64,000 bases of DNA, from NCBI RefSeq assembly GCF_017695975.1, contig NZ_JAAORN010000001.1:1-64000 (forward strand), written 5' to 3'. The DNA is from Prochlorococcus marinus CUG1417 (lineage in GTDB: Bacteria > Cyanobacteriota > Cyanobacteriia > PCC-6307 > Cyanobiaceae). Shown here piece by piece: positions 1 to 64,000 of the stretch (the first letter of the stretch is position 1; the number at the start of each line of letters is the position of its first letter). The translations under genes were made by a program, and so were the position numbers. Below the pieces are notes generated by a model that saw only the letters and a list, made by a program, of their open reading frames with translations, was not told where the DNA came from and made no database searches.

Positions 1-20
1 ATTCCACAATTTCCACAAAA
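1..20. promoter_or_regulatory. Two tandem DnaA-box-like 9-mers upstream of dnaN
   Basis: The core TTCCACA occurs twice, at 2-8 and 11-17, spaced by one 9-bp step. This resembles the cyanobacterial DnaA box TTTTCCACA (known from Synechococcus). They sit at the very start of the window, about 120 bp before dnaN, followed by an extremely AT-rich tract (about 20-110). An origin next to dnaN is established for some cyanobacteria; that this is the edge of oriC is inference, because only the last part of the region is visible. Confidence 0.4.
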
Positions 21-138
21 ACTACTACTACTAAAATTATTTTATTTATTTATTTTTATATTAGAAAAAGAAAAAAAATAATTTATTGAATTTAATTTAC
101 GAAAAAAGTATATTGTGTGTAAAAAGTCCCAAAATCCA

Positions 139-1296
139 ATGGAGATTATTTGTAATCAAAATGAGTTAAATAATGCTATACAACTAGTAAGTAAAGCAGT
201 TGCTTCGCGTCCAACTCATCCAATTCTTGCAAATATCCTTTTAACAGCTGATGAAGGAACGAATAAAATTAGTTTAACTGGATTTGACCTTAACCTCGGA
301 ATTCAAACTTCTTTTGATGGAACTGTTAAAAATAGTGGTGCTATTACGATCCCTTCAAAACTTTTATCTGAAATAGTTAACAAATTACCTAATGAAACTC
401 CTGTATCTTTGGAAGTAGATGAGAGTTCAGACAATATTTTAATAAAAAGTGATAGAGGTTCTTTTAATCTTAAAGGGATCCCCTCTGATGATTATCCTAA
501 TTTGCCATTTGTTGAAAGTGGTACTTCTTTAAATATTGACCCTAGTTCTTTTCTAAAAGCTTTAAAACATACAGTTTTTGCTAGTAGTAATGATGATTCA
601 AAGCAATTACTTACAGGGGTTAATTTTACTTTTAAACAAAATTACTTGGAGTCAGCATCCACAGATGGCCATAGACTGGCAGTTGCTTTAATTGGCAATG
701 AAGATTACCTAGATAATAAAGATAAATCATCTTCCAATATAGATGATTTATCAGTAACTATTCCAACAAGATCATTAAGAGAAATTGAAAAACTGGTATC
801 TTTAAGAAGCTCAGAAAATCCAATAAAGCTCTTCTATGATAAAGGTCAAGTAGTTTTTATTTCATCAAATCAGATAATCACAACAAGAACTCTTGAAGGT
901 AGTTACCCTAATTATTCACAATTAATTCCCGATAATTTTTCTAAGATTTTTAATTTTAATACTAAAAAATTAATTGAAGCATTAGAAAGAATTGCTGTTT
1001 TAGCCGATCAGCAGAGTAGCGTTGTTAAGATTAAATTGGATAATACAGATTTAGCTTCAATCAGTGCTGATGCACAAGAGATAGGAAACGCAAATGAATC
1101 AATCCCTGTTTCTAATTCTGATGAAAATTTTGATATCGCATTTAACGTTAGATATCTATTAGAAGGTTTAAAAGTTATTTCCTCTGAAAATGTACTTTTA
1201 AAGTGTAATCTTGCAACTACTCCAGCTGTTTTTGTTCCTGAAGATAATCTAAACTCTTTTACTTATTTAGTGATGCCTGTGCAGGTTCGTTCTTAA
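139..1296 (+). CDS. dnaN: DNA polymerase III beta subunit (sliding clamp)
   Basis: Encodes a 385-residue protein whose length and sequence fit the beta clamp, which forms a ring dimer around DNA and tethers replicative polymerase. The open frame extends upstream to a GTG at 115, but the ATG at 139 (MEIICNQNEL) begins exactly where clamp proteins normally begin, with the first helix-strand of domain 1, so I chose it. The C-terminus ends in the usual clamp pattern with a YLVMPVQ strand, part of the partner-binding pocket. It is followed one base later by a PRC-barrel gene, then purL and purF, probably one transcript. Recognition is from family knowledge and is secure; only the start is open. 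Confidence 0.97.
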   Translation: MEIICNQNELNNAIQLVSKAVASRPTHPILANILLTADEGTNKISLTGFDLNLGIQTSFDGTVKNSGAITIPSKLLSEIVNKLPNETPVSLEVDESSDNILIKSDRGSFNLKGIPSDDYPNLPFVESGTSLNIDPSSFLKALKHTVFASSNDDSKQLLTGVNFTFKQNYLESASTDGHRLAVALIGNEDYLDNKDKSSSNIDDLSVTIPTRSLREIEKLVSLRSSENPIKLFYDKGQVVFISSNQIITTRTLEGSYPNYSQLIPDNFSKIFNFNTKKLIEALERIAVLADQQSSVVKIKLDNTDLASISADAQEIGNANESIPVSNSDENFDIAFNVRYLLEGLKVISSENVLLKCNLATTPAVFVPEDNLNSFTYLVMPVQVRS

Positions 1297-1297
1297 A

Positions 1298-2005
1298 TTG
1301 AAATTACCTAAAGAAATTTTATTAAGTGAACTACTAAATTACAGTGTTAAGGGTAATATGACCCTAAATTATGGAAACGGTGAAAACGTTTGGATGCATC
1401 CTCCAGTTCATAGAATTTTAGGATGGTACTCTCGTCCTTCAAATTTTGATTTAAAACGAAATGTTTGGAGATTAAACCAAATAAGTCAAATAATAGATAA
1501 TGAAATTTATGTTAAAGGTGATCCTGCAATATCTGATTTATCAACTTTAAATAGGTTTCCAACTTTAATAGAAGCTAATCTGATAAATATAAATGGTTCA
1601 AAAATAGGAGTTATTGCAGATTTTTTATTCGAAATTAAAACGGGAAAAATTAAATACTATTTAATTTCTCGATCTAATCCTAAGATTCCAGGTTCAAGTA
1701 GATGGAAATTAAATATTGAAAATATTAATGATCAACAACCAGGTTTAGTATTTTGTAAAAGTAATTCTTTAGATGATTTATCTTTAATAAGATCAAGTAT
1801 TAAAAATGAATTTTTGCAAAAAGGGAAAAAAATTTTTGATAGATTTGATGAAATGAAAAATATAGCCTCTAATAGATTAGAGGATTGGCTTGAAGAAGAT
1901 GAAGATATAACCCAAAACTTAGATTTTAAAGAAAATAGTTTTTATAATAACAATAGAAAATCAAGATCTTTTAGTAATAAAAAAGAAGATGACCCTTGGA
2001 TCTGA
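1298..2005 (+). CDS. PRC-barrel domain protein of unknown role
   Basis: Encodes 235 residues from a TTG start one base after the dnaN stop codon. Residues about 90-145 look like a PRC-barrel beta domain (pattern EANLININGSKIG followed by VIADFLFEIKTGKIKYYLIS), a fold also found in RimM and photosynthetic reaction centre H subunits. The C-terminal third is charged and probably disordered (acidic EEDED stretch, then Asn/Lys/Ser-rich). No signal peptide or membrane span is visible. Tight packing between dnaN and purL (3-bp gap) suggests co-transcription but gives no function. A second PRC-barrel protein begins at the other end of the window. I do not know its function. Confidence 0.85.
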   Translation: MKLPKEILLSELLNYSVKGNMTLNYGNGENVWMHPPVHRILGWYSRPSNFDLKRNVWRLNQISQIIDNEIYVKGDPAISDLSTLNRFPTLIEANLININGSKIGVIADFLFEIKTGKIKYYLISRSNPKIPGSSRWKLNIENINDQQPGLVFCKSNSLDDLSLIRSSIKNEFLQKGKKIFDRFDEMKNIASNRLEDWLEEDEDITQNLDFKENSFYNNNRKSRSFSNKKEDDPWI

Positions 2006-2008
2006 AGA

Positions 2009-4348
2009 ATGTTAAATTTAAACAGTAATGATCTATATGATCTTAATGAGGCATTAAAAGTTGAAAATTTAACAAATGATGATTACGAAGAAATTTGTAA
2101 AAGATTAAAGAGAAAACCAAATAGAACTGAACTAGGAATGTTTGGTGTGATGTGGTCTGAACATTGTTGTTACAGAAATTCAAAACCTTTATTATCTCAG
2201 TTTCCCACTAAAGGAAAAAATGTTTTGGTTGGTCCCGGAGAAAATGCTGGTGTGATTGATGTTGGAAATAATCAAAAACTTGTTTTTAAAATAGAAAGTC
2301 ATAATCATCCTTCTGCAATTGAACCTTTTCAAGGAGCTGCAACAGGTGTTGGAGGAATATTAAGAGATATATTTACAATGGGAGCAAGACCAATCGCAGT
2401 ATTGAATTCATTAAGATTTGGAAATCTTGATAAATCATCTAATGTTGATTTACTTCGAGGAGTAGTCTCTGGTATTGCACATTATGGAAATTGTGTAGGT
2501 GTTCCAACTGTTGGTGGCGAAATTGATTTCGATGATAGTTATTCTGGAAATCCTCTTGTCAATGTAATGGCTCTAGGGCTTTTGGAGACTAATCAAATCG
2601 TTTGTTCTGGAGCAAAACATGTAGGATCACCAGTACTATATGTTGGAAACACTACTGGAAGAGATGGTGTTGGTGGTGCTAGTTTCGCAAGTTCAGAGTT
2701 AACTACTTCTTCATTAGATGACAGGCCTGCAGTGCAAGTAGGTGATCCATTTATTGAGAAAAGTCTCATAGAAGCCTGTTTGGATGCTTTTAAGACTGGA
2801 GATGTAATCGCAGCTCAAGATATGGGTGCAGCAGGTTTAACTTGCAGCAGTGCAGAAATGGCTGCTAATGGAAATTTAGGCATATCCATTGATTTAGATT
2901 TGGTTCCTTCTAGAGAAGAAAATATGACTTCATACCAATATTTATTATCTGAATCCCAAGAAAGGATGTTGTTTGTCGTAAAGGAAGAAAAAATTAATTC
3001 TCTTATTGAAAAATTTAATAAATGGGGATTAAATGCCAATGTAATTGGTGAAGTAATAAAGGCTAAAGAAGTAATTATTTCTCATAAAAATAAAATTGTT
3101 GCTCAAATACCCACCTCTGCTTTATCCGATGATACTCCTGTTAATTTTCATAATTCTATTAATAAGCCCCCTGAATATCTTTTAAATAAATGGAAATGGA
3201 AAGAAAATAAATTACCAGAAATTAATGAGCAAAAAATACTTTCCTTAAAGGAAAAAAAGAGTTTTTCTTATTCACAAATTCTTTTAAAACTTCTATCCAA
3301 TCCCTCAATTGCATCTAAAAGATGGGTTTATAAACAATATGACTCTCAAGTACAGGCAAATACTGTTTTTAAACCTGGAGAATCAGATGCAGCTTTAATA
3401 AGATTAAGAGAACAAACTGAAAAAAACAAAAATAAAGTATTTTCTGGTGTTGCTGCTTCAGTCGACTGTAACAGTAGATGGGTTTCTCTTGATCCATTTA
3501 GAGGAACTATCGCTGCAGTTGCAGAATCTTCCAGAAACGTTAGCTGTGTTGGGGCTGAACCATTAGCAATTACAAATAATTTAAATTTTTCTTCTCCTGA
3601 GACTCAAACAGGATATTGGCAACTTGCATCTTCATGTAAAGGCATTTCTGAAGCATGTAAAGCTCTTGAAACACCTGTTACAGGAGGAAATGTTTCCTTA
3701 TACAATGAGTCAAAAAATAAAGATAATGAAATTACTCCTATTAACCCTACACCAGTAATTGGAATGGTTGGGAAGATTGATAATGTTGATAAAGCTATAA
3801 GTAGTGGATGGAAAAATTTAAATGATCAAATTTGGGTAATTGGTTCTTATAACTCAGAAACAACAATTGCAGCCAGCTCTTATTTGGAATATTTTCATGG
3901 TGAAATTACAGGTCGGCCTCCAAAAATAGATTTGTTGGATGAAAAGTTTTGCCAGAGTTTTATAAGAAATGCTATCTTAAACAATTTTGTAGTTTCCGCT
4001 CACGATATTAGCGATGGAGGTTTAGCTGTAGCTTTAGCAGAGTGTTGTATTTTGTCTTCAAAAGGTGCATCGATAGAGATAGATAAAGACCTTAAAAGAG
4101 ATGATAATTTATTGTTTGCAGAAGGAGGCTCTAGAATTATTTTTTCAGTAGATAGAATAAAAGAAAAAAAATGGCTTGATTATTTAAAATCAAATCAAAT
4201 AATCACCCATTCAAGTGTTTATATAAAAAAAATAGGATTTGTTTCTAATGAAACTCTTGATATAAAAATTCAAGAAAATATTATTTGCAATATTGGGGTT
4301 GAGGAATTAACCGAAAAATTTAATAATAGTATTTCAAGTTACTTTTAA
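2009..4348 (+). CDS. purL: Phosphoribosylformylglycinamidine synthase, large (PurL) subunit
   Basis: Encodes 779 residues, the length of the small-type bacterial PurL that works with separate PurS and PurQ subunits (neither is in this window). It converts FGAR to FGAM with ATP and ammonia from glutamine, step four of purine synthesis, in the cytoplasm. Visible family signatures are the N-terminal MWSEHCCYRNSKP segment, the KIESHNHPSAIEPFQGAATG nucleotide-binding segment, and the two AIR-synthase-like repeats (AAQDMGAAGL and SAHDISDGGLAVAL). It lies 3 bp after the PRC-barrel gene and 47 bp before purF, the first enzyme of the same pathway. Confidence 0.97.
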   Translation: MLNLNSNDLYDLNEALKVENLTNDDYEEICKRLKRKPNRTELGMFGVMWSEHCCYRNSKPLLSQFPTKGKNVLVGPGENAGVIDVGNNQKLVFKIESHNHPSAIEPFQGAATGVGGILRDIFTMGARPIAVLNSLRFGNLDKSSNVDLLRGVVSGIAHYGNCVGVPTVGGEIDFDDSYSGNPLVNVMALGLLETNQIVCSGAKHVGSPVLYVGNTTGRDGVGGASFASSELTTSSLDDRPAVQVGDPFIEKSLIEACLDAFKTGDVIAAQDMGAAGLTCSSAEMAANGNLGISIDLDLVPSREENMTSYQYLLSESQERMLFVVKEEKINSLIEKFNKWGLNANVIGEVIKAKEVIISHKNKIVAQIPTSALSDDTPVNFHNSINKPPEYLLNKWKWKENKLPEINEQKILSLKEKKSFSYSQILLKLLSNPSIASKRWVYKQYDSQVQANTVFKPGESDAALIRLREQTEKNKNKVFSGVAASVDCNSRWVSLDPFRGTIAAVAESSRNVSCVGAEPLAITNNLNFSSPETQTGYWQLASSCKGISEACKALETPVTGGNVSLYNESKNKDNEITPINPTPVIGMVGKIDNVDKAISSGWKNLNDQIWVIGSYNSETTIAASSYLEYFHGEITGRPPKIDLLDEKFCQSFIRNAILNNFVVSAHDISDGGLAVALAECCILSSKGASIEIDKDLKRDDNLLFAEGGSRIIFSVDRIKEKKWLDYLKSNQIITHSSVYIKKIGFVSNETLDIKIQENIICNIGVEELTEKFNNSISSYF

Positions 4349-4395
4349 ATATGAATAAGATTTTTCAACTATCAAACTTTTTAAGAAATTAAGTT

Positions 4396-5856
4396 ATGTG
4401 TGGAATAGTTGGAATCGTTTCTTCAGAAGATGTAAATCAACAAATTTACGATAGTCTTTTACTTCTCCAGCATAGAGGTCAAGACTCAACAGGTATAGCT
4501 ACAATGGAAAATACTATTTTCCACATACACAAGGTTAAAGGTCAGGTAAGCACAGCATATAGAACAAGAGATATGAGGAATTTAATAGGCAAAATTGGAT
4601 TGGGTCATGTTAGGTATGCTACAAAGGGATCAGCAGAAAGTGTAGAGGAAGCTCAACCTTTTTATGTCAATGCACCATATGGAATTGTGTTAGTACATAA
4701 TGGTAATTTAACGAATACCAGAGATTTAGAAAAACAATTATTTAATATTGATAAGCGGCATACAAATTCCTCAAGTGATACTGAAATGTTATTGAATGTA
4801 TTTGCTACAGAATTGCAAGATCAGATTCATAATCAAGAATTACAACCTGATATTATTTTTGATGCTGTCAAATCTTTACACAAAAGAATTCAGGGATCAT
4901 ATGCTTCAATCGCATTAATTTCTGGCCACGGTTTATTAGCATTCAGAGATCCTTTTGGAATAAGACCTTTAGTTATAGGAAAAAGACTTTCATTAACAAC
5001 AAATAAGGAAGAATGGATGGTTGCTAGCGAATCTTTGGTACTTGAGAATAACGATTATCAAGTAGTTAGAGATGTAGATCCTGGAGAAGCTATTTTTATA
5101 AATCTTAATGGTGAGTTTTTTTCTAAGCAATGTTCTGAAAATCCAGTTTTATGTCCTTGTGCTTTTGAATATGTTTATTTAGCTAGGCCAGATTCAATTA
5201 TGAATGGAATTTCAGTATATAAAGCTCGTCTGAAAATGGGAGATTATTTGTCTGAAACAATAAAACAGACAATTAAGCCTGGAGATGTTGATGTTGTAAT
5301 GCCTATTCCTGATTCTTCTCGACCTGCGGCTATGCAAGTTGCAAGACAGTTAGGTATAGAATATAGAGAAGGTTTTTTTAAAAATAGATATGTTGGTAGA
5401 ACATTCATAATGCCTGGTCAGCAGAAACGTAAGAAATCGGTTAGACAAAAATTAAATGCTATGAGTGCAGAGTTTAAAAACAAAAATGTATTAATTGTTG
5501 ATGACTCAATAGTAAGAGGTACTACTTCTAAAGAAATTGTTCAGATGGCTAAAGATGCAGGTGCAAATAAAGTTTTTTTCACATCTGCGGCGCCACCTGT
5601 TCGATTTCCTCATGTTTATGGAATTAATATGCCTAATAAAGATGAATTGATTGCTCACGATAGAACAATTAGTGAAATCGCTGATCAACTCGCAATTGAT
5701 AATCTTGTTTATCAAAGTGTTGAAAATTTACGCAAATCTATAATAAGTGATTCGCCAATAAAAGATTTGGAGATGAGTTGTTTTACTGGTTCTTATGTAA
5801 CAGGAACAGTAAATCAAGAATACTTAAATTGGGTTGAAAATGAATATAACTCTTAA
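4396..5856 (+). CDS. purF: Amidophosphoribosyltransferase
   Basis: Encodes 486 residues and catalyses the committed step of purine synthesis, forming phosphoribosylamine from PRPP and glutamine. The protein begins MCGIVGIVS, so Cys2 becomes the N-terminal nucleophile of the class II glutaminase domain after Met removal. The second half is a type I phosphoribosyltransferase domain with the PRPP loop [11 protein letters not shown] near residue 370. [15 protein letters not shown] marks the interdomain Fe-S/propeptide-type region of the B. subtilis-like class. It follows purL by 47 bp. Its 3' end overlaps the convergent topoisomerase gene by 4 bp. Confidence 0.97.
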
Positions 5857-8294
5857 TTGACAAGGTTTTTAAGTCGAAAACAATTTTCAAGATGTTCCCC
5901 TTCCTCTAATTTTAAAAAGTCAATTAAGAAATTTGTTTTAATAGATTTGAAATTTAAGTTATTAAAATTTAATCTAGCAGATTTATTTTTATTAGTTTCA
6001 ATATCAAGGTAATGATTACTAGGTAAGATTTTAAGGAAGTAATCGTTTTTTAGCTGAGTTCTTTCATTTAAATAGCCTAGACTGTATTCATTCGCGTAAT
6101 AAATTTCATTATTATTTATGCAAAAGATTTTCCCTTTTTTAGAAACTAAATAAATATCTTCTCCATTTTGACACGGGCAACAAGAAACAATCATTTCGTT
6201 CGGTAAAAGATTTACAAGTATTAATCCCTGAGATTGTTTACTAGTTGGAGCTAAAAATTTATCAGATAAATTAAATTTTAAAATTCTTCCTATTGAGGTT
6301 AATATTATTAAAATTTTTTCTTCGTTAGATATAAATGAATCAATTATTTTAATATTTTTTTTTAATTTTGTTATTGCGAAAGATCTATTAGTATTAATCA
6401 TATCTTTATCAAAAAAAACTTTTTTAAATCGTCCATCAGAATTCAAGATACACAAATAGTTTTTAATTCCTTTTGTAATTGAATGGAAATTTATTATTTC
6501 ATTTGGTTCAATATTTCCAAGGCTTTTTTGATCTAATTTATAGTCATTATTAATATTTGACTCCCAATCTATGTGAAAAACTTTTCCTGAATATGTAATT
6601 CCAATTAATTTTAAATTTTTATCAATATTACAAATAAATTTTTGAATATTTCTATTATCTATAATTTTATTTATATCCTCAAAAGATTTCTTATAATTAT
6701 TTAAAATCATTTTTCTTAAATATAGTCTATTGTCTATGTTTAATTTAGTTTTTTTATTAATAAAATCTTCTAATATCTGATTATTTATTGTTTCTAATTC
6801 TTCATTTTGATTAATATTTTTAAGGATTTTTGTTTTTCTTTTGACATTATATTTCTGTTTTAAAAATAATAATTCATCCATTAGTAATTCAAGTAATAAA
6901 CTTCTATTAATCAATATTTTTTGCAGATAATTCTTTTTTTCTTGGAGAATTTTTATATCATCATCTATTTGATTTTTTTCAAGATTTGTTAATTTTTTTA
7001 GAGGCATATCTAAAACTGAATTTGCTTGTTTTTCACTTAAGAAAAAATTACCAATCAATTTTGATTTTGCTTCTGCAGAATTTTCTGAGTCTTCAATTAT
7101 CGCGATAACTGCTTTTATATCTTTTGTTGCCTTAGATAAACCCTCTAATATTTCAAGTTTTTCAAGAGTATTTTTTAGAAAATAATTAGTTCTTTTTCTA
7201 ATTGTTTCTTCTCGAAATTCAAGAAAAAAGTTGAGATATTGTTTTAAGTTGAGTTGGATAGGCTTGCCTTTAATTAAAGCTAAAAATATTGCGCCAAAGT
7301 TGGTTTGGAGAGTAGTTTTTTTATATAAATTAGAAATTATGAGTTCAGCATTAGAGTCTTTTTTTAACTCTATTACAATTCTCATTCCATCTCTGTCGCT
7401 TTCGTCCCGAATGTCTGAGATCCCATTGATTTTGCTTGTATTAACAAGTTCTGCTAATTTTTCAATCCAACCTGCTTTACTAATTTGATAAGGAAGTTCA
7501 GTAATAATTAGTGCAATTTTTTTATGTTTACCTTTGCCTAAATTTATTTCTTCTGTATTTATTACTCCTCTAATTGTTATTGATCCTCTACCAGTTTCGT
7601 AAAGCTCCTCTATTGCTTCAGTATGTATTAATTCTCCGCCAGTAGGAAAGTCAGGTCCTCTTATTATTTTAGAAAGCTTTCTACTACTTACATCTTTATT
7701 TTTGATTAAAGCAATTAAACCATCTACTACTTCTCCTAAGTTATGAGGCGGGATATTTGTTGCCATTCCCACAGCAATTCCCGATGATCCATTTAACAAT
7801 AAAAATGGAAGTTGGGCTGGAAGAACAGCAGGTTCTTTTTGCGAACCGTCAAAGTTATTTGAGAAATTTACTGTTTCTGACCCAATCTCTTCAAGAAATC
7901 CTTTATGAGCTATTGGAGATAGCCTAGTCTCAGTGTATCTCATTGCTGCAGGAGGATCATTATCCACAGATCCAAAATTTCCATGCCCGTCTAGAGTAGG
8001 ATATTTAGTTGAAAAATTTTGCACTAGTTTTACTAATGCATCATATACTGCTTGATCTCCATGAGGATGGTATTTTCCAAGAACATCTCCAACAACTCTC
8101 GCACATTTTCTAAATGGTTTATCAGGCGTTAAACCTAATTCGTACATTGCAAACAGTATTCTTCTCTGGACGGGCTTAAGACCGTCTCTCGCATCTGGAA
8201 GAGCACGACCAACTATTACACTCATCGCATACTCCAGATAAGAACGTTCCATTTCTTCTTGGAGAGAGATAGAAGTGAATTTTTTCTTATCCAT
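5853..8294 (-). CDS. DNA gyrase/topoisomerase IV subunit A (GyrA/ParC type)
   Basis: Encodes an 813-residue type IIA topoisomerase breakage-reunion subunit. The N-terminal half is highly conserved: [30 protein letters not shown], then the catalytic Tyr120 in [10 protein letters not shown]. The C-terminal half (about residue 500 on) is Asn/Lys/Ile-rich and strongly diverged, with only remnants of beta-propeller blades. I find no GyrA box (Q-R/K-R-G-G-R/K-G), which true gyrase needs for negative supercoiling. It could therefore be a topoisomerase IV A-like (ParC-like) decatenase or a second GyrA paralogue; the partner B subunit is not in the window. It converges on purF with a 4-bp overlap. Confidence 0.9.
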
Positions 8295-8371
8295 CAGTTT
8301 GCAAAACTAAATATGTATTGATTATCTAAATTAAGACTAATAGGTAAACAAATATTTACCAGTCTTGAAAA

Positions 8372-9235
8372 TTAAGAAGATGTATTTATTTTTGATTTTG
8401 CCAATATTACATCTGTTTGAAGCTGATTATTTTTTAAAAGGATTTCAGTAGAAGATTGTAAATTTTCTCCCCATAACTGATCTTTTCTATAATCATAGCT
8501 AACGTAGTTAGGATCTTGAGCTAAAGCTTTTTTTGCTAGTTGAAGCGCTAATTCAATATCTTTCACCCTTAAACTCGAAGCAAGCCCTAATAATGGTTCT
8601 GCATTTTCCTGAATTGAGATTGCTTTTTTAAAAAGTTTTATAGATTTATTAAGATTGTTTTTTTCGAAATAAGCTAAAGCTTTATTATTTATTGCTTGCC
8701 AAAAATCAGGTTTTATATTTATTGACTTATCAAATAATCTTATAGCTTCAGAGTAATTTTTTTCCATTAATGAAATATTTCCCAGTTGAAAAATAGCAGT
8801 ATGGTTATTTGGTTTTATTTTTAATCCTGTTTCTAAAGCGGCCTTTGCCTTTTCTAATTGTGAAATTTTAAGATAAATATTACTTTTAGCAAAGTATATT
8901 TCGCTATTTTTTGAATTAATTTTTTGTGCTTTATTTAAAGAAATTAATGCGTTTTTATATTGTTTATTAGCTATCTGTGCTTCAGATAAAATTAACCATA
9001 GCTTTTCATCCTTTCTACTTATTCGTACTGCTAATTTAGCCAAGTTAAGGCTCTGCTTATATTGTCCAAAATATAAAAGTTGATATGCATTTTTTCCAAT
9101 AGATAAGCTTTCCTTTTGTAAATTTTTTATTGAAGGAAAATAATAATAGGGGACAAGCGATTGAACTTGTTCTGCCTTAAATAAGCTGAAACTGATTAAT
9201 GAGACGCATATTATTTCTTTTAAAAACTTTTTCAT
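8372..9235 (-). CDS. TPR-repeat protein with signal peptide
   Basis: Encodes 287 residues. An N-terminal signal-like segment (residues 1-26, MKKF then a hydrophobic stretch ending near KAEQVQS) suggests export to periplasm or thylakoid lumen or membrane anchoring. Residues about 45-270 contain about six consecutive tetratricopeptide repeats with the usual pattern of W-LxxAxAxx-GxxxxAxxxxxxAxxxxP (for example LEKAKAALETGLKIKPNNHTAIFQLGN and YSEAIRLFDKSINIKPDFWQA). TPR proteins scaffold protein complexes; the partner is unknown. It lies 4 bp downstream of queG on the same strand, so co-transcription is likely. Confidence 0.85.
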   Translation of the reverse strand: MKKFLKEIICVSLISFSLFKAEQVQSLVPYYYFPSIKNLQKESLSIGKNAYQLLYFGQYKQSLNLAKLAVRISRKDEKLWLILSEAQIANKQYKNALISLNKAQKINSKNSEIYFAKSNIYLKISQLEKAKAALETGLKIKPNNHTAIFQLGNISLMEKNYSEAIRLFDKSINIKPDFWQAINNKALAYFEKNNLNKSIKLFKKAISIQENAEPLLGLASSLRVKDIELALQLAKKALAQDPNYVSYDYRKDQLWGENLQSSTEILLKNNQLQTDVILAKSKINTSS

Positions 9236-9239
9236 ATAC

Positions 9240-10187
9240 TTATTTTTTACTTAGATTTGCTTTCATGTTTCTTCTCCACATCCAAGGTTTTATTCTTTTT
9301 AGCGTAGTTCCTTTAAGATTTTCTTCCCAAGTTTTATCATCCCAATTTAATGACTCAATATTAAGATTTTTAATCCATTCTTTTGGAGTTGTTTCAAAAG
9401 TATTGTTGTGTGGCACTCCTTTGTTCCAAGGGCATACATCTTGACAAATATCACATCCTGCAACCCATCCATTTAAATTTTTCTCAATATTTTTTGGAAT
9501 AGTTTTTGATCTACTTTCAATTGTATGATAGGCAATACATAGATCTGATTGAATCACAAAGGGCTCTACTATTGCATTTGTTGGACAAAGGTCAATACAT
9601 CTATCACATTTTCCGCAAAGTGATTGATGAGGTTTATCTGGTACTAAATCTGTTGTAAGGATCATAAAACCCAAAGTAAACCAAGAACCATATTTATTGC
9701 TAATTAAGTTACTGTTTTTACCTATCCAACCAAGACCTGACTCTTCAGCCCATGCTTTTTCTAGAAGTGGCGATGTGTCAACACATATTTTCCATTTGCA
9801 ATCTGGAATTTCTAGATTAATCCATCTACCAATATTTTTTAATTTCTTATAAATTACTTTATGGTAATCTTCTCCTTGACTAAATTTACCTACTTTGAAG
9901 ATTTTGTCTTTGTTATTGTCTTCTGAATTAATATAAGTAAATCCAACGCTTAGAACACTTTTTGCTCCTTCAAGCAGTGAGCTTATATTTTTCCTTCTTT
10001 CTGCTTCCATCCATTTCATTTCACTATGGTGGTTATTAGATAACCATCTGTTTAATGCATTAGTTCTTAACTTTAAGCGCGAACTCCCTGGTATTGATGC
10101 AATTCCAGATATTGTAAAACCTTCATTGATTGCTTTTTCTTTTAATTTTTTACTTATTTCTTTTTTGTCCTGAGTTGTATTTATCAT
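9240..10187 (-). CDS. queG: Epoxyqueuosine reductase
   Basis: Encodes 315 residues and reduces epoxyqueuosine to queuosine at tRNA position 34 using a cobamide and two [4Fe-4S] clusters. The two cluster motifs are visible: CGKCDRCIDLCPTNAI and CDICQDVCPWNKGVP. The preceding segment AWAEESGLGWIGKN and the early GISSIPGS-like segment (residues about 28-37, ending GSSRLKLR) are also typical of the family. It is shorter than E. coli QueG because the C-terminal HEAT-like extension is absent, as in other cyanobacteria. The cobamide requirement links it to cbiD at 33593. Confidence 0.95.
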   Translation of the reverse strand: MINTTQDKKEISKKLKEKAINEGFTISGIASIPGSSRLKLRTNALNRWLSNNHHSEMKWMEAERRKNISSLLEGAKSVLSVGFTYINSEDNNKDKIFKVGKFSQGEDYHKVIYKKLKNIGRWINLEIPDCKWKICVDTSPLLEKAWAEESGLGWIGKNSNLISNKYGSWFTLGFMILTTDLVPDKPHQSLCGKCDRCIDLCPTNAIVEPFVIQSDLCIAYHTIESRSKTIPKNIEKNLNGWVAGCDICQDVCPWNKGVPHNNTFETTPKEWIKNLNIESLNWDDKTWEENLKGTTLKRIKPWMWRRNMKANLSKK

Positions 10188-10332
10188 TTCTTTATTATGA
10201 ATAGCATTTTGTTGAAAAGTTATTTTTTGACTTAGAAAATGATGAAAATTTTAATTAATTAAGAAAATATATCTTAACTAAGTTTAAAAGAGTTAAATTA
10301 TTAGTAAAATTGGTTTAATTATAAACGTTATT

Positions 10333-11067
10333 TTGGTTGAATCTAATCAAAATCAAGATTCGAATTTAGGGTCTAGGCTTCAACAAGATCTCAAAAATGA
10401 TCTTATTGCTGGCTTGCTGGTCGTAATACCTTTAGCAACAACTATTTGGCTTTCTTCATTAGTTAGTAAATTTGTTTTAACGCTAGTTACCTCTGTTCCT
10501 AAGCAACTAAATCCTTTTATAACTTTAAATCCATTGTTGCAAGATTTAATTAATCTCACTTTGGGTTTAACTGTGCCGTTATTAGCTATTTTGCTCATTG
10601 GCTTGATGGCAAGAAATTTTGTAGGTAGATGGTTATTAGAATTCGGGGAAGGTACTTTATCAAAAATTCCAGTCGCAGGAGCGGTTTATAAAACTCTTAA
10701 ACAATTACTTGAAACTTTCTTAAGTAATAAATCTAATCGATTTAGAAGAGTTATATTGGTTGAATACCCACGTAAAGGGCTTTATAGTGTGGGCTTTGTG
10801 ACGGGTGATGTTGGCCCCTCTCTTCAACCAGAATTGGACGAAAAGTTGCTAAGTGTTTTTATACCTACAGCACCAAACCCAACCACTGGATGGTATACCT
10901 TGGTCCCTGAGTCTTCAGTTAAAGATTTGGATATTTCTGTTGAAGATGCTTTTCGAACAATAATTTCTGCTGGAATAGTTAATCCAGATGAGAAAAATAA
11001 TACTACAAATCCAACATTTTCAAAATTATTTTCTCAATTACGTGCTTCCACTAATACCTCTTCTTAA
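10333..11067 (+). CDS. DUF502 family membrane protein
   Basis: Encodes 244 residues from a TTG start. Two hydrophobic segments (about residues 25-50, LIAGLLVVIPLATTIWLSSL, and about 75-95, a Leu/Ile-rich stretch with LLAILLIGLMARNFVGRW) are followed by the family signature IPVAGAVYKTLKQLLETF and a soluble domain containing PNPTTGW. This pattern is the DUF502 family, broadly conserved in cyanobacteria and with plant homologues. The biochemical function is unknown. It is immediately followed by nusB (no gap), so the pair is probably one operon. The upstream 145 bp is AT-rich and lies between divergent genes. Confidence 0.88.
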   Translation: MVESNQNQDSNLGSRLQQDLKNDLIAGLLVVIPLATTIWLSSLVSKFVLTLVTSVPKQLNPFITLNPLLQDLINLTLGLTVPLLAILLIGLMARNFVGRWLLEFGEGTLSKIPVAGAVYKTLKQLLETFLSNKSNRFRRVILVEYPRKGLYSVGFVTGDVGPSLQPELDEKLLSVFIPTAPNPTTGWYTLVPESSVKDLDISVEDAFRTIISAGIVNPDEKNNTTNPTFSKLFSQLRASTNTSS

Positions 11068-11700
11068 GTGATGCATAATAATAAATCTCTTTCTAGAGAG
11101 TTATCTTTAATTTCTCTAAGTCTGATAAAGGATAAAGGTGATTTTCAATTAAATAAATCTCAAATAGAAGATATTTTTGAATCTGCTCTTGATTCACTAA
11201 TTAACCATTGCAGAGATGAATTAGATAATTGCGAATCAGATTTAGAAAACGCATCACAAAAAATATTAGATAGTGAATTGCGAGAAGGACTTGATTCTCC
11301 TTTTGTAAATGTTAGAAACGACTTAAAAAAATCTTTAACAAAAATTGAAGCTGTAATGAATACACTCTCAGTAACTTTAGACTTTCCAAAATTAATAGTT
11401 TCTAGTGGTCAAATTGATATTAGAGAGGATGTGAATGAGAGGGTTACTAATATTATCGATAATCTTACAATTATTGATGCTGAAATTGATCAAGCAATGG
11501 AAGGTTGGAGACTAAAAAGATTACCAAGAATTGATCGTGATATTTTGCGTTTAGCTTATGTTGATATTAATTATTTGAGTACACCAGTTGCTGTTGCTTG
11601 TGATGAGGCAGTTAATCTAGCCAATAAATATAGTGATATGCAGGGAAGAAAATTTATTAATGGAGTTTTAAGGAGATTACAAACAGTAAAATTACAATGA
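11068..11700 (+). CDS. nusB: Transcription antitermination protein NusB
   Basis: Encodes about 210 residues, longer than E. coli NusB (139) because of an inserted N-terminal helical region, which is usual in cyanobacteria. The conserved C-terminal core is clear: WRLKRLPRIDRDILRLAYVDINYL, then VACDEAVNLANKYSD and the GRKFINGVLRRL ending. NusB pairs with NusE (S10) on boxA RNA to promote antitermination of rRNA operons. The GTG at 11068 and the ATG at 11071 are both possible starts; the ATG gives one residue fewer and is likelier. It is directly downstream of the DUF502 gene and 58 bp before ftsY. Confidence 0.93.
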   Translation: MMHNNKSLSRELSLISLSLIKDKGDFQLNKSQIEDIFESALDSLINHCRDELDNCESDLENASQKILDSELREGLDSPFVNVRNDLKKSLTKIEAVMNTLSVTLDFPKLIVSSGQIDIREDVNERVTNIIDNLTIIDAEIDQAMEGWRLKRLPRIDRDILRLAYVDINYLSTPVAVACDEAVNLANKYSDMQGRKFINGVLRRLQTVKLQ

Positions 11701-11758
11701 TTATTTGATATAAATAAGTAATATTTACAAATTTAATAAATACGGACTAAATATATCA

Positions 11759-13018
11759 ATGACAAATACTGATTCTGATAATTCTCGTGAGTGGGCTGCA
11801 CAGGCTTATGCACTTTTAAAAAAACGACAGGAGGATCAAAAGCAAGAATTAAAAAAACAGGAGGATCAAAAGCAAGAATTAAAAAAACAGGAGGATCAAA
11901 AGCAAGAATTAAAAAAACAGGAGGATCAAAAGCAAGAATTAATTGATAACTCTAGTAAAGAAAATATTTCTGTACCTTCTAAAACTATTGCTGAAACTAA
12001 ATTAGGAGAATTTGACGATAATTTTACTTGGTCTGCAATGGTATTAGCTGCTCAAGGAAAAAAAATAAATCAAATATCGATAGATGAAATTGATTGGTTA
12101 ACTAAATTAAGAAGAGGATTAGAAGAAACTCGAAAAGGATTTGTTACTGAATTATTGGATAAATTAGGAGATGATCCTCTTACTCCTGAATCTCTTGATG
12201 ATTTAGAGACTTTATTAATTAGAGCAGATGTTGGTATTGATTCAACTGATAGAGTAATAAGTGCTCTTAGAACAAAATTAAACGAAGAAGTCTTAGGTGG
12301 GGAAGCAGGAATAAAATTTTTAAAGAAGGAATTAAAAATAATTATCGATAAACCAATAGTAAATTCAGGTGTTGATATTTTAGTGCCTCAAAAGGGTAAG
12401 TTAAATGTTTGGTTACTTGTAGGAGTTAATGGCGTTGGAAAAACTACTACTTTAGGAAAATTAGCATATTTGTCATCAAAGAGTAATTATAAAACTTTAA
12501 TAGCTGCTGCTGATACTTTTAGAGCTGCGGCGGTAGAACAACTTAAAGTTTGGGGTGAAAGAAGTAATGTTGATGTTATATCTAATCAATCAAAAAATGC
12601 TGATCCAGCTGCTGTAGTTTTTGATGCAATTAATTCTGCACAAAAAAGAAACGTTGACTTATTACTTGTTGATACAGCAGGTAGATTGCAGACAAAAAAT
12701 AATTTGATGGATGAATTAGCAAAAATAAAAAAAATTATTGATAAAAAGGTTCCAGATGCAATTATTGAATCATTATTGGTTTTAGATGCAAGTCAAGGTC
12801 AAAATGGCTTAAAGCAAGCAAAAAGTTTTGCTAAATCAGCAAATTTAACTGGAGCAATTATTACTAAATTAGATGGGACCTCTAGAGGAGGAGTTTCATT
12901 AGCTGTATCTGAAGAGGTAAATTTGCCTATAAGATTTATTGGGGCTGGAGAGGGTATAAAAGATTTGAGACCTTTTAATAGTTATGAATTTGTCGAAGCT
13001 ATGCTTGCAGATAAATAA
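11759..13018 (+). CDS. ftsY: Signal recognition particle receptor FtsY
   Basis: Encodes 419 residues. It is the SRP receptor GTPase that docks ribosome-SRP complexes at the membrane. The NG domain carries G1 (GVNGVGKTTTLGKLA), the ADTFRAAAVEQL segment, G3 (DTAGR), G4 (TKLDGTSRGG) and the C-terminal GAGEGIKDLRPF closing motif. The first about 95 residues are the variable charged A region, here containing four copies of a 10-residue Lys/Gln/Glu unit ending in KQEL, built from a 30-bp DNA repeat. The A region mediates membrane and translocon contacts, so copy number may vary without loss of function. Confidence 0.97.
   Translation: MTNTDSDNSREWAAQAYALLKKRQEDQKQELKKQEDQKQELKKQEDQKQELKKQEDQKQELIDNSSKENISVPSKTIAETKLGEFDDNFTWSAMVLAAQGKKINQISIDEIDWLTKLRRGLEETRKGFVTELLDKLGDDPLTPESLDDLETLLIRADVGIDSTDRVISALRTKLNEEVLGGEAGIKFLKKELKIIIDKPIVNSGVDILVPQKGKLNVWLLVGVNGVGKTTTLGKLAYLSSKSNYKTLIAAADTFRAAAVEQLKVWGERSNVDVISNQSKNADPAAVVFDAINSAQKRNVDLLLVDTAGRLQTKNNLMDELAKIKKIIDKKVPDAIIESLLVLDASQGQNGLKQAKSFAKSANLTGAIITKLDGTSRGGVSLAVSEEVNLPIRFIGAGEGIKDLRPFNSYEFVEAMLADK
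11821..11940 (+). repeat. Four tandem 30-bp repeats inside ftsY
   Basis: Four consecutive 30-bp units occupy 11821-11850, 11851-11880, 11881-11910 and 11911-11940. The last three are identical, and the first differs only in its first 10 bases (a CG for AA). Each unit keeps the frame and encodes ten residues (KKQEDQKQEL-like). Near-perfect identity, including synonymous positions, points to recent slippage or unequal recombination. This is read directly from the sequence. Confidence 0.97.
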
Positions 13019-13085
13019 ATATTTAATTAATTTTTTTTAAAAATTAAAATTTAATGTTAAAACATATTTATCTATTAGATTTGTT

Positions 13086-14429
13086 GTGACAAATAATCAA
13101 AATGAGAAATTATTTTCAAACAAATTTATTAAAAAATTTTTAGAAAATGAACCTGCACTATTTTTAAAAAATAAATATAAATTTGCTGAAATCGCGTCTT
13201 CATTATCATATTACTTAAAATCTTTTTCAAACGTAGATAAATTATTGGATTACATATGCTTAATTTTTAAACATATTTTTAATGAAAAAATAATATTAAT
13301 TATCCCTTTAAATTATGAGGGAGAGATATGGAATGAAAATATAAAAATTTCAGCTAATAATGAATGTTCAATAATTCAAGAAGAAATTGCTAGTTTTTTT
13401 AAGCAATTTTATTTTTCTAGAAATTTTAAAATAAAAGAAATTTTAACTTTTGAAAATGCTCTAAAAGATAATTTTAAAGAATATAAAATTGAAACAAAAA
13501 AGATATTATCAAGAGGGAAATGTAGAGGATTTATATATATTTTTAGCAATGATATGACTAGCATATCGATTACTGAAGATAATAATTTTAATTTTATTCA
13601 AAATTGTTTGGCTGTTGGATTAGAAAATTACTGCTTAATAAAAGCAAAGAAAAAGCATGAGAACGTAGATAGAGAAATTTCAACTGGGGCTGAAATACAA
13701 TCTCAATTGCTTCCAGATTATTGTCCCATTATTTATGGAGTTGACCTAGCCGCACATTGCAGACCAGCTCTCCAGTTAGGAGGGGATTACTATGATTTTA
13801 TGTGCGTAAAGACGAATATCTCAGAAAAAAGAAAAGAAAAAGCTAGATGGGCATTTGTAATTGGTGACGTTATGGGTAAAGGAATTCCAGCTGGCCTTTT
13901 AATGACTATGCTGAGAGGAATGCTACGTGCAGAAGTTCTTACGGGGCTGCCTCCAGATAGAATTTTGCATGATTTGAATCAACTAGCGATAGATGATTTA
14001 GATCAATCTCATAGATTTGTAACATTGTTCTATTCAGATTATGACCCCAGAACTAGAAAATTGAGATTTGCTAATGCTGCACATAATCCTCCTTTGCTTT
14101 GGAAAAGTTCAGATCAGAAAATTATAAAATTAGATGCAGAGGGATTTGTACTTGGATTACAAAAAGACGCTGAATATGATTGTGGTGAAATCAAACTTAA
14201 TGAAAATGATTTAGTTCTTTATTACACAGATGGAGTAATCGATACTTCTAATTCTTTGGGTGAAAGGTTTGATGAGGAAAGGTTAATTAAAACCCTTACA
14301 AAATTATGCAAGCAATCTTATACATCTCAAGAAATTTTAAATAAAATCTTCAAAAAATTAGATGATTTTACTGGCCAAAATAGACATTTGGAAGATGATG
14401 CATCTATTGTTATTTTTCAATTAAGGTAG
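13086..14429 (+). CDS. RsbU/SpoIIE-type PP2C serine phosphatase
   Basis: Encodes 447 residues from a GTG start. The first about 190 residues are Asn/Ile/Lys-rich, without a clear motif but with the size and spacing of a GAF-like sensor. The C-terminal half is a PPM-family phosphatase of the RsbU/SpoIIE class: AEIQSQLLP linker, GGDYYDF (metal Asp), GDVMGKGIPAGL, ANAAHNPPLL, YTDGVID (metal Asp) and a DDASIVIF ending. Such enzymes usually dephosphorylate an STAS anti-anti-sigma protein in a partner-switching cascade. No STAS protein, anti-sigma kinase or sigma factor is adjacent; neighbours are ftsY and argH. The substrate is unknown. Confidence 0.88.
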   Translation: MTNNQNEKLFSNKFIKKFLENEPALFLKNKYKFAEIASSLSYYLKSFSNVDKLLDYICLIFKHIFNEKIILIIPLNYEGEIWNENIKISANNECSIIQEEIASFFKQFYFSRNFKIKEILTFENALKDNFKEYKIETKKILSRGKCRGFIYIFSNDMTSISITEDNNFNFIQNCLAVGLENYCLIKAKKKHENVDREISTGAEIQSQLLPDYCPIIYGVDLAAHCRPALQLGGDYYDFMCVKTNISEKRKEKARWAFVIGDVMGKGIPAGLLMTMLRGMLRAEVLTGLPPDRILHDLNQLAIDDLDQSHRFVTLFYSDYDPRTRKLRFANAAHNPPLLWKSSDQKIIKLDAEGFVLGLQKDAEYDCGEIKLNENDLVLYYTDGVIDTSNSLGERFDEERLIKTLTKLCKQSYTSQEILNKIFKKLDDFTGQNRHLEDDASIVIFQLR

Positions 14430-14491
14430 ATATTTTTTGTCACCTATATGAAAAAATGCTTTATTAGAGATATCTAAAGTTACTAATTGAT

Positions 14492-15871
14492 ATGGCAAAA
14501 GTTTGGAGTAAAAGGTTTGATAATTCACTTAACCCTTTTATTGAAAAGTTTAACGCTTCAATTGGTTTTGATAGAAAGCTTATTTTAGAAGATTTGGATT
14601 GTTCGATAGCTCATGCAAAAATGCTTGGCAAAACTAAAGTGTTATCCTCATCTGAAACGTCGATAATTATTAATGGTCTAGAGAAAATTAAGGTTGAGTA
14701 TTTGCAGGGTAAATTTTTTCCAAGTTTTCCTTCTGAAGATATTCACTATTGTATTGAAGAAAAACTAATAAGTCTAATTGGTGAAACGGGGAAAAAGCTA
14801 CACACAGGTAGAAGTAGAAATGATCAAGTTGGCACAGATATAAGGTTGTGGCTAAGAAAAGAGATTGATAACCTTGACATCTTAATAACTGATTTGCAAA
14901 AAGCTTTCTTAAATCATGCCAAATCTAATATTTATACTTTAATTCCTGGTTATACACATATGCAAAGAGCGCAACCTTTATCTTTGGCTCATCATTTATT
15001 GGCTTATTTAGAAATGCTTCAAAGGGATCGCGAAAGGTTGAAGGAAGTAAGATCAAGAGTCAATATTTCCCCATTAGGAGCTGCAGCATTAGCTGGCACA
15101 AAAATAAAAATAGATAGGAATTTTACAGCTGCAGAATTAGGTTTTGAAAACATTTATAAAAATAGTATTGATGCTGTAAGCGATAGGGATTTTTGTATTG
15201 AGTTTGTTTCTGCATCTGCTTTATTAATGTCTCATTTGAGTAAAATATCAGAGGAAATAATTTTGTGGGTAACTGATGAATTTTCTTTTGCAAAGTTAAC
15301 GGACAAATGTGCTACTGGAAGTAGCTTGATGCCGCAGAAAAAAAACCCTGATGTTCCAGAATTGATAAGAGGTAAAACCGGAAGAGTTTATGGACATCTT
15401 CAAGCATTGTTAACAATGGTCAAAGGTGTACCACTTGCATACAATAAGGATTTTCAAGAAGATAAAGAGCCAATATTTGATACTGCAGAGACAATCTCTT
15501 CTTGCCTTAAAGCAATGACAATCTTAATTGATGAAGGCATAAAATTTAATATCAAAGATTTATCTAATTCGGTAGCAAATGATTTTTCTAACGCCACTGA
15601 TTTAGCAGATTACTTAGTTGGTAAAAATGTTCCTTTTCGAACTGCGTATCAAGTTGTTGGTGAAATCGTTAAATATTGTTTGGAGAGGAAAATGTTGTTT
15701 AAAAATCTCAAAATTGATGAATTTAAAAAATTTCATCCCGAATTTGATGAGGATGTTTTTGTGGACCTTGAACCTTTTAATGTTGTTAAGTCAAGAACTA
15801 GTGAAGGTGGAACTGGTTTTGAACAAGTAGAAAAAGAGGTAAATAATTGGCAGAAAAAATTGTTACTTTGA
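14492..15871 (+). CDS. argH: Argininosuccinate lyase
   Basis: Encodes 459 residues, the family length, and splits argininosuccinate into arginine and fumarate, the last step of arginine synthesis. The fumarase/aspartase superfamily signature [20 protein letters not shown] (with the catalytic Ser on the flexible loop) is intact, as are [14 protein letters not shown] and [17 protein letters not shown] with the catalytic His. It starts at ATG 14492 (MAKVWSKRF), 62 bp after the phosphatase gene. Two other arginine-related genes, argJ and speA, lie elsewhere in the window but are not linked to it. Confidence 0.97.
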
Positions 15872-15935
15872 ATCTAAATTTTTTTTCTACAACTGGGGTA
15901 TTCTTTGAAGTAGAATAATGATGTAAAGTTATGAG

Positions 15936-15955
15936 ACTACTTATTGTAGTTTTTT
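15936..15955 (+). terminator. Weak hairpin plus T-run between argH and the RNA-binding protein gene
   Basis: A 5-bp perfect stem (15936-15940 with 15946-15950, loop of five) is followed by a run of T at 15950-15956. It could terminate argH transcription or form part of the 5' leader of the downstream RNA-binding protein gene. The stem is short and AT-rich, so confidence is low. Confidence 0.3.
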
Positions 15956-15986
15956 AATAAGGTAAATTTTCTTTGTTGAGTTTAAA

Positions 15987-16607
15987 GTGAGTATTTTTGT
16001 TGGCAATCTGCCATTCCGCGCGGAGCGTGAAGACGTTTTACAGTTGTTTGCCCCTTTTGGTGAAGTTTTAAATTGTTCTCTTCCCCTTGAAAGAGATACT
16101 GGAAGAAAAAGAGGATTCGCATTCGTTGAAATGTCAGATGAAGCAATTGAGTCAGCAGCTATTGATGGTTTGCAAGGTACGGAGCTCATGGGTAGACCAT
16201 TAAGAATTAATAAGGCCGAGCCAAGAGGTTCTGGCGGATCTCGAAGAGGAGGAAGAAGTGGCGGTTACGGCGGTGGAAATAATGGTGGCAGCTATGGCGG
16301 TGGCGGTTACGGCGCTGGAAATAATGGTGGCAGCTATGGCGGTGGCGGTTACGGCGCTGGCGGTTACGGCGGTGGAAATAATGGTGGCGGTTACGGCGGT
16401 GGCGGTTACGGCGGTGGAAATAATGGTGGCAGCTATGGCGGTGGGTCTGAATCTAATGCCAATTACACTAATAAACCTTCTGGAGCAGAAGGGTGGGAGG
16501 ACAGAAGTTATGGAAACACCTCTGAAAATGCTGAATATGAAAGCGGTAGGAGTAGAAGAAAAAGGGGAGTTTCTAATGACAGCAATGCTGCAATCGAGGA
16601 TAACTAG
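15987..16607 (+). CDS. Glycine-rich RRM RNA-binding protein (cyanobacterial Rbp family)
   Basis: Encodes 206 residues from a GTG start (MSIFVGNLPF). Residues 1-78 form one RNA recognition motif with RNP2 (IFVGNLP) and RNP1 (RKRGFAFVEM). Residues about 85-150 are an RGG/Gly-Tyr-Asn-rich tail built from repeats of a 14-residue GGYGxGNNGGSYGG unit, then an acidic/basic end. The architecture matches cyanobacterial cold-inducible Rbp proteins, whose glycine-rich tail resembles eukaryotic GRPs; roles in mRNA localisation and stability are inferred from the family. The DNA of the tail is far more G+C-rich than its surroundings. The gene overlaps convergent dus by 4 bp. Confidence 0.93.
   Translation: MSIFVGNLPFRAEREDVLQLFAPFGEVLNCSLPLERDTGRKRGFAFVEMSDEAIESAAIDGLQGTELMGRPLRINKAEPRGSGGSRRGGRSGGYGGGNNGGSYGGGGYGAGNNGGSYGGGGYGAGGYGGGNNGGGYGGGGYGGGNNGGSYGGGSESNANYTNKPSGAEGWEDRSYGNTSENAEYESGRSRRKRGVSNDSNAAIEDN
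16260..16445 (+). repeat. G+C-rich 42-bp coding repeats in the RNA-binding protein tail
   Basis: A 42-bp unit encoding GGYG(G/A)GNNGGSYGG recurs about three times in full, with partial 15- and 27-bp copies between, starting near 16260 and ending near 16445. Copies differ mainly at one codon (GGT or GCT, giving Gly or Ala) and are otherwise almost identical at synonymous positions. It stands out as G/C-dense in a very AT-rich genome and is likely length-variable. Confidence 0.9.
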
Positions 16608-17608
16608 TACCCCATTTCTTCGAGCTTTTTAGTTTCTTTAAGTAGATATTCAATATCTAATTTTTTATCTATAGATTTATTAGAAATTTGATTTCTCCAA
16701 ATTTTTGCTTTTGGAATACCTTCGACCAAATTTATTAGATGTTTGCAAATATCCCAAGATTTTCCTCCATTAGTTAAATGTTCATCTATGTATGGGATTA
16801 AGGAGAATATAATATTTGAAGCTGATTTAGGTTCGGTATTGATTCCATAAACTTTTTGATCAATTTCAGACCATCTTAAGGGATGTTTATACACAGAACG
16901 TCCAATCATGACACCATCAAAATCATTTAGAGCTTTTAATGATTCATCGATATTTGTGAAACCTCCATTGATTTCTATTAATAATTCTGGATTTGATTTT
17001 TTCAATTTTTTTACTAAATCATAATTTAGTGGGGGTATAGTTCTGTTTTGTTTTGGATTAAGACCTTTTAATATCGCTTTCCTTGCATGGACTGTAAATC
17101 TGTCTGCACCAGCATTTGCGATAATTCTTACGAATTTATTCAAGTTAACGAAACTATCATCATTGTCTACACCGATTCTGTGTTTGATTGTCACCGGTAA
17201 GTTGCAATTATTTTTTAAGGATTCTATACATTTTGCTACTGTTAGAGGGTCTTTCATAAGTGAAGCTCCAAAATTTCCAGAACAGACCCTTGGACTCGGA
17301 CAACCAACATTAAAGTTTATTTCGTCATAACCCCAATCCTGTGCTATTCGGGCTGCCTCTTTAAGGATTTTTGGATTGTCCCCTCCAAACTGAATCGATA
17401 TCGGGTGTTCTTCATTATTAAAATCTAAAAATTTTTCCTTTTTATCCGTATGAAATAAACTTTTGGCCACAATCATTTCCGTATATAGCAGAGCTTTAGA
17501 GCTTATTTTTCTCATTATCATTCTGAAATGTTTATCAGTACAATCCATCATTGGAGCAATACTTAATTTATGAATATTTTTAATAGAATCGGAATGTATG
17601 GAACTCAT
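16604..17608 (-). CDS. dusA: tRNA-dihydrouridine synthase (DusA-like)
   Basis: Encodes 334 residues and reduces uridines in tRNA D-loops using FMN and NADPH. Family features are visible: APMMDCTDKHFRM at the FMN-binding start, QFGGDNP, the active-site segment DEINFNVGCPSPRVCSGNFGASLM with the catalytic Cys in NVGCPSPRV, TIKHRIGVD and FTVHARKA. Length and sequence fit the DusA subgroup. It starts only 22 bp from the divergent msrB start, so its promoter must reach into msrB or the very short gap. Its 3' end overlaps the RNA-binding protein gene by 4 bp. Confidence 0.92.
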   Translation of the reverse strand: MSSIHSDSIKNIHKLSIAPMMDCTDKHFRMIMRKISSKALLYTEMIVAKSLFHTDKKEKFLDFNNEEHPISIQFGGDNPKILKEAARIAQDWGYDEINFNVGCPSPRVCSGNFGASLMKDPLTVAKCIESLKNNCNLPVTIKHRIGVDNDDSFVNLNKFVRIIANAGADRFTVHARKAILKGLNPKQNRTIPPLNYDLVKKLKKSNPELLIEINGGFTNIDESLKALNDFDGVMIGRSVYKHPLRWSEIDQKVYGINTEPKSASNIIFSLIPYIDEHLTNGGKSWDICKHLINLVEGIPKAKIWRNQISNKSIDKKLDIEYLLKETKKLEEMGY

Positions 17609-17630
17609 TACTTTTTATGTGAGTAAATAT

Positions 17631-18125
17631 ATGAATCAATTTTTATCAAGAAGAACTTTTATTCTAATTCCTACTATGTCAATACTAAAAACATTTTTTA
17701 AGCCTATGCAAGTTTTAGCTTCTTCGCTTGCTTCTAAAGAGGAGTGGAATTTATCAAAAGAAGAATGGAAATCTAGGCTAAGTCCAGAATCCTACTATAT
17801 TTTGAGGGAGGAAGGCACTGAAAGAGCTTTCAGTAGCGAATTAAATAATGAGAAAAGAAAAGGGGTTTTTCACTGTGCAGGATGTGATTTACCACTTTTT
17901 CTCTCAGATAAAAAGTTTGATAGTGGCACTGGTTGGCCAAGTTTTTGGGATTCAATTCAAGGATCAGTTGCAACAAAGGTTGATTTTAAGTTAATTGTTC
18001 CCAGAACTGAATATCATTGCTCTAGATGCGGAGGTCATCAAGGACATGTTTTTAATGATGGCCCTCTTCCTACAGGGAAAAGATACTGTAATAATGGATT
18101 AGCATTAAGGTTTGTTCCTGAGTAA
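17631..18125 (+). CDS. msrB: Peptide methionine-R-sulfoxide reductase, probably exported
   Basis: Encodes 164 residues from the ATG at 17631; an upstream in-frame ATG at 17598 would overlap divergent dus and lies before the signal, so I prefer 17631. The MsrB domain (about residues 40-164) has zinc cysteines (CAGCDLPLF and CSRCGGHQGHVF), FDSGTGWPSFW and the catalytic Cys in RYCNNGLALRF. The N-terminus MNQFLSRRTFIL carries a twin-arginine S-R-R-x-F-I-L match followed by a short hydrophobic stretch and VLASSLAS, a plausible cleavage site. Export by the Tat route to thylakoid lumen or periplasm is inference. Confidence 0.92.
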   Translation: MNQFLSRRTFILIPTMSILKTFFKPMQVLASSLASKEEWNLSKEEWKSRLSPESYYILREEGTERAFSSELNNEKRKGVFHCAGCDLPLFLSDKKFDSGTGWPSFWDSIQGSVATKVDFKLIVPRTEYHCSRCGGHQGHVFNDGPLPTGKRYCNNGLALRFVPE

Positions 18126-18200
18126 AAATTTGTGCGGCCTTCCGTAACTTGTTTTGTGCATCACTTTATTAGAAAATAGTCTTATTAAATTTTTAGAAAA

Positions 18201-18920
18201 ATGATTGAAAATCAATCAGATAATATTGATATTAAAGAAAATGATGTTTCTAATCAGGATAATGCTTCTGAAGATACTTCATCTGCCGAAGAAAAAATAA
18301 TCGATAATGATGAATTATCTTCTCAAAAAACAGAAGAAATAAATACCGAAGAATTAAAAAATACTATTTCTAATAATGATGCGAGATTAGAACAATTAGA
18401 AAAAGAGCATGAGACATTAAAAAATCAGTATGTAAGAATTTCAGCAGATTTTGATAATTTTAGAAAAAGGCAGTCTAGGGATCAGGGGGATTTAAAAATC
18501 CAACTTGTTTCAAAGACTTTAACGGCAATACTTCCTATCGTTGATAATTTTGAGAGAGCAAGACAACAACTGAAACCAGAAAGTGAAGAAGCTCAAGCTC
18601 TTCATAGAAGTTATCAAGGATTGTATAAACAATTGGTAGAAGTTTTAAAACAACAGGGAGTCTCTCCAATGAGGGTTGTTGGTCAGCAATTTGATCCAAG
18701 CTTGCATGAAGCTGTATTAAGAGAGCCAAGTGACGAGTTTGATGAAGATTGTATTATTGAGGAATTACAGCGTGGATATCATCTAGAAGGTAAGGTTTTG
18801 AGACATGCATTGGTTAAGGTTTCTATGGGACCCGGTAAACAAAATTCACAACAGGAAGTAGAAACGGATACAGTTGAAGAGGATGTAGATTCAGAGGAAA
18901 ATACTTCTGAAGATGTATAA
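18201..18920 (+). CDS. grpE: GrpE nucleotide exchange factor of DnaK
   Basis: Encodes 239 residues. The first about 60 residues are acidic and low-complexity, followed by a long coiled coil (about 62-95) and the family core: [25 protein letters not shown] and the closing [13 protein letters not shown]. GrpE drives ADP release from DnaK. The C-terminus is again acidic ([14 protein letters not shown]). It is 29 bp upstream of dnaJ, giving the usual chaperone pair; dnaK is not in the window. No CIRCE-like inverted repeat is visible in the short 75-bp gap upstream. Confidence 0.96.
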
Positions 18921-18949
18921 ATTCCAAATTTTTATTTGAGCATTATCCA

Positions 18950-20074
18950 ATGGCTGATTTTTACCAAATACTTGGAGTTTCAAGAGATGCAGATGCTGAT
19001 ACCTTAAAAAGGGCTTATAGAAAATTAGCTAGACAATATCATCCTGATGTTAACAAAGAACCTGGTGCTGAAGACAAATTTAAAGAAATTGGCAAGGCTT
19101 ATGAAGCATTAGCTGATCCTGAAACAAGAGCTAGATATGATCAGTTTGGAGAGGCCGGCCTTGGAGGTGCGGCTGGAATGCCTGATATGGGAGATATGGG
19201 TGGCTTTGCAGATTTATTTGAAACTTTTTTTAATGGCTTTGGCGGACAAAATCCCCAGGGTGGAAGAACTCAAAGAAGAGGCCCTCAACAAGGAGATGAT
19301 TTAAGGTATGACCTTAATGTTGACTTTAAAGATGCAATATTTGGCCAACAAAGAGAAATTAAAATTCCTCATCTTGAGACATGTGAAGTCTGTAGGGGAA
19401 CAGGTGCCAAACCAGGAACTGGACCAAAAACTTGTTCTACATGTGGTGGAAGCGGACAAGTTAGAAGAGCTACAAGAACACCTTTTGGTAATTTCACACA
19501 AGTAGCTGAATGTCCTTCATGTAATGGAGCTGGTCAGATTATTGCTGATCCATGTGTAAGTTGTGGCGGTAATGGAGTAAAGCAAGTTAGAAAAAAATTA
19601 AGAATTAATATTCCTGCAGGAGTTGATACTGGTACTAAATTAAGAGTTTCCGGAGAGGGAAATGTTGGTTTGAAAGGGGGCCCGCCTGGAGATCTTTATG
19701 TTTTTATTAAGGTTAAGAATGATTCGAAATTAAAAAGAGATGGTGTGACTATTTATTCAGAAATAGTTGTGAGTTATTTACAGGCAATTTTAGGAGATAC
19801 TGTCGAAATTATTACAGTTGATGGCAAAGTTAATTTAAAAATCCCTAGTGGTACGCAACCAAATACTACCCTTTCACTTGAAAATAAAGGAGTACCTAGA
19901 CTTGGTAATCCAGTTGCTAGAGGAAATCATGAAGTTCTTGTAAAAGTAAAATTGCCAACTCGTATAACTGATGAAGAGCGAAATCTTTTAGAGGGTTTAG
20001 CTTCTCAGTATTCAGATAAAAATATTAATTCCAGTAGTGGACTATTTAGTAAATTATTTGGTAAAGAATCTTAA
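18950..20074 (+). CDS. dnaJ: Chaperone DnaJ (Hsp40, type I)
   Basis: Encodes 374 residues. It has the complete type I architecture: J domain (residues 1-68) with the HPD triad in [11 protein letters not shown], a Gly/Phe-rich linker (about 70-120), four CxxCxGxG zinc repeats ([32 protein letters not shown]), then the substrate-binding C-terminal domains. It stimulates the DnaK ATPase and delivers unfolded clients. It lies 29 bp after grpE; its stop codon shares one base with the start of the TusA-like gene. Confidence 0.97.
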
Positions 20075-20304
20075 TGACTTCTTTAAAGTATTTGGATCTG
20101 AAATCTGTTCCATGTCCTTTAAATGTCGTAAAAATTAAATTGGCTTTAGAGAAGTTATCCAAAAATGAACAACTTATTGTTGAACTAGATAAAGGAGAAC
20201 CAGAAGAAATGGTATTAAAAAACTTAAAAGAGATGGGATGTTTGTATGAACAAATCAAAGAACATGAAAAATTTTTAAAAATAAAAATTCTGAATGAAAA
20301 CTAA
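20074..20304 (+). CDS. TusA/SirA-like small sulfurtransferase-fold protein
   Basis: Encodes 76 residues, starting at the ATG that shares a base with the dnaJ stop. The pattern LDLKSVPCPLNVVKIKLALEKL matches the TusA/YedF/SirA alpha-beta sandwich, whose hallmark is a CPxP motif at the start of helix 1. Here the motif reads CPLN: the Cys is kept but the second Pro is replaced by Asn. TusA relays persulfide sulfur for tRNA thiolation and related pathways; whether this protein does so is unknown. It overlaps rsgA by 11 bp, so the dnaJ, tusA-like and rsgA genes are probably co-transcribed. Confidence 0.85.
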   Translation: MTSLKYLDLKSVPCPLNVVKIKLALEKLSKNEQLIVELDKGEPEEMVLKNLKEMGCLYEQIKEHEKFLKIKILNEN

Positions 20305-21211
20305 TAGTAAACATTTAGGTTTAGTTACGAAAAAATTTAATGAATTTTTCTTTGTTGACCTAAAAAATAAAGAACACTTTGGAACTAGTCAAAGATTTTT
20401 ATGTAAGGTAAAAAAGTCTATTAATTTCAAAGATCAATTTATTTATGTTGGAGATGAAGTAGAAATTGATAATATTGATTTAACAAGCAAAAGGGCAGTA
20501 ATAACAAGTCTAAAAAAGAGACAAAATTTATTAAATAGACCATCAGTTGCAAATCTTTCTAACATTTATATTACTTTTTCAGTTGAAGAGCCAAAGTTAA
20601 ATTTATCTCAAGTTAATAGGTTTTTGATATCAGCAGAATCTATGGGGGTAGAAGTGTCATTAGTTTTGACAAAGTGTGATTTAATATCAGACAAAAAACA
20701 GATTTTTTTACTTGATAAATTTAAGAAATGGGGTTATCAAGCAATTACTTTAAATTTACATCAATCTAATCACTTTGAAGATTTATTAGCTGATTTAAAG
20801 AAAAAAAAGTGTTCGATTTTTATGGGCCCATCGGGTGTTGGTAAAACTACTTTGCTTAACAAGATAATTCCAGGTCTTCAAAATAATACTGCTCCAGTTT
20901 CTAATAAAATTAAGAGAGGTAAAAACACTACTCGAAATGTTGAGTTATTTTCCATATCTAATCAAAGTTATGTTGTTGATACGCCAGGTTTTAATATGCA
21001 ACCTCTAGAGGTTGATATAAGACTGTTGCCAAATCTTTTTTCGGAAATATATAAACAAGTAATCGATGAGGGAATTAGGTGTAAATTTCGGGACTGCTTA
21101 CATTTGAATGATGATGGCTGTAATTTAAATAAATCTTTTGAAAGATATTCTTTTTATAAAGAAATAATCGAGTCTTCTAAGAGTCACTATTATCAAAACC
21201 TGGAAGATTAA
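20294..21211 (+). CDS. rsgA: Ribosome small subunit-dependent GTPase RsgA (YjeQ)
   Basis: Encodes 305 residues. It shows the circularly permuted GTPase order of the family: N-terminal OB fold (about 1-85), G4 (TKCD), then G1 P-loop [12 protein letters not shown], and G3 (DTPGF). The C-terminal zinc segment is seen as [15 protein letters not shown]. RsgA acts late in 30S subunit maturation. The start overlaps the TusA-like gene by 11 bp, and the 3' end overlaps the convergent ybaB gene by 35 bp, an unusually long coding overlap in which both C-termini appear intact. Confidence 0.95.
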
Positions 21212-21527
21212 GATTTAATCCACCAGTTAAATCATTCATTCTTTCTTTCATAGTGGTAGTAGATAATTCATGAGCTTTTTGAATGGCTTGTAATATGTTT
21301 TGCTCAATTTTTTCTTTATCTGAATTTAAAATATTATCTTGCACTTCTACCTTTAAAGGAACTTGGTTCCCGCTTATCCATACTTTTACCATTTCATCAT
21401 CACTTTTCCCTTCAATTTCCATATTTTCAAGTTCATCTTGTAATTTTTGTGCATCTTGTTGAATTTGTTTAGCTTTTTTAAAAGCTTCTGTAAGTTGTCC
21501 AAAATTAGGAAGTCCAAAACCCGCCAT
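21177..21527 (-). CDS. YbaB/EbfC family nucleoid-associated protein
   Basis: Encodes 116 residues from the ATG at 21527 ([15 protein letters not shown]); an upstream ATG-like extension to 21566 would run into murB and adds nothing conserved. The family helix [24 protein letters not shown] and the beta segment [16 protein letters not shown] are clear. YbaB proteins form dimers that bind DNA with little sequence preference. The gene lies 17 bp after murB on the same strand, ends a murC-murB-ybaB cluster, and overlaps rsgA by 35 bp at its 3' end. Confidence 0.92.
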
Positions 21528-21543
21528 TTTAAAAAAAGTTTCT

Positions 21544-22437
21544 TTAATTAGGATAGTCAAAACCAATCATTCTTACTTCCGGTTGCAGATAAATCCCTTT
21601 GTTTTGTAGTATTTTTTGTTGAATTACAGTTATTAATTCATAAATATCTTTTGAACTTGCTGAAGAATTGTTAATTATAAAATTTGAATGCATTGTAGAA
21701 ATTTCAGCTCCCCCAATTTTAAATCCCTTTAAACCCAAATCATCAATTAATTTCGCTGCATAATTATTTTCTGGATTTTTAAAAACACTACCAAAACTTG
21801 GTAGATGATATGGCTGGGCTTTTGTTTTTAATTTGAGGTTATTTTTGGTTGTTTTAATTAATTGTTCTAGATTACCATTGGGCTCAAAATGTAGCTTTGC
21901 ACTAATAATAGCTAAATCATTACTTTGAAAAGAACTAAATCTATACTCAAAATCGATATCTTTTTTTTTAATTTCAAGTTGTTCATTAGTTTTATTATTG
22001 ATAACTTTTACAGAAATAAGGTTTTTTGCTAGCGATAAATTATTTGTACCAGCATTCATATAAATTGCACCTCCTAAAGTTCCTGGAATTCCGACAGCCC
22101 ATTCTCCTCCTTGTAATCTATTTTTTGCAAGACAATTAGATAATGTTGGGAGCATTACACCAGCTTCCGCTTCAACGATTCCTGAAAAAGGTTCAATCGC
22201 TAAAGTTTTCATTTTTTTTGTACATATAACTAAACCTTTTATAAAAATATTATTTATTAGTAGATTTGAACCTGCACCAATTATTTGGCATTTATGTTTA
22301 TTTGAATTAGCCCATTTTATGAGGTATGAAAATTCGGCAATGCTGCTTGGCTCAGCAAAATATTCCGCTACTCCTCCCACTTTTATGGTTGTAAAACTAC
22401 TCAGATTACAGTTCTTAGAAAAAATCTTTTTATTCAT
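21544..22437 (-). CDS. murB: UDP-N-acetylmuramate dehydrogenase
   Basis: Encodes 297 residues, the shorter type II MurB size. MurB reduces enolpyruvyl-UDP-GlcNAc to UDP-MurNAc with FAD and NADPH. FAD-binding segments [15 protein letters not shown] and IGAGSNLLI are present, together with [15 protein letters not shown] and the catalytic Ser in [10 protein letters not shown]. It is 17 bp downstream of murC on the same strand, so the two consecutive peptidoglycan enzymes are probably co-transcribed. Confidence 0.97.
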
Positions 22438-22454
22438 AAATTAGTTAAGAATTT

Positions 22455-23864
22455 TTATAATTTTTTATCATTTAAAATTGACCAGAAATTATGACAATCT
22501 CCAGCTCCCATATTCAAAATTAAATCCCCTTTTTGAGTTAAATTGTAAAAATTTTTTGTAATTTCATGATAATTATTTATGTAACTAACATTTTTGTTTT
22601 GTTTATAAATCAGATCAGTGATAATTTCCGAATTAATTTTCTCTTCGTTTATTTCTCCCGCGTCATAAATACTAGTTACGTAAATAACATCTGCTTTAGA
22701 CAATTCTTCAGCGAATTCTTTAGTAAATTTCTTGACTCGAGAGTATCTATGGGGTTGAAATATAGCGATTAATCTGCTTTTTTGAGATTCATTATTATGT
22801 TTTTGCTTAATAAATAATCTTCCTAATTTAATCGTTTCTTTTATTTCGTTTGGATGATGTGCATAGTCATCATATAAGTGTCTTTCATCTATTTCGCCTC
22901 TGAATTCAAATCTTTTTTTTGGTAGTTTAAGGTATTTTATATTTTTCTTAATTTCTAAAAAATCTATACCTATCATTCTTGAAGCTGCAATTGCAGCGGT
23001 GATATTAGATAGATTATGTGATCCTGGAATTGGAATATTTAAACTACTAATAAAATTTCCATTTTCATAATATTCACCAATTGTATACCTTTCATTAATT
23101 ACAGTTGGAATTATGGCATAAGCTACGTTTTTTGTTGTAATATTTGACCACTTGCTATCAGAATGAAAATTTTCTCTCGTAGTTTTACAATCAAAATTAA
23201 TTAATAATTTTTTAGAATTTTCAGCGAAACTTGTAAAAGAAGATATAACTTCACTTAAATTAGAAAAATGATCGCAATGATCAAAATCAATGTTATTGAT
23301 TATTCCAATGTCAGATTTATATTTATTAATTGTCCCGTCAGATTCATCAACTTCGGCTACTAAGAATTCTGTATTTTCTAAATGACAATTAGAGTTATAG
23401 ATGGGAATTATTCCTCCAGTTATTGAAGAAGAATTATGTGTACATAACTCAAGTATCGTAGAGAGAAATGTACTGGTTGATGTTTTTCCGTGGCTGCCTC
23501 CTACGGCTAATGTAGTGTAATTGCGCATTAGCATTGCAAGTATCTCTGAACGATGTTTAACTGGTAAATTTTTTTTCTTACAGTACATTAATTCTTTATT
23601 TTCTGGCTTGATAGCTGTGCTTACAACAAAATTAATCAATTTGTTGTTAAATTTTGAAGTTATAAATTCAATATTTTGCCCAACTTGATTATTGAAGATA
23701 ATTGCACCTAATTTTTCTAATTTATATGTTTCATCGTTTTTAACTAAATCAGATCCTGAAACTGAATAACCATTTTTCAGTAAACCCATTGCAATTGCTG
23801 ACATTCCAATACCTCCCACTCCAATGAAATGAAAATGATTTTTAGGTATTAATTCTTTAACCAA
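22455..23864 (-). CDS. murC: UDP-N-acetylmuramate--L-alanine ligase
   Basis: Encodes 469 residues. MurC attaches L-alanine to UDP-MurNAc, starting the peptide stem. The N-terminal Rossmann segment FIGVGGIGMSAIA and SGSD, the ATP P-loop AVGGSHGKTSTST and the downstream EVDESDGT and DDYAHHPNEI motifs are all present. Note the near-adjacent convergence of pathway order: murC is first in the minus-strand cluster murC-murB-ybaB. The 193-bp spacer to divergent gap2 must hold promoters for both directions. Confidence 0.97.
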   Translation of the reverse strand: MVKELIPKNHFHFIGVGGIGMSAIAMGLLKNGYSVSGSDLVKNDETYKLEKLGAIIFNNQVGQNIEFITSKFNNKLINFVVSTAIKPENKELMYCKKKNLPVKHRSEILAMLMRNYTTLAVGGSHGKTSTSTFLSTILELCTHNSSSITGGIIPIYNSNCHLENTEFLVAEVDESDGTINKYKSDIGIINNIDFDHCDHFSNLSEVISSFTSFAENSKKLLINFDCKTTRENFHSDSKWSNITTKNVAYAIIPTVINERYTIGEYYENGNFISSLNIPIPGSHNLSNITAAIAASRMIGIDFLEIKKNIKYLKLPKKRFEFRGEIDERHLYDDYAHHPNEIKETIKLGRLFIKQKHNNESQKSRLIAIFQPHRYSRVKKFTKEFAEELSKADVIYVTSIYDAGEINEEKINSEIITDLIYKQNKNVSYINNYHEITKNFYNLTQKGDLILNMGAGDCHNFWSILNDKKL

Positions 23865-24015
23865 TGTTTATCTTTTCCTTAAATTAAAATAACTTCAATG
23901 TAAAATTTTGGTATTTTTTCTTAAAAAAAAATGATTTTTTTTCTCGAATTAATACAAAACTAGACTTATTTGCTTAATAAATCAAAAAAACCTTACGTTA
24001 TTGCACAAAATTCAG

Positions 24016-24021
24016 TATGAT
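24016..24021 (+). promoter_or_regulatory. Candidate -10 element (TATGAT) for gap2
   Basis: TATGAT lies 37 bp before the gap2 start, with no matching -35 hexamer, which is common in this lineage. It would give a short leader of roughly 30 nt. The assignment is inferred from position and similarity to TATAAT. Confidence 0.35.
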
Positions 24022-24057
24022 CAGCAACTTAGGTTAATCATTTAGAAATTATTAGTT

Positions 24058-25080
24058 ATGACTTTGCGTGTTGCAATTAACGGATTTGGCAGAATTGGTC
24101 GAAACTTTATGCGTTGTTGGCTCAGTAGAGGTGCTTACACCAATATTGAAGTTGTTGGTATTAACGTTACTTCAGATCCTAAGACCAATGCTCATCTTTT
24201 AAAATACGACTCAGTTCTTGGTCAACTTGATGGCGTTGATATTAAGTATACTGACGATACTTTTGTAATTAATAATAAAACAATCAAGTGTTTCTCTGAT
24301 AGAAACCCGTTGAATTTACCTTGGAAAGACTGGGGTGTAGATCTTGTAATTGAATCAACTGGAGTTTTTAATACAGATGTTGGGGCAAGTAAGCACCTAG
24401 AAGTAGGAGCAAAAAAAGTTATTTTAACTGCACCTGGTAAGGGTGCTGGAGTTGGTACTTTTGTTGTTGGAGTAAATGCTGACACATACAAACATAAAGA
24501 TTATGATATTTTGAGCAATGCTAGTTGTACCACAAACTGTTTAGCTCCAGTAGTTAAAGTTTTGGATCAAACCTTTGGGATTAATAAAGGTTTGATGACT
24601 ACAATTCATAGTTATACTGGTGATCAAAGAATTCTAGATAATAGTCATAGAGATTTAAGAAGGGCTCGAGCCGCCGCTACCAATATCGTTCCAACTTCTA
24701 CGGGTGCTGCTAAAGCTGTTGCACTGGTTTATCCAGAAATGAAAGGTAAATTAACAGGAATTGCAATGAGGGTTCCTACACCTAATGTCTCAGCGGTTGA
24801 TTTTGTTTTTGAATCTTCTAAATCCGTCACAAGTGAGGAAGTTAATAATGCTCTTAAAGAAGCATCTTTAGATTCAATGAAGGGCATTATTAAGTATGGA
24901 GATGAACCACTAGTTTCTAGCGATTATGCAGGTACGAATGAATCATCAATTGTAGATAGTGACCTCACAATGTGTATAGGAGATAATCTTGTTAAGGTCC
25001 TTGCTTGGTATGATAACGAGTGGGGTTACAGCCAAAGGGTTGTAGATTTAGCGGAGATTGTTGCCAAAAATTGGGAATAA
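24058..25080 (+). CDS. gap2: Glyceraldehyde-3-phosphate dehydrogenase (NADP-type, Gap2)
   Basis: Encodes 340 residues. The N-terminal nucleotide fold is [13 protein letters not shown], and the catalytic Cys sits in [13 protein letters not shown]. The sequence is of the Gap2/GapB type used in the Calvin cycle (reduction of 1,3-bisphosphoglycerate with NADPH) in cyanobacteria and plastids; the [15 protein letters not shown] segment lacks the acidic residue that favours NAD. The C-terminus [15 protein letters not shown] is typical. Its stop codon is directly followed by the stop of the convergent thiL gene, with no spacer for separate terminators. Confidence 0.97.
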
Positions 25081-26067
25081 TTAAAAGTGCTTGAAAGGTG
25101 TGTTTTCCAATAATTGATTTTTATTTTTATCTTTAAATTCTATTGTTGGTCTACCATTAGAAAAATAACCAATCTCGTAAATACTTTTATCGAGCTTTGA
25201 TAAATTATTTGCCCATTTTTTGGGTAATGAGAAAACTAATTCGTAATCTTCACCTCCAAAGAAATAATATTCATCCCATTTATCTCCTTGGGGCCAATGC
25301 TTATCTTTGGGTATTTTTTCGTAATTCATAATTGCTTTACAGTTGCTAGCTATTGCTAAATCTTGTATGGCTTGAAATAGACCGTCACTACTATCAGTAC
25401 ATCCTATTCTTCTGATTTTTTTATTTGATCGAGTTTTAAGGAGATTTTTTAGAAAATTTGGGTAAACTTGAGGACGACAAAAATGTTTAATGGACTTACT
25501 GATTAATTTCTCATCAAGAGAAATATCATTATCGAAATTAATTTTATTTTGTATCATAAATCCTAATTTGCTGAGGCCATGAATTCCCGTAGTACAAATA
25601 ACATCTCCTGGTTTACATGCGTTTCTTCGTAATTCAAGTTCACCTTGAATTCCAAAGGCCGTAATGGAAATAATTTTTTCATCTCCCTTTGAGCAATCTC
25701 CCCCAAGAATTATCCCGCCATATTTTTTTAATGCTTCATTGATTCCAGTGTATAATTCTTCAATCCAAATCCATTCAGTTTTAGAAGGTAGAATTAGACT
25801 TATTGTAATACCTATAGTTTTTTTACTTCCACTTGATATTAAGTCAGAGATGTTGCTAACAACTGCTTTCCAACCAAGGTCTTGAGGGCAAATAGTATTG
25901 TCATTGAAATGAACATTTTCTACCAAAGAATCAGTATTAACAAGTAAATTTTCATTTTTAGTTTTGATTAAAGCGCAGTCATCTGAAACTTGATTTCTAG
26001 GCATAAATTTTCCTAGCCTGTTTATTAATTCTTTTTCCCCTATATCTTCTAATTTTTCTTTATGCAT
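25081..26067 (-). CDS. thiL: Thiamine-monophosphate kinase
   Basis: Encodes 328 residues. ThiL phosphorylates thiamine phosphate to the active diphosphate. Family signs are the N-terminal DDCALI metal-binding segment, LVNTDSLVENVHF, GWKAVVSNISDL, LGGDCSKGD and CTDSSDGLFQAI near the C-terminal half, as in the PurM/ThiL ATP-binding fold, and the FFGGEDYELVFSLP motif. It overlaps the upstream cyclophilin gene by 8 bp, suggesting translational coupling. Another thiamine gene, thiO, lies at 49953 but is not linked. Confidence 0.95.
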   Translation of the reverse strand: MHKEKLEDIGEKELINRLGKFMPRNQVSDDCALIKTKNENLLVNTDSLVENVHFNDNTICPQDLGWKAVVSNISDLISSGSKKTIGITISLILPSKTEWIWIEELYTGINEALKKYGGIILGGDCSKGDEKIISITAFGIQGELELRRNACKPGDVICTTGIHGLSKLGFMIQNKINFDNDISLDEKLISKSIKHFCRPQVYPNFLKNLLKTRSNKKIRRIGCTDSSDGLFQAIQDLAIASNCKAIMNYEKIPKDKHWPQGDKWDEYYFFGGEDYELVFSLPKKWANNLSKLDKSIYEIGYFSNGRPTIEFKDKNKNQLLENTPFKHF

Positions 26068-27151
26068 TTAATTTGAGGTTTTCAATCCCTTCTAAAACAT
26101 CTATTGAAATTATTGTGTCATCTTTAGTGAGCTCTTCTAATACATCAAATCCATTTACAACGTAACCAAATGCAGCATTCCGCCCGTCTATTAAATTACG
26201 ACCTGCTGGATTTAATTCTGCTTCATATAAAAAGAAGAAAAATTGCGATGAGCCATCATCAACTGCGGTATTTGAATGGGACCATCCTAGAGTTCCAAGT
26301 GTTGCAAAAGGTAATGTTGGCGTCTCTGTGTAAAGACCTAAATCTTCAAAAGTTTGATTATAAAAAGTATCCTTTTCATCAGGAATTCTAATTTCTAGAG
26401 GAACGTGACGTTCTTCATTTGTTTCAGGATCTATGAATCCAATTGCATCACCAATTGGATCACCTGTTTGCAATACAAAAAATTCTTCTGCTCTGTTAAT
26501 CGGTAAATCTTTGTAGAAGTTTTTTGATGATAAATCTATAAATGCTCCAGCTGTAAGTGGTGCGTTAAATCCATCCACAATAGCTTGCATATCTCCTTTG
26601 GAGGTTTTTATATTGACTTTTGCTCTGCCCAGTAATCTTGGTAAATTATCAAATTCTTCGGGTATAGAATATGGAAATTTATTTGGTAGAAAATATTCTT
26701 CTATCCCACCTATTTTATCTAAAGCATCTCTTCGGGTCGCTATAAATGAGTATTTATCTTTTGATTTAGAATAATCTTGAAGGCTATTAAAATTTTCTTT
26801 GAGCTCTAAAAATGTTTTTTCAGCAATTTTCTTTTTATCGTTTGGCAATTCTTGAATAATTTTACTTTGGTATTTTTTTAGTAAAGATTGACATTTTGTA
26901 ACAGTTTTCGTAAGAGCAGGCCATCTTCCTCCTCTTACAAGGTCACTAGTTTCTTCTAATTTGTGTTGAATTTCTTGTAACTCAACTTGCTTGATAGGGA
27001 GAGCGTTTCTGAGGATTGCATTAGGGTCTTTTACTGCATTTCCAGTAGGTAAATCAGCTAGTACTTGAGTTGGTTTAATGAGAAAAACCTGTAAAATTAT
27101 GATTGATAGAATTAAGAAAAGTTTGTTCTGATTTGATAAGAATTTTTGCAT
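26060..27151 (-). CDS. Lumenal cyclophilin-type peptidyl-prolyl isomerase (TLP40/CYP38-like)
   Basis: Encodes 363 residues. An N-terminal signal (residues about 12-32, [19 protein letters not shown]) directs it across a membrane, probably to the thylakoid lumen. Residues about 45-170 form a helical domain, and residues about 180-360 a cyclophilin domain with [14 protein letters not shown] and [11 protein letters not shown]...[12 protein letters not shown]. This two-domain layout matches plant TLP40/CYP38, which assists photosystem II assembly; cyclophilin active-site residues are only partly kept, as in that group. It is divergent from efp with a 43-bp gap and overlaps thiL by 8 bp. Confidence 0.92.
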
Positions 27152-27194
27152 AGCACTCTTGCAGGTTTATGATCCTTGGGGATGTAATACAGGA

Positions 27195-27755
27195 ATGATT
27201 TCCAGTAACGATTTTCGCACAGGTACCACCATCGAATTGGATGGACAAGTTTGGCGTGTTGTAGAATTTCTACATGTCAAGCCTGGTAAGGGTTCTGCGT
27301 TTGTGCGAACAAAATTAAAATCAGTTCAAAGCGGCAACGTGGTTGAAAAAACTTTTCGAGCCGGAGAATCAGTACAACAGGCTATCCTTGAGAAGTCTAA
27401 CCTGCAACATACTTATGTGGAGTCTGGAGATTATGTTTTTATGGATATGACAAGTTTCGAAGAGACAAGACTTTCCGCTGAGCAAATCGGGAGAGGCGCA
27501 AAGTATTTGAAAGAAGGTATGGAGGTTAATGTAATTTTCCATAATGGTAAAGTTTTAGAAGTTGAACTTCCAATATCTATTACTTTGAAAGTTACAGAGA
27601 CTGACCCTGGAGTTAAAGGTGATACTGCAAGTGGGGGTACTAAACCAGCTATTCTGGAAACAGGTGCTCAAGTTATGGTTCCTTTATTTATTTCGGTAGG
27701 AGAAATGATTAAGGTGGATACACGTAACGATAGTTATCTTGGACGTGAAAATTAA
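27195..27755 (+). CDS. efp: Elongation factor P
   Basis: Encodes 186 residues from the ATG at 27195 ([10 protein letters not shown]), the standard start; the frame extends upstream to 27159 without conserved sequence. EF-P relieves ribosome stalling at polyproline. The loop with the modifiable residue is in [10 protein letters not shown], and later [11 protein letters not shown] and [20 protein letters not shown] are typical of domains II-III. The stop codon shares one base with the start of accB, so the two are translationally coupled as in many cyanobacteria. Confidence 0.97.
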
Positions 27756-28261
27756 TGGCTATGAAATTAGATCATGAAGACTTAAATCGCTTAATAGATA
27801 AGATCTCTTTAAGCGATATTCAAGAATTCTCACTAGAGGGAGAAGATTTTAAACTCGAAATAAAACGGAATTTAAATGATCAGACTCATTTAAATAATAA
27901 TTTAGTTTCTAATACTTCATTTGATAGCCAATCAATTTCCAATCAAAAAACTATCAATGATAATTTATCATTGGCAAATGAGCCTGAAGTGCCCCAGGTG
28001 GCACCTCCAGGCCGTGCAGATCTAGTTGAAATTACTTCTCCTATGGTAGGAACCTTTTACAGGGCAGCAGCCCCTGGGGAGGCTCCATTTGTCGAAGTAG
28101 GAAACCTTATTAAGGTTGGCCAGACGATTTGTATTTTGGAAGCTATGAAGTTAATGAATGAAATTGAATCTGAATTTAATGCGGAAATAGTAGAGATTCT
28201 TGTGGAGAATGGAACGCCAGTTGAATTTGGTCAAGTTTTAATGCGAGTTAAGCAGTCTTGA
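27755..28261 (+). CDS. accB: Acetyl-CoA carboxylase biotin carboxyl carrier protein
   Basis: Encodes 168 residues. AccB carries biotin between biotin carboxylase and carboxyltransferase, giving malonyl-CoA for fatty acid synthesis. The C-terminal biotinyl domain (about residues 90-168) has the EAMKLMNEIE motif with the biotin-accepting Lys at about 132. A low-complexity linker (about 45-90) precedes it. The gene starts at the ATG overlapping the efp stop. Its last 24 bp overlap the convergent pdxA gene. Confidence 0.96.
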   Translation: MAMKLDHEDLNRLIDKISLSDIQEFSLEGEDFKLEIKRNLNDQTHLNNNLVSNTSFDSQSISNQKTINDNLSLANEPEVPQVAPPGRADLVEITSPMVGTFYRAAAPGEAPFVEVGNLIKVGQTICILEAMKLMNEIESEFNAEIVEILVENGTPVEFGQVLMRVKQS

Positions 28262-29272
28262 ATTTCTAGTAATTTCAATCGCAGCCTTTATAGCCTCAAT
28301 CATGCTTTGACATTGAGCTATCCCTTTGCCAGTAATATCAAATCCCGTTCCATGATCTGGAGATGTTCTTATAAAAGGCAAACCTATAGTGGTATTTACT
28401 GAGTAATTAAGAGCTATAACTTTCATCGGTATTAAACCTTGATCATGATACATTGCAAGAATACCATCATGATGTTCAGCATCTTTGTCTCTCCAAGCTT
28501 TTGCTGACGAATTCCAGCAGCTATCTGGGGACAAAGGCCCTAATAATTTAATATCTCTATTCCTTTTATTCCAATCAAGCAATGCTTTATTAAGCCAATC
28601 TTTTTCTTCACTACCCAAAATCCCTTCTTCGCCAGCATGAGGGTTTAATCCGGCAACTTTTAAAGTAGGTTTATTAATATAGGTGCTACAAAAATCCCTG
28701 AAAAGATCTAATTTGGAATGGATTAGTTCTGTGGTTAATTTTTTAGGAACCTCACAAAGAGCTATGTGGGTTGTGGCTAGTAAAGTATTAAATCTCCAGC
28801 CTGTAATTGGTGATTTTGCGGTGAATAACATTCCAACATTTTTCACTCCACATGATTTTGCTAACACTTCAGTTTGACCAGAGTAGAAATGACCCGCTAA
28901 TGACCATGATTTTTTACAAATTGGTCCAGTTACAAGTGCTGAATTAGGATATTCTTTTACAATTTCAATTGCTTTTTTCAAGTAATAAAAACTAGCATTT
29001 CCATAACTTGATGGAGAGTTATTTTTAGCTGATGAAATTTCAAGATCATGAATTTTTAAATAATTAGGATTTGCGAGGTTTTCTATTCCTAAAGACTTAA
29101 GGTGCCTATATGTATTTTGTAGATTTTTTTTTGAACCAACTAATAAAAAGTCAATATTTTCTGGTATTTCATCAGAACAAAGAGCTTTTAAGATTATTTC
29201 AGGTCCTATGCCAGATTCATCTCCCACCGTTATTACAATTTTAAATGAATTTTCTGTATTTTTAGTATTCAT
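28238..29272 (-). CDS. pdxA: 4-hydroxythreonine-4-phosphate dehydrogenase
   Basis: Encodes 344 residues. PdxA oxidises 4-phosphohydroxythreonine in pyridoxal phosphate synthesis. Family marks are GDESGIGPEIILKAL near the N-terminus, LVTGPICKKSWSLAG, the zinc-binding HTE-type segment (YSGQTEVLA), GLNPHAGEEG and MYHDQGLIPMKVIAL. The overlap with accB (24 bp) is convergent and leaves both C-termini readable. It is followed 22 bp upstream on the same strand by an NAD-binding protein gene. Confidence 0.95.
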   Translation of the reverse strand: MNTKNTENSFKIVITVGDESGIGPEIILKALCSDEIPENIDFLLVGSKKNLQNTYRHLKSLGIENLANPNYLKIHDLEISSAKNNSPSSYGNASFYYLKKAIEIVKEYPNSALVTGPICKKSWSLAGHFYSGQTEVLAKSCGVKNVGMLFTAKSPITGWRFNTLLATTHIALCEVPKKLTTELIHSKLDLFRDFCSTYINKPTLKVAGLNPHAGEEGILGSEEKDWLNKALLDWNKRNRDIKLLGPLSPDSCWNSSAKAWRDKDAEHHDGILAMYHDQGLIPMKVIALNYSVNTTIGLPFIRTSPDHGTGFDITGKGIAQCQSMIEAIKAAIEITRNSRLLNSH

Positions 29273-29294
29273 AAAAAGTTTTAAAATTTATTTT

Positions 29295-30173
29295 TTAAAA
29301 ATTTAATAAGCAATCTTTTAATCCTAATTTATAGTTTTTGTAAATTAATTTATAACCAAGTATTTCGCATAATAGTTTATTAGAAACTCTTCTATTTTCC
29401 ATCCAAAAAGATAGAGCTATAGGTGATAATTCTTTTTGTGCTTCTTCAAATAATATTGGTTTTGGCATTTTTAACCCAAGCTTATTATAACAATATTGAA
29501 TAACTTCTATTTGAGGACAGGGTTCATCATCTGCAATATTGATTATTTGGTGAAATTTTAAAGAGTCTTTATTTTTTAATAGATAAATAATTGCATTTGT
29601 TATGTCAGCCACATGAATCCTTGAAAATACTTGATCTTTTTTAGAAATAACTCGAATTTTTTGATTTCTGATTGCTTCAAAAGTGGATCTTCCCGGTCCA
29701 TAAATACCTGGCAACCTAAAAATTTGTACTGGCAAACCGGATTTAATCCACTCTTTTTCGCAATTTAATCTGTTATGACTTCTTTTTTGAAAAGGATTAG
29801 GCTTATCTATCTCAGAAACCCAATCACCATCTTTGTTCCCATATACTCCTGTGGTAGATAAATAACCAGCCCATTCAATAGATAAACTCTTTATTTTATT
29901 TTGCAGACTTCCTAAAACTGGATCTTTCCCATTTTTATCGGGAGGTATGCAACTCAGAATATGTGTGACCCCATCAAAAATTTTGTCATTAGGAACTATA
30001 CCCTTTTCACTATTAAAAACATAATTATTTGGATCACTGTTTTCAGATCTTGAAGTTGTCAAAGCGGTACAACCAAATTTTCTTATAGCTTTTGCAAAAA
30101 AACTACCGCTAAAGCCGCATCCTAAGATCAAAAATTTTTTTTTATTATCTAGTGAACTTGCTGTATTCTTCAT
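29295..30173 (-). CDS. NAD(P)-binding epimerase-like (extended SDR) protein
   Basis: Encodes 292 residues. A Rossmann glycine motif ILGCGFSGSFFA lies at about residues 14-26, followed by SCIPPDK, STTGVYGNKDGDW (a YG-type SDR site) and FRLPGIYGPGRS, as in atypical extended SDR proteins related to E. coli YeeZ. The substrate is unknown; sugar-nucleotide or quinone chemistry cannot be told from sequence. It lies 22 bp upstream of pdxA on the same strand. Confidence 0.85.
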   Translation of the reverse strand: MKNTASSLDNKKKFLILGCGFSGSFFAKAIRKFGCTALTTSRSENSDPNNYVFNSEKGIVPNDKIFDGVTHILSCIPPDKNGKDPVLGSLQNKIKSLSIEWAGYLSTTGVYGNKDGDWVSEIDKPNPFQKRSHNRLNCEKEWIKSGLPVQIFRLPGIYGPGRSTFEAIRNQKIRVISKKDQVFSRIHVADITNAIIYLLKNKDSLKFHQIINIADDEPCPQIEVIQYCYNKLGLKMPKPILFEEAQKELSPIALSFWMENRRVSNKLLCEILGYKLIYKNYKLGLKDCLLNF

Positions 30174-30208
30174 TTGGAGTTATTGTAGTACATATGTATT
30201 AATTAGTA

Positions 30209-30436
30209 ATGAAGACAGCTCTTAAGCCTTATTTAAAATCAAGAACTTTCTGCATAAGCCAAAGTTATACTCGCTTGAAAGAAAAAGAAACTTATTTAGA
30301 TAATTGTAAATTCTACCAAAAATTATTTGTTCTTCTCATTTCATTTCTTACAATTTTAATATTCCCAGAATCGCCAAGAGTATTGGGAAATGTATGTGAG
30401 ATTTATAACTCTAGAAAAATATGCAATATTTTGTAG
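30209..30436 (+). CDS. Small hypothetical membrane protein
   Basis: Encodes 75 residues from an ATG. The first half is basic (SRTFCISQSYTRLKEKE), and a single hydrophobic span (LFVLLISFLTILIF) lies at about residues 39-55, followed by a short Cys-containing tail with NVCEIYNSRKICNIL. It sits in a 300-bp interval between divergent and convergent genes, ending flush against the stop of the HNH gene. I recognise no family. Codon use resembles neighbouring genes, but the call rests mainly on frame length. Confidence 0.55.
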   Translation: MKTALKPYLKSRTFCISQSYTRLKEKETYLDNCKFYQKLFVLLISFLTILIFPESPRVLGNVCEIYNSRKICNIL

Positions 30437-30838
30437 TCAAGCTGCTTTATATTCTGTTTCATCTTTTTCATAATCTTTATTATTTACCATAAAGTTAGGA
30501 TTTGCCCATTGCAGTAATCTTATAGCTAATCTTAAATCACCTTCTAACCAAGCTCTTATAGCCATTGCTCTTCGAGGGTCATAGAATTTTTGTTTTCTAT
30601 ACCAATACAATGCATTTTTATCTGATTTATCTCCATTACAGGAAAGACATGCAGGTACACAGTTTTCTGTTGTACTTAAACCACCTTGGCTACGTGGTAA
30701 TACATGGTCAATTGATTCAGATGGTTTTCCGCAATAAATACAACTTTTACCAGTAAATCTATGTATTGATTTTCGCCATTGTCTCAATCTGAATTTGGGA
30801 CATAAATCCTCTAAAAACACCGCATCATTAATATGCAT
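30437..30838 (-). CDS. HNH endonuclease domain protein
   Basis: Encodes 133 residues. The zinc/metal-finger core is CIYCGKPSESIDHVLPRSQGG with downstream CLSCNGDKSDKN: paired CxxC motifs and the DH-x(9)-N-x(8)-H-type active site in abbreviated form. Stand-alone HNH proteins of this kind are common and conserved in cyanobacteria; their substrates are mostly unknown. A basic C-terminal helix (RRAMAIRAWLEGDLRLAIRLLQW) follows. No restriction, intein or mobile gene partner is adjacent, so it is probably a housekeeping rather than a selfish nuclease, an inference from context. Confidence 0.85.
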   Translation of the reverse strand: MHINDAVFLEDLCPKFRLRQWRKSIHRFTGKSCIYCGKPSESIDHVLPRSQGGLSTTENCVPACLSCNGDKSDKNALYWYRKQKFYDPRRAMAIRAWLEGDLRLAIRLLQWANPNFMVNNKDYEKDETEYKAA

Positions 30839-31002
30839 TCAGACTATTTAATTAAATAAATAATGGCTCGAATATATTAAAAGTCAATCTTTATTTATAA
30901 TTTTTTTCTTGAAATTTACTTTAAAAATGAAATTTAGTGTTGATAGATACAAAAAAAAATATTATAAAATTTTTTGTAAATTTGAAAATAGTTATAGCTT
31001 TA

Positions 31003-31467
31003 TTAGTAACTGTATCTTTCAATTGTTTCTTCTGAAAATTCAGCGTTAGCTTCTTCAGTAGCTTCTTCTAATTCTTTTTCTAACCTTTTTCTCTTTGCTT
31101 CTTTTTCTTGAGCTTCCTTTTCTTTTCTTTCTTCTTCTTTTTGTAAATCTCTTATTAGTTTTCTATTTGGATGAAGGTTATCTAAGTATTCAACGCAATA
31201 ACTAAACTTTTCTCTTTCTCTTATAACTGTTTCTGTAATTTGCGCTGCTGCATTTTTAGGTGAAACTTTGAATAATCCTCCTTTTTGTTTTTTTATATAC
31301 GTATACGCTGCATCCCAGCTACTTTCATGGTCATTACCACCATCTCTCATAGTACAAAAAATTTCCGCCCCAAATGAACTTGCATTTACTTTTAGCGAAA
31401 TAAAGTTTAAAGGAGTGAAAATTCCTAAAGCTAATATAGTTAGTTTTTTCTTCTTAAATCTTTGCAT
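31003..31467 (-). CDS. Secreted protein with acidic coiled-coil tail
   Basis: Encodes 154 residues. A basic-hydrophobic signal (MQRFKKKKLTILALGIF..., residues 1-30, ending VNA) indicates export. Residues about 35-100 contain two Cys (FCTMRDGGNDHESSWDAAYTYI and SYCVEYL) that could pair. The rest is a Glu/Lys/Arg-rich coiled coil of about 45 residues (KEEERKEKEAQEKEAKRK...). I do not recognise a family with confidence. It lies between intergenic AT-rich tracts with no evident partner. Confidence 0.75.
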   Translation of the reverse strand: MQRFKKKKLTILALGIFTPLNFISLKVNASSFGAEIFCTMRDGGNDHESSWDAAYTYIKKQKGGLFKVSPKNAAAQITETVIREREKFSYCVEYLDNLHPNRKLIRDLQKEEERKEKEAQEKEAKRKRLEKELEEATEEANAEFSEETIERYSY

Positions 31468-31523
31468 TTAGTTTTTGCCTCCTAATTAAAAATATCTTTT
31501 ATTAGAAATATGTCTATAGATAT

Positions 31524-32036
31524 TTAAGATTTTATTATTCCAATTAGGTTCAAACATTTTACAACTAAAGGGAGAATTAGAAGCACGGTAATCAACCTTA
31601 CTGCGTGTAGAGTTGCGACTGCAGCACCTACGCCATATTCAGACCCTACAAGGCTCATACCACTAATACCTCCTGGTGCTGCACCAAGAATTGTTGTAAT
31701 GACATCTATATTGAGTAATCTGCTTGTCCATAATCCAATTGCGAGGCCTGTAATTACTAAGGTAAAAGTTATCAAAATGGCTGGCCTCCATAAGGTTTGA
31801 AGATCAACCAACGAATCTTTAGTTAATGATGTACCAATAACTGTTCCAATTCCAATTTCTAATACCGTTCTTGTGCCGATTGGCCACTCTGCTATGTCGA
31901 CTTTACCACTGAGGCTTAATATGCTTGCTCCGATTAAAGCACCTGCTAGAGGAGCTGCGGGAATACCTGTTTTTAGAGCTAAAGCTCCAAAAATACTACC
32001 TGCAAGTAGATAATATATTAGATTTATGTTTGACAT
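31524..32036 (-). CDS. AbrB-family (ammonia-monooxygenase-like) membrane protein, half size
   Basis: Encodes 170 residues with about five hydrophobic segments. Motifs such as GIPAAPLAGALIGA, EIGIGTVIGTSLTKDS and LGAAPGGISGMSLVGSEYGVGAAVATLHAVRL match the duplicated AbrB membrane domain found in longer bacterial proteins (two repeats of about 150 residues). Only one repeat is present here. In other bacteria the full-length family is described only as regulator or transporter-like. A short form may act as a dimer; function is unknown. Confidence 0.8.
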   Translation of the reverse strand: MSNINLIYYLLAGSIFGALALKTGIPAAPLAGALIGASILSLSGKVDIAEWPIGTRTVLEIGIGTVIGTSLTKDSLVDLQTLWRPAILITFTLVITGLAIGLWTSRLLNIDVITTILGAAPGGISGMSLVGSEYGVGAAVATLHAVRLITVLLILPLVVKCLNLIGIIKS

Positions 32037-32169
32037 GAATTTGGAACATGTTTGGACATAATATTAGAAAAATTTTCTACTTCTTGGGTTTGTAGTCAAA
32101 TAATATTTTTGTTTTCCTCTCATAATGTCCCCTTTTGTTGGCATAATAATAATTAAAGCATGAATTTTT

Positions 32170-32367
32170 ATGTCTTCACAAATTTCATATAAAGATAATA
32201 AAAACCGCATAAAGAAAAAATTATCTTTTTTTGAGGGTGGTCACCAACTTGAAAAGTTAGAGTTTGCCCTTGCAATAGCTCAAACTAAGGGTGATGAAAA
32301 AAAATCGATCGTTCTTAGAAAAAAGATCGTTGAATTAGGCGGAAATATAGAAGAGCCTGGCACTTAA
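32170..32367 (+). CDS. Small conserved hypothetical protein
   Basis: Encodes 65 residues, strongly charged (about 30% Lys/Glu/Asp), with the helix pattern HQLEKLEFALAIAQTKGDEKKSIVLRKKIVELGGNIEEPGT. No signal or membrane span is seen. The ordered charge pattern and a start after an AT-rich -10-like stretch support a real gene; I believe similar small proteins occur in other picocyanobacteria but cannot verify that here. It ends 7 bp before the convergent aminotransferase gene. Confidence 0.7.
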   Translation: MSSQISYKDNKNRIKKKLSFFEGGHQLEKLEFALAIAQTKGDEKKSIVLRKKIVELGGNIEEPGT

Positions 32368-32374
32368 CTTAATT

Positions 32375-33532
32375 TTACTCAAGATACTTAGATGCTTCAA
32401 CTAATGCTTCTCCTACTTCTTTACTAGTTATTTTTCCTAGATCAATAAGTGTTTTACCAATAGCAGAAATCACTGTAATTATATCTCTATCGTTTACATA
32501 ACCTAAGTGACCGACTCTAAATATTTTTCCCTTCAAATGATCTTGACCACCGGCAAGTAGGATATCAAATTTATTTTTTATTGTCTTTCTAAATTCTTCA
32601 GCATCAATTTCTCCAGTATCTATAGCAGTTATTGAGGGGCTTAGATGTCTTTCATCAGCAAATAATTTGAGATTTAATGCCTTTACTGCATTACTCACTG
32701 CTAATTTATGTTTTTTATGTCTGAGGAAAATATTATCTAATCCTTCTTCTCGCATCATGTTTAAAGCTTCCTCTAAAGCAAAAACCAAATTAATTGCTGG
32801 AGTATATGGATTACTATTACTTATAAGACTCTTTCTGTAGGATTTCAAATTTAAGTAAAATTTTGGTAAATTCGATTTCTCTGTAGCTTCCCATGCTTTT
32901 TGGCTCATTGCTACAAAACTAAGTCCTGGCGGTATCATATATCCCTTTTGAGAACCTGAAGCAACGATATCTAACTGCCATTCATCTACTGGTACATTGC
33001 AAGCTCCAAGACTTGTAACGCAGTCAACAATAGATAAAGCTGTGTTGTGTGCTCGAATATAGGAACTTATACTTTCTAAATCATTAATGACACCTGTTGA
33101 GGTTTCAGAATGAGTTAAAATAACGGCTTTTATTTCCTTTTGCTTATCTTCCTCTAATAACTTTTTGAATTTTTCTGGATTAAGCGGAGTGCCCCATTCT
33201 GATTCAATTTTTATTACTTCTAAACCAAATTCTTCGGCAACTTTTACCCATCTTTCGCCAAATTTTCCATTTTCTCCACAAATCACTTTATCTCCTTTAC
33301 TTAAGGTATTTATTATTCCAGCTTCCATAGCGGCAGTTCCACTACCAGTAATTGTTAGAACATCATTGTGAGTTTGATGAAGCCAACGTAAATTTTTCGT
33401 AGTACTTTCTACTAGATCTTGAAATTCTTTACTGCGATGGCCTATTGGATGTTTACTTAATGCTTGTAAAACTTTTTCTGGTACTGGAGTGGGTCCAGGA
33501 ATCATCAATGATAATTTTTGTTCTATGGCCAC
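32375..33532 (-). CDS. Class V aminotransferase (serine/alanine-glyoxylate type)
   Basis: Encodes 385 residues. Family signs are the N-terminal MIPGPTPVPEKVL, GSGTAAMEAGI, THSETSTGV, the PLP Lys in VASGSQKGYMIPPGLSFV and the C-terminal FRVGHLGYVN. The family transfers amino groups between serine or alanine and glyoxylate in the photorespiratory (2-phosphoglycolate) pathway; in cyanobacterial genomes the gene was often mislabelled as soluble hydrogenase small subunit. It is divergent from cbiD, 60 bp away. Confidence 0.92.
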   Translation of the reverse strand: MAIEQKLSLMIPGPTPVPEKVLQALSKHPIGHRSKEFQDLVESTTKNLRWLHQTHNDVLTITGSGTAAMEAGIINTLSKGDKVICGENGKFGERWVKVAEEFGLEVIKIESEWGTPLNPEKFKKLLEEDKQKEIKAVILTHSETSTGVINDLESISSYIRAHNTALSIVDCVTSLGACNVPVDEWQLDIVASGSQKGYMIPPGLSFVAMSQKAWEATEKSNLPKFYLNLKSYRKSLISNSNPYTPAINLVFALEEALNMMREEGLDNIFLRHKKHKLAVSNAVKALNLKLFADERHLSPSITAIDTGEIDAEEFRKTIKNKFDILLAGGQDHLKGKIFRVGHLGYVNDRDIITVISAIGKTLIDLGKITSKEVGEALVEASKYLE

Positions 33533-33592
33533 TTTTTGTTAAATAAGTCATTCTTAGATTAGTTACCATTATATATTTTTCAATTACTTAAT

Positions 33593-34705
33593 TTGAAAAA
33601 AGGATTTTCTTTACCTTTGTGGGTTGCTGGCGCTGCTAGGTCAGCATTAAAAAAACTAGTAGGATTGCCATTTGAGAATTATGAACTTATAAAAATTCCT
33701 AATGAAAAAAAAGAAATAAAAATCGAGATTCATTCTGTTGGTTTACTTAAAGATGACTCACATGCATTAGGAATTTCCTTTGCAAAGTCTGGCTTAGAGC
33801 TTGATATTACTCAAAACCTAGAAATATGGACAATAGCTTCTTTAGAAAAAATTTCTTCTAATAATCCTGTTAAAACTAATCATATAAATATTATTGCGGG
33901 ATCTGGTGTAGGCATAAAAGAGAAAACATCAGAGATATGCATTTCTAATTTTGCTAAGGAAGTTTTATATGAAAATTTATTAGATATTATTCCTGAGGGT
34001 TTTAATTTAAATTTAGAAATTATTTTCCCAAATGGGGAGTTTTTAGCTGAAAGAACAAGTAATAAGTCATTTGGTATCGTTGGTGGATTATCCATTATTG
34101 GAACTTCTGCCGAGACTTATTCAAGTGCTTCCCCTCAACAATTAGAAGAGGCTAAATTTAATCTAGCAAAGTTGATTCAAGATGATTTTAAAGGGAAAGT
34201 TGTTTTTGTTATTGGTGAAAATGGTTTAAATTTAGCAAACAATTATAATGTTAACTTGCCAATTATTAAAATTGGAAATTGGATTGGACCATTATTAGTT
34301 GATGCTGCAATAAAAAAAGTTAAAACTGTTATTCTTTTTGGTTATCACGGAAAGTTAATTAAATTAGCAGGTGGTATTTTTCATACACATAATCATTTGG
34401 CTGACGGAAGAATTGAGATACTCGTTTATTTAGCCGTTCGAGAAAAGTTGCCATTAGAGATAATTGTCAAATTATCTCATTTAAATACTCTTGAGGATGC
34501 ACTACTTCTTATTGAAAGATTTAATAAATCTTTAGCTGATAGATTATTCCAAAATCTATCAAATACAATTGAAAAACGTTCTTTTGCTTATGTAAATAGG
34601 TATTTAAAAACGGATATGGAAATCGCATCAATCATTTTTGATAGAAAACGGAAAATAAGGTGGTCAGGAAATCATGGTAAAAATTATATTTCTTATTTCC
34701 AATGA
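33593..34705 (+). CDS. cbiD: Cobalt-precorrin-5B C1-methyltransferase CbiD
   Basis: Encodes 370 residues from a TTG start. CbiD methylates C1 of the corrin ring in anaerobic (early-cobalt) cobamide synthesis. The GSGVGIKEK and ILFGYHGKLIKLAGGIFHTHNHLADGR segments are diagnostic. The N-terminus reads GFSLPLWVAGAARSALKKL, where many CbiD proteins have GFTTGTCA. Prochlorococcus makes pseudocobalamin by this anaerobic route, and QueG and methionine synthase need it. It precedes guaA by 53 bp. Confidence 0.92.
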   Translation: MKKGFSLPLWVAGAARSALKKLVGLPFENYELIKIPNEKKEIKIEIHSVGLLKDDSHALGISFAKSGLELDITQNLEIWTIASLEKISSNNPVKTNHINIIAGSGVGIKEKTSEICISNFAKEVLYENLLDIIPEGFNLNLEIIFPNGEFLAERTSNKSFGIVGGLSIIGTSAETYSSASPQQLEEAKFNLAKLIQDDFKGKVVFVIGENGLNLANNYNVNLPIIKIGNWIGPLLVDAAIKKVKTVILFGYHGKLIKLAGGIFHTHNHLADGRIEILVYLAVREKLPLEIIVKLSHLNTLEDALLLIERFNKSLADRLFQNLSNTIEKRSFAYVNRYLKTDMEIASIIFDRKRKIRWSGNHGKNYISYFQ

Positions 34706-34758
34706 GATTAATTTTTGATTGATTATGCTTTTTAAATAAATTGAGCTAACTTTTATAC

Positions 34759-36345
34759 ATGAGTCAAACATCTTTAAAAAAAGAACGAGATCCTTCAATA
34801 TTAATTTTAGATTTTGGATCTCAATATTCTGAATTGATTGCGAGAAGAATCCGAGAAACTAATGTTTTTTCTCTTGTAGTAAGTAACTGTATTTCAATTG
34901 AAGATATTCATGACATTAATCCTAAAGGGATAATTTTGAGTGGAGGACCAAATTCTGTATATGACAAAAATGCTCCTACGTGTGATGAAAAAATTTTTGA
35001 TCTAGGAATTCCTATTCTTGGAATATGCTACGGAATGCAATTAATGGTTAAAGAACTCGGAGGATCTGTTACTTCAGCAATTAAAAAAGCTGAGTATGGA
35101 AGGGCACCAATAAATGTAGATTTAGAATGCGACCTACTTTCTGATGTAAAAGATAAATCTATAATGTGGATGAGTCATGGCGATTCAATACACTTTTTAC
35201 CTGATGGATTTAATAAAATTGCTCATACCGAGAATACAGTTCATGCAGCAATTTCAAATGATATAAAGAAATTATTTGGGGTGCAATTTCATCCTGAAGT
35301 AATTCATTCAGAGTTTGGTATGACCGTAATCAAAAATTTTGTTTATAAAATTTCTGGTTGTGCTGCTGACTGGACAACCGAAACCTATATAGAGGAAACT
35401 ATCCCCAGAATAAGAGAGCAAGTTGGCAATAAAAAAGTTTTGCTTGCCTTGTCTGGAGGAGTTGACTCCTCAACTCTTGCTTTTCTTCTCAATAAAGCAA
35501 TTGGAGATCAGCTTACATGCATGTTTATAGACCAAGGTTTTATGAGAAAAGGTGAACCAGAATTTTTAATGAATTTTTTTGATAAGAAATTTCACATAAA
35601 AGTTGAATATATTAATGCAAGGGAAAGGTTTATCGCTAAATTAAAAGGAATTACTGATCCAGAACAAAAAAGGAAAATTATAGGTGAAGAATTTATTAGA
35701 GTATTTGAAGAAGAAAGTAATAGATTAGGACCTTTTCAGTATTTAGCTCAAGGTACTCTTTATCCTGATGTGATTGAAAGTGCTGGTACTAATATTGATC
35801 CTAAGACTGGTGAAAGAATAGCTGTAAAAATAAAGAGTCATCATAATGTGGGTGGATTGCCAAAAGATTTACAATTTAAATTAGTTGAGCCATTAAGAAA
35901 ACTTTTTAAGGATGAAGTCCGAAAAGTTGGAGCTGCTTTAGGTTTGCCAGATGAAATTATAAAAAGGCATCCATTCCCAGGACCAGGATTAGCTATAAGA
36001 ATTTTGGGAGAGGTAAATAATGAAAAACTTAATTGTTTAAGAGATGCAGACTGGATAGTGAGAGACGAAATTAAAAAAGCTGGTCTTTACAATGAAATTT
36101 GGCAGGCTTTTGCAGTATTGCTACCTGTTAAAACTGTGGGAGTGATGGGAGATAAAAGGACTTATGCATGGCCAATAGTTTTACGTTGTGTATCAAGTGA
36201 AGATGGTATGACAGCAGATTGGTCAAAAATTCCTTTTCAGATTTTGGAAAGGATCGCAAATAGAATCGTAAACGAAGTAGATTCGGTTAATAGAGTTGTT
36301 TATGATATTACAAGCAAACCTCCTGGAACTATTGAGTGGGAGTAA
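34759..36345 (+). CDS. guaA: GMP synthase (glutamine-hydrolysing)
   Basis: Encodes 528 residues. GuaA aminates XMP to GMP. The class I amidotransferase domain (about 1-200) has the nucleophile in GICYGMQLM and a later FHPEV; the ATP pyrophosphatase domain carries the P-loop [12 protein letters not shown] at about residues 230-241; the dimerisation domain ends [15 protein letters not shown]. It completes the purine theme with purL and purF, but far from them. It lies 53 bp after cbiD. Confidence 0.97.
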
Positions 36346-36420
36346 GTTAACAAATTGTCTAAAAACTTTAAAACTTTTTATTTTACATAAGAAATATTTT
36401 TAAATGAAATATTAATCGTA

Positions 36421-37134
36421 ATGACTGAGATTATTAAATTAAGTAGATCTACTGTTGAGAAATATCTTAGTTGTCCCAGATGTTGTGTACTTGACAAAAA
36501 ATATAAAATAAAACCACCATCATTACCATTTACTCTAAATATCGCTGTAGATAATTTGTGTAAAAATGAATTTGATTACTACAGAAAAATTCAGGAGCCA
36601 CATCCTTTATTTATTGAATATGGTATTGATGCTGTCCCTTTTAAACACAAAGATTTAGAACTTTGGAGAAGTAATTTTCAAGGGATAAGATATAAGTCTG
36701 TTGAACACAATTATGATTTTGGTGGAGCTATAGACGATATTTGGCAGAAAAAAAATGGTGATCTTATTATCGTTGACGTAAAAGCAACATCTAGAAATAA
36801 TTTTGATTGGTTTGAGACTTTTAATAAATACGAATATGCAAAAGCTTATAAGAGACAATTGGAAATGTATCAGTGGTTATTTAAAAAAAATGGTTTTCAA
36901 GTAGCTCAAGAAGCTTACCTTTTATATTTCAATGGCAAGAAAAATGAAGAGTTTTTTCATAACCAATTAAATTTTGACGTACATCTAATTAAATTAGATT
37001 GTTCTAATACATGGGTGGAAAATAAGATAATTGATACGGTCAATTTATTACGTTCGGATAATTTCCCCAAACCTTCCTTAAATTGTGAATATTGTAATTA
37101 TTTGAAGAAGCGTTGGCAGTTATCGAAAACTTAA
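36421..37134 (+). CDS. PD-(D/E)XK nuclease with Cas4/AddB-like cysteines
   Basis: Encodes 237 residues. The nuclease core is seen as GGAIDDIW (Asp105/106) and IIVDVKAT (Asp119-x-Lys121), followed by a RQLEMYQW helix with the Q-x(3)-Y pattern (about 145-150) typical of RecB-like nucleases. Cys18, Cys21 and Cys22 (SCPRCC) at the N-terminus and Cys222/Cys225 (CEYCNY) at the C-terminus match the Fe-S ligand layout of Cas4 and AddB. No CRISPR array, cas gene or addA is nearby. It probably processes DNA ends, but its pathway is unknown. Confidence 0.82.
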   Translation: MTEIIKLSRSTVEKYLSCPRCCVLDKKYKIKPPSLPFTLNIAVDNLCKNEFDYYRKIQEPHPLFIEYGIDAVPFKHKDLELWRSNFQGIRYKSVEHNYDFGGAIDDIWQKKNGDLIIVDVKATSRNNFDWFETFNKYEYAKAYKRQLEMYQWLFKKNGFQVAQEAYLLYFNGKKNEEFFHNQLNFDVHLIKLDCSNTWVENKIIDTVNLLRSDNFPKPSLNCEYCNYLKKRWQLSKT

Positions 37135-37215
37135 TATTTATAGGATTATTTTTTCATTTTTCTGGAAAAATAGTGAATAAAAGATAATCTTTAATTAAAT
37201 TATTAATTTAGACTT

Positions 37216-37824
37216 TTGATTAAATCGAAAAATTCTGAAAGAAAGATAACCAATCATCTTCAACAAGATGTAGTCAAAGTATCTGGTAAAACAGTTTTTA
37301 TTAATCCTTTTTTATATTGGCGGAGATTTGACGAAAATACTAATAGATGGCTTAGAGAACCTGGTCAAATGTCAGAGGATCAAATTTCTCCAAACAGGAA
37401 CCGTTTTTATCCAGAAATAGAGTGGGCTGATTTAAGCCATGAACAAAAACTCATAAAAGATGCAACTGTTGAGATGTTTTTAAAAACTCTTGAATTGATA
37501 AGTACATTTCATCCTTATCTAAGTTCTGGACAATTATTAGAAGTCGAGAGAAAAATGGCTATCATAAAAAAGATCTCTTTCGAAAAGTGGGTAACAAAAT
37601 CGTTCGCCAAAAAAGCGAGATTATTAGAAAATGAAAAAAGAAAATTTCAAAGAGAAAGATTTTTTAATAGCTGGAGGGAATGGTTTAGTCTCGTAAATAC
37701 TCAACAAGCCATTTTGCCGTTAATCGTCACATTATTTATTTCTTCATTTATTGGATGGTCTTTAGGGATATCAAAGAATAGTTGCAATCCTTACTTTGAA
37801 CAAAATATAGATCAATTAAATTAA
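37216..37824 (+). CDS. Hypothetical protein with C-terminal membrane anchor
   Basis: Encodes 202 residues from a TTG start. The first about 160 residues are soluble and basic, with a conspicuous KTVFINPFLYWRRFDENTNRWLREP segment and a later coiled-coil-like KRKFQRERFFNSWREW. One hydrophobic span (residues about 165-186, AILPLIVTLFISSFIGWSLG) near the C-terminus suggests a tail anchor. I do not recognise the family. It follows the Cas4-like gene by 81 bp on the same strand; a functional link is not shown. Confidence 0.75.
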   Translation: MIKSKNSERKITNHLQQDVVKVSGKTVFINPFLYWRRFDENTNRWLREPGQMSEDQISPNRNRFYPEIEWADLSHEQKLIKDATVEMFLKTLELISTFHPYLSSGQLLEVERKMAIIKKISFEKWVTKSFAKKARLLENEKRKFQRERFFNSWREWFSLVNTQQAILPLIVTLFISSFIGWSLGISKNSCNPYFEQNIDQLN

Positions 37825-37931
37825 TTTGTTTTTCATATGTTTAAGTATCAAAGTTAATATAATTTTGAAAAAATAAATTTCTTATTTAGAATTATATTAA
37901 TTAGTTTATTACTTAAAAAAGTATATTTTTT

Positions 37932-38075
37932 ATGTGTGAAAATTTTGATTCAAACAGCATAGAAAATGATGAGTTTAATCTGAAGAATGATGATAGTGAA
38001 TATAAAGATTTAATAAATAGACTTAAAGAGATAAAATCAACCATTGCTTTATTAGAAAAAATAATATTTAAATAA
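37932..38075 (+). CDS. 47-residue acidic/basic helical small protein (candidate)
   Basis: An ATG frame of 47 codons in the 262-bp spacer before mrdA. It starts MCENFDSNSIEND and ends with KDLINRLKEIKSTIALLEKIIF, an amphipathic helix with heptad-like spacing. It ends 11 bp before the TTG start of mrdA on the same strand, so it could be co-translated. The composition looks like real coding (acidic start, regular helix end), but there is no homology evidence. Confidence 0.5.
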   Translation: MCENFDSNSIENDEFNLKNDDSEYKDLINRLKEIKSTIALLEKIIFK

Positions 38076-38086
38076 ATTTTATATTT

Positions 38087-39889
38087 TTGATTAAAACAAG
38101 TCCTAATAAAAAACTTATTTCATTTAAAAGACAACCTTTAGTCTTACTTATCTTTTCTTCTATTTCGTTTTTATTGATTCTATTTAGGCTAATTTTTTTA
38201 CAACTATTAAATTATGAATCTTTTAAGAAGATGTCAGATGAAAATAGGATCAGACTTATTGCTTCGCAGCCTATACGTGGAAGAATACTAGATAAGAATG
38301 GTTATGTTTTAGCAGATAGTAGAGTTAAATATTCTTTAATAATAAAGCCTCAATCTGTTAATAAAAGTAATTGGGAAAAACATAAATCAAGTATTTCTAA
38401 CTTGTTAAACATTGATAGTAATGTAATTCAAAAAAAATATTCTGATGGTCTAAAAAATCAAAAGCTTTTAGTTACTATTCTTGATGATTTAAATGTAGAT
38501 CAATTAATAAAATTTAAGGAAAATGAAGGTAATTTAATTAGTTTTGAAATAGCAACCAAATTAATTAGAAATTATCCTTATAAATCCCTTGCTGCCCATG
38601 TAATTGGTTATACCCAGCCAATTACTGAATCAGAATATAAATTCTTATCTAAAAAGGGTTATAAATTAAGTGACTTAATAGGAAGAACAGGAATTGAATA
38701 TGTTTACGAAGATTTTATAAGAGGTGAATGGGGTGGCGAAATGGTTGAAGTAAATTCATTAGGAAAATTTCAAAGATCCTTGGGTATAAAACCTCCAATT
38801 CAAGGTAATGATGTTGAATTAACAATCGATATAAATTTGCAATTAGTTGCTGAGGAAGTTCTTAAAGATAAAAAAGCAGGCGCGATAATAGTTATGGATC
38901 CCAGAGATGGTGCAATAAGAGCGATGGCAAGTAAGCCTACCTTTGATTTAAATTTTTTTTCAAAGGATTTCAAGCCTGAAAAAGAATATAATAAGATATT
39001 TAATTCTCCAGAAAAACCTCTTTTTAATAGAGCATTAAATGCTTATGATCCTGGAAGTATTTGGAAAATTGTAACCGCTTTAGCCGGCTTGGAAAGTGGA
39101 AAATTTCCTAGAGATACCATTTTAGATACAAAGCCATGTTTAACTTATGGGAGTCAATGTTTTAGAGAGCATAATGATTTAGGCTTTGGGTTGATAGGTT
39201 ACGAAGATGCTTTAAGAGTTTCTAGTAATACATTTTTTTATCAAGTAGGCTACGGAGTAGGAGTTGATGAAATTCACAAGGTTTCACGAAAGCTTGGTTT
39301 TAATTCTTTATCTGGCATTGAAATTTCTGAACAAGAAAATATAGGATTAGTAGCTAGTAGTGAATGGGCTAAAGAAGGTAGAGGATGGGGGCAGCCAGGA
39401 AGAACTCCTTGGGTTCCAGAAGATATTGCAAGTATGTCTATCGGACAATTTGTTGTTCAAGTTACTCCAATTCAAATAGCTAAAGCATATGCAGCGATTG
39501 CCAATGGAGGTTACCTAGTTACTCCACATTTGACTAAAAAAGATTTAGAAAGTCGTTTAGATGAAAAACGTACTCCAATTGACATTGATCCTCAAAATAT
39601 TCATTTGATAAAAAGTGGTCTAAGGAAAGTAGTAGAGTCTGGTACAGGGGTATCAATTAATTATGGAGTTTCAAATTTACCTCCAGTATCAGGTAAAACA
39701 GGAACTGCTGAAGATGGTGAAGGCGGATTAGATCACGCTTGGTTCGTTTGCTTTGCTCCTTCGGAAAAGAGTGAATTGCTCGTAGTCGCTTTTGCACAAA
39801 ATACTCCTGGTGGAGGTTCGGTACATGCGCTTCCTATGGCTAGAGAAATTTTGAAAGTTTGGAATGAAAAAAGAATGAAATTTTATTAG
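38087..39889 (+). CDS. mrdA: Penicillin-binding protein 2 (peptidoglycan transpeptidase)
   Basis: Encodes 600 residues from a TTG start. A single N-terminal membrane span (about residues 17-42) is followed by the dimerisation domain with SQPIRGRILDKNG, and the transpeptidase domain carries the three penicillin-binding motifs: the S-x-x-K in PGSIWK (Ser324), SSN in RVSSNTFFYQ, and KTG in SGKTGTAED. The GSIWK form of motif 1 and overall length fit PBP2 (elongation) rather than FtsI (division). It would cross-link peptidoglycan during growth. Confidence 0.94.
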   Translation: MIKTSPNKKLISFKRQPLVLLIFSSISFLLILFRLIFLQLLNYESFKKMSDENRIRLIASQPIRGRILDKNGYVLADSRVKYSLIIKPQSVNKSNWEKHKSSISNLLNIDSNVIQKKYSDGLKNQKLLVTILDDLNVDQLIKFKENEGNLISFEIATKLIRNYPYKSLAAHVIGYTQPITESEYKFLSKKGYKLSDLIGRTGIEYVYEDFIRGEWGGEMVEVNSLGKFQRSLGIKPPIQGNDVELTIDINLQLVAEEVLKDKKAGAIIVMDPRDGAIRAMASKPTFDLNFFSKDFKPEKEYNKIFNSPEKPLFNRALNAYDPGSIWKIVTALAGLESGKFPRDTILDTKPCLTYGSQCFREHNDLGFGLIGYEDALRVSSNTFFYQVGYGVGVDEIHKVSRKLGFNSLSGIEISEQENIGLVASSEWAKEGRGWGQPGRTPWVPEDIASMSIGQFVVQVTPIQIAKAYAAIANGGYLVTPHLTKKDLESRLDEKRTPIDIDPQNIHLIKSGLRKVVESGTGVSINYGVSNLPPVSGKTGTAEDGEGGLDHAWFVCFAPSEKSELLVVAFAQNTPGGGSVHALPMAREILKVWNEKRMKFY

Positions 39890-39900
39890 GTTTTAAATGT

Positions 39901-40425
39901 TTATGTTTTTATTTTTTTCATTTGTAAAAGTCTTTGAATAATATCTTCAATTGTTTTTGTATCTATAGGTTTACTATATGAGGACAAAAGTTGTCTACCT
40001 AATACTTGACTTCCCAAATGTACTAATTGAATACGTAATGAGGTAAGTAACTCTAAACCTATTCCACCAGAGAATGTAGCAATTGCAATTGGTTGACCAT
40101 TAAATAAATTCCTAAAATCATCTCCTGAAATAGATAACCAAGCTATGAAGTTTGAGAGAATAGGAGGAATAGATCCATTATATTCAGGAGCACAAATCAC
40201 CCACTTTTCTATTGTGAAAAGCTTTTTTTTTAATTCTTCTATTACAACTGGGATATTATCTTTGCTGTGAATTCTTGGATTAAATAATGGAATATCAAGA
40301 GTCGTAAGATCTAGTATCTCAGAACTTATTTTAAGTTCAATACTTTTTTCAAGGAATTTTTCTGAAAGTTCTAGATTTTTTCCACAACTAGCAGTAATGA
40401 TTATAAGATCTTTTGATTCAGTCAT
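39901..40425 (-). CDS. NADPH-dependent FMN reductase (flavodoxin fold)
   Basis: Encodes 174 residues. The signature APEYNGSIPPILSNFIAWLS and SLRIQLVHLGSQVL are typical of NAD(P)H:FMN/azo reductase proteins, with an N-terminal IITASCGKNLELSEKF phosphate-binding segment. It lies 17 bp downstream of the flavodiiron gene at 40443 on the same strand and is probably co-transcribed; supplying reduced flavin or reducing a related acceptor is an inference from that context. Confidence 0.88.
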   Translation of the reverse strand: MTESKDLIIITASCGKNLELSEKFLEKSIELKISSEILDLTTLDIPLFNPRIHSKDNIPVVIEELKKKLFTIEKWVICAPEYNGSIPPILSNFIAWLSISGDDFRNLFNGQPIAIATFSGGIGLELLTSLRIQLVHLGSQVLGRQLLSSYSKPIDTKTIEDIIQRLLQMKKIKT

Positions 40426-40442
40426 AAATTAGATAAATAAAT

Positions 40443-42245
40443 TTAATAGCTAGCACCAGTTTTACGGTGATGAACTGCGGTTAGACTATCGGAGTTTAGT
40501 ATATTACCGTGTAGTACTTCAGCGTATATTACCCAATGATCCCCACATTCCATTCTCTCTTTTACTGAAGCGTCTAACCACGCTAAGGATTCAGGAATGA
40601 TTATTTGTTCATTGGGAGTTAATTCAATATCTAAACCTTCAAATCTATCTTCTCCTGGCGCAAAGGGTTTTGTAAATCTTTTCAGAGGTTCTTTAAAATC
40701 TTTTTCACTGAGAATATTTAATGCGAATGAATCTCCTATTTGCAGAAGAGACTCTACCGATCTATCTTTTGCTACTGCAATACTTAATCCCGGAGGAGAA
40801 AAACTTGCTTGACTAACCCAAGATGCAAGCATAGCCCCTTTGATATTATTCTCATCTTTGCCTTTAGAGGCAGTTAGAACGCAGAGTGAGCCAATTACTC
40901 TTCCAAGAGCTTGTAGCTTTGGATCCGTTTTGCTTGTAATCATTCCAGTATCTGATTTTCTGGGTTTTTTCTTTGCTTTTTTTATAATTTTTCTTCCAAA
41001 GTGAGTTCCTATTTCTTCTAGCTCTTTAATTTTTGGTTTATTTGGACTGAATTTAATTCTTATAGGTTCAAAACTAAACTTAAAACCACCATCTTTTAAT
41101 TTTGTTTCAAGTAAATCTATAGCTTCGCCGCTCCAGCCAAAACTACCAAAAATTCCAACTGGTTTATCTCTATTACCCTCTGATAATAATGTGCCTAGTG
41201 CACTTACTATTGGAGTTGGGGCGTGACCGCCTAGTGTTGGTGATCCTATTAAATATCCATCAGCGTTTTGGATAGATTTTATAAGTGCATCATTTGGTGT
41301 AAATTCACAATTTATACTTTCAACTTCGACAGAAGTTCTATTTATCCCTTTAGCCAATGCATCACCTATTGAGGCTGTATTTCCATATGCACTTGCATAT
41401 ATCAGAGCTATCTTAGGATTATTTCTTGAGAGATTTTCACCCCATCTAATGTAGTCATTTAAGAAGCTTTTTAAGCTATATTCGATAGCGGGACCATGTA
41501 ATGGTGCAATAGTTTTAATGTCGTAATCTGCAATTTTTTCAGTTATTGATACTACTTGATTAGACATTGGTGCCATCAAGCAATCATAAAAATGTTTCCT
41601 ATCAATTTCTGTGCTAACTCGATTTGTTTCAGACCATTCTGTAGAAGCAATATGAGCAGAGAAAATTTTTTCACTTAGAAGAATTTCTTGATTACGTTCA
41701 TAAATTATCAGGCCCCCAGGCCAACGTGCTGTTGGAATAGGAATTAACTCTAGTGAAATGTTATCTAATTCTAAATTATGTTCTTTTTTGATTATGTTTA
41801 TTTCAGGTAAGTCAATTTCAACGAAGTCTTTTAATTTAGGATTTCTTTGATTCCAAAGTTCGCTAATAAGTTTATAACCTGGATTCGAGCAAGTAATAGT
41901 TGTGTTTTTAAATTGGGTGCTTATATTTTTTATGGTTTCAATGATTTGGGGATTAATATGACCAGAAATAAAGTTGATTTTATTTAATTTAAATTGATCG
42001 CAAAACCTAGAAATTACTTTATTAAATGAATTTAAATATTGTTTCTCAGGGGGATGAATAATAAAAAGTTCTTCATGACTTCTAATGAAAAAAGTATTAA
42101 AAGAGGTTCCTTTTTCAAGGTTAAATTCAAGTTCAAATCTTTCTTTATTTTGGTCTAAAAATCTTACACAAGAAAAATTTTCGCTAATTTCAAATTCTGA
42201 TAAGTTTTGATTTTCAGCTAGTAAGCCTATATTAATATCTGACAT
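40443..42245 (-). CDS. flv1: Flavodiiron protein, Flv1-like (non-canonical diiron site)
   Basis: Encodes 600 residues in three domains: metallo-beta-lactamase-like (about 1-260), flavodoxin (about 275-420, IALIYASAYGNTASIGDALAKG) and C-terminal NAD(P)H:flavin reductase (about 440-600, LGRVIGSLCVLTASKG). The iron-ligand motif that reads SHTEPDHSG in the neighbouring paralogue is replaced here by SGHINPQII, so key His/Glu/Asp ligands are missing, as known for Flv1 and Flv2. Flv1/Flv3 heterodimers reduce O2 with photosynthetic electrons without making ROS. A clean TATAAT lies 130 bp upstream. Confidence 0.9.
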   Translation of the reverse strand: MSDINIGLLAENQNLSEFEISENFSCVRFLDQNKERFELEFNLEKGTSFNTFFIRSHEELFIIHPPEKQYLNSFNKVISRFCDQFKLNKINFISGHINPQIIETIKNISTQFKNTTITCSNPGYKLISELWNQRNPKLKDFVEIDLPEINIIKKEHNLELDNISLELIPIPTARWPGGLIIYERNQEILLSEKIFSAHIASTEWSETNRVSTEIDRKHFYDCLMAPMSNQVVSITEKIADYDIKTIAPLHGPAIEYSLKSFLNDYIRWGENLSRNNPKIALIYASAYGNTASIGDALAKGINRTSVEVESINCEFTPNDALIKSIQNADGYLIGSPTLGGHAPTPIVSALGTLLSEGNRDKPVGIFGSFGWSGEAIDLLETKLKDGGFKFSFEPIRIKFSPNKPKIKELEEIGTHFGRKIIKKAKKKPRKSDTGMITSKTDPKLQALGRVIGSLCVLTASKGKDENNIKGAMLASWVSQASFSPPGLSIAVAKDRSVESLLQIGDSFALNILSEKDFKEPLKRFTKPFAPGEDRFEGLDIELTPNEQIIIPESLAWLDASVKERMECGDHWVIYAEVLHGNILNSDSLTAVHHRKTGASY

Positions 42246-42374
42246 TTTAAAGACTTATTTTCTAGTTTTAATTTGCGACTTATTAGTCGAGAAGTGGTGT
42301 CATATTGACTTTCAACGGATTTTCAACTATCGACCAGAACATTTAGTTCTTGTGAAACCGTTATTTATCAATCG

Positions 42375-42380
42375 ATTATA
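42375..42380 (-). promoter_or_regulatory. Perfect -10 hexamer (TATAAT) upstream of the flv1-like gene
   Basis: On the minus strand TATAAT lies about 130 nt before the flv1-like start, preceded by GG (extended -10 look). No good -35 is visible at 17-bp spacing. It would give the flv1-like gene its own start site separate from flv3. This is inferred from the motif only. Confidence 0.42.
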
Positions 42381-42451
42381 CCTATAACAGCACCATTAAT
42401 GAGTTGTTAAATGTAGGGTTTTCAACTGGAACGCGATATCTTTTTGGTTAT

Positions 42452-42598
42452 CTAAACAAATTGATGATATTTATACATTTTCCTATAATCGTCATGCAAT
42501 CTTTCTGTTGCTAATTTTCTATTCTTCATTGCGTCTCTAATCAAATCTATTTCATGGAAGTTTTGATTGAGAATAGTGAAAGGAGTAATGAGTTTCAT
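42452..42598 (-). CDS. 48-residue small protein with strong Shine-Dalgarno, between flv genes
   Basis: ATG at 42598 (minus strand) begins MKLITPFTILNQNF and ends ...DDYRKMYKYHQFV, 48 residues. It is basic, amphipathic and without membrane span. AGGAGGT lies 3 nt upstream (42608-42602), much stronger than at most genes here. A regular helical middle (EIDLIRDAMKNRKLATERL) and the SD support a real gene. I recognise no family. It is flanked on the same strand by flv3 (284 bp upstream) and flv1 (207 bp downstream). Confidence 0.65.
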   Translation of the reverse strand: MKLITPFTILNQNFHEIDLIRDAMKNRKLATERLHDDYRKMYKYHQFV

Positions 42599-42601
42599 AA
42601 G

Positions 42602-42633
42602 ACCTCCTGTATCTACACTTATATTGTCCTCCT
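42602..42633 (-). promoter_or_regulatory. Two strong Shine-Dalgarno sequences in tandem
   Basis: AGGAGGT (42608-42602) serves the 48-codon ORF. A second, AGGAGGA (42633-42627), lies about 25 nt further upstream; the only start codon at normal distance from it is a GTG immediately followed by TAG. It may be a decoy or ribosome standby site, or a start-stop element; that is speculation from spacing. Confidence 0.5.
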
Positions 42634-42730
42634 TTTTACTTGAAATTCATAGGCTATTTCTACCCGAGTATTAGTGCTTTGTGGTTGTTACGACTATCAT
42701 TTTCCATTTAGTAGGAGTAGAAATAATTCA

Positions 42731-42806
42731 GGAGTCAAAAGCACTTCATCGACTTTGTGGACAGCGAGGTGCATACGACTCGAAGAGGGCAAAGAAATGC
42801 CCTCTT
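42731..42806. ncRNA. Structured segment with nested stems and a perfect 9-bp hairpin (candidate RNA element)
   Basis: In the spacer between the flv genes, GAGTC (42732-42736) pairs with GACTC (42777-42781), enclosing GCACTTC (42741-42747) with GAGGTGC (42766-42772, one G-U). Next comes a perfect 9-bp hairpin, AAGAGGGCA (42783-42791) with TGCCCTCTT (42798-42806), loop AAGAAA. The segment is much more G+C-rich than nearby spacers. The direction is undetermined; no T-run follows on plus, and on minus it lies in the leader of the 48-codon ORF. It may be an sRNA, leader or attenuator. Confidence 0.45.
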
Positions 42807-42881
42807 ATAAATTAAAAAAAATATTTGCTATTTGAGTTGAGTGATATCAAGTAGTCTCAAAACTCTATTTGAAAAGTCTAA

Positions 42882-44657
42882 TCAATAGTGATTAGCAACT
42901 TTTCTGTGATGAACTGCTGTCTTGCATGATAAGTCAGAAACATTACCATTTTCAACAACCCCATAAATTATCCAATGGTCTGGAGTCTCTAGTCTGGAAC
43001 TAACTTTGCAATCTAAAAAGGCGAGTGAATCTGAGAGAACTGGTCCACCTTCAGCGATGTTGCTAATTACATCTACATCCGCAAATCTATCAGCTCCAGG
43101 GGCAAATCTTTTTAGAAAATGTCTGAACATTTTTTGATAGTTATCTTCTCTCAAAATATTCACAACAAAACCTTTCCCAACTTGCATATATGATTCAATA
43201 GCTCTATCTTTTGCTACTGCAACTGTAATACCAGGTGGAGAAAAGCTTGCTTGACTAACCCAACTTGCGACCATTGCACTTTGTCTAAATGTAGAACCTT
43301 CGCCTTGGCTCGCTGTAACTACATATAATCCTCCACTTAATCTCCCTAACGCTTTATCTAAATTTGAATCAAGGCTCTTCATAGAGGCAATATTCTTCTT
43401 TTTATTGATCAATTGACCCAAGTCAGTTCCGGCTTCTTCGAATTTTTGATAAACAATGGGATCTGGAATATTTTTAACTCTCAAGGGAGAGAAAGCTTCT
43501 TTTTGACCAAGTTCTCTTAATTTATTTGCTAAGGAATCTATTGGTTCATCATTTCCACCAAATGCATCATAAACTGCAGTAAATTGTTTTGGTTTTAGTG
43601 CTGCAAATAAAGTACCGAGAGATTCTTTTAATTCGTTATCTGAGTCTACTGGCCATGTGGGAATGACTACTGCTTTTGATTCGGAAATTAAACTTGTTAA
43701 TTCTTGCGGGTCAGAAGATCTTAAATCAATTAATTGAACCTGCGCATCTGCTTTGCTTATTCCATGAGATATAGCTTGACTTAGTCGATCACAATAACCA
43801 TAGTCGCTTATATAGCAGACTGACACAAAATCATTGCCTTTGCTTTTATTACTACTCCATTCTAGATATTTTCCTTTCCAAAAATTGACCTGATTATGGA
43901 GCAAAGGCCCATGACCAACAGCTATTGTTTTTAATTCAGGTAGCTTATCTATTCTTTTAATTGCCTGCATAACGCTTCTAGCGTTTGGACCCATAAGGCA
44001 ATCGTAATAAAAACGGAAATCATCGTATATTTCTTTTTGATCAGCGTCAAAAAATTCGTCAGAACAATAATGTAGTCCAAATGCATCGCATGTATAGAGA
44101 ACATTTGTGCTGTGATCATATGAAAAAATGGTATCTGGCCAATGTAAATTTGGTGCGCTTATGAATTCAATATTATGTTCTAAACCACTATTAGGATTAG
44201 TTCCGAGATTTAAAAACTCTCCACTCTTAACCTCTAGACGTTTAAAAGGAATATGTATTTGGTCTTCAATAAATTTAAGTGCTAATTTCGATCCAACTAC
44301 TGTAATATTTTGGTTTAATTCTAAAAGATTACCTATTAAACCAGAATGATCAGGTTCTGTGTGGCTAGTAATTAGATAATCAACTTCTTGCGGATTTACC
44401 TTTTTAAGTAATTCTTCAAACCATAATTTTTCGAACTTTGCGTGACTAGTATCAATAATTGCTAGTTTCTCGCCTTTAATAATAAAACTATTGTAAGTAG
44501 TTCCATTTCTCAAACCAAATTCAATATCAAATCTACTGCGATCCCAATCCAAAGATCTTATGGCACAAGAATCATCAGCAAAGTTTTGAGATTGAACCGT
44601 CAACTTGTTATTAGTTTGTGCCAATTTTGAATTACTTGTCTGGGCAGAGGCTATCAT
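42882..44657 (-). CDS. flv3: Flavodiiron protein, Flv3-like (canonical diiron site)
   Basis: Encodes 591 residues with the same three-domain order as the Flv1-like paralogue: metallo-beta-lactamase (about 1-260), flavodoxin (about 270-420, VCYISDYGYCDRLSQAISHG) and flavin reductase (about 430-591, LGRLSGGLYVVTASQG). The diiron motif is intact: ITSHTEPDHSGL, with later DTSHAKFEK and AVGHGPLLH. It fits the Flv3 group, which pairs with Flv1 for light-driven O2 reduction. The 636-bp spacer to flv1 is unusually long for this genome. Confidence 0.9.
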   Translation of the reverse strand: MIASAQTSNSKLAQTNNKLTVQSQNFADDSCAIRSLDWDRSRFDIEFGLRNGTTYNSFIIKGEKLAIIDTSHAKFEKLWFEELLKKVNPQEVDYLITSHTEPDHSGLIGNLLELNQNITVVGSKLALKFIEDQIHIPFKRLEVKSGEFLNLGTNPNSGLEHNIEFISAPNLHWPDTIFSYDHSTNVLYTCDAFGLHYCSDEFFDADQKEIYDDFRFYYDCLMGPNARSVMQAIKRIDKLPELKTIAVGHGPLLHNQVNFWKGKYLEWSSNKSKGNDFVSVCYISDYGYCDRLSQAISHGISKADAQVQLIDLRSSDPQELTSLISESKAVVIPTWPVDSDNELKESLGTLFAALKPKQFTAVYDAFGGNDEPIDSLANKLRELGQKEAFSPLRVKNIPDPIVYQKFEEAGTDLGQLINKKKNIASMKSLDSNLDKALGRLSGGLYVVTASQGEGSTFRQSAMVASWVSQASFSPPGITVAVAKDRAIESYMQVGKGFVVNILREDNYQKMFRHFLKRFAPGADRFADVDVISNIAEGGPVLSDSLAFLDCKVSSRLETPDHWIIYGVVENGNVSDLSCKTAVHHRKVANHY

Positions 44658-44776
44658 AGAATAATTAGCTTTATAAATTAACTTTAGTTATATAGAATAT
44701 AAATTCGCGTGATTATTTTTGCGAAATAACCGAAATTACGCTTTTCTTTAATTTTTAATCTTCTTATTCTGGATAA

Positions 44777-47437
44777 ATGACATCTCAACTAATTAAAAAA
44801 ATAGTTACTGGAGATGAGATAAGAAATGCTTTTTTAAAATTTTATAGTGAAAAATTACATAAAATCATTCCAAGTGCATCTTTGATTCCAGATGACCCTA
44901 CGGTTATGCTCACAATTGCTGGAATGCTACCTTTTAAACCAGTTTTTTTAGGTTTAAAAGAAAGACCATCAAAAAGGGCTACATCTAGCCAAAAGTGCAT
45001 CAGAACAAACGATATAGAAAACGTTGGAGTTACAGCTAGACACCACACTTTTTTTGAAATGCTTGGTAATTTTTCTTTTGGAGATTATTTCAAACGAGAG
45101 GCTATTCAATGGGCTTGGGAATTAGTTACTAATATTTATCAACTTTCTGTTGAAAATATAATTGTGAGTGTTTTTCACGAAGACGAAGAGTCTGCAAAAA
45201 TTTGGAGAGATGAAATTGGTATTCATCCAGATAGGATAGTCAAACTAGGTGAAGAAGATAATTTTTGGTCATCTGGCAAAACAGGTCCATGTGGACCTTG
45301 TTCAGAACTTTATTTTGATTTTCATCCCGAAAAGGGTCTGCATAATATTGATTTAGAAGATGGAGATCGTTTTATTGAATTTTATAATCTTGTTTTTATG
45401 CAATATAATCGTGACCCTAATGGAAAATTGACAGATTTAAAATTTAAAAATATTGATACAGGCATGGGTCTTGAAAGGATGGCTCAAATACTACAAAAAA
45501 AGCAAAATAATTATGAGACAGATTTAATTTTTCCCATCATTCAAAAAATTTGCGAGATTGCAAATATTGATTATTTTTCTACAGAAGATAAAAACAAAAT
45601 TTCTTTAAAAATCATTGGTGATCATACAAGAGCTGTTATTCATTTAATTTCTGATGGTGTAGCAGCAAGTAATCTCGGCAGGGGATATATATTAAGACGG
45701 CTTATTAGAAGAATGGTTAGACATGGCAGATTATTAGGAATAACAAATGAATTTTTACCTCATATTGCTACTGTTGGGATCAATTTAATGCAAAATAATT
45801 ATCCTGATTTAAAAAATAATAATGATTTAATTTTGAATGAGATAAAAATCGAAGAAATAAGATTTAGGGAAACTCTTGAAAGAGGAGAGAAATTGCTAGA
45901 TGAGATAATTTCTTCAGGCCAGAAATTAATTTCTGGTTTTAAAGCTTTTGAACTTTATGATACGTATGGATTTCCTTTAGAACTTACTGTAGAAATTGCT
46001 GAAGAAAATAGTATCAGTGTAGATGTAAAGGGTTTTGAAGAAGAAATGAATGCACAAAAAGATAGAGCTAAAGCTGCTTCAAGTAATATTGATTTGACAT
46101 TAGAGGGATCATTAGAGAGAGAAATAGATCTTTTTAACAAAACTGTTTTTAATGGTTATAAGTCACTCATTTCGGAAGCTGAAATAAAGGGTATATTTTT
46201 GGATTCAACATTAGTTAAGCAAGCAAGTGAAGGTCAGAAAGTTTTAATTGTTCTTGATCAGACAACTTTTTATGGAGAATCTGGCGGGCAAGTTGGTGAT
46301 ATTGGAACGATATTTTCAAAAGATGTAGAGGTCTTGGTTGATAATGTTGTGCGAAAGAAAAATGTTTTTTTACATTATGGAACGATCAAAAAAGGAATAT
46401 TAACTATTGGACAAAAAGTTAAGACTAATGTTAGTCCCTCTAATAGAGCTAAGGCTGCTGCAAATCATACAGCTACTCATTTATTACAATCTGCACTTAA
46501 ATCAGTTGTTGATGAAAGTGTTGGACAAAAAGGTTCATTAGTAGCTTTTAATAAATTACGATTTGACTTTAATTCCTCTAATTCTATTTCTAAAGATCAA
46601 ATTTCTAAGATTGAGACTTTAGTTAACTCTTGGATTATGGAAAATCATGCCCTAGAAATAAAAAATATGTCTAAGAGTGAGGCTCTTGAAAAGGGAGCAG
46701 TCGCCATGTTTGGAGAAAAATATGATGATGAAGTGCGCGTTGTGAATGTACCAGGAGTTTCAATGGAACTTTGTGGGGGCACACATGTTAAAACTACATC
46801 CGAATTAGGTTCTTTCAAAATAATTAGTGAGGAAGGAATCTCAGCCGGAGTACGAAGAATCGAAGCATTATCAGGCCAATCAGCATTAGAATATTTCAGT
46901 GATAGAAATGCTTTAGTAAATCAATTAAGTGATTTGTTAAAGGCAAATCCTAATCAACTTTTTGAAAGGGTTAATAATTTGCAAGCAGAGCTTATCAATA
47001 AGAAGAAAGAGATACAAAAAATGAAAGATGAAATTGCATATATTAAATACTCTTCTATAAAATCATCCGCAGAAATAGTAAATTCTTTTTCAATTTTGGT
47101 AAATCAGATTGATGGATTAGATGGGAACTCATTGCAATCAGCAGCACTTAATTTAACTTCTAATTTAGGAAATAAAGCAATAGTGATTCTTGGGGGGATA
47201 CCAAATCCAGAAAATAGAAAGTTGTTATTTGCAGTTTCTTTAGGTGATGATGCAGTAAAAATAGGATTGCATGCAGGTAAATTAATCAATGAGATTGCAA
47301 GAATTTGTTCGGGAGGAGGAGGAGGAAAGCCTAACTTTGCTCAAGCAGGTGCTAAAGATATTGATAAGTTAAGTGATGCTTTAGATTATGCTAAAAATTA
47401 TTTGCAAAAAACATTAGATAGTCATTCTGATAAATAA
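44777..47437 (+). CDS. alaS: Alanyl-tRNA synthetase
   Basis: Encodes 886 residues. AlaRS charges tRNA-Ala. The class II core shows [22 protein letters not shown]; the editing domain has [12 protein letters not shown] and [15 protein letters not shown]; the C-terminal oligomerisation domain carries the [16 protein letters not shown] glycine-rich end. Length is standard. It is divergent from flv3 with a 119-bp gap and overlaps convergent speA by 16 bp at its 3' end. Confidence 0.97.
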
Positions 47438-49368
47438 CTACTTTTTCTAAGACTAGTTTCGATTTGATCCATTAATTTCCTTGCTTCTTCAATAGTTAAT
47501 TTTTTTTGATCAATTGCTGATTCAGTATTAATTCTTATAGATTCAACCAAAGAAGCTGAACTGTAATCTAATAATTGCAAAATTTCAGATTTACTTTCCT
47601 CTTTAATAATATTTTTGACCTTATATGAATTTTCTTGATTTATATCTATATGAACAACGTTTGTACTGCCAAATAAATTGTGCAAGTTTCCTAATGCTTC
47701 TTGATACGCTCCAGTCATAAAAATTCCAATTAGATAATCTTTATCTTCCTCTGGCTTATGCAAATTTAGTAATGATTTAATTTTTCCATTATCAATAAAA
47801 TTATTTAGTTTCCCATCTGAATCACATGTTAAATCTGCAAAGTTGCCTTTGCAGAAAGGCTCCTCTAAGTGCCTATGTATTGGTACTACTGGAAAAATCT
47901 GATTGATTGCCCAGCTATCGGGAATAGATTTAAAGATAGATAAATTTGCATAATAAGTTGATGCAAGAGTTTCTGTAATTTCAGATAAATCAGGGTGATT
48001 AATTTCATCATTATTCAGGTTATTAGAAATTTCTTTTGCACAAGCCCAAGTAAGTTCTTCGGCATAAGCTCTTTCTGCCAAACTTAAAAATCCTAATCTA
48101 AAAGCGACTAAGCAATCTTCTTTAAACTTTTTTGCATCATTCCATAGTTCAATTATTTGAGATAAATTTATTTTTTTATTTTTAAGTTTTTTTAATTCAT
48201 TGAAAGTTTCAAGTAAATTTGAAATTATTAATTGTTGATTTTTTTTATCAAAAATTTTTAGTTTTGAATTGACATGGCTTGTTCCTAAGACATTAAAAAT
48301 TAAAACTGAACAATGACTAATTATTGCTCTTCCACTTTCTGAGATTATGGTTGGATGCTTGATATTATTTAATTCACATGAATCCTTAATAGTTGCAATT
48401 ACATCGTTAGCATAATTTTGAAGCGAATAATTAGTAGAGGTGTTGGAGGAGGTTTTAGTTCCATCAAAATCTATTCCTAATCCTCCCCCAACGTCGATAT
48501 ATTGCATAGGGGCTCCTAGTTTGCATAGTTCAACATATATTTGACTAGCTTCTTGTAATGCGTCTTTGATCACAGCAATATCACTTATTTGACTGCCTAT
48601 ATGAAAATGGAGCAATTTCATTTCGTTGATAAGATTTGCTTCTTTTAGTTCTTTGATTGTCAACATAATTTCTGGGATTGATAATCCAAATTTGGAATTA
48701 TCTCCAATAGATTTACCCCACCTACCGCTGCTTTTACTTGATAACTTTGCTCTAATTCCTATCAGTGGAGTAGCGTTAAGTTCTTGAACTGCTTGAATTA
48801 TTCTTTTTACCTCATCTCGTTGTTCAATAACTATTATTGGATTTTTGCCCAGTTTTCTGGCCAAAGTAGCAATCTCAATATATTTTTTATCTTTATATCC
48901 GTTGCATATTAATAATGAATTTTGGTTTTCAAGAAGTGCAAGGCCAATTAATAGTTCTGATTTACTTCCTACTTCTAAACCAAAATTCCATTGGCTACCA
49001 AACTCTATTATCTTTTCTAGGACATTTTTCTGTTGATTACATTTGACAGGAAAAACACCTTGATAAATATTCTTATATTTATAGGTTTTTATTGCTTTAA
49101 AAAAAGAGTCATGTAATGCATTTATGCGATCTTTCAAGATATCGTTAAATCTTATGATTAATGGAGGATTTATTTCTCTACTCTTAAGTTCTTGGGCAAG
49201 CTTAAAAAGATCAATCTTATTTTCAGATTTTATATCTTTAGTTACTGATATATTTCCTTTGGAATTTATAGAAAAATATTTATCTCCCCATTTGTCTATG
49301 TTATAAGTCGAAATACTATCTTTAATAGTCCAAATATTCTTTAATTTTTTCGGTTCAAAATTGGTCAA
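47422..49368 (-). CDS. speA: Biosynthetic arginine decarboxylase
   Basis: Encodes 648 residues, the size of SpeA. It makes agmatine from arginine for polyamine synthesis, using PLP. The PLP Lys lies in [10 protein letters not shown]; further signs are [23 protein letters not shown], and [14 protein letters not shown], plus [16 protein letters not shown]. It overlaps alaS at the 3' end by 16 bp. Together with argH and argJ it gives the window three arginine-related genes, none adjacent to another. Confidence 0.95.
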
Positions 49369-49490
49369 TTTATGTCTTAGTGATTAATAAATGTTTTTGA
49401 AAATAACTCAAAACAATATCTTTTATTTTAATGATTACTTGCCAAGTTACCACCCAAAAGTTGAATATACATAGAGTGATTATTAACTAA

Positions 49491-49949
49491 ATGACCAAAG
49501 AGAGAACCTTTATTGCAATTAAACCAGATGGAGTTCAAAGAGGATATGTTTCTGAGATTATTGGCAGATTTGAAAAAAAAGGATTTAAATTGGTTGGATT
49601 AAAGCAATTAATTCCTTCAAAAGAACTTGCTCAAAATCATTATGGAGTACATAGAGAAAGACCCTTTTTTGGTGATTTAGTAGACTTTATTTCAAGTGGT
49701 CCTGTTGTAGCAATGGTGTGGGAAGGCGAAGGAGTTATTTTGAGTGCAAGAAAACTAATAGGTGCAACAAAACCTCTGGAAGCAGAGCCTGGAACAATTA
49801 GAGGTGATTTAGCTATTGATATTGGGAGGAATATTATTCATGGTTCTGATGGAGAAGATACAGCAAAATTTGAAATTGATCTTTGGTTTAACGAAGAGGA
49901 ATTATGTGAGTGGGAAACTTCTGATTCGAAATGGCGATCTGAAAATTAA
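49491..49949 (+). CDS. ndk: Nucleoside diphosphate kinase
   Basis: Encodes 152 residues. NDK moves gamma-phosphate between nucleotides through a phospho-His. The active-site His sits in [21 protein letters not shown], and [20 protein letters not shown] is the standard N-terminus. The ATG at 49491 ([14 protein letters not shown]) is the only sensible start. It is divergent from speA by a 122-bp AT-rich spacer and ends 3 bp before convergent thiO. Confidence 0.97.
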
Positions 49950-49952
49950 AAT

Positions 49953-51062
49953 TTAAATCGCAAATCTATCTAAACTAAATTTTTCTAAAAAGCTTTTTTC
50001 TATTTCTTTGAGATTTTTATTTTGAACTATTTTCAAAAGAAGATCACTTGTTATTGCAGAAAATAAAACTCCATTTCTGTAATGTCCTGTAGCTATAAAA
50101 AGATTTTCAATTTTTGATTTTCCAATTATTGGTTTTAGATCTGGTGTGCAAGGTCTAAAACCCCACCAATGTTCCATTTGTGGCCAATTAATAGCTTCTG
50201 GCAATAATGAGCGAATGCCTTGTTGCAGTTGTTTTATTCCATTAGGAGTATTACCCTGATTAAATTTTGAATCTTTTTCAACTGTCGCTCCAACTATAAT
50301 AAGTCCATCATCACGGGGAACTAGATAAGTTTTTGGACCAAAAATAACTCTTTTCAAAAAATTTGTTGGACCTTGTATTGATAGCATTTGTCCCTTTACA
50401 GGAAAGACTGGAATCTTATTAAAAATCTTTTTACTCCAAGCACCGCTGCATATAATTGCTTTTTCGCAGTTAATTTTTTTTATTTCCCCAGTGGCACATA
50501 CAACTGTTGCGCCTGTAACTTTGTTTTTTTCGAATGTCAAATCCTTTACTTCTGATCCCTCTTGAAATTCGACTCCATGCAAGGAGCATGCTCTCTCAAG
50601 AGCACGCATCAGTCTTCTTCGGTTATCTATTTGACCATCTTGTTCAAAAAGTAAACCATGTTTCCAAATAGAATGCATTCCATTAATTTCTGTTTGAAGA
50701 TCTTTGTGATTTAAATATTTTCCATATTCATAAGTGGGAAATTTTTCAAGATCTTCTTTGTTTTTAAAAGGAACTACTATGCCACATTTTCTTAAACCGC
50801 ATTTAATATTACTATCTTGTTCAATACTTTTTATCCACTTTGGAATTAGATTTTGACTTTCTTGGCCAAATTTTAGTAATTCATCTTCGAGCCCTTCGGC
50901 ATGAGTAGCTAACATTCCTGCAGCAACAAATCCAGCTGATTCATTTCTGTTTTTGCTTAAAACTAAAACTTTGAAGTTATTTCTGGAAAATTCATAAGCA
51001 ATAGATAAACCTAAAAGTCCACCGCCAATGATTAATATTGAATTTTTGGTTTCTTGTGCCAT
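49953..51062 (-). CDS. thiO: Glycine oxidase (FAD-dependent amino acid oxidase, ThiO-type)
   Basis: Encodes 369 residues. The N-terminal Rossmann dinucleotide fold is ILIIGGGLLGLSIAYE, and the C-terminal HWWGFRPCTPDLKPIIGKS and TGHYRNGVLFSAIT match ThiO/DAO family signatures. ThiO oxidises glycine to iminoacetate for the thiazole ring of thiamine. thiL is in the window but unlinked. It is divergent from gatB with an 79-bp gap. Confidence 0.9.
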   Translation of the reverse strand: MAQETKNSILIIGGGLLGLSIAYEFSRNNFKVLVLSKNRNESAGFVAAGMLATHAEGLEDELLKFGQESQNLIPKWIKSIEQDSNIKCGLRKCGIVVPFKNKEDLEKFPTYEYGKYLNHKDLQTEINGMHSIWKHGLLFEQDGQIDNRRRLMRALERACSLHGVEFQEGSEVKDLTFEKNKVTGATVVCATGEIKKINCEKAIICSGAWSKKIFNKIPVFPVKGQMLSIQGPTNFLKRVIFGPKTYLVPRDDGLIIVGATVEKDSKFNQGNTPNGIKQLQQGIRSLLPEAINWPQMEHWWGFRPCTPDLKPIIGKSKIENLFIATGHYRNGVLFSAITSDLLLKIVQNKNLKEIEKSFLEKFSLDRFAI

Positions 51063-51141
51063 TTAAAAATTAATATTTTTATTTGTGTTTTGGTCCTCTT
51101 TTCCTTTATATCCAATAATATTAATAAAGAGACTTTTGATA

Positions 51142-52614
51142 ATGAACAATTTGGAATCTTGGGAAGCTGTGATTGGTTTGGAAACTCATGTACAGCTTAA
51201 TACGAAAAGTAAAATATTCACATCTGCGTCAACAGCTTTTGGAGATGCACCTAATACTCATATAGATCCTGTAGTTTGCGGGTTACCAGGAACTCTTCCA
51301 GTCTTGAATGAGACTGTTCTTGAGTATGCTGTAAAAACTTCGTTAGCATTAAATTTAAACGTTGCAGAACATTGTAAATTTGATAGAAAACAATATTTTT
51401 ATCCTGATCTGCCTAAAAATTATCAAATTTCACAATTTGATGAGCCATTAGCTGAAAATGGTTGGTTAGAGGTTGAAATAATTGAAAAGGACAAGGAACC
51501 CTATATCAAAAAAATTGGTATAGAAAGGCTACATATGGAAGAAGATGCCGGAAAACTAGTCCATTCAGGAAGTGATAGATTAGCTGGCTCTAAGTATTCT
51601 TTAGTTGATTACAATCGTGCCGGAATAGCACTTTGTGAGATTGTAAGTAAACCAGATATTAGATCAGGTAAAGAGGCATCTGAATATGCTTCAGAGATTA
51701 GAAGAACAGTTAGATATCTAGGGGTATCAGACGGAAATATGCAAGAGGGTTCATTACGCTGTGATGTCAATATTTCAGTTAGAAAAGGACCTAATGCTCC
51801 TTTTGGTACCAAAGTGGAAATAAAAAATATGAATTCATTTTCTGCAATTCAAAAGGCTTGTGATTATGAAATAGCCAGACAAATAGAAGTTTATGAAAAT
51901 GGAGGAAAAATTCTCCAAGAAACAAGGTTATGGGATGAAGCTAAGCAATTAACGAAAAGTATGAGATTAAAAGAAGGTAGTAGTGACTATAGATATTTTC
52001 CTGATCCTGACTTAGGCCCAATTGAAATAACTAAAGCCCAACAAGAAATATGGTTTAAAGAACTACCAGAATTACCTTCACAGAAAAGAAATAAATACGT
52101 AAGTCAATTTGGATTGTCTGCATATGATGCAAGGGTAATTTCTGATGAAATAAGCATGGCAAACTTTTTTGAAGAAACAGTAGCAAATGGTGCCGAGGCC
52201 AAACTAGCTTCAAATTGGGTAACAAGTGATATTGTGGGCTATTTAAAATCAAACAAACTAAGTTTTAGTGAATTAAAGCTTAGTCCTGAGAATCTTGCTG
52301 AAATGATTAATATGATTTCAAAAAATATAATTAGTGGAAAAATTGCTAAAGAAATTTTACCTGAACTTATTCAAAAAAATATTTCTCCGAAAAAATTAGT
52401 TGAAGAAAAAGGGTTGGCAATGATATCTGATTCTTCAAGTATTTTACCAATAATTGATGAACTGATAAATGAACATCCAAATGAAGTTGAAGCATTTAAA
52501 AATGGCAAAACTAAGTTACTTGGTTTTTTTGTTGGTCAACTTATGAAAAGAACAAAAGGTAAAGCTGACCCGAAACTTGCAAATAAACTTCTTATGGAAA
52601 AATTGAATAGCTAA
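51142..52614 (+). CDS. gatB: Aspartyl/glutamyl-tRNA amidotransferase subunit B
   Basis: Encodes 490 residues from the ATG at 51142 (MNNLESWEAVIGLETHVQLNT); the frame runs on upstream to 51085, but that extension is hydrophobic and has no family match. GatB binds misacylated tRNA and transamidates in GatCAB. Family signs are GLPGTLPVLNE, KQYFYPDLPKNYQISQ, EEDAGKLVH, RYFPDPDLGP, and the C-terminal helical domain ending LLGFFVGQLMKRTKGKADP. It lies 3 bp before convergent coaE. Confidence 0.96.
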   Translation: MNNLESWEAVIGLETHVQLNTKSKIFTSASTAFGDAPNTHIDPVVCGLPGTLPVLNETVLEYAVKTSLALNLNVAEHCKFDRKQYFYPDLPKNYQISQFDEPLAENGWLEVEIIEKDKEPYIKKIGIERLHMEEDAGKLVHSGSDRLAGSKYSLVDYNRAGIALCEIVSKPDIRSGKEASEYASEIRRTVRYLGVSDGNMQEGSLRCDVNISVRKGPNAPFGTKVEIKNMNSFSAIQKACDYEIARQIEVYENGGKILQETRLWDEAKQLTKSMRLKEGSSDYRYFPDPDLGPIEITKAQQEIWFKELPELPSQKRNKYVSQFGLSAYDARVISDEISMANFFEETVANGAEAKLASNWVTSDIVGYLKSNKLSFSELKLSPENLAEMINMISKNIISGKIAKEILPELIQKNISPKKLVEEKGLAMISDSSSILPIIDELINEHPNEVEAFKNGKTKLLGFFVGQLMKRTKGKADPKLANKLLMEKLNS

Positions 52615-52617
52615 AGC

Positions 52618-53235
52618 TTAAAGAAGCTCTTTTATTGTATTTATCCATTTATTTTGATCATCCGAATTATCTAAAATAATATCTGAAAATTTTCTTTTTT
52701 CTTCAAAACTTAATTGAAAATTTATTAGTTTATATGCTTCTTTTTCGCTAATTTTATCTCTTGTGATAAGTCTTTTTTTTTGTAGTTCTTTAGGACATTT
52801 AACTAACCATATTTCAGTGCAAATATCTTCAAATTTTGCTTCAAACAATAATGGAATAGCCAATACTATAGTTTGATTATTTCTGTATTGACTGCATTCT
52901 TTTATCATTCTTTCTTTAATTAAAGGGTGAAGCAGTTTTTCAATCCATTCCTTGCTTGCTGAATGTTTAAAAATAATGTTCCTTAAAAGTTTTCTATTTA
53001 TTTCCCTTTTTGAATTGCTTTTATTATCAATAATTTTATTTCCAAAATAATCTAAAATTTTCTTATATCCATACGTATTTGGTTTGATTAATTCTCTTGA
53101 AAAATGATCTGCATCTAATATTGGTATGTTTTTATGTTTTCTAATGTAATTAGTTATGGTTGTCTTCCCACTTGCAATACCACCTGTTAAACCAATTCTT
53201 CTTTGGTTGTTTTTTAATTTTTGAAGAATATCCAT
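52618..53235 (-). CDS. coaE: Dephospho-CoA kinase
   Basis: Encodes 205 residues. CoaE phosphorylates dephospho-CoA, the last step of coenzyme A synthesis. The P-loop is GLTGGIASGKTTI, followed by ILDADHFSREL, and LLHPLIKERM and VLAIPLLFEAKFEDICTEIWLVKCPKELQ are typical. The N-terminus MDILQKLKNNQRRIGL is basic. It is divergent from argJ with a 76-bp gap. Confidence 0.95.
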   Translation of the reverse strand: MDILQKLKNNQRRIGLTGGIASGKTTITNYIRKHKNIPILDADHFSRELIKPNTYGYKKILDYFGNKIIDNKSNSKREINRKLLRNIIFKHSASKEWIEKLLHPLIKERMIKECSQYRNNQTIVLAIPLLFEAKFEDICTEIWLVKCPKELQKKRLITRDKISEKEAYKLINFQLSFEEKRKFSDIILDNSDDQNKWINTIKELL

Positions 53236-53311
53236 ATAATTAATAATAATCTAATTACTTAGTGTCTTTAGTATTAAAGAGTAGTTAGTATGAATTAAAA
53301 TACCAAAAAGT

Positions 53312-54550
53312 TTGAGCCAGTTAGATTCCAATTGGTCGTTTGTTGATGACAGTAAGGTAACACCTAAGGGGTTTCTTTTTGCTGGGATATCTGCTGGTTT
53401 AAAAGCTTCTCAAAAAAAGGATTTAGCACTAATACTCGCTCCAGAAGGAAGTATTTTTAGTGGAATGTTTACCCAATCAATAGTTCGCGCTTCTTGTGTG
53501 GATATTTGTGAGGAAAGGATTAAAACAACTTCAGGTTTTGTAAGAGCAATACTAATTAATTCTGGTCAAGCAAATGCCTGTACAGGAGATCTTGGCATTC
53601 AACATTTGCAAATTGCTACAGGAAAGATTGCGGAACTTTTAGGAATAAAAGAAGAAGAAGTTTTAATGTGCTCAACTGGTGTAATTGGTGTTCCAATACA
53701 AATAAATAATCTAGTAAAAAATCTGCCGAATTTAGTTAGTGATTTAAAGGATAATAATTTTGAAAATGCAGCAGAAGCAATTTTAACTACTGATTTGACT
53801 TTGAAAAAAGTGTCAATAGAGACGATTATTCAAGGTAGAAAAATAAAAATAGCAGGATTTGCAAAAGGTTCAGGAATGATTTACCCCAACATGGCTACAA
53901 TGCTTGCTTTTCTAACCTGTGATGCGGGTATTCAAAAAGAAGAATGGGACAAAATGATTGCTATTGCGGTTCAAAAATCTTTTAATGCAATATCGGTTGA
54001 TGGAGAGACAAGCACAAATGATTCTTTTGTTGGAATAAATGCAGGAGAGAAAATTGAAAAAAGGTTTTTTCCAATTATCCAAGAAGGGATTGATATTGTA
54101 TGTCAGAACTTGGCAAAAAATATTGCGAGGGATGGAGAGGGAGCAAATTGTTTATTAGAAGTTTTGGTTCAAGGAGCAAAAACTACAGATGATGCAATTA
54201 TGCTCGCGAAATCTATTTGTAATTCTGCCTTGGTAAAAACTGCGATACATGGTTGTGATCCGAATTGGGGACGAATCATTTCTGCTGCAGGTAATTCTGG
54301 AGTTAAATTTAATTTAAATCACGTTGACTTGTATATTGGAAACGCTCAGATTTTGGAAAACGGAAAGTTAAATAAATATGATCCACAAAAAGTCACAGAC
54401 TATATTAAGTCCAGAATGAAAGGTAGATATTTAGTAGATGATATTGTAAAAATTGCGATTAATCTAAATTCTGGCGAATCAAAAGGCACAGCTTGGGGGT
54501 GCGATCTTTCTAAAAAATATGTTGAAATAAATAGCGAATATACTACTTAA
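53312..54550 (+). CDS. argJ: Glutamate N-acetyltransferase / amino-acid acetyltransferase
   Basis: Encodes 412 residues from a TTG start. ArgJ recycles the acetyl group between ornithine and glutamate in arginine synthesis. The autocleavage site is in KGSGMIYPNMATMLAF (before the Thr of MATM), VDGETSTNDSF follows, and HGCDPNWGRIISAAGNSG is the C-terminal signature. An upstream ATG at 53290 is followed at once by TAA and is not used. The 3' end overlaps the small membrane protein gene by 8 bp. Confidence 0.95.
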   Translation: MSQLDSNWSFVDDSKVTPKGFLFAGISAGLKASQKKDLALILAPEGSIFSGMFTQSIVRASCVDICEERIKTTSGFVRAILINSGQANACTGDLGIQHLQIATGKIAELLGIKEEEVLMCSTGVIGVPIQINNLVKNLPNLVSDLKDNNFENAAEAILTTDLTLKKVSIETIIQGRKIKIAGFAKGSGMIYPNMATMLAFLTCDAGIQKEEWDKMIAIAVQKSFNAISVDGETSTNDSFVGINAGEKIEKRFFPIIQEGIDIVCQNLAKNIARDGEGANCLLEVLVQGAKTTDDAIMLAKSICNSALVKTAIHGCDPNWGRIISAAGNSGVKFNLNHVDLYIGNAQILENGKLNKYDPQKVTDYIKSRMKGRYLVDDIVKIAINLNSGESKGTAWGCDLSKKYVEINSEYTT

Positions 54551-54788
54551 GTTTTAGTAAATCTAAGGGTAGATATTCATTCATATAAAGAAACAGTATT
54601 GTTAAAGTTCCAATTACAGAGCCTATAAAACCTCCAAAAAAATTAACTAATAATCCAGATTGTGTAATTATTGCTTCTTCGTTTTTTTCTTCTTCTTCAA
54701 AGTTAGGAGAATCAACTACTTTTAAGCGCTGATTGGTTGATGGTTGTTTAAGTTGTTGGTGTCGGATGAGGGCTTCGAAATCAGGCAT
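54543..54788 (-). CDS. Small membrane protein downstream of ParA
   Basis: Encodes 81 residues from ATG 54788 (MPDFEALIRHQQLKQPS); a longer frame to 54812 also exists. The start lies inside the ParA frame, overlapping its last 67 bp. The C-terminus has a hydrophobic span (LLVNFFGGFIGSVIGTLTILFLY, residues about 46-69). The acidic EEEEKNEEA lies before it. No family is recognised. Overlap and orientation suggest it is translated from the ParA message and may anchor it to the membrane, which is inference. Confidence 0.65.
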   Translation of the reverse strand: MPDFEALIRHQQLKQPSTNQRLKVVDSPNFEEEEKNEEAIITQSGLLVNFFGGFIGSVIGTLTILFLYMNEYLPLDLLKLK

Positions 54789-55393
54789 GGAATTTGTGAG
54801 GCAATTGAACAATAAGCAGACCAGCCCGTCATTCGACGAGGATCTGATCTACCTAAATCGTCTACAGCTTCAAATACAGCGTTGCCCGAGGCTTCTGCTT
54901 TATCAAATGCTGAAAGTAAGGGTATAAATGTATCAAAAACATATAAACCAAAATTTTCTAGAGCTGCTTTGGCTTGTTGCGCTGCTTTTTGCTGTCTAAA
55001 ATCAACTTTTACTATTACTACAGCATGGTTAACTTTTAAGTTGCTTAATAAATTAGCTAGTTCAACAGTTAATTCTACTGATCTTGCTTTTGCAGTTGTA
55101 GGTAAGATAACTAAATCTGAACCATACGCTAAGTGTTTAAGTTCTTCTTGATCACTGCTAGCTTGGCCATCAGTTATTACAATTTCTGATGATCTTGATG
55201 CTTTAGCAGCTGAACTGACGGGGAAAACTGGAAATGGAAGATTGCCTCTTGATGCGTATGCTAAAGCAGATCTATTCTTGTCGGCATCGACTATGCAAAC
55301 TTTTTTACCTTCAGAATGCCAAACACTAGCAAGGTGAATACTTGTACAGGTCTTGGCCACCCCCCCTTTTTGTCCGCAAACGGTAATGAACAA
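54722..55393 (-). CDS. ParA/MinD-family P-loop ATPase
   Basis: Encodes 223 residues. The deviant Walker A motif is CGQKGGVAKTCTSIHLA, followed by VDADKNRSALAYA and VITDGQASS (Walker A' and B regions). Such ATPases position DNA, division sites or protein complexes on nucleoid or membrane. No ParB homologue or parS-like repeat is visible nearby; the overlapping small gene encodes a membrane-span protein. It may be a carboxysome- or chromosome-positioning relative, but nothing here decides. Confidence 0.88.
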   Translation of the reverse strand: MFITVCGQKGGVAKTCTSIHLASVWHSEGKKVCIVDADKNRSALAYASRGNLPFPVFPVSSAAKASRSSEIVITDGQASSDQEELKHLAYGSDLVILPTTAKARSVELTVELANLLSNLKVNHAVVIVKVDFRQQKAAQQAKAALENFGLYVFDTFIPLLSAFDKAEASGNAVFEAVDDLGRSDPRRMTGWSAYCSIASQIPCLISKPSSDTNNLNNHQPISA

Positions 55394-55543
55394 TTTTTTA
55401 TTTTTATTTCTCTTACTTTGGAGAATAATTTCTCAATGTCAAGAGAAATTGATTTTTAATGCTTTAAAACTTATTTTTTGAAATATTTTTAAGAAGTTAA
55501 TATTTTTAGATAACCTTATAAAGTTCCTTATTTAAATTGGCTA

Positions 55544-56506
55544 GTGAAGAAAAGAATTGGATTAGGTACGTGGTCTTGGGGGAATAAGCTTTTCTGGAAT
55601 TACCAATCTACAAATGATGATGATTTACGTGAGACATATAATGAAGCCTTACTAAGAGGTTTCGATCTAATTGATACTGCAGATTCTTACGGTACTGGAA
55701 ATCTTCAGGGTAGAAGTGAATTGTTGATAGGAAAATTTTTACTAAATACTCCTTCAGCAAAGAAAAAAAGAATTCAAGTAGCAACCAAACTTGCACCTTA
55801 TCCCTGGAGAATAGGTAACAGAGGTTTTAATAAACCTTTTTTGAAAAGTTTAGAAAGACTTAATAACAAATTAGATATAGTTCAATTACATTGGTCAACT
55901 GCAAAATACAATCCTTGGCAGGAATTAGACCTGTTGAATAATCTTTGCGATTTAAAAGATGAAGGCTTTGATTTTCAAATAGGCTTATCAAATATAGGCC
56001 CTAAAAGATTGATGAAATTAATTAATTTTTTAGCAAAAAGAGATCAGAGCCTAAAGAGTGTTCAAATACAGTTTTCTTTGCTTGCTCCCGATTTAGGAAA
56101 ACAATATCAAGTAAAAAAAATTTGCGACGAAAATAATATTGATTTCTTTGCTTATAGTCCTTTGTCCTTTGGAATACTTTGTATTGATCCTGATAAAGAA
56201 CAGAATAAAGAAAAAAGTTTTATTCGTAATGCATTATTTGAAAACTATAAAAAACCAACATATGAATTGCGGAGGTGTTTAAAAAGAATTGCAAATCAAA
56301 GATCAGTTTCCCAAGCGCAAGTAGCAATTAATTGGTGTTGTTATCAAGGAGCTATTCCGCTTGTTGGAATGCGAAAAAAATCTCAAGTTATAGATGTATC
56401 GAATGTATTCAAGTGGAATTTAAATAAAAGTGAATTTAAGGTACTTCAGGAATTGTCAAAAAAATGTTTAAAAAAAATGCCTAAAAATCCTTTTTCAAGC
56501 ATTTAA
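55544..56506 (+). CDS. Aldo/keto reductase family protein
   Basis: Encodes 320 residues from a GTG start (MKKRIGLGTWSWG). The catalytic tetrad is visible: Asp and Tyr in LIDTADSYGTG, Lys in VATKLAPYP and His in IVQLHWST. C-terminal AQVAINWCCYQGAIPLVGMRKKSQV contacts the cofactor phosphate. The TIM-barrel family reduces carbonyls with NADPH; substrate unknown. It ends just before the ssrA region. Confidence 0.9.
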   Translation: MKKRIGLGTWSWGNKLFWNYQSTNDDDLRETYNEALLRGFDLIDTADSYGTGNLQGRSELLIGKFLLNTPSAKKKRIQVATKLAPYPWRIGNRGFNKPFLKSLERLNNKLDIVQLHWSTAKYNPWQELDLLNNLCDLKDEGFDFQIGLSNIGPKRLMKLINFLAKRDQSLKSVQIQFSLLAPDLGKQYQVKKICDENNIDFFAYSPLSFGILCIDPDKEQNKEKSFIRNALFENYKKPTYELRRCLKRIANQRSVSQAQVAINWCCYQGAIPLVGMRKKSQVIDVSNVFKWNLNKSEFKVLQELSKKCLKKMPKNPFSSI

Positions 56507-56514
56507 TTAAATTT

Positions 56515-56652
56515 TTAGCTAGATATTTTCTTATTTTTTTTTATTTGACAACCACTATTCCATAGTTCATTGGGAAATTTTTCGCCAGTGAATCTAATAA
56601 CTTTTGGTTTGAGATTTATTATCAAGTCATTCAGTTTTTTATTAGATTCCAT
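56515..56652 (-). CDS. 45-residue small protein (candidate) beside ssrA
   Basis: A minus-strand frame of 45 codons starts at ATG 56652 (MESNKKLNDLIINLKPKVIRF) and ends KKNKKISS. The middle (IRFTGEKFPNELWNSGC) has Trp, Cys and mixed charges, unlike random AT-rich sequence. It lies between the aldo/keto reductase stop and the tmRNA terminator. No SD is obvious. The call rests on composition only. Confidence 0.4.
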   Translation of the reverse strand: MESNKKLNDLIINLKPKVIRFTGEKFPNELWNSGCQIKKNKKISS

Positions 56653-56806
56653 TTTGCAAGATTCGATTTTTTAATAAGATAAATTAATTTAAAACTTATC
56701 TTCTCAGTATTTATACTTATAAAATTAAAAAAATTCTTTTTAATACAAGCATTTGCAGCAATATTTACAAACTAATAAATTATCTATTACAACTTCTTAG
56801 TTATTT

Positions 56807-56834
56807 TAAAAAAAGTGGAGTCCTTCCAGACTCC
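56807..56834 (-). terminator. Rho-independent terminator of ssrA
   Basis: On the minus strand GGAGTC (56834-56829) pairs with GACTCC (56822-56817), loop TGGAAG, followed by ACTTTTTTT. This is a standard intrinsic terminator and marks the 3' end of the tmRNA precursor. Confidence 0.85.
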
Positions 56835-57070
56835 TCGTATCATTTGGTTGATAAGGCTGATATAACCCCATCTCCTTTAGGATCAAGCAGCAACTGGTGC
56901 TGTTTGACGGGAGAAACTAACGATTTTGTTAGCATTTGTGTTTTTGCTCTAACCGAGCCGGCTTCAGTCACCTTCCTTATGCCCCGTCGAAACCATTACA
57001 ACCCCAAATAGTGGAGTTGAGCGGAATCGAACCGCTGTCCGAAACATCGGTTGAGATCACCTAGTCCAAT
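56807..57070 (-). ncRNA. ssrA: Two-piece (permuted) tmRNA
   Basis: The acceptor RNA comes first on the minus strand: a T-arm AGCGG-TTCGATT-CCGCT (57036-57020) and the 3' acceptor half CAACTCC with discriminator A (57012). The genome continues CTA, so CCA must be added. The coding RNA starts at 57005 with GGGGTTG, pairing with CAACTCC, then GGTTTCGACGGGG. The tag frame (56933-56883) reads ANKIVSFSRQTAPVAA-stop. This permuted order is known in Prochlorococcus and marine Synechococcus. tmRNA frees stalled ribosomes and tags proteins. The exact mature 5' end of the acceptor piece is estimated. Confidence 0.95.
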
Positions 57071-57082
57071 TGGACATTTATA
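57064..57082 (-). promoter_or_regulatory. Candidate ssrA -10 element and 12-bp palindrome
   Basis: TATAAA at 57082-57077 (minus strand) fits a -10 element, placing transcription start near 57070. Right at that point is the perfect palindrome GTCCAATTGGAC (57064-57075), which may be an operator or a 5' hairpin of the tmRNA precursor. No clear -35 is seen. Confidence 0.4.
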
Positions 57083-57135
57083 TTCTGACAGGCAAAATGG
57101 TTATTGAATAGTTTTTTTACTAAGTTTTATCGTAT

Positions 57136-58260
57136 ATGAATGTAGTGGCATCATCTCCGGAGGGACTAGAGAAATCTTTAGCAGAAGAAATTGCAAATTT
57201 AGGCGGCTTTAATATTAATACTTATAAAAGATTTATTAATTTTGAATGTGATTTTGAAACTTTTTATAGAGTTCATTTCTATTCCAGATTAGCTTTTCGT
57301 TTTTATAGAGAAATTGCAAGTTTTAATTGCTATGACAAGCAATCTTTATATGCGGGGGTTAGAGATTCATTTGATTGGTTAAATTGGTTGCACTTTGATA
57401 AAACGTTTAATGTTCAAGTGACTGGGAGAACATCTTCATTAAGTCATACTCATTTCACTGCTCTTGAAGTAAAAAATTCTATAACTGATTTGCAACAGGC
57501 AGTTTGGAATAAAAGATCAAATATTTCTCTAGCTAATCCTGATTTTATAATTCATCTGCATTTAAATAATAATAAAGCAATTCTCAGTCTTCAAAGCAGC
57601 GTTGAGAGCTTACACAAAAGAGGCTATAGACCCGCAATTGGAAATGCTCCATTAAAAGAAAATTTAGCTTCTGGATTGATAAATATGACTCAATGGAATG
57701 GCAAAGTTCCATTAATAGATTTTATGTGCGGTTCGGGAACTTTTTTAATTGAGGCAGTCAACCAATACCTTGGAGTTCCCATAAATATTGATCAAGTATA
57801 TCTTTTTGAGAATTGGTTGGACTTTAGGAAAGATATTTATCTTAATGAAAAAAATAAGGCAAAAAATAAAATTATAAATTATGAAAAATTGCCAATAATA
57901 ATGGGATGTGAAATTAATAAAAAGGTTTTTGAGCAGGCGAATGTAAACATATCATTAGCTGGACTAGAAAATTATATTGAGCTTATAAATAATGATTTTT
58001 TAGCACTCCAATTAAGTTGCACACCTGGGATAATCATATGTAATCCTCCGTACGGCAAAAAATTAGGCGATGAAAATGAATTGATATATTTATATGAACA
58101 AATGGGAATCTTCCTAAAGAATAATTTTTCAGGTTGGGAATTTTGGCTGCTAAGTGGAAATCCAAAACTAACAAAATATTTGAAAATGAAATCTTCATTG
58201 AAAATTCCTGTTAGCAATGGGGGAATAGATTGTAGATGGATAAAGTATTTAATAAGGTAA
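57136..58260 (+). CDS. rRNA/DNA N-methyltransferase of the RlmL N-half type (THUMP domain)
   Basis: Encodes 374 residues. The N-terminal THUMP-like region (about 1-165, ending KRGYRPAIGNAPLKENLA) precedes an SAM-dependent domain with motif I LIDFMCGSGTFLIEA and the catalytic NPPYG in IICNPPYGKK. This matches COG0116 proteins such as the N-half of E. coli RlmL (23S rRNA m2G2445), here free-standing. It follows ssrA, divergently. Confidence 0.9.
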   Translation: MNVVASSPEGLEKSLAEEIANLGGFNINTYKRFINFECDFETFYRVHFYSRLAFRFYREIASFNCYDKQSLYAGVRDSFDWLNWLHFDKTFNVQVTGRTSSLSHTHFTALEVKNSITDLQQAVWNKRSNISLANPDFIIHLHLNNNKAILSLQSSVESLHKRGYRPAIGNAPLKENLASGLINMTQWNGKVPLIDFMCGSGTFLIEAVNQYLGVPINIDQVYLFENWLDFRKDIYLNEKNKAKNKIINYEKLPIIMGCEINKKVFEQANVNISLAGLENYIELINNDFLALQLSCTPGIIICNPPYGKKLGDENELIYLYEQMGIFLKNNFSGWEFWLLSGNPKLTKYLKMKSSLKIPVSNGGIDCRWIKYLIR

Positions 58261-58261
58261 T

Positions 58262-58648
58262 TTATTTTTTGCCTAAAACGGCTTTTGTTGTCTTGCCTAA
58301 ACCCTCTAATGTTTGAGGAAGATATGGTCCTTTTGCTAATTTTCCTCCAAGTTTTAAACTTAAGCCTGCAAGAACTAAATCGATAAATATTATGAGTAAT
58401 AAATTATATTCAATATTCCAGTTATTATATTTTGTTAGAAAAAGGTAGAAAATAATATGGATGCAAATTAGTACTAATAATAATAATGTGCTGCCAATTG
58501 CCAAAAATATTCCACCACTAATTAATCTTCTTTTTTCTCTATCTACTTCTTGAAGAGCTATTCTTACATGCAAATCCATAACTGAACTTGCGATCGCTGA
58601 AATTCTCGAGGCGGTATTTGCAAAGTTTTTATTTTTTGGTTTTTCCAT
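58262..58648 (-). CDS. Phage-holin-superfamily-like membrane protein (DUF1469 type)
   Basis: Encodes 128 residues from ATG 58648, which follows the upstream stop by one base (TAATATG). Two hydrophobic spans lie at about residues 50-75 (LISGGIFLAIGSTLLLLVLICIHIIFYLF region) and 80-105. A charged N-terminal amphipathic region (SSVMDLHVRIALQEVDREKRR) precedes them. The layout fits the DUF1469/holin III-like family, usually found beside YqjD/ElaB-like proteins, as here. No lysis function is implied. Confidence 0.8.
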   Translation of the reverse strand: MEKPKNKNFANTASRISAIASSVMDLHVRIALQEVDREKRRLISGGIFLAIGSTLLLLVLICIHIIFYLFLTKYNNWNIEYNLLLIIFIDLVLAGLSLKLGGKLAKGPYLPQTLEGLGKTTKAVLGKK

Positions 58649-58649
58649 A

Positions 58650-59111
58650 TTATTTTCTACCACTATTTAGGAGCGTTCCTATTAGTAAACCAATACCAGC
58701 CGCAATAGCAATAGATAATAATGGTTTTTTTCTTATAGGACTTTCTATTTTTGGTCTAAGTGTATCGTTAAGTTCTTCTAATAATTCTTCTAATTGACTT
58801 TCTATAGGCTCAATTTTTTCTGATATTTCCCAATTGTTTTCTCTTATTGAATCAATTATTTCAAATAGTTGGCTTTTTATTCTAATTGCTGAGGTTCCGC
58901 TATGGCTAGCTATTACTTCAACCAAATCATCAATACTCCCTTTTGTGGCTTCAAGGGTTTGTTGTGCAATGTTAGGCCATTTTTCTTTTATTAAAGGTAT
59001 TAAACTGTCAATTTTTTCGAGTAACCATTTTTCCGAGAGAACCTCTCTTTCAGGAAGATTAGAGTTATCTTCTTTATCTTCTGCTTCTTTGGGAGGATGA
59101 TAAGTCTCCAT
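58650..59111 (-). CDS. YqjD/ElaB-like protein with C-terminal membrane anchor (DUF883-like)
   Basis: Encodes 153 residues. Acidic N-terminus (residues 1-25), a long amphipathic helical region (about 60-125), then a C-terminal RKKPLLSIAIAAGIGLLIGTLL span that matches the DUF883/ElaB tail. Relatives in E. coli are tail-anchored and associate with ribosomes; the function is not settled. It is translationally coupled with the following holin-like gene (1-bp gap). Confidence 0.75.
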   Translation of the reverse strand: METYHPPKEAEDKEDNSNLPEREVLSEKWLLEKIDSLIPLIKEKWPNIAQQTLEATKGSIDDLVEVIASHSGTSAIRIKSQLFEIIDSIRENNWEISEKIEPIESQLEELLEELNDTLRPKIESPIRKKPLLSIAIAAGIGLLIGTLLNSGRK

Positions 59112-59280
59112 TATTCAAACTTATTTATTTTAAGATTAGACCCATTTTCTTAATTTGGAACCCTTATCTAAATAATTGTGGGATTTATATAGAATAAAAA
59201 CATATAAAAGTTTATTTACATTTTATTTATCTACTCTGTTCTGCAAGAAGCTTTTGTTAAGCTATTACAGGAATTATTAA

Positions 59281-59436
59281 ATGAGTTTAAATTTCATCAT
59301 GGATATTACATTTGCATCATTAATTTTTGCATCTCGCACAATCCCTACAGATTTTGGATTAATAGCTGCAGCTATTGCTGGAGCTGGAAGTTTGCTATTC
59401 ATCGCTTTAAGATTTGTTCCTGATGCAGGTAATTAA
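59281..59436 (+). CDS. 51-residue single-span membrane protein
   Basis: An ATG frame of 51 codons starts MSLNFIMDITFASLIFASRTIP and ends FVPDAGN. One hydrophobic span (LIAAAIAGAGSLLFIALRF, about residues 27-45) follows a shorter hydrophobic start. AGGA precedes the ATG by about 9 nt. Size and shape resemble low-mass subunits of cyanobacterial thylakoid complexes (photosystem or NDH-1), but it does not match PsbM, PsbT, PsaM or Pet peptides I know. It stands alone in a spacer. Confidence 0.75.
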   Translation: MSLNFIMDITFASLIFASRTIPTDFGLIAAAIAGAGSLLFIALRFVPDAGN

Positions 59437-59519
59437 ATAAAAGAGACCATCTTTAATAAAAAATATCTTTATCTAAACTTTGTTTTGCAAAAAGATTTAA
59501 TTTATTTATCAACTACATA

Positions 59520-59882
59520 ATGGATAAATGGGTTTTGCTGGAACATGAAGTTTATAATGCTAAGTCTAAAGATATTCATTATGATTTTCTTGTTGAAAAT
59601 GGAATAGATTGTTTAACTTGGAAATTTTTAAAACTACCTTTATTAAATCAAGCTTCTGTAGAAATTTCTAAGCAGCCAAATCATAGACTTATATGGCTAT
59701 CTAGGATAGAACATGAACTTTCTGATAATAGAGGTTTTGTAAAAAGAATTGATCATGGAATATTTAAAAACGTTTCTACAGACTTGGACTCTGAAAATTA
59801 TCGATTCATTTTGGATGGTGAACTTCTTTATGGCTTGTTTGAAATTTCGGCTAATTCTTGTAGATTAAGGAAAAATTATTAA
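59520..59882 (+). CDS. Hypothetical protein resembling LigD 3'-phosphoesterase domain
   Basis: Encodes 120 residues. The segment IHYDFLVENGIDCLTWKF (19-36) and a later NHRLIWLSRIEHEL...RGFVKRIDHGIF resemble the PE domain of LigD (HYDxRLE...WxxP...DHxxxY...G.V...D.G). Not all PE catalytic residues are kept: the Arg after HYD is Leu and the distal Tyr is Trp. No ligase or polymerase domain is attached. It lies 77 bp upstream of smc. The relationship is my inference from pattern only. Confidence 0.55.
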   Translation: MDKWVLLEHEVYNAKSKDIHYDFLVENGIDCLTWKFLKLPLLNQASVEISKQPNHRLIWLSRIEHELSDNRGFVKRIDHGIFKNVSTDLDSENYRFILDGELLYGLFEISANSCRLRKNY

Positions 59883-59958
59883 TATTCATTTATAAATAAA
59901 CGTAATATTTCTATTGAGAATTTTTGCAAATTAGTTATTCTTATTTAGCTATTGAGAC

Positions 59959-62900
59959 TTGAGATTGGTACATATCAATCAGGTCGAGTTTGAAAATTTT
60001 AAATCTTTTGGGGGAAATGTAAAAATTCCTCTTGAAGAAGGCTTCACAGTGGTTACAGGCCCTAATGGTTCTGGGAAAAGTAATATATTAGATGGAATTT
60101 TATTCTGTTTAGGTCTGGCTAATAGTAGAGGGATGAGGGCTGAAAGATTACCAGATCTAATAAATAACTCCAAAGTTAAAGAGGGTAAGTCATCAGAAAC
60201 ATCTGTATCAGTAAAATTTAATATTCAAGATTGGTCTCCCAGAGAGGACCTTCCGCCTTTGGAACTAGAAGAAGAAGAAATTGCCCTTAATAAAGGTCAA
60301 AAAGAATGGGTAGTTTCTAGAAAATTAAGGCTTATGCCAGGTGGTTCTTATGCTTCTACTTATACTTCTGATGGCAAACAATGTACCTTGCTACAAATAC
60401 AGAGAATATTAAGAGATATTAGTGTTGATCCTGAGGGCAGCAATGTTGTTATGCAGGGTGATGTAACAAGAATAGTATCAATGAATAATAAGGAAAGAAG
60501 AAATCTTATTGATGAATTAGCAGGAGTCGCACTTTTTGATACAAGAATAGAACAAACTAATGCAAAATTAAATGACGTTTTTGAAAGACAAGAAAGATGT
60601 GAAATTTTAGAAAATGAATTGCAATCTAGTAAAAATAAGCTTGAAAAAGAATGTGAAAAAGCAAAGCGATATAAAGAGTTAAAGGCAAAACTATTACAAA
60701 TAATAGAATTAGAGAAAGTTCTCATTTTTGAAAATCAAGTTAAGCATGTTGAATCTATAGAAAAAAAAGAAAGTGAAATTGAAAAAAATAAAATCTTGTT
60801 TAATAAAGAAAAAGAATCTATTAGTAAAGAAATATCAGTTTTAGAAGATGCTTTGAAAATACTTGTTAATGAGCTTAAGGAGAAAGGAGAGGATAAATTG
60901 ATAAAAGTTAATTCTGATATTGGAAGTATTAATTCTAGCTTGAGAGAACTTGATAGGATATCAAGTTTGAATAAAGAAGAAGGTATTAAATTACAAAAAC
61001 AGAGAGATGAAATTGCTATTTCTAAGAGGGATATCGAGTCAGAAAAGATGAGACAAGAAAATTTCGATGATAATTTTTTAAATCAATTGAACTTGCAAAT
61101 TGATGATCTCACTTTAAAACACAAACTTTCCAGAAAAAAACTTTCTGACGCAGCTGGAGAATCTGGAGAATTCTCAAAACAAAGTATCAAATTAAATACA
61201 GAGCTTGAAAGTATAAAAAATCAAATTAATCCTTTGGAAATAAAAAAAAGGAAAATTGAAGAAGAAACTATTCAAAATAATATACAAAAAGATGAGATAT
61301 TGTCACAGATCGAATCCTTAGAATTAGAACAGGAGAAGCTTTTTCAAGGAAATCAAAGCAAAAAAGAGACATCAGATACAAAGAATAAAAACCTGGCAAC
61401 TAACAGCGCAGAAATTAATTCTTTAAAAAATGAAATTGATTTATTAATTAAAACCAAATCAAGGCTAAACAATGAGCAATTAAGGCTTGAAAAGGATTTA
61501 TCTAGATTCGAAAGCAGAAAGGAAGCTTTAAACGAATCTAGAGGTTCATATGCCCTCAGGATTCTCTTAGAGGCAGGGTTAGAGGGTATACATGGTTATG
61601 TAGCTCAACTTGGAGAGGTCAGTGAGAAAAATAGATATGCATTAGAAATTGCTGCTGGAAATAGGTTAGGACAAATAGTTGTTGATAATGATCATATTGC
61701 TGCTAAAGCAATTGAAATTCTTAAAAAGAAGAAAGCGGGAAGATTAACTTTTTTACCTTTAAATAGAATTAAAAGTCAAAAAAAGAATTATGCGATTTCA
61801 AGATCTGAAAATAACAGAGAGAATGGATTTATTGATAAAGCTATTAATCTAATTACTTTTGATGAAGTTTATTCAGATGTTTTTCGATATGTTTTTGGAG
61901 ATACTTTGGTTTTTTCAGACTTATCTTCAGCTAGGTTGTCTACACAAAAAAATAGGTTGGTTACCTTAAGTGGTGAATTATTAGAAGTAAGTGGTGCTAT
62001 TACAGGAGGTAGTAAGTTAAATAAAGATTTGGCTTATAGGTTTGGAATTAATAATGATATTGATGATTCCAGTCCTATAAAAGAAAGATTATTAGTTATC
62101 GAAGAAGCTTTAAAAGAGTCAAATAATGATTTGATACTAAAAAATAATAGACTAAGTAAATTAAATTCTAATCGCAGTCAAATTATTGAGGATTGTGCCT
62201 CATTTAATAAAGAAATTGAAGTAAATCAAGATTCTCTTAAAGTTGTCTCGCAAAGAATTGAGGATTGTAAATCGAGATTAAATAAACTTGATACTGCTAA
62301 TAATTTATTAGTTAACGAGTTAGGTCTTTTAAAAAATGAATTGCAGCCTTATCACGATAAGTTTAATCAACTACAAACCATTCAAAAGGCAAATTATGAA
62401 AAAAATCAAAAATCATCATTAATATCTTTTAATGACGATTTTAATAATCTTGATAAAAAACTTGAATTACTTATTAAGGAGAGAAATACATTATTAGATA
62501 AAAAGAATCAATTTGCTTTAGATAAAGAGCGTATCAATAATTCATTAAAAATTACTTTAATACAAGAAAAAAACTTGCAGGAATCTATTAAACAACTCGC
62601 AATTGCTCATAATGAATGGGTAGAAAAAAGAGATCAATTTAAAAAAGAACTTTTAGATCTCGATATTCAAAAAAATTCTCTAGAGAGGGATTTAGGTTTA
62701 TTGAGAAGGAAAAGAGATGAATTAAACGCTTCAATTTCAAATAAAAGGCAAGAATATAATAACTATCTGTTGAAGCTTGAATATCTTGAAAGGGATATGC
62801 ATTCTCTTAAAGAAGAGATAAGAAGCGAGAAAATAAAATTAGAAAATTATAAAAAAGATTTACCTAATCCTTCCCCGGAGTTTGGAGAATATGAAGGGAA

Positions 62901-63549
62901 GAGTCTGGAATCTTTGCAATCAGAAATTTCGATCATAAATGCAAAACTGCAAAGCTTAGAACCTGTTAATATGTTGGCTCTTGATGAATTAGAAGAATTA
63001 ATTGAGAGATTAAAAGGTTTGCGAGAAAAATTGGAAATTCTATCTAATGAAAGATCTGAATTATTGCTGAGAATAGAAACTGTATCTACGATGCGACAGG
63101 AGGCTTTTATGCAAGCATTTACAGAAGTTGATAAGCATTTTAGAGAAATTTTTGCAAATTTATCTGATGGAGATGGTTTTCTTCAACTTGAAAATCCTAA
63201 TTCTCCTTTAGAAGGAGGATTAACTTTAGTGGCTCATCCTAAAGGGAAAAATGTCAGAAGATTAGCCTCTATGTCAGGTGGAGAAAAATCATTAACTGCT
63301 TTAAGTTTTTTATTCGCTTTGCAAAAGTATAAACCTTCACCTTTTTATGCATTAGATGAGGTTGATAGTTTCTTAGATGGTATAAATGTTGAAAGATTGT
63401 CAAAATTAATATCTAATCAGTCATCAAATGCTCAATTTATAGTCGTAAGTCATAGAAGGCCTATGATTAGTGCGTCTGAACGAACAATTGGGGTTGCGCA
63501 AGCAAGAGGTGCGAATACTCAAGTTCTTGGGTTACCAAATGCTGCATAA
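59959..63549 (+). CDS. smc: Chromosome segregation SMC protein
   Basis: Encodes up to 1196 residues. The N-terminal head has Walker A GPNGSGKSNILDGI; long coiled coils flank a hinge at about 520-670; the C-terminal head has the ABC signature SMSGGEKSLTALSF and Walker B FYALDEVDSFLDG. SMC dimers compact and segregate chromosomes. TTG at 59959 and TTG at 59965 are both possible starts; the latter gives MVHINQVEFENFKSFGG, the typical beginning. No ScpA/ScpB gene is visible in the window. Confidence 0.96.
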   Translation: MRLVHINQVEFENFKSFGGNVKIPLEEGFTVVTGPNGSGKSNILDGILFCLGLANSRGMRAERLPDLINNSKVKEGKSSETSVSVKFNIQDWSPREDLPPLELEEEEIALNKGQKEWVVSRKLRLMPGGSYASTYTSDGKQCTLLQIQRILRDISVDPEGSNVVMQGDVTRIVSMNNKERRNLIDELAGVALFDTRIEQTNAKLNDVFERQERCEILENELQSSKNKLEKECEKAKRYKELKAKLLQIIELEKVLIFENQVKHVESIEKKESEIEKNKILFNKEKESISKEISVLEDALKILVNELKEKGEDKLIKVNSDIGSINSSLRELDRISSLNKEEGIKLQKQRDEIAISKRDIESEKMRQENFDDNFLNQLNLQIDDLTLKHKLSRKKLSDAAGESGEFSKQSIKLNTELESIKNQINPLEIKKRKIEEETIQNNIQKDEILSQIESLELEQEKLFQGNQSKKETSDTKNKNLATNSAEINSLKNEIDLLIKTKSRLNNEQLRLEKDLSRFESRKEALNESRGSYALRILLEAGLEGIHGYVAQLGEVSEKNRYALEIAAGNRLGQIVVDNDHIAAKAIEILKKKKAGRLTFLPLNRIKSQKKNYAISRSENNRENGFIDKAINLITFDEVYSDVFRYVFGDTLVFSDLSSARLSTQKNRLVTLSGELLEVSGAITGGSKLNKDLAYRFGINNDIDDSSPIKERLLVIEEALKESNNDLILKNNRLSKLNSNRSQIIEDCASFNKEIEVNQDSLKVVSQRIEDCKSRLNKLDTANNLLVNELGLLKNELQPYHDKFNQLQTIQKANYEKNQKSSLISFNDDFNNLDKKLELLIKERNTLLDKKNQFALDKERINNSLKITLIQEKNLQESIKQLAIAHNEWVEKRDQFKKELLDLDIQKNSLERDLGLLRRKRDELNASISNKRQEYNNYLLKLEYLERDMHSLKEEIRSEKIKLENYKKDLPNPSPEFGEYEGKSLESLQSEISIINAKLQSLEPVNMLALDELEELIERLKGLREKLEILSNERSELLLRIETVSTMRQEAFMQAFTEVDKHFREIFANLSDGDGFLQLENPNSPLEGGLTLVAHPKGKNVRRLASMSGGEKSLTALSFLFALQKYKPSPFYALDEVDSFLDGINVERLSKLISNQSSNAQFIVVSHRRPMISASERTIGVAQARGANTQVLGLPNAA

Positions 63550-63594
63550 ACACACTTTTTTAAATTTATACGTCAGAATGATAAAAAGAAATTT

Positions 63595-64000
63595 ATGAGC
63601 TTGTCTAACACATCTGCTAATAAGAATTTCCCTAACTCTGTTCCTAGCGAACGTTTATGGTTAAGGTCAGAATTAATGGGAACTCAAGTGATAACTACTG
63701 ATACTGGTAGGCGTCTAGGCGTAGTTGGCGAAGTTGTTGTTGATATCGATAGAAGAGAGGTGGTCGCTCTGGGGCTAAGAGATAATCCACTTACAAGATT
63801 TTTACCAGGTTTGCCAAAATGGATGCCTTTAGAAAGTATAAAGCAAGTTGGAGATGTCATATTAGTTGACTCCCTAGATTCTTTGAGTGAGAGTTTTTCT
63901 CCAGAAAGATATGGGAAGGTAATTAATTGTCAAGTGATTACAGAATCTGGTCAACTTTTGGGAAGAGTTCTTGGCTTTTCTTTTGATATTGAGACTGGGG
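63595..64000 (+). CDS. PRC-barrel domain protein, cut by window end
   Basis: A frame opens at ATG 63595 (MSLSNTSANKNFPNS) and is still open after 135 codons at the end of the window. Two PRC-barrel-like segments are visible: GTQVITTDTGRRLGVVGEVVVDIDRREVVALGL (about 42-75) and the beginning of a second (ITESGQLLGRVLGFSFDIETG, near residue 115). It follows smc by 45 bp and may be co-transcribed. Function unknown; the rest lies outside. Confidence 0.85.
   Translation, partial: MSLSNTSANKNFPNSVPSERLWLRSELMGTQVITTDTGRRLGVVGEVVVDIDRREVVALGLRDNPLTRFLPGLPKWMPLESIKQVGDVILVDSLDSLSESFSPERYGKVINCQVITESGQLLGRVLGFSFDIETG

Follow-up and report, generated by a model that had tools for sequence, protein, structure and literature searches.

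The long spacer between two flavodiiron protein genes of Prochlorococcus marinus CUG1417 is, in our reading (to which we give a probability of roughly 60%), a dispersed two-gene cassette, composed of a small RNA (sRNA) gene on the plus strand and a divergent small-protein gene, that was inserted between flvB and flvA. The repetition of this DNA at multiple sites, the coding selection on its open reading frame (ORF) and the compensatory structure of its RNA, biased toward the plus strand, are observed, and low-light relatives show the same layout with another small protein. The spacer occupies positions 42246-42881 (636 bp) of the window, i.e., the whole stretch of 64,000 nucleotides that was analyzed, and both flanking flavodiiron genes lie on the minus strand; the name flvA follows the preliminary description and the domain make-up of the protein. 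The features referred to below are:

40443..42245, minus strand: flvA, flavodiiron protein gene (context)
42375..42380, minus strand: TATAAT, promoter-like site of flvA, conserved in flv-linked loci
42452..42598, minus strand: 48-codon ORF, type A of the MKLxTPF small-protein family (dN/dS, paralogues)
42603..42608, minus strand: AGGAGG, putative Shine-Dalgarno (SD) sequence of the small ORF (CCTCCT on plus), which precedes nearly all listed family ORFs
42620..42633, no strand assigned: AT-rich box reading TATATTGTCCTCCT (AGGAGGACAATATA on the minus strand), the "second SD", conserved in 53 copies
42634..42808, plus strand: structured RNA, 5' end inferred (match of model R1, 42618-42812)
42649..42682, plus strand: helix P1 of 15 pairs, whose loop reads CCGA in the majority of copies, with a G-U strand bias
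42732..42781, plus strand: hairpin P2, GAGUC/GACUC and GCACUUC/GAGGUGC (helices 2-4 of the 53-copy structure), with a paired base loss
42783..42806, plus strand: terminator-like 3' hairpin followed by a U-rich tail, at the outer boundary of the cassette (helix 5)
42882..44657, minus strand: flvB, flavodiiron protein gene (context)

Both flv matches were found on one contig in 65 of 75 genus genomes, among the matches listed. The match ends are only 24-31 bp apart in 48 of these 65 congeneric pairs, corresponding to genes about 20 bp apart, and in the presumed MED4 genome 17 bp separate the flvB stop from the flvA start codon; the other 17 pairs are long (312-5573 bp between match ends). The 636-bp spacer had been called exceptional, and it is indeed unusual with respect to these relatives. 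Since its sequence repeats elsewhere and 48 of the 65 pairs are nearly spacerless, the spacer is best regarded as an insertion between two closely spaced genes. At the flv site, cassette copies that are decayed or deleted (L084, L093, L015) suggest a single old insertion, followed by losses. Genome G051 was rejected as a clean empty site, as locus L015 retains both cassette ends and therefore represents a deletion instead. The flv spacers of L008, L009, L010, L011 and L104 are longer, with an extra gene between the RNA hairpin and flvB, for example MFVSIDLCLVPIGVG... or MKILIASLILGASFPV..., and the insert of L009 carries TTTTCAACGGATTTTCAACTAT close to both its ends.

Of the 60 other genomes of the genus, 54 contain DNA that matches the spacer, although in a few the match is confined to the flvA-proximal end. 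Its own genome holds a further copy of the central part at C2:15911-16267 (92%) and a partial copy at C1:123666-123760. The outer edge common to most copies is the hairpin at 42783-42806, beyond which the sequences differ. With model R1 the RNA is detected, at one to five copies per genome, in 61 of the 75 genomes of the genus and in 21 of the 23 that are near-complete, and model R2, which covers the 3' part of the RNA, matches in 22/24 genus genomes and 21/276 other family genomes, both models necessarily matching the sequences they were built from; the R2 matches outside the genus belong mostly to one low-light genus, and many are weak (E up to 1e-3). Upstream of the ORF, on the opposite strand, an R1 match of at least 100 bits is present at 62 of the named type A loci, of which the best 80 of 86 were considered, and the 18 without a strong RNA comprise eight with a weak match and ten with none. 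Solo RNA copies, with no ORF, occur in the presumed MED4 genome (L049) and at L065. The flanks of 55 RNA copies form 24 downstream and 22 upstream groups, and 76 type A flanks, from the same best 80 of 86 loci, form 23 groups; these counts are rough, because even the flv site falls into two separate groups downstream. Being found at many unrelated genome places, the cassette is probably no switch for neighbouring genes.

The small ORF with its AGGAGGT, as first described, is present at 42452-42598 (minus strand) and, judged from the purifying selection in its frame, is a real protein-coding gene. For type A, dN/dS is 0.164 (bootstrap 0.10-0.25, 26 unique ORFs) in a set that holds only ORFs stop-free in their first 44 codons and is thus biased against pseudogenes; the other frames give 1.45 and 1.02 (shifted) and 3.17 (antisense). 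The corresponding values are 0.095 for type B (22 ORFs) and 0.37 for type C (just 10 codons of 9 genes). The two SDs that had been pointed out are likewise there, both reading AGGAGG, the second 25 nt further upstream (plus-strand CCTCCT at 42628-42633), and a box with two SD-like motifs precedes the members of the family, whose N-termini are mostly MKLxxxF or MRLxxxF. Paralogues in the same genome are an ORF at C2:16122-16265 and a type B ORF (C1:123494-123673), and each of seven genomes examined contains 5-8 family matches. More broadly, members of the family, as defined by profile A2, are present in 105 of the 300 Cyanobiaceae genomes sampled and in 32 of the 59 genera; type A is found in 15 of those 300, all of its own genus (15/24 there), and the named type A loci (best 80 of 86) all come from Prochlorococcus or uncultured picocyanobacterial records. 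The cassette proteins are predicted to be soluble, with 48-60 aa and a maximum Kyte-Doolittle mean over 19 residues of 0.39 among five proteins. Two chimeric small ORFs were also seen, one with an unrelated N-terminal half and a type B Cys tail (L033) and another with a type B start and a type A-like end (L139). Furthermore, eight family ORFs (L046, L049, L050, L055, L060, L062, L074, L095) are preceded by a second, unrelated kind of leader, TTCCT(A/C)AAACC, without the cassette RNA.

The RNA, of about 180 nt, starts with P1, a long hairpin; a linker that carries AGGAGU motifs comes next, then P2 and the terminator-like 3' hairpin, and the RNA includes a conserved, mostly unpaired stretch around UAGGAGUAGAAAUAA. 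The nested stems of the preliminary description proved well founded: the segment 42684-42812 folds with z of -4.12 on the plus and -4.08 on the minus strand, and its stems are kept over 53 copies. Folded as single minus-strand sequences, two other segments are no stabler than shuffles: 101 nt that surround the SDs (z 1.59) and 195 nt that precede flvA (z -0.49). In alignment A3, with 53 of the 55 nonredundant plus-strand copies (the shortened L064 and the remnant L093 were left out), a structure of 40 pairs has 87.5% of its cells paired, a value reached by 0/500 shuffles, and pairing falls to 35-49% in slid-partner controls; the covariation score is 0.137 vs. 0.112 shuffled and at most 0.072 slid, again reached by 0/500 shuffles. 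By two other counts, pairs with double changes (16 vs. 15-21) and further pair types (51 vs. 43-51), the structure stays within the range of the slid controls. Double changes affect 7 of the 9 pairs of helix 5, and helix 3 has lost one base on both sides in four copies, possibly in one event. As for the window copy, one pair of P1 is broken, the terminator tail TTATAAAT is weak and poor in U, and a consensus scan reported no terminator there. A coding role of the RNA region, e.g., as a plus-strand ORF of 44 aa, was rejected, with the best frame open in just 16/53 copies and with paired deletions of single bases.

Among the cells of P1 that can pair on one strand only, 205 are G-U and 7 A-C, which implies that P1 forms far better on the plus strand, these cells being inherited and thus not independent events; accordingly counted, 90.3% of P1 cells are paired on plus vs. 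65.2% on minus. RNAalifold, run with RIBOSUM scoring and lower weights on 41 nonredundant rows (of 64 with more than 72% identity, from 70), gave, over 40 column shuffles, a z of -7.24 for the plus strand and -3.64 for the minus strand, and -4.53 and -0.31, respectively, for the SD region. This set of 70 copies excluded hits starting beyond leader base 30, contig-end hits and duplicates; a minus-strand hairpin, GGGTA/TACYC, has G-U at one pair in 46 of the 70. Compensatory structure was thus found on one strand, the plus strand, with the exceptions of GGGTA/TACYC and of the slid-control counts given above.

Six of the nine low-light loci that were read (L150, L151, L153, L154, L156, L158) carry an unrelated 61-aa ORF divergent from the RNA, which begins M[AST]CGxxFKHAIEDVKETFSKSCG.... 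From its start to the AGGAGUC motif of the RNA there are 136 nt at two loci and about 370 nt at four; the ORF start in the high-light loci compared lies 130-132 nt from the same motif. L155 and L157 yielded no such 61-aa ORF, and the motif search did not succeed at L152. Alignment A4 combines 33 of the 53 copies with three low-light copies. In g76 (L116, L155), P2 retains its stem with another loop, and other bases form the pairs of the terminator stem. As low-light RNA copies adjoin the unrelated 61-aa ORF, the RNA is kept while the protein differs. Some low-light copies, namely L113 2360-2424 (minus) and L115 437-501 (plus) and 199-261 (minus), lie near the Cyano-1 sRNA, and in L115 a glutamine-II riboswitch is also nearby.

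A TATAAT ahead of the flv gene had been noted as well; it stands at 42380-42375 on the minus strand, 130-135 nt before the flvA ATG, and it is conserved, GGTATAAT being present in 22/22 flv-linked cassette loci and in two decayed ones. The consensus promoter scan did not report this site, which has no good -35 element. The same scan detected no sigma-70-like promoter at the AT-rich box in either direction; we take this box as a putative divergent promoter region. The insertion would uncouple flvA from flvB, so that flvA would then depend on its own TATAAT, a possible side effect on flv rather than a sign of a dedicated regulator.

The locus was initially proposed to regulate electron-sink expression. 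The ORF, the RNA structure and the promoter-like site of that proposal are real and conserved in relatives, though not as an flv feature, and what falls away is their role in flv control. Flv-specific regulation was rejected by the repeat search together with the flv census: the same RNA and ORF recur in many other contexts, most copies lying elsewhere, 48/65 flv pairs have no such spacer, and the structured RNA is on the strand opposite flvA and reads away from it. The flvA neighbourhood is the largest single context group (22 of the 80 type A loci, best 80 of 86), with a constant spacing to flvA and a conserved TATAAT, but a regulatory locus for flv expression is nevertheless highly improbable. 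Comparably remote is a MITE-type DNA repeat that is not transcribed and whose hairpins serve mobility. It would agree with the sharp outer edge and the dispersed copies; the strand-biased G-U pairs, however, are expected of RNA and not of DNA, the ORF is under purifying selection, and neither flanking direct repeats nor matching terminal inverted repeats of at least 10 nt occur in the window copy (42430-42830, the one copy searched).

The main rival, kept because GGGTA/TACYC gives a minus-strand signal, is that the conserved structure belongs to the 5' leader of the small-protein mRNA, as a riboswitch or attenuator that would control translation by alternating CUCCU and AGGAGG. In the majority of copies the structured region immediately precedes the ORF, GGGTA/TACYC shows G-U, G-C and A-U states on the minus strand, and 42684-42812 also folds stably there. 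Nonetheless, the poorer pairing of P1 and the near-zero z of the SD region on the minus strand speak against it, as do the solo copies L049 and L065 and the sequences upstream beyond the hairpin, which are unrelated between copies and thus offer no shared promoter; we consider such a leader unlikely, though less so than the other alternatives. A type I toxin-antitoxin-like locus, in which the plus-strand RNA would be the antitoxin of the divergent small protein, is less probable still. TisB/IstR is a divergently arranged pair of this kind, and the cassette resembles it in that a small ORF adjoins a structured RNA gene and the two recur in genomes; several copies per genome and the occurrence in islands and other variable contexts would also fit, and such systems were proposed earlier for Yfr6/Yfr14 and Yfr8/Yfr9 (PMC2518516). 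The cassette differs in that none of the five proteins has a hydrophobic stretch and any antisense pairing to the mRNA is hypothetical; in addition, the RNA exists without the ORF and the ORF without the RNA. The dispersed cassette with a plus-strand RNA thus remains our preferred explanation.

The suspicion that the spacer holds an undescribed element was sustained as regards the RNA, which has no Rfam match and for which no described family was found. Rfam 15 yielded a single match in the window, the tmRNA at 56818-57091; four matches to the RNA element at E up to 10, all far below gathering; and, for six other RNA loci, only the neighbouring Cyano-1 and glutamine-II. The tmRNA gene, at 56792-57101 (minus), is of the permuted type. 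In the presumed MED4 genome, the single R1 copy (1348207-1348397, plus) coincides with none of the positions in the Yfr8-Yfr21 table (Table 1 of PMC2518516), and identity with Yfr8/Yfr9 was rejected on position and on the lack of relevant similarity in the Yfr8/9 region. The literature covered, with sRNA lists up to Yfr21, contained no description of the RNA or the protein family; the RNA may already be recorded, as a transcript, in later lists (Yfr22 onward). Yfr6/Yfr14 and Yfr8/Yfr9 are pairs of non-coding RNAs of Prochlorococcus MED4 (Steglich et al., 2008, PMC2518516) and resemble the cassette in combining a structured RNA with a short peptide ORF on opposite strands of a small locus, partly in islands, but the RNAs of those pairs overlap. 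Yfr1, Yfr2 and Yfr10 are picocyanobacterial sRNAs (PMC6778093, PMC2190773), none of which is matched by the cassette RNA as an Rfam family; hypothetically, its AGGAGU motifs could in principle pair with the ACUCCU of Yfr1/Yfr10. The idea of a Yfr1 sponge built on this complementarity is unsupported, since the pattern ACTCCTCACACC has no match in the own genome.

Several family proteins end in a tail that recalls CP12. The spacing C-x3-P-x4-C-x2-Y is that of the CP12 tail, the loop that binds GAPDH. In the alignment, types B and C end in C-x3-P-x4-C-x2-Y and Cys replaces Tyr in type D; a Cys tail is therefore present in three of the four protein types, the type A of the window being without it. 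In PDB, profile A2 scores best against three CP12 chains (E 0.4-0.64), CP12 ranks third for the wider profile A1 (E 0.32), and a profile comparison by hhalign gives E 4.6e-4 at a probability of just 33%. The Pfam model of CP12 (PF02672) matched 0/10 A2 members and 0/4 typed proteins, and a canonical CP12 gene is separately present in 12 of 13 genomes, that of the window among them. Types B and C thus share the tail spacing of CP12, but the family proteins lack its N-terminal part and the tail similarity is weak.

The family extends to phages. Cyanophage P-TIM68 (KM359505.1) has a type C gene of 51 aa with the CP12-like tail, annotated as hypothetical (L096, 1414-1569, plus), after a heat-shock protein gene and separated from the DNA polymerase gene by two hypothetical genes; it has an SD, and no cassette RNA was seen there. 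In phages P-SSM2 and P-SSM5, sites annotated hsp20 or hypothetical are partly similar to the N-terminal region of the family (E 4e-3). Leader DNA had no match in the phage collection, and the two matches of profile A1 in viral contigs were rejected as chance, both being out of frame within other ORFs. A type C gene of the presumed MED4 genome (L099, 627532-627687, plus) lies just upstream of the published position of Yfr14 (627811-628062).

Putting these elements in order, the cassette would have entered the flvB-flvA pair in a single group of Prochlorococcus of the high-light type. The sRNA gene and the small-protein gene would share the AT-rich box by the ORF start as a divergent promoter, from which the plus-strand RNA would be transcribed to end at its own 3' hairpin. 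This RNA may be a small regulator that acts either in trans or upon the divergent mRNA, with the unpaired stretch around UAGGAGUAGAAAUAA as its likely contact region, no target being claimed. The small proteins may adjust the activity of host enzymes; those with a Cys tail could do so by binding GAPDH in the manner of the CP12 tail, and flvA would merely be uncoupled from flvB and use its own promoter. It is also conceivable, albeit doubtful, that these loci represent a new class of dispersed RNA-microprotein cassettes in which the RNA is kept and the microprotein is swapped between clades, with the Cys-tailed, phage-shared proteins as mini-CP12 docking factors that tune carbon or electron flow in infected or stressed cells.

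Prochlorococcus genomes are streamlined, with few regulators. If the cassette is what we propose, its RNA, seen in 61 of the 75 high-light genomes sampled and in general facing away from a small-protein gene, would be a widespread, unassigned candidate regulator of a phototroph that is abundant, and a phage-shared family with a CP12-like tail would provide a testable link to how carbon fixation is controlled in infected cells. Where a compact genome has a long spacer, this can thus be a cassette, and not a control element of its neighbours.
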